A DNA stretch of 26,649 nucleotides from Saprospiraceae bacterium (GTDB lineage Bacteria; Bacteroidota; Bacteroidia; Chitinophagales; Saprospiraceae): contig CANETR010000001.1 in assembly GCA_947441325.1 (NCBI GenBank), positions 1 to 26,649 of the forward strand, read 5' to 3'. A model generated the notes under the pieces. That model saw only the letters and a program-made list of their open reading frames with translations, was not told the DNA's origin and did no database searches. Position 1 is the stretch's first letter. Every line of letters starts with the position of its first letter. Positions 1 through 26,649 of the stretch are shown in pieces. The position numbers were made by a program, and so were the translations under genes.

Positions 1-782
1 TAGGTATTTTTGGTCGCTGGAACTTCGGCGCATATTTCTCTGCTCGCGTAGATTTAAACTTCTTGCGCCTTTATGGAGATGACAATCTCGCATCAGTTGG
101 TAGCAGTGGCGGTTTTAATGGAGAAGATCAGGCACGTGGTGGTGGAGATGACGCATGGTTCCGTTATTATCGTCAGCTAAATTTCCGCACCAATGTTTTT
201 GAGGCAGCTGTTGTTGGTGAAATCATTCCTTACAATTTTGAATTAGGTGGTGGTTATCAGGATTACAGTGTCTTGTCACCTTATGCACTTGTAGGTATCG
301 GTCTTTACAATTTCAAACCACAGGGTCTTACATCTGATGGGGCATGGGTAGATTTGAAACCACTCAAAACTGAAGGTCAGGGTTTGGTTGATGGTCGTAT
401 TCCTTACAAATTAACACAATTAAATGTTCCAATAGGATTTGGTCTTAAATGGACTTATAACGATACTTGGTCAATGGCTTTAGAAGTAAATCATCGTCTT
501 ACCTTCACCGATTATATCGATGATGTAAGTACTGATTATGTCGATCCTCAGGTATTTATTGACAATATGCCAATCGATCAGGCCAATATGGCTATCAGAA
601 TGGCTCGTCGTTCTGTTGAGGTTGATCCTGGTTTTATCAATGGTGAAGTTTCTGCGCCTGGTGAACAACGTGGAGACCCCAAAGACAATGATTCTTACTA
701 CACTATCAATATTCGTTTCAGCTATCTTATTGACCCTGCTTCTTTCGGAGGTGGTCGTCGCTACGGTTGCCCGGTTTGGTAG
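1..782 (+). CDS. DUF6089-family outer-membrane beta-barrel protein, 3' part
   Basis: The reading frame is open from the first base of the window, so the N-terminus is missing; the TTG at 63 is internal, not a start. The visible part (about 260 residues) alternates hydrophobic and polar residues with many aromatics, as transmembrane beta strands do, and ends in a tail reading RRYGCPVW after a strand containing NIRFSYL. The central block, with VGIGLYNFKPQ, LKTEGQG, YKLTQLNVPIGFGLKW and FTDYIDDVSTDYVD, matches my recollection of the DUF6089 family, small barrels widespread in Bacteroidota and of unknown function. Arginine and glycine codons are mostly CGT and GGT, which suggests high expression. 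The gene ends just before a strong terminator and converges on hddC. Family assignment is from memory of the motif pattern; a generic OmpA-like or PorT-like barrel is the alternative. Confidence 0.72.
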   Translation, partial: GIFGRWNFGAYFSARVDLNFLRLYGDDNLASVGSSGGFNGEDQARGGGDDAWFRYYRQLNFRTNVFEAAVVGEIIPYNFELGGGYQDYSVLSPYALVGIGLYNFKPQGLTSDGAWVDLKPLKTEGQGLVDGRIPYKLTQLNVPIGFGLKWTYNDTWSMALEVNHRLTFTDYIDDVSTDYVDPQVFIDNMPIDQANMAIRMARRSVEVDPGFINGEVSAPGEQRGDPKDNDSYYTINIRFSYLIDPASFGGGRRYGCPVW

Positions 783-807
783 TTTTAGCAATAAAATAAT
801 ATCAGAA

Positions 808-838
808 GGACTTTGCTCATAGCAAGGTCCTTTTTTTT
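808..838 (+). terminator. Intrinsic terminator of the barrel gene
   Basis: GGACTTTGCT (808-817) pairs with AGCAAGGTCC (821-830) around a 3-nt loop, with one G-U wobble. Eight T follow directly. It lies 26 nt after the stop codon at 782. Confidence 0.9.
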
Positions 839-869
839 ATTAATGGCGCATAGATTTTAGTAAAATAGT

Positions 870-904
870 AAAAGCGATTCAGTGGATCCGAATCGCTTTT
901 TTTT
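870..904 (+). terminator. Second hairpin with T-run between convergent genes
   Basis: AAAAGCGATTC (870-880) and GAATCGCTTTT (890-900) form a perfect 11-bp stem around a 9-nt loop, with T continuing to 904. It may act as a backup terminator. On the minus strand the bases after the stem are only moderately T-rich, so a role for hddC, which ends at 998, is less certain. Confidence 0.75.
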
Positions 905-997
905 ATTCCTTTTACTAACCTGAAAAAAATCAAGACATGTATTTCTATAATCGTGCCAAACTTATATAATTGTATATCATTTTAAAATATTAATGCT

Positions 998-1690
998 TTA
1001 AATGAGATCCATGTTTGCTTTTTCAAAATCCTGAGGTATTCCTATATCGATAAAATAGCCTTCAAGTTCTAAGCCATAGATTTTTACATCGAGCAATTTC
1101 TTTTCCATTAAATCTTTTTCAAAGGAAAACTTTTCATGATTTTCAAAATATTGTTGAATCAGGCCTGCGCTGAGCATATATATTCCCGCATTGATAAGAC
1201 CTTCATCGGCATATTGTTTTTCCAAAAAAGCATTTACTCTTTTGTCAGCATCGCAGATTACCAAACCATAACGGTCGAAATGTTGCATCCTTTTCAATGC
1301 AATGGCCATATCGGCCTTTTTTGTGGCGTAAAAGTCTTGAAGTTGATGATGGTTGCAGCTAAAGAGGGTGTCACCATTTAGAATGGTCCAAACAGACGAT
1401 GAGTCTTGGCCTTCGAGGGCAAAGCGTATTGCTCCGCCGGTGCCCAATGCTTCCTTTTCAATGGCATAATTCAATTTAATGCCACGATAATTTTCTCCAA
1501 AATGCTGTATGATAATCTCTGATTTGTAGCCTACAGAGAGTATTATTTCCTCATAGCCGTATTGCAAACACTGATCTAATAAATGTTCTAAGAATGGCCT
1601 GCCGGCTACAGGAGCCATAGGCTTGGGTACATCGCTGACCACAGATTGAAGGCGACTGCCAAAGCCCCCGGCTAAAATAAGCGCCTTCAT
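998..1690 (-). CDS. hddC: D-glycero-D-manno-heptose 1-phosphate guanylyltransferase-type nucleotidyltransferase
   Basis: This 230-residue sugar-1-phosphate nucleotidyltransferase has the N-terminal LAGGFGSRL loop that binds the nucleotide and the DVPKPM motif (about residues 20-25). The NGDTLF segment (about 104-109) supplies the metal-binding aspartate. The sequence ends without the left-handed helix found in GlmU. The length and lack of extra domains fit HddC, which transfers GMP to D-glycero-alpha-D-manno-heptose 1-phosphate. The context supports this: it starts 2 nt after the stop codon of gmhA, so the two are translated as a unit. GDP-D,D-heptose feeds S-layer glycans, capsules or LPS. 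The kinase (hddA) and phosphatase (gmhB) of the pathway are not in the window. From sequence alone a glucose- or mannose-1-phosphate nucleotidyltransferase is possible; the gmhA neighbour makes heptose the best guess. Confidence 0.82.
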   Translation of the reverse strand: MKALILAGGFGSRLQSVVSDVPKPMAPVAGRPFLEHLLDQCLQYGYEEIILSVGYKSEIIIQHFGENYRGIKLNYAIEKEALGTGGAIRFALEGQDSSSVWTILNGDTLFSCNHHQLQDFYATKKADMAIALKRMQHFDRYGLVICDADKRVNAFLEKQYADEGLINAGIYMLSAGLIQQYFENHEKFSFEKDLMEKKLLDVKIYGLELEGYFIDIGIPQDFEKANMDLI

Positions 1691-1692
1691 TT

Positions 1693-2265
1693 TTAAAAAA
1701 GTTGCTCTTCCACAAATTCACAAATGATATGTCCTACCAGAATATGAGCTTCCTGAATACGTGGTGTATCGGTCGAAGGCATATTCAACAGCACATCACA
1801 GAGTTCTTTCATCTTTCCGCCACTTTCTCCGGTCATTGCAATGATAAACATACCCTGTTTTTTTGCCGCTTCAAAGGCTTTGATAATATTCTTACTGTTG
1901 CCTGAGGTAGATATTCCAAAAAAAACATCGCCAGGACGACCTTTAGCAATAATCATACGGGAGTAAACCTCATCGTAGCTGTAATCATTGGCCACTGCGG
2001 TCAGGTAAGAACTATTCACATGAAGCGCCTCAGCATATAGCGGAGTTCGGTCCTTGTAGAATCGTCCTGAAAACTCGGCTGCAAGGTGCTGTGCATCGGC
2101 TGCGCTACCTCCATTTCCGGCAAAAAGCAATTTCTTGTCGGCTCTGAGTGCATCGACACATAATTTAACCGTTTTTTCAATTTCTAGTATAAGCGCTTCA
2201 TTTTGTAGCAGTTCTTCCTTCACTTTAATGCTACTCTCAATTCGCTGTTTTATTCTGTCTAGCAT
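1693..2265 (-). CDS. gmhA: Phosphoheptose isomerase (SIS domain)
   Basis: GmhA converts sedoheptulose 7-phosphate to D-glycero-D-manno-heptose 7-phosphate, the first step of ADP- or GDP-heptose synthesis. The protein is a single SIS domain with family hallmarks: LFAGNGGSAADAQHLAAEFSGR, the GISTSGNSKN phosphate-binding loop, and a C-terminal QEAHILVGHIICEFVE segment carrying the active-site Glu and His. I chose the ATG at 2265 (190 codons, usual family length). An in-frame TTG at 2289 would add eight residues, but it overlaps a good -7 promoter box (2287-2294), so it is probably not in the transcript. hddC follows after 2 nt. The gene is divergent from the permease at 2388. Confidence 0.9.
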   Translation of the reverse strand: MLDRIKQRIESSIKVKEELLQNEALILEIEKTVKLCVDALRADKKLLFAGNGGSAADAQHLAAEFSGRFYKDRTPLYAEALHVNSSYLTAVANDYSYDEVYSRMIIAKGRPGDVFFGISTSGNSKNIIKAFEAAKKQGMFIIAMTGESGGKMKELCDVLLNMPSTDTPRIQEAHILVGHIICEFVEEQLF

Positions 2266-2286
2266 TTCTATATTTTTTGAAAGATA

Positions 2287-2294
2287 CAAAAATA
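2287..2294 (-). promoter_or_regulatory. Probable -7 box of gmhA-hddC
   Basis: Read on the minus strand this is TATTTTTG, a match to the Bacteroidota -7 consensus TAnnTTTG. It places transcription start about 15 nt before the ATG at 2265. No TTG at the ideal distance is seen upstream, so the call rests on one box. Confidence 0.4.
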
Positions 2295-2387
2295 GATAAT
2301 TGTGAAAACAATTTGGGACTAAATGTTAATTTTAAACTGAATTTAATACAGTTATCTGGACTTTATCATCAGGAAACAAAAAAGCAA

Positions 2388-3740
2388 ATGGAAACAGCGC
2401 CTAAAAAATTAAAATTTTTCGACCTGACTATGATTGTCATTAGTTTGGTAATTGGCATGGGAATTTTCAGAACTCCGGTCAATGTAGCCCAAAGTGCAAT
2501 GACTCCCGCCATTTTTTTTCTTGCCTGGTTTTTTGGTGGTCTCATTGCGCTATCCGGCGCATTGACTTATGCCGAAATTGGGTCGAGATACCCTGTTACA
2601 GGTGGTTATTACAAAATATTTTCGGCCTGTTATCATCCCTCAATTGCTTTTGCGATTAATTCAATTATCTTGGTTTCCAATGCGGCATCTGTTGCTGCAG
2701 TGGCCTTAGTCGGGGCCGAGTATATTTCAAATGTAGCATTTAGTAGCCTAGAAAATACTGCTGAAATAAAAATGTGGATAGCTGGTTGCTGTATTTTGCT
2801 TTTTTATGGACTAAATCTTTTAGGATTGAGAACCAGTTCCTTTGTGCAAAATCTGCTCATGATGTTCAAGCTGGGCCTTATGTTATTAATAATTAGTGTC
2901 CTTTTTGTATCGCCCGATGCAAATACAGCAGTTTCAAATATTAAAGATACAGCAATGAGCTGGTCCGACTTTGGTTATGCTATGGGCGTCTGCTTAGTAG
3001 CAGTGTCATTTACTTATGGAGGATTTCAGCATAGTATCAATTTTGGGGCAGAACTAAAAGATACTCGAATTATGCCCAGAGCAATATTAACTGGAATAGC
3101 TGTTGTAATATTACTTTACATGATAATCAATTATGCTTATTACCGGGTTATTGGTTTTGAGAACTTGGGCAACGCCGAATCAATTGGGGCAATCATGGCA
3201 TCAAAAATTCTGGGCAGTTCTGGATTTACAGTTGTTTCACTTTTATTTTTCTTTTCAGTTTTGGGCTATGTGAATGTCATGTTGCTAAGCAATCCAAGGG
3301 TGATGTTTGCCATGAGTGAGGAAGGTACTATGCCCGCATCATTTCAAAAATCAAACCTAAAGACAAAGGTTTTGACCACTGCACTCACTGTTTTTACCAT
3401 TACAATTGTTATTACACTTTTTTACGCTAAAGAATTTGATAAAATTCTCGATTATATCATGTTTTTGGATAGTATTGGAATGGCATTTTCCGCAGCTACC
3501 ATCTTTTATTTCCGTAGGAAAAAAGTAAAACCTGAAAATCAGCATGTTTATAAAATGCCACTATATCCGCTTATGCCTATCTTTTATATCCTGGCATACA
3601 TCTTTATAGCGACCAGCGTTTTTGTGAATAAACCCGATGCAGCATTAAAAGGCCTGTTGATTTTTGTAATTTTCTTTGCCTTATACTGGCTAATAAAGTT
3701 TTGGAACAGGAATTTGAGTAAGAAAGTAGCTGAATTATAG
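2388..3740 (+). CDS. APC-superfamily amino-acid permease
   Basis: A 450-residue polytopic inner-membrane transporter with about 12 hydrophobic segments. The first segment carries GMGIFRTP, the unwound substrate-binding region of helix 1 in the APC fold, and the second contains GGLIALSGALTYAEIGSRYP, the classic APC signature followed by PVTGGYY. This places it with amino-acid/polyamine/organocation transporters of the LAT/YjeH-like kind. The substrate cannot be told from sequence. I chose the ATG at 2388, just before the hydrophilic METAPKKLKFFDLT lead-in typical of the family; the frame stays open to a TTG at 2277, but that extension is polar and resembles no transporter N-terminus. A DUF1801 gene follows after 4 nt, probably in one transcript. 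Confidence 0.88.
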   Translation: METAPKKLKFFDLTMIVISLVIGMGIFRTPVNVAQSAMTPAIFFLAWFFGGLIALSGALTYAEIGSRYPVTGGYYKIFSACYHPSIAFAINSIILVSNAASVAAVALVGAEYISNVAFSSLENTAEIKMWIAGCCILLFYGLNLLGLRTSSFVQNLLMMFKLGLMLLIISVLFVSPDANTAVSNIKDTAMSWSDFGYAMGVCLVAVSFTYGGFQHSINFGAELKDTRIMPRAILTGIAVVILLYMIINYAYYRVIGFENLGNAESIGAIMASKILGSSGFTVVSLLFFFSVLGYVNVMLLSNPRVMFAMSEEGTMPASFQKSNLKTKVLTTALTVFTITIVITLFYAKEFDKILDYIMFLDSIGMAFSAATIFYFRRKKVKPENQHVYKMPLYPLMPIFYILAYIFIATSVFVNKPDAALKGLLIFVIFFALYWLIKFWNRNLSKKVAEL

Positions 3741-3744
3741 CATT

Positions 3745-4107
3745 ATGGACGAAAATGTAGCGAAATACATAGCATCTTTTCCTGATGATATCCAAGAAAA
3801 ATTACTAAAACTAAGAGCATTAATTCTCGAGAATGCAAAAGGAGCTGAAGAGCATTTTGCCTATTCTATGCCTGCATACAGTATTTATAATCGGCCGCTT
3901 CTGTACTATGGGGCTTATAAAAATCATATAGGATTTTACGCTCTGCCAAGTGGACATAAAGCTTTCGAAAAAGAATTTTTAAAATATAAAAGAGGTAAAG
4001 GTTCCGTACAGTTTCCAAATAATGAGGATTTACCACTAGAACTAATCCAAAGGATTGTATTATTCAGGGTCGAAGAAAATTTTCAAAAACGGAATAAAGT
4101 GGAATAA
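3745..4107 (+). CDS. DUF1801 (YdhG-like) domain protein
   Basis: A 120-residue soluble protein with the DUF1801 pattern: an N-terminal helix (YIASFPDDIQEKLLKLRALI), the SMPAYSIYNRPLLYYGAYKNHIGFY core, then a helix with FEKEFLKYKRGKGSVQFP and the closing LPLELIQRIVLFRVEEN. The domain has a frataxin-like fold, and some Bacillus members (YdhG) are called iron chaperones, but most have no assigned role. It starts 4 nt after the permease stop and converges on the degenerate PrsW gene with only 13 nt between stop codons. No terminator is obvious in that gap. Confidence 0.85.
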   Translation: MDENVAKYIASFPDDIQEKLLKLRALILENAKGAEEHFAYSMPAYSIYNRPLLYYGAYKNHIGFYALPSGHKAFEKEFLKYKRGKGSVQFPNNEDLPLELIQRIVLFRVEENFQKRNKVE

Positions 4108-4120
4108 AACACAATGAGTT

Positions 4121-4819
4121 TCACTGCTCATTTGGATACAAATCATTGATTTTGCTGTTATTGCTATCGTTTTGTTCAGCTTTTTGCTGCCTAAGCAAGT
4201 GTGCAGTAAGCATTAAAGTCAAAAAAGAAGTCCCCAACATTAGTACTATTAAATTTGGAAACTGTCTTTCTAAAATAAAAAATTCGTGCAGGCCCTGAAT
4301 TAAAATGATAGAACCTAAGCCAGTATTTAAGTAGGTAAAATTTTGCTTAGCATCCTCCGAAAACTTTGCCATAGAGATAAAATATCCCAATATCATTGAC
4401 ATAGAAATATGTCCCAGAATATTTAAAATATTGATAAGAGGGTATGTTTTTTCATTCATTGTTAAAAATTCGGGCAATACAAAACCAATAGAAATCCATA
4501 CACAATAGATGAGCCCAAAGACTGGCATTTTAAAGTGCCTGCTTGGATAAATCAGTATTTTAATGAATAAAAATACAATTAACTGTCCGCTGAGACCCGT
4601 TGCAAAAAGCGAAAATATAAAATTGAAAATTGGGTCTGACTTATTAATAATTCCAAAATTTATTCCCATTTGCTTCATCTGATCTCCAACTAAAGAAGCA
4701 AGAAACCCAATTAGAATAGCGATTACTATGAGCTTAAGATTCAGTCTAAATCTCAGATGAACAAATAAAAGCGATAATGTTATGGTAAGCAGTATAAAAA
4801 GGGCAATGAATAAAGGCAT
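4121..4819 (-). CDS. Degenerate PrsW-like membrane protein, probably inactive protease paralogue
   Basis: A 232-residue polytopic membrane protein with seven or eight hydrophobic segments. It aligns with the PrsW protein encoded just upstream: 52 consecutive positions match without gaps in spacing (ATGLSGQL... against VVGFSEEF...), including shared IYP/IFP, GLIYCVWISIGF/GIVYSVMISMGF, MILGYFISMAKF/VIMGYFVGKAKF and QGLHEFF/HGLYDFF. The PrsW catalytic pair E81-E82 is G78-Q79 here, and H185 of the HGLYD motif is Q175. D189 becomes E179. Glu117 and His137, the counterparts of E120 and H149, remain. So it keeps the fold but should lack metalloprotease activity. The C-terminal tail (from about 210) is polar and Asn-rich. 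It starts 30 nt after the prsW stop, probably in one operon. A role as a regulator or substrate adaptor of PrsW is inference. I know of no named family for it. Confidence 0.8.
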   Translation of the reverse strand: MPLFIALFILLTITLSLLFVHLRFRLNLKLIVIAILIGFLASLVGDQMKQMGINFGIINKSDPIFNFIFSLFATGLSGQLIVFLFIKILIYPSRHFKMPVFGLIYCVWISIGFVLPEFLTMNEKTYPLINILNILGHISMSMILGYFISMAKFSEDAKQNFTYLNTGLGSIILIQGLHEFFILERQFPNLIVLMLGTSFLTLMLTAHLLRQQKAEQNDSNNSKINDLYPNEQ

Positions 4820-4849
4820 TATTTGGGCTTTTTAGATGCAAGTTTTATA

Positions 4850-5557
4850 TTAAAACCCATCTTCTTTTATTTTGTGTGGAGATTCTTCTACATGCCAGTG
4901 AATCATGTAACGACCTAAGATAATTGCTGCCAAAAGGGTGATAAAAGTAAAAATAGCCAATGATTCGTCCATGCGTTGCATGAGAAAAAAGTCATACAAC
5001 CCGTGAACAAGGGTGGCCAATAATAAACCACTTATCATATAAAAACTTCTGTTATTGGGCAAAAACTTAGCTTTTCCAACAAAATACCCCATTATTACGG
5101 CAAAGGAGGCATGAGCCGGCACGGCGGTTAACATCCTCATATAGGCTAAATTATAAGCTTGTTCGGAGGTTGATTGTCCAAAAACATATAATATATTTTC
5201 GAAGGTCGCAAAGCCCATGCTTATCATTACCGAATATACAATCCCGTCCATTGGCTCACAAAATTCTTTTTTAGGAAAAATGTAATAGCGCAGAAAAAGG
5301 TATTTTGAAAACTCCTCACTGAATCCAACGACAAACACTGCGAAAATAAAGGTTTTAATGACATCTGGCCCATCTTTATAGCCCATCTCCATGCCAATTG
5401 ATTCGAGAATTATAGCAGGAAGAATGCTCAAAATACCAAAAAGGAAGCAGACTATTAAATATTTATGCGGTTCGGGTTCATGCTTATCTCGCCACCAGAT
5501 GTAGTAGCTTATGATAAGTCCCGGAAGTATTGCCAGTGCGAGCAGCGTATAGTCCAT
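4850..5557 (-). CDS. prsW: PrsW-family intramembrane metalloprotease
   Basis: A 235-residue polytopic membrane protease. The PrsW motifs are complete: GFSEEFSKY (E81, E82), FENILY (E120, N121), VPAHASF (H149) and HGLYDF (H185, D189), with the early loop WWRDKHEPEPHKY (about 21-33) that is characteristic of the family. In Bacillus subtilis PrsW makes the site-1 cut of the anti-sigma factor RsiW under envelope stress. In Bacteroidota the substrates are unknown, and no sigma/anti-sigma pair lies in this window. The gene is followed by its degenerate paralogue. Upstream, between 5574 and 5657, sit three identical palindromes, the nearest beginning 16 nt before the ATG, so the gene is probably under a dedicated repressor or activator. 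Confidence 0.9.
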   Translation of the reverse strand: MDYTLLALAILPGLIISYYIWWRDKHEPEPHKYLIVCFLFGILSILPAIILESIGMEMGYKDGPDVIKTFIFAVFVVGFSEEFSKYLFLRYYIFPKKEFCEPMDGIVYSVMISMGFATFENILYVFGQSTSEQAYNLAYMRMLTAVPAHASFAVIMGYFVGKAKFLPNNRSFYMISGLLLATLVHGLYDFFLMQRMDESLAIFTFITLLAAIILGRYMIHWHVEESPHKIKEDGF

Positions 5558-5573
5558 AGTTTTAAGTTTAAGG

Positions 5574-5657
5574 GAAAATATTTTCTTTGAAAAAGGTCAA
5601 TGAAAGTCAACGTGGAAAATATTTTCTATTAAAATGAGTTTATTAGAAAATATTTTC
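5574..5657 (-). promoter_or_regulatory. Array of three 12-bp palindromes (putative operators) upstream of prsW
   Basis: GAAAATATTTTC, a perfect palindrome, occurs at 5574-5585, 5615-5626 and 5646-5657. All three are followed by T, giving RGAAAATATTTTCT, and the third is a perfect 14-bp palindrome. Start-to-start spacings are 41 and 31 bp, close to four and three DNA turns, so the copies would lie on one face of the helix. They fill the leader of prsW and end 49 bp from the polA stop. I did not notice the motif elsewhere in the window. Cooperative binding by a dimeric regulator is the simplest reading; the regulator is not identifiable here. Confidence 0.7.
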
Positions 5658-5706
5658 TACTTAATTATAATTGGTTCAATTGAAGTTCCGTCAATTCACA
5701 AATCGA

Positions 5707-8508
5707 TCAATGTGCTTCCAACCAATTCTCGCCGGTATCAATTCCTACAACAATTGGAACTTTCAGGCCAGGTAGGGCATTTTTCATTGAATTTTCAATA
5801 ATTGTACGAACCTTTTCCAATTCATCTTTTGGCACATCGAATACAAGTTCGTCATGCACCTGCAGAATCAGTTCTGTTTTGAATCCACCACGGTTCAGTT
5901 CATTGTAAATTTTTATCATAGCCAATTTTATCATATCGGCCGCAGAGCCCTGCACAGGTGTATTGATCGCATTACGCTCAGCATGAGAGCGCATCATGCC
6001 ATTGCGTGAGTCAAGATCGCGCAGATAACGGCGGCGTCCGCAGATTGTCGTTACATAGCCATTTTTCCGGGCCTCATGTACCACATCTTCCATGTACTTT
6101 TTCAAACCACTGTATTGATCAAAATATTGCTTTATAAGCTCCGATGCCTCTGCTCTTTTTATGCCAAGCTGTTGCGAAAGTAACATAGCGCCTGCACCAT
6201 AAATTATGGAGAAGTTCACCGTTTTGGCATTATAACGCTGTTCTTTTGTCACTGACTCGAGCGGAACACCATAAATTTTTGCGGCAGTAGCCTGATGGAT
6301 ATCATGTCCGTGACGGAAGGCATCGAGCATAGCTTCTTCACCACTTAGTTCGGCTATAAGGCGCAATTCAATCTGCGAATAGTCGGCGGCAAGCAGCACA
6401 TAATCTTTACTTCGGGGTATAAATGCCTTTCTTACTTCGCGTCCGGCTTCACTTCTAATGGGGATATTCTGCAGATTAGGATTGTTAGAACTTAGTCTAC
6501 CTGTATTGGTGAGTGCCTGATTGAAAGAGCTGTGAAGGCGAGCGCTGTGCTTGTTCACCAATCGTGGAAGAGCATCGATATAGGTCGATTTCAATTTGGT
6601 CAGCTGTCTGTACTCCAAAATTCTTTCAACTACGGGATATTTTGTGGCAAGTTCAGACATAACTTCCTCATCTGTACTGTACTGACCTGTTTTGGTTTTT
6701 TTCCATCGGTAAGGAATTTTCATTTTATCGAAAAGTACATCACCAATTTGCTTTGGCGAATCGAGGTTCAACCAAGGCGTTTCTGCAGTTTCGAGAATTT
6801 CTTTTCGTAGGACTTCTATATCTTTTTCGATCTTCAAGCTGTAATCGGCCAAAAAAGGAGTGTCCAGATTTACGCCATTCCATTCCATATCGGCCAATAC
6901 TTTGATTAGTGGCTCTTCTATTTCAAGATAAAGCTTTCGAAGTTCACCTGCTAAAATTCCATCCAATTTCTGTTTCAATTGCCAGGTGATATCGGCATCC
7001 TCGGCAGCATATTCCTTCAATTTTTCGAGCGGAACATCGCGCATGGTGATTTTTTTCTTGGCTCCTTTGCCTAACAAGTTTTCGATTGGAACAGGAGAAT
7101 AGCCCAGATAGCTCTCGGCCAGATAGTCCATGCCATGTCTTTGGTCTGGCTCAAGAATATAGTGCATAATCATGGTGTCCCAAATCCTTCCCTTTACTTC
7201 GATACCATACCAACGAAGCACCAACATATCGAATTTAAGATTTTGCCCGATTTTGTCGATGTTTTCATTTTCGAAAAGTGGTCGGAACAATTCAAGATAA
7301 GCCTTTGTTTTTTCCTGATTATCTGGAAAAACTACAAAATATGCCTCTTGTGCCTCGATAGAAAAAGAAATGCCAACCAATTCAGAGCCTATTTCCAATC
7401 CGGTAGTTTCGGTATCGAAACAAATTTCTTTTTGCGAGGAAAGTAATTTTACCAGGCCTTTCATTTTGTCTTCATTATCGACAAGATGGTATTTATGTGG
7501 CGTATTTTCAACAGTTTTGTTAACCAAATGAGCATTTGCTGCCATCGATACCTTTTTCTCGGGCTGTTCAATTACGTTGCCGAATAAATCAGTCTGAACC
7601 GGGGCATCGCTGTCGCTGTTTTCTAATGCGCCTATATCTTTACCTAAGATTTTCTTTGCCAGAGAACGGAATTCCAATTCCCTAAACAGTTCTGTTAATA
7701 GCTCTTTGTTGATAGGGTCAATCTGATAAACGGTCGAGTCGAATTGTATGGGCACTTCGGTGTCAATTCTTGCCAATTTTTTTGATAGTAACGCAATTTC
7801 TTTATTTTCAAGCATTTGAATGCGTTGCTTCTCGGGCAGTTCGGCTGCGTTTTCAATTATACCCTCAATTGAATCATATTTTTCAATCAGTATTTGAGCA
7901 GTTTTGGGCCCGATTCCTTTTACGCCTGGAATATTATCTACTGCATCACCCTGCAGACCAAGCATATCTACCACCTGTTCGACTCTTTTTATACCCCAGG
8001 TAGCGCAGATGTCTTCTTTTTTCAATAACTCCACCTCATTGCCCATTCTACCAGGCTTGTAAAGGAATATATTATCGGAAACCAATTGTCCGTAGTCCTT
8101 GTCAGAGGTTATCATGTACACTTCAAATCCTTCATTCTCTGCTTGTTTTGCCAAAGTTCCAATGACATCGTCCGCCTCATACCCCTTGCAGCTAACAACA
8201 GGGATGTTCATGGCCTCTATAATTTTTTTGATGTAAGGGGTTCCAATAGTAATATCTTCAGGCTGTTCATCACGGTGAGCCTTGTAGGGTTCGTACATGT
8301 CATGTCTGAAAGTTGGTCCTGAAAGATCAAATGCAACCGCAATATGTGTGGGTTTTTCATTTTGAATAACATCCCATATTAGAGAAGTGAAGCCATTTAC
8401 ACAGGAAACATTCACGCCTTTTGAGTTGATTAGTGGCCTTTTAATAAAAGCAAAATGTGCTCTGTATATAAGCGCGTATGCGTCGAGGAGAAATAATTTT
8501 TTTGACAT
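5707..8508 (-). CDS. polA: DNA polymerase I
   Basis: A 933-residue, full-length family A polymerase for Okazaki-fragment maturation and excision repair. The 5' nuclease domain (about 1-290) has YEADDVIGTLA with D113 and D114 and the helix-hairpin-helix GVKGIGPKTA. The 3'-5' proofreading domain (about 340-530) looks active: FDTETTG (D365, E367), NLKFDMLVL and YAAEDADIT (Exo III). The polymerase domain has motif A LAADYSQIELR (D709), motif B RYNAKTVNFSIIYG and motif C LQVHDELVF (H885, D886). Many Bacillus and Thermus enzymes have lost proofreading, so its retention here is worth recording. The start is the ATG at 8508. It is divergent from the DUF2461 gene and followed by the prsW operon after 149 nt, with no clear terminator between. 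Confidence 0.98.
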   Translation of the reverse strand: MSKKLFLLDAYALIYRAHFAFIKRPLINSKGVNVSCVNGFTSLIWDVIQNEKPTHIAVAFDLSGPTFRHDMYEPYKAHRDEQPEDITIGTPYIKKIIEAMNIPVVSCKGYEADDVIGTLAKQAENEGFEVYMITSDKDYGQLVSDNIFLYKPGRMGNEVELLKKEDICATWGIKRVEQVVDMLGLQGDAVDNIPGVKGIGPKTAQILIEKYDSIEGIIENAAELPEKQRIQMLENKEIALLSKKLARIDTEVPIQFDSTVYQIDPINKELLTELFRELEFRSLAKKILGKDIGALENSDSDAPVQTDLFGNVIEQPEKKVSMAANAHLVNKTVENTPHKYHLVDNEDKMKGLVKLLSSQKEICFDTETTGLEIGSELVGISFSIEAQEAYFVVFPDNQEKTKAYLELFRPLFENENIDKIGQNLKFDMLVLRWYGIEVKGRIWDTMIMHYILEPDQRHGMDYLAESYLGYSPVPIENLLGKGAKKKITMRDVPLEKLKEYAAEDADITWQLKQKLDGILAGELRKLYLEIEEPLIKVLADMEWNGVNLDTPFLADYSLKIEKDIEVLRKEILETAETPWLNLDSPKQIGDVLFDKMKIPYRWKKTKTGQYSTDEEVMSELATKYPVVERILEYRQLTKLKSTYIDALPRLVNKHSARLHSSFNQALTNTGRLSSNNPNLQNIPIRSEAGREVRKAFIPRSKDYVLLAADYSQIELRLIAELSGEEAMLDAFRHGHDIHQATAAKIYGVPLESVTKEQRYNAKTVNFSIIYGAGAMLLSQQLGIKRAEASELIKQYFDQYSGLKKYMEDVVHEARKNGYVTTICGRRRYLRDLDSRNGMMRSHAERNAINTPVQGSAADMIKLAMIKIYNELNRGGFKTELILQVHDELVFDVPKDELEKVRTIIENSMKNALPGLKVPIVVGIDTGENWLEAH

Positions 8509-8849
8509 GGAATTAGATTTTAGACTTTAGACATTCAGACACTAGGCCCAGAGACTATAGGCTACTTTTAGAATAATAAATTTGAATCCAAAAAGTATCG
8601 GAATAAGAAATTAATGTATTATTAAGGAAGATATTTTAAGATTTAAATGACATTTTTTAAGGCGCATCAATTTTAAGGAAAATTGTTAAAATTATCAACT
8701 AATATTACCTTTAATCTTTACAGTTCAAATTCAATTGCCCTAATTTTATTTCACTTGGAATTGAACTCATTGAACAACAGCTATTTTTAAATTGTTTGAC
8801 CTGAATTGACCTATCTTAATCATAAGAAAATTGAAAACTATCGAAAGCT
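8509..8849. other. Divergent intergenic region polA / DUF2461 gene
   Basis: This 341-bp AT-rich stretch has no credible gene. At about 8519-8567 it holds degenerate short repeats of the AGACTTT / AGACATT / CAGACAC type, related in style to the repeats at 20551 and 21335. At 8668-8685 CAATTTT-AAGG-AAAATTG forms a perfect 7-bp hairpin without a T-run. An imperfect inverted repeat pairs AGTTCAAATTC (8722-8732) with GGAATTGAACT (8758-8768). No full -33/-7 promoter pair was found in either direction. Confidence 0.55.
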
Positions 8850-9527
8850 ATGAAATATTTCAGCGAATCCTACAACAGTTTTTTCAAAGAATTAGCTGCC
8901 AATAATAACCGCGATTGGTATCATGCCAACAAAAGCCGTTATGAAAAAGAGGTAAAAAAGCCATTCGAAGCATTTGTTGCTGATCTTATCAGCGAAATGG
9001 CAAAATTTGAACCCCAAATGAAGCATCTTCAGGCCAAAGATGCTATTTTCCGAATATTTAGAGATACGCGCTTTTCGCAGGATAAGACACCATATAAGCT
9101 CTATTCATCGGCAGTGCTTTCACCACTTGGTAAAAAAGATATGGAGATGCCAGGAACTTACATTCAGTTTGGAGTAGGGGAGATCTGGATTGGTGGAGGT
9201 TCCTATATGCCATACAAAGAGCAAATCGAAAAAATAAGAACGGCCATGATACAATCGCCCGAAACTGTTGAAAATCTTCAGTCGGATAAGGAATTTATAA
9301 AATACTTTGGCGAATTACGCGGCGATAAAAACAAGCGTCTTTTGAAGCCTTTCAGTGAGTGGATTGAAAAAATGCCATTGATAACTAATAAGCAATTTTA
9401 TTATATGGCCGAATACAACGATGATGAATCGTTTATTTTAGGTGATGACATCCTCGACTTAGTTATGAAGCATTATTTGGCTGCCAAGGCTTGGCAGGAC
9501 TTTTTGAGGGCAGCTATCAGTGGATAA
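8850..9527 (+). CDS. DUF2461 (TIGR02453) family protein
   Basis: A 225-residue soluble protein with the DUF2461 hallmarks: an N-terminal FFKELAANNNRDWYHANKSRYE block, the IFRIFRDTRFSQDKTPYKLYSS motif (about 67-88), then GTYIQFGVGEIWIGGGSYMP. The family is widespread in bacteria and fungi, and no activity is established. Length is normal. The start is the ATG at 8850, preceded by AT-rich sequence. The last codons include a perfect 7-bp hairpin (CTGCCAA/TTGGCAG, 9481-9497) followed by a T5 run, resembling a terminator placed inside the coding end. The gene converges on the membrane protein gene ending at 9673. Confidence 0.88.
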   Translation: MKYFSESYNSFFKELAANNNRDWYHANKSRYEKEVKKPFEAFVADLISEMAKFEPQMKHLQAKDAIFRIFRDTRFSQDKTPYKLYSSAVLSPLGKKDMEMPGTYIQFGVGEIWIGGGSYMPYKEQIEKIRTAMIQSPETVENLQSDKEFIKYFGELRGDKNKRLLKPFSEWIEKMPLITNKQFYYMAEYNDDESFILGDDILDLVMKHYLAAKAWQDFLRAAISG

Positions 9528-9672
9528 TTCAGAAGCCAGAAGGCTTGATGTAGAAATCAAAAGTCAGAAATCTGTAATTATAAATTTGCCCAGAGTTGGC
9601 AATTAGGAACAATAAAGTACCAATTAGGAAGGAAAGAGCTAAAAGTCAAAACAAAAGAAAATCAGAAAAATT

Positions 9673-10134
9673 TTAAATTTTCTCTGCTGCTATTGTTTCC
9701 AACACCTGTGGATATTTTTCTAAGAAATATTTCCAATAATGACTTCTGATAAAACTTACCGATTTTCCGAATTTTCCGGGCTGATGAAAATGCAGGGTTA
9801 CTTTGGTAAATAAAAACAGGTTTGTCTCTTCGATAGAAGCTATGCTATCGTGAGTATATTTAAAGTTTTGGAAAAAATTAGAAACATACAGATGTGTATC
9901 GGTCATGCCTACCCATTTGCAACTGCCAAATAGGAAATATAAAACCGCAAGCACCAGCAGAAAAAAACTAGCCACCAATGACTTTGCAGCCATAGGACTG
10001 AAAGGTTCCTTCAGACTTTCCAAGGGTGAAACAATTACCAATAGCGTAATGCCACCCATAATGATGATCCACAGCAGCGGAAAGGCTAGCTTCAATAAAA
10101 AGGTCCAACGGGAAGAAACGGTTTGAACTTTCAT
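9673..10134 (-). CDS. Small membrane protein of unknown function downstream of porV
   Basis: I do not recognise the family. The 153-residue protein has two hydrophobic segments (about 11-36 and 50-70) joined by a short loop, then a soluble C-terminal half of about 80 residues with short alternating strands (THLYVSNFFQNFKYTH, SIASIEETNLFLFTKVTLHF) and a final amphipathic helix. This layout, two helices then a small beta-rich domain reading a membrane surface, resembles bacterial PH-like membrane proteins, but that is only a shape argument. The ATG at 10134 is chosen because the frame extends upstream only inside porV. It begins 19 nt after the porV stop on the same strand, so it is probably cotranscribed with the T9SS gene. 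Degenerate short repeats fill the 145-nt gap to the convergent DUF2461 gene. Confidence 0.65.
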   Translation of the reverse strand: MKVQTVSSRWTFLLKLAFPLLWIIIMGGITLLVIVSPLESLKEPFSPMAAKSLVASFFLLVLAVLYFLFGSCKWVGMTDTHLYVSNFFQNFKYTHDSIASIEETNLFLFTKVTLHFHQPGKFGKSVSFIRSHYWKYFLEKYPQVLETIAAEKI

Positions 10135-10153
10135 TATAACTTTTACTAATCTT

Positions 10154-11416
10154 TTAGCCCCGTTTCTTGGTATTAAATTTCTTGGCCTCACCAAAATCGA
10201 AGATAAGAGAGAAGCGTAGGGTATTATCCAATGGGTTGCGCTGAGCCGCAATAGCCGGTATCAGATAAGAGAAATTGATATTAAAAATATTGTACCTGAT
10301 GCCCAAACCAACGGTGAAAAACTTTCGGTTACCCTTGGTTCTGTGTTCATTGTAATGGCCGAAACGGACGGCAAACTGTTTATTGTACCAGTATTCCATA
10401 CCGATAGAGTACATCAACTCACGCATTTCCTCTCCAAACCCGCCGGCAGCATCTCCAAATGATGAGAATATGGAAGCAGGTACTGATTTTTCTTTGTAAT
10501 CAGGAATTCCATTTCCATCTGCATCATATTCTGGATTAGGAATAAGATTTCCTTGTCCGTCGTCCATGCTACGAGGTATTGGTGTAGGAACTAGAAGCTT
10601 ATTGACATCAATTGCAAAGGTGAACGAGTTGTAATTGTCAAAATTATATTCAAAGGCAGTTCCAAAACCTAAATTGGCTGGAATATAGTCCTTGTTTGCA
10701 GAACGGGTATAAGAAATTTTTGAACCCAGATTGGAGAAAACCAAACCGAAATTAAGGTTAGCTTTTTTTTCTGCAATGACTAATGGTAAACGGTAAGTGA
10801 AGGATACATCTGCAGCAAAAGCGTTTGCAGGTGTAAGCACGTCGCCATTAACAGCACCGGTTCCCAAAGAAGAAAAAATATATTTCAATGCCAGTGAGGT
10901 AGAGAAATTTTCAGACATTTTTCTGGAATAGGCAAATGCTAGTTCCAATTCACGAGGGCGAACTACCTGCAGCGGATTTCCCTGATCATCTGTATATTGA
11001 ATCTGCCCCAATGAAAAATAACGAAGCGATCCTCCAAGGGTCTGTCTGTCATCGATATGTTTGTAAGCTGAGAGATAAGCCAAAAAGACATCATTCAGTC
11101 CCAAGGCACGCAACCAAGGGGTATAAGTAGCCGACACACTAAAATCTTTTGCACCGAATGAAAGATTCGATGAATTGAAATGCATGGAATTGGGATCGGG
11201 GTCAACAGCGATGCCAACATCCCCCATAGCGCCAAAACGCGCATCAGGTATGATCCGTAAAAATGGAACGGCAGTAATGATGGTATTGGAACAAGGGCTG
11301 CCATCGGGCTGAATTAACTGCCCATTTGAAAGAATACACTGTGCTTCAATTTTTCCATTGAAAGCCGAAACCAAAACTGCCAGTAAAGCACAAGCTTTAT
11401 AAAACCGTAAGCTCAT
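10154..11416 (-). CDS. porV: T9SS outer-membrane protein PorV (LptO)
   Basis: PorV is the outer-membrane barrel that collects T9SS cargo from the SprA translocon and delivers it to the sortase PorU at the cell surface. The 420-residue protein starts at the ATG at 11416 with a signal peptide (ALLAVLVSAFNGKIEAQ). It then shows the PorV pattern: ITAVPFLRIIPDARFGAMGDVGIA, DPDPNSMHFNSSNL, and a FadL-like series of beta strands ending FNINFSYLIPA and LRFSLIFDFG. An extracellular-loop insertion (about 305-335) contains DADGNGIPDYKE, a calcium-binding-type Asp-rich stretch. It lies downstream of porU on the same strand with a 153-nt gap, the same pairing as in Flavobacterium johnsoniae. TAACTTTG on the minus strand at 11494-11501 could be its own -7 box. 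Confidence 0.95.
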   Translation of the reverse strand: MSLRFYKACALLAVLVSAFNGKIEAQCILSNGQLIQPDGSPCSNTIITAVPFLRIIPDARFGAMGDVGIAVDPDPNSMHFNSSNLSFGAKDFSVSATYTPWLRALGLNDVFLAYLSAYKHIDDRQTLGGSLRYFSLGQIQYTDDQGNPLQVVRPRELELAFAYSRKMSENFSTSLALKYIFSSLGTGAVNGDVLTPANAFAADVSFTYRLPLVIAEKKANLNFGLVFSNLGSKISYTRSANKDYIPANLGFGTAFEYNFDNYNSFTFAIDVNKLLVPTPIPRSMDDGQGNLIPNPEYDADGNGIPDYKEKSVPASIFSSFGDAAGGFGEEMRELMYSIGMEYWYNKQFAVRFGHYNEHRTKGNRKFFTVGLGIRYNIFNINFSYLIPAIAAQRNPLDNTLRFSLIFDFGEAKKFNTKKRG

Positions 11417-11569
11417 AAATAAGTAGGTCAGAATCAATAAATTAAATACTAGTGTATAGTTCCTGTCATAGATTACTAAAAAATCGTAGAAGGCAAAGTT
11501 ACAAAATAAAGTTATAAAGTTATTTTTATTTATAGTTGCAGCCAAAAATATTTTAAATGCTTAATAATA

Positions 11570-14500
11570 TTATTTGAGAATTACTAATTTCTGGTACTCA
11601 CTGTTCTTTTGAATTTTAGGAGATTCGCTGCCTGCAGCTGCTGGTCCTGTAGCTCTCACAGTTACTTTGTACACATACACACCACGACCCAAGCGATCGC
11701 CATATTCATCCAAACCATCCCATTCAATTCCGCGTACTCTAAAACCGTCATTTTCGGCCGAACTGAGATCGCTGCTGATGCTCTTGACCAATTTACCTGA
11801 AACGGTGTATATTTGAATCAGCACCTCAAGTTCCTGCCCAGGCAGATTGTGCTCAAACATAAATTCGGTATGCGTTGTAAATGGATTGGGATAATTGAGC
11901 ACCTGTGCTAATGCCATTTTCTCATCAGAAGCAACAATAAATTCAGTGCTGCCCTCGCCCATATTATTAAATACATCCCAGGCTTTCACTTTTACGGTGT
12001 GTTTACCAACAGGAAGTTTTTGCAGCGGATAATTAATCCTGCCCAATCTAAAATTATCTAGCTCGGCTTCGTAAAAATCATTCAGATTATATGTTTTATC
12101 CGATTCATCTTGAGTAAAGGTCAATATTCCTGTCAGGTCATGTCCAATTCCATTCCCTACGGTATTAATACCGCTACTATCGCTCAGTTTTACCAAAAGA
12201 AGTGGGTTTTCGTCGGTTAATCCGCCTGAGGCAAAGTTTTCATTGTTCATAAATACCTTTACTTCTGGACCAATGTTATCGCTTATGCTGTTATTACTTG
12301 TACCACCTATGTAGAGACCTCTGTAAGTTCCATGTGCGTCAAGATTCGAACCGTTTTCGGCATAATAATAGATTTTTCCTCTACCCATGTTGTAGTTAAT
12401 ATCTCTGGGAACATAGAATGAAAAACTGAATCGTCCGTTTGCAACTGTAGCGCGACCCTTAAAAATAATTTTTTTCTGAAGTGGAAATTTGGTAATATAG
12501 CTTCCTGCATCATTTCCGCGTGTTTGAATCGTATCGTGTTTATCGAAAACTGTAGGATAAACTGTACCATTAAAATTGTTCATCAAATTTCCGTTCTGAT
12601 CTTGAATTTCACCTTGTATAGTTACAAATTGAAGGGCACCTATAGTGTCATTGCCGTTTACGGGGTTGCCGTTTATAAGGGTAGTAACTACTCTTTCCTC
12701 CGGATAAGCCAAGGTTTGTGAGGGGTCGCCCAAAAGTACAAATTTTCTCGAGTTGGAGGCCGATTGCAATCCACTTGTATTTTTGGCAAAAAGAAGTACC
12801 TCACCAAGGCGGGGGTATCTGCCTTCAATAGGACTGAAAATATAGTTAAAAGTATTTCTTGTCAGGTGCTCGTTTGCATCAGCAAGAACAACCCTAACAG
12901 TGGTAAGCATGGCGATTGCACCACCAGCCGGATTCAATAAAAGCAATTCTGCAGCACTTATAGATTCAGGATCATCAAATGGTGCAAAGGAGCAGGTTGC
13001 TGTTATGAAAAGTGGCAACTTGTTTTCATTATCCAGCGTATTTATCTCAGAAGTTGTAAAAATACGCTCCTGAGCCAAGCCATCGGGACCACCGTGACCT
13101 AAGTAACACATGAGCAGATTACCTTTAAAGATATTTCTCAGAAGAGCAGCGTTTACATCGGGATATCGGCTGCCTCCTGCTGTACTCACCTGTGGATAAG
13201 CATCGCAATAAATCTTATCGATGTTATAAACCGTGTCTCTGCCTGCAACTATTTGCGCAATATTTTCAGTGTCATCTAAGTGTAGATTACCGTCTTCGTC
13301 ATCTGCAAAAAAGGTAAGTCTGCTGCGCCAATCACCAAAGCCTTCAACCTGAGTGTCATAGTTGACGATTTTCGTCACAACTGCTTCAGCTTCAGTTGCA
13401 CTGGAAACGGGAATGCGACCGACAGCCAGGTCCATCAGACTGCTTTGTTCGAGGTTACCTTCGCCATCATCCATAAGCGCAAAGTAATCATCGGTTGTAT
13501 AAGTTTTTAAGGGATCGATGGACTGTTCTGTTTCGTAAGCTAGAATATAATTATTGTTTCGGCTACGCGCGCTGTTGTTGCCTTTGTAATCGAATGAACC
13601 ATTGCCAAATAGTAAAAGATACCTCAGCGAATCGTTGCCCGAAGAGCGGTCATAGAGCATTTTAGCAAAGTCTCTAACGGCGCTAACATCAGGATGCCCT
13701 GATGAGAATTCATTGTAAACCTGGTCTACATCCACAGCGATTACAGAAATACTACTGTGGCTTGCACGGTGGGCTGCAAGTCTTTCGGCGGCTGATTGAA
13801 AATCACGGTGATAAACAATCAATAAATTAGGAGAAGCTGTAATTCCGTGTAGGTTTTGATTGGCAACCGCACCTACAGCAGTAGGAATGGAGTAATTACT
13901 GCCATCGAAAATTACGAAATTGCGAAGCGTATCTGCATCAACATTGAAGCTGATATTGCCCGTTCCTGAGTAGGATTGATTGACTACTTCGAATGGATTT
14001 GTAACATCCCAGACTGTGTTGTTGCCTGCGTTGCTAATTTGATAGTTCACTGTCCCTTTGCCAATTGTCTCCGCATCACGAAAACTCATTTGCCCTCCGG
14101 TAAAAGCAAGTTGGCAACGCGCATTCACAGTAATATAATCCAGCCAGGCCTCGGCAGTGGAGCTACTGTTGTTGTATTGAAGTTCAATATTCAAACTATT
14201 ACCGGATGCGCTTGTAGTGCTAAGATTTTCAAGTTTTCTGGCATAGGTAGAATAAATATAGTTATTAACAGTTTGAACGGCAGAACTAAAAAGATTTGTG
14301 CCATTTAGTTTTCCATCGAAGGATCCAGATGTAAAAGTTCTGCTATATAGAACACTATTTATCTTTACAGGCTCAGCATCAATTCTGTTGTTAAAATTAA
14401 AACCGAAGCTCTGATTTCGACTGATTTGGAAAGGATTACCCAACCAGAGTCTTCCACTGGGAGGTAGCGCAAATTCCTTTTCCATCAGGTTTAGGCTGTT

Positions 14501-15463
14501 TACTTCGAAATGTTGCAAAGCATCGTATGCGCTTGAGCTGTATAGGGCGCTTGGCAGCGAAGCCCTGTTGCTAATTCTTTTGCCGGGAGCAGATGCAATT
14601 TTTATGAAATAAGATATTTCGTCTGTGTAGATATTCTCTGTTCGGTTATAAAAACCTGTACTGCTATTATAATTCCAGGAATCCTTTCCCGCTGCATAAA
14701 ATAGAATAAAATCGGAACTGTTGAATTGACCATCAGATTCTCCCTGTATAAAAACGGCATTCTCTTCCAGGTCATCAATTTTGTTGGCTGCTCCTACGGT
14801 TTCTGGTAGTATTTTACCACCATTACCTAGCAACTGAATGTTTCGGGGATCGATATTGTCAACGTCAACACCTAAGGATGATAGTAGTTGATAATCAATT
14901 TTATAAATGCCGCTATTGCCTACTTTTATTTTATAAATTTGTCCATCATTAAGTTTAGAAAGGGTACTGCTGGATTTTCTTACAAAGTTCGAATTGGCCT
15001 CTGTGTCAATGCTAAAAATATTCAAATCTGCACTTATCAATCTTTCAAACTGACCAGTTTCTTTGTTTTTTCTTAGAGGTATAAAATTTATCTGAGCACT
15101 TGGACGACCTTTTTCCGCACTTATATTAATAATGAATTCTATCTCATTTTTTATGAATTGCTGTCCCCAATCCAGTGTTGAATTTATATTTTCGAAAACT
15201 GGGTTAGAAAGCTCAATTCTTATGTCAGAAGCACGGCTTAGTTGAATTTTCTCACTTTTTATTGGCATCATTTCCGATTCATCGAATGCAGCCCCCTCAA
15301 ATGACAAAAAGTGTAACCTGCCCAGTCCTTCATTCGAAAGCGTATCGGGGCTTTTTTTCCAATTCAGATTAAGCGTTTTGCGAGCAATCAGGTTACCTTG
15401 AGCAAAAACAAGTTGCTGTGTTAAGAAAACAAAAATGAGTATAAAAGATATTTTGTAGGACAT
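11570..15463 (-). CDS. porU: T9SS sortase PorU (peptidase C25 family)
   Basis: PorU is the cell-surface cysteine sortase that cleaves the C-terminal signal of T9SS cargo and links it to A-LPS. The 1297-residue protein has a signal peptide (ILIFVFLTQQLVFAQ), a large beta-rich N-terminal region, and a gingipain-like peptidase C25 domain at about 545-900. The catalytic His is in CYLGHGGPDG (H790) and the catalytic Cys in ITATCSFAPFDDP (C824). The C-terminus (from about 1195) is a FlgD-like beta domain with LNYPNPF and GRGVYVYKV. This length matches PorU of F. johnsoniae and P. gingivalis. The start is the ATG at 15463. A promoter with -33 and -7 boxes lies at 15589-15619. porV follows on the same strand. 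Confidence 0.96.
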   Translation of the reverse strand: MSYKISFILIFVFLTQQLVFAQGNLIARKTLNLNWKKSPDTLSNEGLGRLHFLSFEGAAFDESEMMPIKSEKIQLSRASDIRIELSNPVFENINSTLDWGQQFIKNEIEFIINISAEKGRPSAQINFIPLRKNKETGQFERLISADLNIFSIDTEANSNFVRKSSSTLSKLNDGQIYKIKVGNSGIYKIDYQLLSSLGVDVDNIDPRNIQLLGNGGKILPETVGAANKIDDLEENAVFIQGESDGQFNSSDFILFYAAGKDSWNYNSSTGFYNRTENIYTDEISYFIKIASAPGKRISNRASLPSALYSSSAYDALQHFEVNSLNLMEKEFALPPSGRLWLGNPFQISRNQSFGFNFNNRIDAEPVKINSVLYSRTFTSGSFDGKLNGTNLFSSAVQTVNNYIYSTYARKLENLSTTSASGNSLNIELQYNNSSSTAEAWLDYITVNARCQLAFTGGQMSFRDAETIGKGTVNYQISNAGNNTVWDVTNPFEVVNQSYSGTGNISFNVDADTLRNFVIFDGSNYSIPTAVGAVANQNLHGITASPNLLIVYHRDFQSAAERLAAHRASHSSISVIAVDVDQVYNEFSSGHPDVSAVRDFAKMLYDRSSGNDSLRYLLLFGNGSFDYKGNNSARSRNNNYILAYETEQSIDPLKTYTTDDYFALMDDGEGNLEQSSLMDLAVGRIPVSSATEAEAVVTKIVNYDTQVEGFGDWRSRLTFFADDEDGNLHLDDTENIAQIVAGRDTVYNIDKIYCDAYPQVSTAGGSRYPDVNAALLRNIFKGNLLMCYLGHGGPDGLAQERIFTTSEINTLDNENKLPLFITATCSFAPFDDPESISAAELLLLNPAGGAIAMLTTVRVVLADANEHLTRNTFNYIFSPIEGRYPRLGEVLLFAKNTSGLQSASNSRKFVLLGDPSQTLAYPEERVVTTLINGNPVNGNDTIGALQFVTIQGEIQDQNGNLMNNFNGTVYPTVFDKHDTIQTRGNDAGSYITKFPLQKKIIFKGRATVANGRFSFSFYVPRDINYNMGRGKIYYYAENGSNLDAHGTYRGLYIGGTSNNSISDNIGPEVKVFMNNENFASGGLTDENPLLLVKLSDSSGINTVGNGIGHDLTGILTFTQDESDKTYNLNDFYEAELDNFRLGRINYPLQKLPVGKHTVKVKAWDVFNNMGEGSTEFIVASDEKMALAQVLNYPNPFTTHTEFMFEHNLPGQELEVLIQIYTVSGKLVKSISSDLSSAENDGFRVRGIEWDGLDEYGDRLGRGVYVYKVTVRATGPAAAGSESPKIQKNSEYQKLVILK

Positions 15464-15588
15464 AAAGTACAGTTTGGAAATATTCGATCAGTGACCTGAA
15501 AGATGAGCTAATCAAATGGTTTAAATCAGATAACCTTTCTAAAGAATTATTGTTTGATAGGTCGAAACAATTTTTAATTCATATTCTG

Positions 15589-15619
15589 CAAATATAAGAA
15601 TGAGAAAAGCGCTTAGCAA
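15589..15619 (-). promoter_or_regulatory. Promoter of porU (-7 TATATTTG, -33 TTG)
   Basis: On the minus strand TTG (15619-15617) is followed by exactly 20 nt and then TATATTTG (15596-15589), a full match to the Bacteroidota housekeeping promoter TTG-N19/20-TAnnTTTG. The implied leader is about 120 nt. Confidence 0.6.
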
Positions 15620-15700
15620 TTATTTCTTTGAAAATTGATTAAAAATTATCCGTTTGAGAAAAAAAATCGGGTACATTATATTAATGCCTGATAATTAATC

Positions 15701-15708
15701 TATTTTTG
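15701..15708 (+). promoter_or_regulatory. Probable -7 box of the porP/sprF-family gene
   Basis: TATTTTTG matches TAnnTTTG and lies 61 nt before the ATG at 15770. The upstream TTG is not at ideal spacing. Confidence 0.4.
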
Positions 15709-15769
15709 GACATCATTTTGAATAATTACTTCGTTAGAGTAAAACGATTCAGAAGATAAAAGTGTTGGC

Positions 15770-16789
15770 ATGAGAGCTTATTTAATGACAGATTTAAAGA
15801 AAATAGTAACGATATGGGCGTTTTTGCTCACATCTTTATCAGTTTGGGCGCAGGATCCTGTGTTCAGTCAGTTTTTTGCCGCTCCGCTTCAATTAAATCC
15901 AGCACTTAGTGGAACATCAGAAGCGCCAACCATTCATTTAAATTACAGGAATCAGTGGCCATTACTTTCTCAGGCCTATGCTACTTATGCAGCCTCTTAC
16001 AGTCAGTTAGCGCCAAAACTCAACAGTGGTTTTGGACTTTCTTTAATGTCAGATGTAGCTGGTAATGGTATTTACAATTCAACTCAGATAGGTTTTGCTT
16101 ATGCCTATAACCTACAATTTCAAAAAGACCTCTATTTGAGAATGGGGCTTGAGTCTAATTTCGTCAGCAAACGACTTTCCTGGGATAAATTAATCTTTCT
16201 TGATCAGTTAAATGTTGAGACCGGTGCATTCGATGCCAATGGTAACATAAATCCAACTTTTGAAACTCAGCCTAATTTAAACATCAATTATTTCGATTTC
16301 GGGTTTGGCGCCTTATTTTACAGTAAATACGTTTATGGTGGGTTTGCGCTCAAACATATTAATTCACCCAGAGAAGCCCTCATCAGACCAAATGCACAAT
16401 ATGATGAACTGCCAATGAGAATTAGCTTTCATGCAGGCGGACAAATTCCTGTATCGAAAAACAATAAATACAAAACGGCTACGTTTATATCTCCAAATAT
16501 ACTCTTTACCAAGCAGCGACAGTTCAAACAACTCAATATTGGTTCCTATATTCAACACGAATCTTTTTTTGGGGGAATTTGGTTCAGACATACTTTTACC
16601 AATAGCGACGCCGTTATATTGATGGCAGGTTATGAACTTAACTTTCTAAAAATTGCGTACAGCTACGATTTAACTGTCTCAAATTTGGGTGTTAACTCGG
16701 GAGGAGCACATGAAATTTCATTGATTTTTAACTTTAAAACAAAAAACAAAGGAACAAATTATAACGATTGTTTAAATTTATTTAGATAA
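15770..16789 (+). CDS. T9SS membrane protein, PorP/SprF family
   Basis: PorP/SprF proteins are outer-membrane barrels linked to T9SS; SprF is needed to secrete the adhesin SprB in F. johnsoniae, and PorP works with the PorK-PorN ring. This 339-residue protein has a signal peptide ending at SVWAQ, then the family signature QDPVFSQFFAAPLQLNPALSGT and NYRNQWP (about 27-61). Further hallmarks are the strand GFGLSLMSDVAGNGIYNSTQIGFAYAYN and the tail AYSYDLTVSNLG with GGAHEISLIFNF. The ATG at 15770 is used; an ATG at 15785 (five residues later) gives an equally good signal peptide. It stands between porU and gldJ. Bacteroidota often carry many paralogues, so porP cannot be told from sprF without comparison to the gldKLMN locus, which is not here. 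Confidence 0.92.
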   Translation: MRAYLMTDLKKIVTIWAFLLTSLSVWAQDPVFSQFFAAPLQLNPALSGTSEAPTIHLNYRNQWPLLSQAYATYAASYSQLAPKLNSGFGLSLMSDVAGNGIYNSTQIGFAYAYNLQFQKDLYLRMGLESNFVSKRLSWDKLIFLDQLNVETGAFDANGNINPTFETQPNLNINYFDFGFGALFYSKYVYGGFALKHINSPREALIRPNAQYDELPMRISFHAGGQIPVSKNNKYKTATFISPNILFTKQRQFKQLNIGSYIQHESFFGGIWFRHTFTNSDAVILMAGYELNFLKIAYSYDLTVSNLGVNSGGAHEISLIFNFKTKNKGTNYNDCLNLFR

Positions 16790-16803
16790 TCACAAATAAT
16801 TTC

Positions 16804-16811
16804 TATTTTTG
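16804..16811 (+). promoter_or_regulatory. Probable -7 box of gldJ
   Basis: TATTTTTG lies 14 nt after the stop of the preceding gene and 37 nt before the gldJ ATG at 16849. This suggests gldJ has its own start site besides any read-through. No -33 TTG stands at the ideal distance. Confidence 0.45.
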
Positions 16812-16848
16812 CGCAAGCCTTTTATTCAATAAAAAAAATTGCTTTCAG

Positions 16849-18390
16849 ATGAAAAAAATAATTTTGTTCGCGTTGGCTAGTTTGTTGATTGCCGCAACAT
16901 CCTGCAAAAAACGCGAAGAGCGCTCAAAAACAACCGGTTGGGGTTTCAACTCTCAGCAATGGGGAGGTTTTGAAAAACCACTGGACTACAAAGGTCAAAT
17001 GACTGGTCCAAACCTGGTTTTCATTGAAACAGGTACCTTTAATATGGGTATGACAGAAGAAGATGTAATGTCTGATTACAGAAATATTGCCCGTCGCGTT
17101 ACAGTTTCGGCATTTTATATGGATGAGACTGAAATTTCTAACCTCGATTGGTTAGAGTATATGCACTTCCTTATCCGTGTGTATCCAGAAATGCCACAAA
17201 TTTACATGCAGGCACTTCCTGATACTTTAGTATGGTTGGAAGAACTTTCATACAATGAACCATTTGTTGAAACATACTTACGTCACCCAGCTTATATGGA
17301 TTATCCTGTTGTTGGTGTGAACTGGCTTCAGGCGCAGGAATACTGCAAATGGCGTGGAGACCGTGTAAATGAAATGATTTTGATTGAGCAGGGTAAAGTT
17401 GATCCTACCTCTATCGAAGGACAACAGGGTGAAAATACTTTCAGCACTGGTTCATACCTTGCTGGACTATATGAGGCACAACCCGGTCCAAAACCAATGG
17501 TAAGTCCTACAGATGGTCAAGAGCGTCGTGTTCGTTTTGAAGACGGTATTCTTCTTCCTTCTTATCGCCTTCCAACAGAAGCTGAATGGGAATTTGCAGC
17601 ACTTGCACTCATTGGCAATCAAAGCTATTCAAAAGATGAGCGTATCACAGACCGCCGTATTTATCCTTGGAATGGAACAACTACCCGCTATCCAATGCAT
17701 GGTCGTTCACAAGGTTTGATGGTGGCTAACTTTAAACGTGGTCGTGGTGACTATATGGGTATGGCTGGTGCATTGAACGATAATGCACACATTACTGCAC
17801 CTGTACGTTCTTATGTGCCAAATGATTATGGTCTGTTCAATATGGCTGGTAACGTAAATGAGTGGGTTCAGGACGTGTATCGCCCAATGACATCTACTTC
17901 ATTACGTGATGTTGAAACACAGGATTTGAACTCTTTCCGTGGTAACGTATTCACTCAAATTGAGCGTGACGCTGATGGAAATCCTGTTGGTCGCGATAGC
18001 TTAGGCCGTTTGAAATACAAGGCACTTGATGATGAGCAAATCGCAGGTCGTCAAAACTTCCAAAAATCAAATGTTATCAACTATTTGGATGGTGATCAAC
18101 AATCTCGTTTGAACTATTCTGAATTGGATGATCAGACGAAACACATGTACGAGTTCGGAAAGCACTCACTCATTTCTGACAAAGCACGCGTAATCAAAGG
18201 TGGTTCATGGGCAGATAGAGCATATTGGCTTTCTCCAGGAGCGCGTCGCTTCATGGACGAGGACAAAGCTGCTTCTACAGTTGGTTTCCGTTGTGCAATG
18301 ACCCGCGTAGGTTCGCCAAAAGGAAATAGACTTCCTGGCGGAAATCAGATAAAAACAGGTAAACCAAATACCAGACGTACTTATAGATAG
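16849..18390 (+). CDS. gldJ: Gliding-motility / T9SS lipoprotein GldJ
   Basis: A 513-residue lipoprotein: the signal peptide ends in the lipobox AATSC (Cys19), followed by KKREE. The rest is a formylglycine-generating-enzyme (FGE/SUMF1) fold with GTFNMGM, FYMDETEISNLDWLEY, YPVVGVNWLQAQEYCKWRGDR, LPTEAEWEFAALAL, NDYGLFNMAGNVNEWVQDVY and the final KGGSWADRAYWLSPGARRF...TVGFRCAM. GldK shares this fold, but the SKTTGWGFN start, the YNEPFVETYLRHP segment and the position beside porU-porV match GldJ; in F. johnsoniae gldJ neighbours porU and porV, while gldK heads gldKLMN. GldJ is needed for gliding and for stability of GldK and so for T9SS function. CGT and GGT codons dominate, suggesting high expression. 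A GAAA-loop terminator follows. Confidence 0.9.
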   Translation: MKKIILFALASLLIAATSCKKREERSKTTGWGFNSQQWGGFEKPLDYKGQMTGPNLVFIETGTFNMGMTEEDVMSDYRNIARRVTVSAFYMDETEISNLDWLEYMHFLIRVYPEMPQIYMQALPDTLVWLEELSYNEPFVETYLRHPAYMDYPVVGVNWLQAQEYCKWRGDRVNEMILIEQGKVDPTSIEGQQGENTFSTGSYLAGLYEAQPGPKPMVSPTDGQERRVRFEDGILLPSYRLPTEAEWEFAALALIGNQSYSKDERITDRRIYPWNGTTTRYPMHGRSQGLMVANFKRGRGDYMGMAGALNDNAHITAPVRSYVPNDYGLFNMAGNVNEWVQDVYRPMTSTSLRDVETQDLNSFRGNVFTQIERDADGNPVGRDSLGRLKYKALDDEQIAGRQNFQKSNVINYLDGDQQSRLNYSELDDQTKHMYEFGKHSLISDKARVIKGGSWADRAYWLSPGARRFMDEDKAASTVGFRCAMTRVGSPKGNRLPGGNQIKTGKPNTRRTYR

Positions 18391-18412
18391 TATGTTGTTA
18401 AAAATATCTAAG

Positions 18413-18439
18413 AAGGCACGGGAAACCGTGCCTTTTTTT
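18413..18439 (+). terminator. Intrinsic terminator after gldJ
   Basis: AAGGCACGG (18413-18421) and CCGTGCCTT (18426-18434) form a perfect 9-bp stem capped by a GAAA tetraloop and followed by a T-run to 18439. It isolates the T9SS locus from the SDR gene. Confidence 0.93.
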
Positions 18440-18498
18440 ATTTAGAGTCAGGACTTTAAATAGTTATTAGTTTTATTTTTTCAATATGCATCTTAATT

Positions 18499-18529
18499 TT
18501 GCAAAGCAGTAAAAAAAGTTCTACTTTTG
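18499..18529 (+). promoter_or_regulatory. Promoter of the SDR-hppD pair
   Basis: TTG (18499-18501), 20 nt, then TACTTTTG (18522-18529) fits TTG-N19/20-TAnnTTTG. It puts transcription start near 18535, 40 nt before the ATG at 18575, and so argues against the in-frame TTG at 18527 as a start. A second, poorer -7 match, TAATTTTG, lies at 18494-18501. Confidence 0.58.
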
Positions 18530-18574
18530 CTAAAGCATTATACATCGAAAAAATTTCATATAAAATCTGATCAA

Positions 18575-19396
18575 ATGGGAAAATTTGCCGGAAAGACAGT
18601 ATTCATAACAGGCGCAAGCCGGGGAATCGGAAAGGCTATTGGCCTTCGTTTGGCACAGGAAGGTGCTAATATTGTTATTGGTGCAAAAACCACAGAGCCC
18701 CATCCTAAACTGGAAGGAACTATTTACTCAGCAGCCGAAGAAATAGAAAAAGCTGGAGGAAAAGCCCTGCCACTTGTCTTAGATGTACGCGATGAAGATA
18801 TGGCTAAAGAAGCAGTAGCCAAAGCAGTGGAAACTTTTGGAGGAATTGATATACTTATTAATAATGCCTCAGCTATAAGCCTTACCCCAACCGAGTTTAC
18901 CGAAATGAAACGTTACGACTTAATGCATGGCGTAAATGTAAGAGGAACTTTCCTCATGTCGAAAACCTGTTTGCCTTTCCTGAAAGAATCCAAAAATCCA
19001 CATATTCTTAATCTTTCTCCGCCGCTGAATATGGAAACCCGTTGGTTTTCTAATCATGTTGCTTATTCTATGACCAAATTTGGCATGAGCATGTGTGTAC
19101 TTGGTATGGCCGAGGAATTTAAAGATTTTGGCGTAGCGGTGAATGCGTTGTGGCCGCGAACTACAATTGCTACCGCAGCAGTAAAAAATCTGCTCGGCGG
19201 CGAAGAAATGATTGAAGCATCGAGAACCCCAGAAATAATGGGCGATGCAGCCTACTGGATTTTACAACGCGACAGTCGCGAATGTACCGGAAATTTCTTC
19301 ATCGACGATGAAGTATTAACCATGGAAGGCTGTTATGATTTTACTAAATACGCAGTAGATCCCAGCAAAAAGCCAATGCCTGATTTCTTTGTATAA
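18575..19396 (+). CDS. SDR-family oxidoreductase (HSDL2-like)
   Basis: A 273-residue NAD(P)-dependent short-chain dehydrogenase/reductase. The cofactor loop TGASRGIG is at 12-19, DVRDE at 70-74, and INNASA (about 95-100) is the NNAG-type motif. The catalytic set is Ser148 (in NLSPP), Tyr164 and Lys168 (YSMTK). NLSPPLNMETRWFSNHVAYSMTKFGMSM and the later ALWPRTTIATAAVKNLLGG resemble the SDR domain of human hydroxysteroid dehydrogenase-like protein 2, a group with bacterial members of unknown substrate. The domain stands alone here, without the C-terminal sterol-carrier domain of HSDL2. The start at 18575 follows from the promoter at 18499-18529. hppD follows after 45 nt, perhaps in one transcript; a link to tyrosine breakdown is only suggested by position. 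Confidence 0.88.
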   Translation: MGKFAGKTVFITGASRGIGKAIGLRLAQEGANIVIGAKTTEPHPKLEGTIYSAAEEIEKAGGKALPLVLDVRDEDMAKEAVAKAVETFGGIDILINNASAISLTPTEFTEMKRYDLMHGVNVRGTFLMSKTCLPFLKESKNPHILNLSPPLNMETRWFSNHVAYSMTKFGMSMCVLGMAEEFKDFGVAVNALWPRTTIATAAVKNLLGGEEMIEASRTPEIMGDAAYWILQRDSRECTGNFFIDDEVLTMEGCYDFTKYAVDPSKKPMPDFFV

Positions 19397-19441
19397 AATG
19401 ACACCTAACACACTATAATTATAACAAACAATTTATTTCTT

Positions 19442-20536
19442 ATGGAAAAGGATCAATTGCCATTGTTGGGCACCGATTATGTAGAGTTTTATGTCGGAAA
19501 TGCCAAACAGTCCGCACTTTATTATCAATCTGCTTTCGGTTTCGAACTTGTTGCTTACAGGGGGCTTGAAACGGGAGCTAAAGATCTCTGTTCATATGTA
19601 TTGCAACAGGGCAAAATACGCCTGGTATTAACTACAGCACTTGTTGAGAATCATCCGGTTGCCGAACATGTAAAAAAACATGGCGATGGTGTAAAAACCC
19701 TTGCACTTTGGGTTGATGATGCGGTGCAATCTTACAATACTGCAATTTCACGTGGTGCAAAATCGGCATTCGAACCGCAAATTCTTACAGACCAGCATGG
19801 TGAAGTAAAAATTGCCGGTATCTATACCTATGGCGAAACGGTGCATACCTTTGTAGAACGTAAAAACTATACTGGACCATTCATGCCTGGTTTTATGGCG
19901 AAGAAAAGTCTCATGGAGGTAAAACCAATCGGTCTGCTTTATGTCGATCATTGCGTTGGTAATGTAGGATGGGGGCAAATGAACGAATGGGTTGAATTTT
20001 ACCAAAAAGTAATGGGTTTCAATCTGCTCATAACTTTCGACGATAAAGACATTTCAACAGAATATACTGCTTTGATGAGTAAAGTAGTTTCCAACGGCAA
20101 CGGTTATGTGAAATTCCCTATCAACGAACCTGCCGAGGGGAAGAAAAAATCACAGATTGAAGAATATATCGATTTTTATGGTGGTGCCGGAGTGCAGCAC
20201 ATTGCTATTGCAACCAATGATATTATCAGTACTGTTGGTCAATTGCGTAAAAATGGTGTTGATTTTCTCTATGTTCCAGATAACTATTACGAAGATGTAC
20301 TCGATAGAGTAGGACATATTGATGAGGATTTGAATGAATTGAAAAAATTGAATATCCTGATCGATCGTGATGAAGATGGTTATCTGCTGCAGATTTTTAC
20401 CAAACCAGTACAGGACCGACCAACCGTTTTTTACGAAATCATACAGCGTAAAGGTGCAAAATCATTTGGTAAAGGTAACTTCAAGGCTTTGTTTGAATCG
20501 ATAGAAAGGGAGCAGGAATTGAGGGGAACGCTTTAA
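19442..20536 (+). CDS. hppD: 4-Hydroxyphenylpyruvate dioxygenase
   Basis: HPPD converts 4-hydroxyphenylpyruvate to homogentisate in tyrosine catabolism, using non-haem Fe(II) and O2. The 364-residue protein has the two vicinal-oxygen-chelate halves. The three iron ligands sit in YVDHCVGNV (H170), GVQHIAIAT (H253) and VFYEIIQRKG (E332). The C-terminal helix FGKGNFKALFESIEREQ is the active-site gate usual in this enzyme. Length and motif order are normal, which separates it from hydroxymandelate synthase, although that enzyme is close in sequence. Homogentisate dioxygenase and fumarylacetoacetase are not in the window. Intergenic repeats begin directly after its stop codon. Confidence 0.95.
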   Translation: MEKDQLPLLGTDYVEFYVGNAKQSALYYQSAFGFELVAYRGLETGAKDLCSYVLQQGKIRLVLTTALVENHPVAEHVKKHGDGVKTLALWVDDAVQSYNTAISRGAKSAFEPQILTDQHGEVKIAGIYTYGETVHTFVERKNYTGPFMPGFMAKKSLMEVKPIGLLYVDHCVGNVGWGQMNEWVEFYQKVMGFNLLITFDDKDISTEYTALMSKVVSNGNGYVKFPINEPAEGKKKSQIEEYIDFYGGAGVQHIAIATNDIISTVGQLRKNGVDFLYVPDNYYEDVLDRVGHIDEDLNELKKLNILIDRDEDGYLLQIFTKPVQDRPTVFYEIIQRKGAKSFGKGNFKALFESIEREQELRGTL

Positions 20537-20539
20537 TTA

Positions 20540-20655
20540 GACATCAGATGTGAGACATCAGATATGAGACTTGAGAATGGAGATTTGAGACTTGAAAAGC
20601 TTCTAAAGTCTAAAGTCTAGCGTATAGCATCTCAAGTCTGAAGTTTAGCATCTAT
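20540..20655. repeat. Intergenic repeat, copy A
   Basis: Made of short AGACTTG/AGACATC-type units, this element shares a 73-bp identical core (20551-20623) with copy B at 21335-21407. The core has a near-palindromic centre around AAGCTT (20597-20602), where AGACTT on the left faces AAGTCT on the right, so it can fold into a long imperfect hairpin. It lies between hppD and the PIN gene. Outside the core the copies diverge by base changes and a 7-bp unit difference. Confidence 0.88.
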
Positions 20656-20704
20656 TGTTGCATAGTAAAACATTCAAATATTTCTAAATTAAAAGTGAGA
20701 TTTT

Positions 20705-21169
20705 GTGAAGCAAAGAATTTATGTTGATACCTCTGTATTTGGGGGGAATTTTGATATTGAATTCTCTGATCATACAATCCCTTTATTTCAAAGGATAAAT
20801 TCAGGGGAATTTATCATGTTATTTTCGAGTATTACTCAAGAAGAATTGGATAAAGCTCCAGAAAATGTAAAAGATCTAATAAGACAAATAAAGTCAGAAT
20901 ATACAGAGTTTTTAGAATTGTCAACTGAGATTATTGAATTAGCAACTGAGTATATTTCAGCAGGCGTAGTAGGGAAGACCAGTTTTGCAGATTGTTTGCA
21001 TATTGCATTAGCAACTGTTTACCGGGCTGATTATTTAATTAGTTGGAACTTTAAACACATTGTAAACATTCAAAGAATAAGCGGTTACAATTCTATCAAT
21101 ATAAAATATGGATACAAAGTACTTGAAATAAGATCACCAAGAGAATTTGAAAAATATGAAGAAGACTAA
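20705..21169 (+). CDS. PIN-domain ribonuclease toxin (VapC-like)
   Basis: A 154-residue PIN domain. Acidic residues of the active site are visible at D8 (YVDTSV), E46 or E47 (TQEELDKA) and D96 (FADCLHIALAT). The usual fourth acid region reads ISWNFKHIVN, a variant I recall from many VapC-like proteins. PIN toxins cut tRNA or rRNA. The start is a GTG at 20705; an in-frame TGA at 20696 rules out anything longer, and no ATG follows before the first strand. The 3' end overlaps a 49-codon antitoxin-like gene by 14 nt, so the toxin comes first, the reverse of vapBC. The pair is bracketed by two near-identical repeats, which hints at transfer or recombination. AT content looks higher than in flanking genes. 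Confidence 0.85.
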   Translation: MKQRIYVDTSVFGGNFDIEFSDHTIPLFQRINSGEFIMLFSSITQEELDKAPENVKDLIRQIKSEYTEFLELSTEIIELATEYISAGVVGKTSFADCLHIALATVYRADYLISWNFKHIVNIQRISGYNSINIKYGYKVLEIRSPREFEKYEED

Positions 21170-21305
21170 AAAAAAATTTGATGCTGTGAAATTTATGAGA
21201 CGGCAAAGAGATAAGTTGAGTATGAAGCTGCTCAATATGTCTAAAGAAGAAATTCTTATTTATTTTAAAAAACGTAAAGCAATATCTTCGGTTCATCCAT
21301 CTTGA
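21156..21305 (+). CDS. Small antitoxin-like protein paired with the PIN toxin
   Basis: A 49-codon gene starting at the ATG at 21156, inside the last codons of the PIN gene in another frame, and ending with TGA at 21303-21305. The product begins MKKTKKKFDAVKFMRRQRDK and continues with LSMKLLNMSKEEILIYFKKR. The KFDAVK-MR--RDKLS---LNMS-EE-I pattern is one I recall from small proteins encoded next to PIN toxins, where it forms the toxin-binding helices. It is basic (many Lys/Arg) with no visible ribbon-helix-helix or AbrB DNA-binding segment, so autoregulation may work differently or be absent. Translational coupling through the 14-nt overlap would link its output to the toxin. Function is inferred from motif and position. 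Confidence 0.75.
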   Translation: MKKTKKKFDAVKFMRRQRDKLSMKLLNMSKEEILIYFKKRKAISSVHPS

Positions 21306-21315
21306 TCATAATTTC

Positions 21316-21440
21316 AGATATGAGATGTCAGATATGAGACATCAGATATGAGACTTGAGAATGGAGATTTGAGACTTGAAAAGCTTCTAAAGTCTAAAGT
21401 CTAGCGTCTATCATCTCAAGTCTCAAGTCTGAAGTCTGTC
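21316..21440. repeat. Intergenic repeat, copy B
   Basis: This is the second copy of the repeat at 20540-20655, in direct orientation. Its core 21335-21407 is identical over 73 bp, with the AAGCTT centre at 21381-21386, exactly 784 bp after that of copy A. It carries an extra upstream CAGATATGAGATGT-type unit and an extra CAAGTCT unit at 3'. Confidence 0.88.
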
Positions 21441-21555
21441 TAAAATCAATACTTTTTTTTATAAGCGCACAAAAAATTTTGTTTTGTAATTTTTATTTGC
21501 AAATTTTGTGGGCTTTCTGAATTAAGGCGGCATAGGCCTTGTTTTAAACAGCTAG

Positions 21556-21644
<89 letters not shown>

Positions 21645-21739
21645 AAAACAATGGATTTTTTTCTTGTTTTATATATTAAAATAAACTATTTAAACCTTAC
21701 GAAAAGTAATTTCGAAATCAGCAAAAACCGTTTTCAATT

Positions 21740-22597
21740 ATGAAAAATTTGTTCGCTCTGTTGCTTATTTTACTGTTCGGTGCAACAGTATGCAATAATG
21801 CAGTTTCTGCACAGGATTATTCTGGCAATCAACTTTTGGCTTTTCAGGATGCTAAAGACACAACAAAGTCTGAAACACAAGCTGAGCCTGTAAAGGAAGA
21901 TACTAAAGCCGAAGAACCTAAAAAAGAAGAAGACAAACCAAAGACTACTTTTTACCAAATGGTGAAAAAGTACTACATCGATGGTGGTTGGGAATTTATG
22001 TCATTGGTATTAATTACCTTGATTTTTGGTCTAGCCGTAGCAATTGAGCGTGTAATCACACTCAGTTTAGCTACAGTAAACACTAGAAAATTATTGGGTA
22101 AAATTGAAGATCACGTAAAGAATGGTGACATCGAAGGTGCACGTGAGCTTTGTCTTGCAACATCTGGTCCTACTGCTGAAGTTCTTGGCGAAGGTCTTCG
22201 TCGTGTTGATGATGGTATTGATGCCGTTGAAAAGGCAATTGTTTCTAACGGAAGTGTACAGGTAGGTCTTTTGGAAAAAGGTCTTGTATGGTTAGCGCTC
22301 TTTATCGCACTTGCACCGATGCTCGGGTTCTTGGGTACGGTTATTGGTATGATCTTCGCCTTCGATACAATCCAGGCTTCTGGTGATATCAAGCCTGATG
22401 AAGTTGCGGGTGGTATCAAAATCGCTTTGATCACGACTGTATTTGGTCTTATCGTTGCGATGATTCTACAAATTTTCTACAACTTGATTACCTCTAAAGT
22501 TGACACCCTTACCAATAAAATGGAGGATGCAACTATCAGCATGATCGATATTCTAATCGATAACGGTTATGCCAACGGTAGACCTCAGTCAAAATAA
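21740..22597 (+). CDS. exbB: MotA/TolQ/ExbB proton-channel protein
   Basis: The 285-residue ExbB-type stator forms the proton channel that powers TonB- or Tol-type envelope work. After a cleavable-looking signal peptide (ends NAVSAQ) comes a 50-residue Lys/Glu-rich periplasmic stretch, then three TM helices (about 85-105, 180-205, 227-250). The family signature LAPMLGFLGTVIGM, with conserved Thr200, and the last-helix Thr233 in ALITTVFGLIVA are present. The charged periplasmic N-terminus is common in Bacteroidota ExbB and absent from E. coli ExbB. It heads an operon with a four-TM protein and two ExbD proteins. GldL also uses a proton motor but looks different, with two TM helices. The tRNA-Ser ends 96 nt upstream. 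Confidence 0.93.
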   Translation: MKNLFALLLILLFGATVCNNAVSAQDYSGNQLLAFQDAKDTTKSETQAEPVKEDTKAEEPKKEEDKPKTTFYQMVKKYYIDGGWEFMSLVLITLIFGLAVAIERVITLSLATVNTRKLLGKIEDHVKNGDIEGARELCLATSGPTAEVLGEGLRRVDDGIDAVEKAIVSNGSVQVGLLEKGLVWLALFIALAPMLGFLGTVIGMIFAFDTIQASGDIKPDEVAGGIKIALITTVFGLIVAMILQIFYNLITSKVDTLTNKMEDATISMIDILIDNGYANGRPQSK

Positions 22598-22634
22598 GCA
22601 TTCACCCATTTTTTGAATATTAAATTATAAATTC

Positions 22635-23120
22635 ATGAAAGCAGCATATCTGTTTTTAAAAAAGCATGGGGTGAGTATAAGTTTCATTATAGGAACAATA
22701 CTTTCAGTGATTAGCATTGGTGCAATTGTTATTGGTTTTCCTGAGGGAGCAACTATGGAAGATTTGTACGGCACCAAAATATTTAACCCTGCACTGAACA
22801 TCAGTTATATACTTATAATAGCCACTTCTGTAGCAGCTATAATTGGTCCAGCAATTTATACTATTCTTTATTTTAGAGAATCACTTAAGCCGCTGATTAT
22901 GTTTGTCGCTGTTATTGGAATGTACTACATTTCAATTGCAATGGGAGCTACTCCAAATGCTGAGGAACTTACCTTCTATCGCGGAGTGGATAATGAGCAT
23001 TTAGGTGCCCCAACAATAAGATACATTGATGGTCTGATGATATTTACAGGCATAACAATCTTTTTAACCATGTGCTCATTGGTTTTCATGGGTATTTGGG
23101 GCATTATCAAACAACGCTGA
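22635..23120 (+). CDS. Four-TM protein of unknown function in the exbB-exbD operon
   Basis: I do not recognise a named family. The 161-residue protein has four hydrophobic helices (about 13-34, 55-79, 85-104, 131-156). A first extracytoplasmic-type loop contains GFPEGATMEDLYGTKIFNPALN, and a second loop between helices 3 and 4 (about 105-130) is polar with ELTFYRGVDNEHLGAP. It starts 37 nt after exbB, and its stop codon is followed after 1 nt by the ATG of the first exbD, so it is translated in line with the motor proteins. This makes a motor-associated membrane subunit the natural guess. There are no charged residues inside helices of the kind used for proton transfer in ExbD. Confidence 0.85.
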   Translation: MKAAYLFLKKHGVSISFIIGTILSVISIGAIVIGFPEGATMEDLYGTKIFNPALNISYILIIATSVAAIIGPAIYTILYFRESLKPLIMFVAVIGMYYISIAMGATPNAEELTFYRGVDNEHLGAPTIRYIDGLMIFTGITIFLTMCSLVFMGIWGIIKQR

Positions 23121-23121
23121 T

Positions 23122-23685
23122 ATGGCAGATAGAAAAATTCCGGAAATCAATGCCGGTTCGATGGCCGATATTGCGTTCCTTCTTTTGGTGTTCTTTCTTG
23201 TTACCACTACTATTCAGACAGATGCGGGTCTTTATCAGCTTCTGCCACAATGGGTAGAAGAGGAGAGTACTGCTGAACCACCTAAGAAGAATAAAAAGAA
23301 CGTAATGCAGGTTAAGATTACTGCCTCAGATCAAGTGATTGTTGAAGCAGGTAAACAGCCAGCACAAATCAATTTCGATGTACTCAGCCTCAAAGATAGA
23401 ACTATCGAGTTTTTGACCAATAACGGCAAAACGGAAGATCTATCAGAGAAGCCTACCATGGCAGTTATTGTATTGCAAAATGACAACGGTACTTCATATG
23501 ACAAATATCTGAGTGTACTCAATGAATTAAATGCAGCATACAATACGATTTGGAATCAGGCTTCCAAAGATAAATTTGCTGTGGCCTATGATGCGCTGAC
23601 TAAAGAACAACAGGAAGAAATTAAGATGAAATATCCTAAATTCCTGTCTGAAGCCGACGCAACCGACTTTGATAAGAAAAAATAG
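23122..23685 (+). CDS. exbD: ExbD/TolR-family protein 1
   Basis: A 187-residue ExbD-like protein: a short cytoplasmic start (MADRKIPEINAGSM), one TM helix (ADIAFLLLVFFLVTTT) with the proton-carrying Asp16, then a periplasmic domain. The periplasmic part is longer than in E. coli ExbD (141 residues in total). It includes an insertion near LTNNGKTEDLSEKPTMAVIVLQND and a charged C-terminal extension from about 150 (DALTKEQQEEIKMKYP...). It begins 1 nt after the four-TM gene and is followed by a second ExbD after 42 nt. Two different ExbD subunits could form a heterodimer inside the ExbB pentamer; that is inference. Confidence 0.9.
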   Translation: MADRKIPEINAGSMADIAFLLLVFFLVTTTIQTDAGLYQLLPQWVEEESTAEPPKKNKKNVMQVKITASDQVIVEAGKQPAQINFDVLSLKDRTIEFLTNNGKTEDLSEKPTMAVIVLQNDNGTSYDKYLSVLNELNAAYNTIWNQASKDKFAVAYDALTKEQQEEIKMKYPKFLSEADATDFDKKK

Positions 23686-23727
23686 CATTTTGGAACAGGT
23701 TTGAAAAAACCATAGCATCAAAACAGT

Positions 23728-24204
23728 ATGTCAAAATTTAAAAAAGGTAAAAAAAGTAAGGAGCTGCCGCCCATCAGTACGGCCTCTCTTCCTGACATCG
23801 TATTCATGCTCCTCTGTTTTTTTATGGTGGTAACCAAAATGCGTGAAGCTGATATCAAAGTACGCACTAAGGTTCCTCAAATTACAGAGTTGAGAAAAAT
23901 TGAAAACAAATCGCTCAACAGTTTTATCTTCATTGGTCCTCCATCAAATCAGTACCAGGCACAATTGGGTTCTGCACCACGTGTACAGCTCAATGATGCC
24001 TTCGCTAAACCATCCGATATTATGGCTTTCGCTACCCAAAGAAGAACAGATGTTCCTCCAGGGCAGCACAATGAAATGACCGTATCGATGAAAGTGGACG
24101 GTGAAGTAAAAATGGGTCTTGTTACTGAAGTGAAAACCGAACTTCGCAAAGCAAATATGAGAAGGGTTTTCTATTTGGGTAACAGAAGAAGCACGAAGAA
24201 GTAA
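23728..24204 (+). CDS. ExbD/TolR-family protein 2
   Basis: A 158-residue ExbD-like protein. The basic cytoplasmic tail (MSKFKKGKKSKELPP) is followed by STASLPDIVFMLLCFFMVV, with Asp23 in the position of the proton-carrying Asp of ExbD. The periplasmic domain has the usual closing strand-helix-strand (VSMKVDGEVKMGLVTEVKTELRKANMRRVFYLG). It is clearly distinct from the first ExbD, so the pair is not a recent duplication. It is the last gene of the exbB operon, with a strong terminator after it. Confidence 0.9.
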   Translation: MSKFKKGKKSKELPPISTASLPDIVFMLLCFFMVVTKMREADIKVRTKVPQITELRKIENKSLNSFIFIGPPSNQYQAQLGSAPRVQLNDAFAKPSDIMAFATQRRTDVPPGQHNEMTVSMKVDGEVKMGLVTEVKTELRKANMRRVFYLGNRRSTKK

Positions 24205-24224
24205 ATTTTTTAGGAAAAATAAGG

Positions 24225-24253
24225 AAAGGGACGCGAAAGTGTCCCTTTTTTTT
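24225..24253 (+). terminator. Intrinsic terminator of the exbB operon
   Basis: AAAGGGACGC (24225-24234) pairs with GTGTCCCTTT (24239-24248) around a GAAA tetraloop, with one G-U pair, and a T-run follows to 24253. A-rich sequence on the left may let it also serve the convergent glycan genes. Confidence 0.93.
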
Positions 24254-24359
24254 GTGGTGGGAGAAGTGAAGTTAGGAAAACATAAAGTTCTTATAATATC
24301 CTTTTGGAAGAGAATTGTTTTGACGGGACAACGGATTAGATTAGGAATAGAATATTCTT

Positions 24360-25313
24360 TTAGTCCTTTTTTTCAAAATTGTAGGTGTCCCTAACAATGA
24401 ACAATGGTCTATTCTGAACTTCTTTTAAAATTCTGCCGATGTAAAGAGAGGCAACACCGATTACAAGAATCTGTATACCTGCAAAAAATGTAATCAGTGA
24501 AATCGTGGTTGCAAAACCAGGTTGAAAGTCGATAAAAAATATTTTTGCAAAGAGTAAAAATAATGTAAGCAAAAAACCTATAACAGAGATTATAAAGCCG
24601 AAAGTTGTAATAAGCCTTAAAGGGTAATCAGAAAATGAAAGGATTGATTCTATTGCCATATTTAATCTTTTCTTAAGATTGTAAGAAGATTTTCCGATAG
24701 TTCTATCCGTGTGAATAATAGGCAAATATCCATGATTAAAGCCAAGCCAAGTTTCCAGACCTGGTAAATACCTGGTTTTTTCGGAAAGAGAATTATATGC
24801 ATCGACAAACTTCCTGTTCATCACCCTTGCAGTAGTAACGTTCAAAGGTGTTTTGCTCCTGGTTAGAAAATTTAGAAGTAGATTAAATACATTTGAAGTG
24901 ATTCGATTGAGATAACTGGTTTTACGAGTGTCGGCTAATCCAAAAACTATATCGAAATTTTTGTTCTTCAGGTGCTCTATTAGTTTTGGCAATTCGGAAG
25001 GAGGTTCTTGTTGATCAACATTTAACATGCCAACATATAGCCCCGAAGCATATTTATAACCGCAACTCAACGCAATATGTTGTCCGAAATTTCTACTTAG
25101 ATTTATAACTTTTACAAAACTAAACCTTGGAGCTAATTCAATCAGCTTTTCCATTGAATCATTCTTGCTTCCGTCGTTTATAAAAATTAGCTCAACCTCA
25201 TTAGATATATCAGAAAGTTGAAGGTAATTTTGAAAAACGGATTCAAAATTAAGACAAAATGATTCAGCTAAATAGCCATCATTGTAAATGGGAACGACAA
25301 AACTAATTAGCAT
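24360..25313 (-). CDS. Membrane-anchored family 2 glycosyltransferase (GtrB/DPM-like)
   Basis: The 317-residue protein has an N-terminal GT-A domain (about 1-220) opening with SFVVPIYNDG and IFINDGSKNDS, which bind the nucleotide sugar, and NLSRNFGQHIALSCGYKYASG. The DxD-like site reads NVDQQEPP (about 98-105), where relatives usually have DADLQDPP. Two TM helices (about 233-258, 270-295) anchor it in the membrane, as in GtrB and ArnC enzymes that load a sugar on undecaprenyl phosphate. The HTDRTIGKSSYNLKKRL stretch before the first helix is typical of that group. It starts 5 nt after the ATP-grasp gene stop and ends a minus-strand glycan cluster. The sugar cannot be predicted. Confidence 0.9.
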   Translation of the reverse strand: MLISFVVPIYNDGYLAESFCLNFESVFQNYLQLSDISNEVELIFINDGSKNDSMEKLIELAPRFSFVKVINLSRNFGQHIALSCGYKYASGLYVGMLNVDQQEPPSELPKLIEHLKNKNFDIVFGLADTRKTSYLNRITSNVFNLLLNFLTRSKTPLNVTTARVMNRKFVDAYNSLSEKTRYLPGLETWLGFNHGYLPIIHTDRTIGKSSYNLKKRLNMAIESILSFSDYPLRLITTFGFIISVIGFLLTLFLLFAKIFFIDFQPGFATTISLITFFAGIQILVIGVASLYIGRILKEVQNRPLFIVRDTYNFEKKD

Positions 25314-25318
25314 AGAAA

Positions 25319-26437
25319 CTATAATTCAACTTTTGAGTAAATGTAATATCCAGACCGATCAGCACTACTATTGACAGAAACAATTTCATGGGCAGTTCTT
25401 TTAATTTCAATTAACCCATTTACAGTGGTTGGATCTTCAAAAACTGCTAAAGCGTTGATGTTTTCTTGGCATAAAAAAACTACTCCAGAAGGAATGTTCT
25501 TTAAGTAGAGCGGCTTACAAAATTCTAAATTTAATGCTATATCTATAACAGCTTTCATATAATCATAGTCTGTTGTTAATTCAACAAGGTGGGAACCAAT
25601 AAAATCGCCACCCATTCTTGCTCCAACTTCTATTACGTAGACATTGTTATCTTTATCTATTTTGAATTCTGCATGACTTGCGCCATATTTAATATGCAGG
25701 GCATCAAGACATTGAATAGTTGCTATACGAACCTTTTCAAGCTGTTCTTTACTTAAACTGGATGGTTGGTGATGCTCCAGTTCAACAAAATATGGGGGAC
25801 CTGTCGTAATCTTATCGGTTACAGCTAAAATATAATGAATACCATTGAAAGAAATTGATTCCACACTTATTTCTCGTCCTTCAATATATTCTTCAACAAC
25901 AACCTGTTTTTCAAAAGATTCGCTAAGGGCAACTGAAATTGCTTCTTTTAATTCGTGGATATTATTTGTTAATGTTACACCACGGCTTCCTGAACGGTCA
26001 GTCGGTTTAACAATAAGAGGAAAATCGATTTGAAGTTCCGAAGGTAAATCAAAATTATTGACGGTAATAGATTGCGGTGAAAGAACTTGCTTTTGCTTGA
26101 ATGCATCCCTCATCAATGCCTTATTGGTCGATTTTAAAGCACTTTCTGTGCTGTTGTAGTTTGGCAATCCCATTTGCTCTGCAATATAGGCGACAACGGG
26201 CATACATATATCTGATGCAATACTTGTTATTCCATCGATGGCAACATTTTTACAGACCTCAAGAATTGCTTCTTTGTCAAGAATAGAAATTGGATAGAAA
26301 AAATCAGCTGTATTTTTAGCAACAGCATCTTTGTTGTCCCAAGCAAAACAGTGCACCTCAATTCCCATCAATTTCGCTTTGGTTATTAAGGGTAATTGTA
26401 AATAACTTGCGCCCAGAACTGCCAGTTTCTTTCTCAT
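25319..26437 (-). CDS. ATP-grasp ligase of a surface-glycan cluster
   Basis: A 372-residue ATP-grasp enzyme. The N-terminal Rossmann-like part begins KKLAVLGASYLQLPLI and contains GITSIASDICMPVVAYIAEQMGLP. The ATP-grasp fold follows: PLIVKPTDRSGSRGV supplies the ATP lysine and the flexible loop, VVVEEYIEGREISVES the nucleotide-binding glutamates, and HAEFKIDKDNNVYVIEVGARMGGD the metal-binding Glu/Asn-type residues. This architecture is that of carboxylate-amine ligases of the carnosine-synthase / L-amino-acid-ligase kind, which join a carboxylate to an amine through an acyl phosphate. Placed between a hexapeptide acyltransferase (6-nt gap) and a GT2 (5-nt gap), it may decorate an amino sugar with an amino acid. 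The substrate is unknown. Confidence 0.85.
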   Translation of the reverse strand: MRKKLAVLGASYLQLPLITKAKLMGIEVHCFAWDNKDAVAKNTADFFYPISILDKEAILEVCKNVAIDGITSIASDICMPVVAYIAEQMGLPNYNSTESALKSTNKALMRDAFKQKQVLSPQSITVNNFDLPSELQIDFPLIVKPTDRSGSRGVTLTNNIHELKEAISVALSESFEKQVVVEEYIEGREISVESISFNGIHYILAVTDKITTGPPYFVELEHHQPSSLSKEQLEKVRIATIQCLDALHIKYGASHAEFKIDKDNNVYVIEVGARMGGDFIGSHLVELTTDYDYMKAVIDIALNLEFCKPLYLKNIPSGVVFLCQENINALAVFEDPTTVNGLIEIKRTAHEIVSVNSSADRSGYYIYSKVEL

Positions 26438-26443
26438 AATTAT

Positions 26444-26649
26444 CTAAATGATATCGAGTTTATTGGATAGAAACCTCATTGGATTACCAATAACAAAGGA
26501 GTTGTCAGGTATATTTTTAGTAACAACAGTTCCAATGCCGATGGTTACATTGCTACCGATTTCAATGCCATTTGCTACTATAGATCCACTGCCGATAAAT
26601 GTACAATCTCCGATGCTAACCTGTCCTGAAAGCACCACACCCGGAGATA
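26444..26649 (-). CDS. Left-handed beta-helix acyltransferase (NeuD/PglD-like), C-terminal part
   Basis: The frame is open to the right end of the window, so the N-terminus is missing; the GTG at 26638 is internal. The visible 67 or so residues show hexapeptide repeats (SPGVVLSGQVSIGDC, TFIGSGSIVANGIEIGSN, VTIGIGTVVTKNIPDNSFVIGNP) that make the left-handed parallel beta helix of trimeric acetyltransferases. The closing VVTKNIPDNSFVIGNPMRF is the standard end of this family. Sugar O- or N-acetyltransferases of the NeuD/PglD type are common in polysaccharide clusters, which fits the ATP-grasp and GT2 genes downstream on the same strand. Confidence 0.88.
   Translation of the reverse strand, partial: SPGVVLSGQVSIGDCTFIGSGSIVANGIEIGSNVTIGIGTVVTKNIPDNSFVIGNPMRFLSNKLDII

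Follow-up and report, generated by a model that had tools for sequence, protein, structure and literature searches.

What could be the role of a protein that has retained the frame of an intramembrane protease but not its catalytic residues, and whose gene directly follows that of an intact member of the same family? This question is raised by a locus of a Saprospiraceae bacterium, contained in a stretch of 26,649 nucleotides that was analysed as a whole and that we refer to as the window. PrsW proteases are widespread and, to our knowledge, little is known about their regulation and about whether they act alone or in assemblies. On the reverse strand of the window, the region 4850–5557 encodes an intact PrsW-family intramembrane protease of 235 residues (PrsW-A), which matches the family profile PF13367 with an E-value of 2.6e-41 and contains all motif residues (E81-E82-x-x-K85, E120-N121, H149 and H185-x-x-x-D189). 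As claimed in an earlier note on this DNA and borne out by the coordinates of the reading frames, a second, co-directional gene at 4121–4819, coding for a protein of 232 residues, starts 30 nucleotides behind the stop of prsW (spacer 4820–4849, reverse strand). Since the spacer is short and the strand is shared, both genes are likely part of a single transcript. The second protein is termed pseudoprotease or dead copy, an assignment that is based on its match to PF13367, pairwise BLASTP, profile comparison by hhalign and the loss of motif 1. Its gene is convergent with that of a DUF1801 protein on the forward strand (3745–4107; PF08818, E 6e-17), which served as a synteny marker, and 5' of prsW an intergenic region on the reverse strand (5558–5706) extends to the end of polA at 5707. 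Elsewhere in the window, genes for type IX secretion are found at 10154–18390, which encode PorV, a C25 peptidase with a weakly matched C-terminal sorting domain, PorP/SprF and an FGE-sulfatase-domain protein. We take the peptidase to be PorU-like, and the FGE-sulfatase-domain protein is presumably GldK-like. A gene of the MotA/TolQ/ExbB type (21740–22597) is located near one of the ExbD/TolR type (23122–23685).

The product of the gene at 4121–4819 is a homologue of PrsW by descent. In a pairwise BLASTP comparison it aligns with PrsW-A at an E-value of 3e-24, with 28% identity across 207 aligned positions, and the ungapped segment encompassing motifs 1 and 2, which had previously been put at about 52 residues, extends over 91 (positions 29–119 of the second protein). 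The match to a PrsW profile, which had been proposed as a check, turned out to be significant. The pseudoprotease scores 36.2 bits against PF13367 (E 6e-9), above the gathering cut-off of 23.5 and compared to 141.8 bits for PrsW-A, and hhalign relates the profile of the pseudoprotease family to the PrsW profile with a probability of 99.7% (E 3.5e-27) over 194 columns that include all four motif regions. A chance resemblance between hydrophobic proteins was considered and is rejected, as the Smith-Waterman score of 229 obtained for the pair lies far beyond the values of shuffles in blocks of eight residues (at most 96, n=1000), of class-preserving shuffles (at most 75, n=1000) and of two further membrane proteins encoded in the window (43 and 38). 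The NCBIfam model NF033739 does not discriminate between dead and live proteins, because the intact PrsW-A (148.2 bits) misses its equivalog cut-off of 225 as does the pseudoprotease (30.8 bits). In a search for a solved structure of PrsW, the PrsW sequence profile returned no match at E-values up to 1.

A study on PrsW of B. subtilis lists the motifs E75-E76-xx-K79, F110xxxE114, H138 and H175xxxD/N179 and reports a functional importance for the E75A/E76A double change or H175A (PMC12943098). The pairwise alignment confirmed that G78-Q79 of the pseudoprotease face E81-E82 of PrsW-A and that Q175 faces H185, both of which had been noticed before. The equivalent regions of the window copy read G78-Q79-x-x-V82 (motif 1), E117 (motif 2), H137 (motif 3) and Q175-x-x-H178-E179 (motif 4), with the motif-2 Glu (facing E120) and the motif-3 His (facing H149) being retained. 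Throughout the related dead copies, the EExxK signature of motif 1 is absent, as none of the 16 distinct sequences spanning this region contains E81, E82 or K85 and the acidic pair is replaced by GQ, AQ, MQ or MH. Similarly, the His of motif 4 is found in none of the 17 distinct sequences, with the column being unreliable in the short P0017. Counted by rows, the HxxxD signature is missing in all 19 (18 with Gln and one, the unreliable P0017, with Arg), and its Asp is changed to Glu in all 18 rows that have a letter at this position. At motif 2 (FxxxE), 12 of 18 lettered rows contain Glu and six, constituting the subgroup of a second genome with the pair (G004), contain Arg, while the subsequent Asn is found in none of the 18; at motif 3, His is present in 13 of 19 rows and Gln in six, with duplicates counted in both cases. 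Because motifs 1 and 4 are replaced, the described active site of PrsW is absent from the dead copy. In the other PrsW rows, E81, E82, K85, E120, N121, H149 and H185 are kept in 154 out of 154 cases, a set with few duplicates that combines the best 120 of 5828 matches to the intact PrsW with 34 proteins from related whole genomes, and which by virtue of the former, the nearest relatives, leans to enzymes resembling PrsW-A. Across all fetched loci, 54 of 58 distinct PrsW-like frames (at least 150 codons, profile E ≤1e-10) show the full motif set and one (L030) has an Asn for the last Asp, whereas the remaining three rows are the dead copy of the window, present twice and once cut, and that of G004.

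The dead clade is also distinguished by residues of its own. All 15 rows counted share the fixed changes of E82 to Q, H185 to Q and D189 to E, and 14 of them have H in place of Y188; in the numbering of the window copy the new residues H178 and E179 are present in 14 and 15 of 15 rows, in counts that omit P0016, which is without motif 1, and P0017, which has a His at the position of E82, and that are inflated by several rows being near-copies. With the same 15 of 17 sequences counted and the same inflation, 48 columns are conserved to at least 93% in the dead clade with a residue other than the commonest one in PrsW, many of which are also variable within PrsW. Clade-specific residues of the window copy include N59, N66, C106, W108, H178, E179, E184, Q186 and N189. 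Together with the retained E117 and H137, the novel H178-E179 might be taken as a rearranged active site, with the second protein still acting as a protease. The conservation of the motif-2 Glu and the motif-3 His in the subgroup of the window and the prevalence of H178 and E179 would be in line with this idea, which is however difficult to reconcile with the Arg and Gln found at the motif-2 and motif-3 sites of the G004 subgroup and with the replacement, throughout the dead clade, of the sites needed in PrsW of B. subtilis. We thus regard continued proteolysis by this protein as highly doubtful.

Two successive searches, each among 5.8 billion proteins, have recovered 11 and 16 members of the dead clade, the window's own among them, and inclusion of the G004 copy brings their number to at least 17 distinct sequences, 12 of at least 225 residues and five of 110–194 residues. 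This is a lower bound because scoring in the second search was restricted to the 8000 candidates with the largest number of shared words. The member P0017 has a length of 148 residues and a divergent end, which perhaps reflects a frameshift or an assembly error. In a phylogenetic tree containing 15 dead rows among 49, the dead copies form one clade with a support of 100/100 on a long stem, although the placement of some of these rows is unsure as a consequence of their odd letter composition and the long stem. In AU tests, a position as sister to PrsW-A of G004 and of the window's genome (G000), to all PrsW-A, or to PrsW-B was in no case rejected (p 0.325, 0.369 and 0.118, respectively), and the branch uniting the dead clade with all PrsWs of the genus shows weak support (76/47). 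An origin of the dead copy from PrsW-A by local tandem duplication is plausible.

Between G000 and G004, the dead copies differ with a dN of 0.44 and a near-saturated dS of 2.66, corresponding to a ratio of about 0.17, in an estimate that relates to one genome pair. The respective values for PrsW-A are 0.17 and 2.43; the dN of the dead copy is about 2.6 times that of PrsW-A, and the identities amount to 47% vs 77%, a faster evolution that could also reflect weak constraint or an unrelated new role. Since its dN is well below dS, the dead copy is constrained. It is under purifying selection and, with its fixed catalytic loss, shows the two properties that define a functional pseudoenzyme. A duplicate in the process of pseudogenization would equally be characterized by the loss of key residues and a low score against PF13367, and it would account for the five short relatives and the divergent end of P0017 (several of these sequences being from short contigs). 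Such decay is nevertheless very unlikely, to the extent of being barely credible, in light of the 12 relatives of at least 225 residues, the single clade, the fixed positions and a dN well under dS, with purifying selection largely contradicting it. One of the outcomes that the earlier note had named as contrary to its interpretation, a decaying copy seen in one genome, did not apply, as the copies form a single clade with fixed losses and the gene order is the same in a second genome.

This second genome with the pair, G004, is a MAG labelled Saprospira grandis (contig CAMDAB010000026.1) and the sole further record found in a scan of genome contigs. Window and G004 have in common the gene order NTP-transferase, SIS, amino-acid permease, DUF1801 (L044 15335–15703 in G004), pseudoprotease and PrsW-A. 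In G004, the chosen ATG of the pseudoprotease is located 32 nucleotides past the PrsW stop, and PrsW-A is truncated by the end of the contig. The amino-acid permease is contained in a single frame in the window and in two in G004 (L044 13985–14272 and 14303–15331). The adjacency of the pair was thus read for two of the 17 dead-clade proteins, those of these two genomes. Conceivably, the dead copy has a job of its own, such as the binding of a ligand or a peptide in the membrane, in which case its proximity to prsW would be a relic of tandem duplication. Its faster evolution compared to PrsW-A and its many clade-specific conserved residues would be compatible with such a role, as would the properties of the convergent DUF1801 neighbour, which with 51% identity between G000 and G004 evolves at about the pace of the pseudoprotease, compared to 79–90% in four other neighbours. 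It speaks against this idea that, although the pseudoproteases of G000 and G004 share just 47% of their residues, the two genes have remained close neighbours with the same order and orientation in both genomes, and we consider this explanation as possible but rather unlikely.

Within the genus Saprospira, the dead copy is found in two of six genomes (G000, which is 63% complete, and G004), whereas the remaining four contain two intact PrsWs in tandem instead. One of these four encodes a protein identical to P0049 of Saprospira grandis DSM 2844. Two intact PrsWs with abutting genes are also found in a genome of another genus (G103), the five intact tandems being located at L045 7013–8505, L046 7709–9159, L047 7123–8615, L048 5789–7230 and L069 713–2191. 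In a quick tree with SH-aLRT as the only support measure, one member of each tandem belongs to a group B (21 rows, support 99). The partner proteins (A) do not group together, so that descent of all tandems from one ancestral pair of intact PrsWs is not evident from this tree. A further PrsW of G004, on the contig that carries the pair but at a distance from it, belongs to group B. The equal size of the contigs within each of the pairs P0037/P0042, P0039/P0044 and P0097/P0111 hints at further tandems.

On a broader scale, a profile of the dead copy (A2) scored 431 bits in G000, 340 in G004 and at most 102 elsewhere among 398 sampled genomes of the family, 111 of which were matched at E ≤1e-5, with the residues being read in those matches that became loci. 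Among 395 sampled genomes of the class, five were matched at E ≤1e-15 with no further dead copy, and the matches besides the own genome (L091–L094) have all motifs complete. PF13367 matched 84 of 395 sampled genomes of the phylum, where no adjacent pair was found beyond the one of the window, except for two pieces of one split gene (G448), and 167 of the 398 genomes of the family, where the adjacent pairs among the matches listed were those of G001, G002, G003, G005 and G103. Strongly diverged dead partners elsewhere would escape PF13367, since this profile does not match the dead copy of G004 at E ≤0.1, despite the 47–50% identity of this protein to the window copy. The survey of Bacteroidota that had been suggested earlier has provided a mixed result, with a consistent loss of the Glu pair and an order kept in a second genome, but with the pair found in one genus only, as sampled. 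As far as sampled, the combination of a dead and a live PrsW is confined to one lineage and is not a property of Bacteroidota at large.

A feature that concerns the potential control of both genes is located between polA and prsW, where the palindrome GAAAATATTTTC is found in three exact copies, at 5574–5585 (nearest to prsW), 5615–5626 and 5646–5657, with a spacing of 41 and 31 nucleotides. If one mismatch is permitted, the window contains five instances vs 0.57 expected, the three exact ones all residing upstream of prsW. The copy nearest to prsW lies within a stop-free stretch in the prsW frame, 5' of the first possible start codon. In the G000 genome, exact copies are found in nine places, including the three upstream of prsW, compared to two for a reversed control pattern. 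A regulon defined by GAAAATATTTTC was considered and none was found, as the other six genomic copies appear to be coding, five being contained in long reading frames and the sixth (L090), where no reading frame of 80 codons covers the palindrome, coinciding on manual reading with the end of a gene. The palindrome is absent from the examined regions upstream of prsW in four other Saprospira genomes, the corresponding region of G004 being cut off. It is possible that the three copies constitute an operator of the two-gene unit.

The comparison to known systems places the pair into a wider context. The protease partner of APH-1, presenilin, is a member of another family, whereas the neighbour of the pseudoprotease in the window is an intact homologue; iRhoms are not known to be encoded in tandem with the active enzyme, and the partners of SpoIVFB are not known to be degenerate copies of this protease. 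By analogy, APH-1 and the iRhoms would be the nearest precedents of the window pair. APH-1 is reported to be a relative of CAAX/PrsW proteases with motif 1 altered to QExxR that is found inside gamma-secretase, and it would thus resemble the dead copy as a degenerate superfamily member in a larger intramembrane protease (PMC6588880, PMC4602095). It differs in being eukaryotic and distant and in keeping one Glu and two His, and its QExxR motif (PMC6588880) is not found in motif 1 of the dead clade. The iRhoms, which have evolved extra domains, are described as inactive relatives of rhomboids with regulatory roles (PMC6451368), a likeness to the dead copy that extends across families, as rhomboids are serine proteases. 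SpoIVFB, a bacterial intramembrane protease, is reported to be held by the membrane partners BofA and SpoIVFA (PMC9042235). A physical pairing of two PrsW-like units has been described for PH0065 of Pyrococcus horikoshii, where PrsW is fused to DUF2324, another PrsW-like domain. This protein is archaeal and a single polypeptide of which neither unit is called dead in the source passage (PMC3482391). The dead copy belongs to the same family as PrsW itself (B. subtilis YpdC; PF13367), the site-1 protease of RsiW, with which it can be aligned over the mentioned 194 columns and from which it is distinguished by xQxx[VQ] for EExxK and a sequence of the QxxHE type for HxxxD. The previous assertion that no such pair had been described stands insofar as no description of a PrsW pseudoprotease was recognised in the accessible parts of the open-licence literature searched, and it requires qualification with respect to APH-1 and the Pyrococcus PrsW fusion, which are akin (PMC6588880, PMC3482391). 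The kind of protein is known from APH-1 and the iRhoms, whereas a dead PrsW encoded behind a live PrsW is, as far as we have seen, new.

Judged from sequence comparison, we find it somewhat probable that the pseudoprotease is a non-catalytic partner of the adjacent PrsW-A, which is kept by selection and controls cleavage. This explanation is preferred since the PrsW frame is kept, since catalysis is lost throughout the clade and since an active PrsW adjoins. As selection keeps the gene intact, its product is probably not junk but has a function as partner or regulator, and a pairing of the proteins becomes somewhat likelier by the presence of PrsW genes in tandem in other members of the family. 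The initial interpretation as a pair of an active protease and a pseudoprotease holds with respect to an intact PrsW with a conserved degenerate paralogue adjoining it, whereas we infer the working partnership. In the proposed course of events, PrsW would have been duplicated and one copy would have lost its catalytic activity, most simply once and before the sampled lineage diversified. Selection would then have preserved this copy, in which new residues became fixed. The dead copy would share an mRNA with PrsW-A, reside beside it in the inner membrane and might set when or what PrsW-A cuts, either by governing the access of substrate helices or via the stability of the enzyme. As a special case, it might act as a dominant inhibitor, which captures the substrate or fills the cleft of PrsW-A until a signal is received, in a manner that would resemble BofA in its interaction with SpoIVFB. 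The location of its gene directly behind the one of the enzyme would be consistent with this mode of action, as would the inhibition by a partner that is known for the intramembrane protease SpoIVFB (PMC9042235). The analogy would be loosened in that BofA is not known to be a homologue of its protease. We consider such dominant inhibition unlikely and, because it is a special case of the non-catalytic partner, its likelihood is contained in that assigned to the latter.

An extension of the proposed role of the dead copy as non-catalytic partner concerns the family in this group of bacteria, where PrsW may act as heteromer, formed by the products of intact tandems in relatives and including a dead subunit in the lineage of the window, a view that is tentative and in our estimate improbable, the more so as the second members of the intact tandems do not group together. 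If true, a heteromeric PrsW would be the bacterial counterpart of a gamma-secretase-like assembly that is derived from one protease family. A dead partner encoded in a two-gene unit would provide a small and testable system for the control of glutamic intramembrane proteases, and the pair may offer a prokaryotic comparison for how APH-1, which belongs to this superfamily as well, turned into a subunit without catalytic activity.
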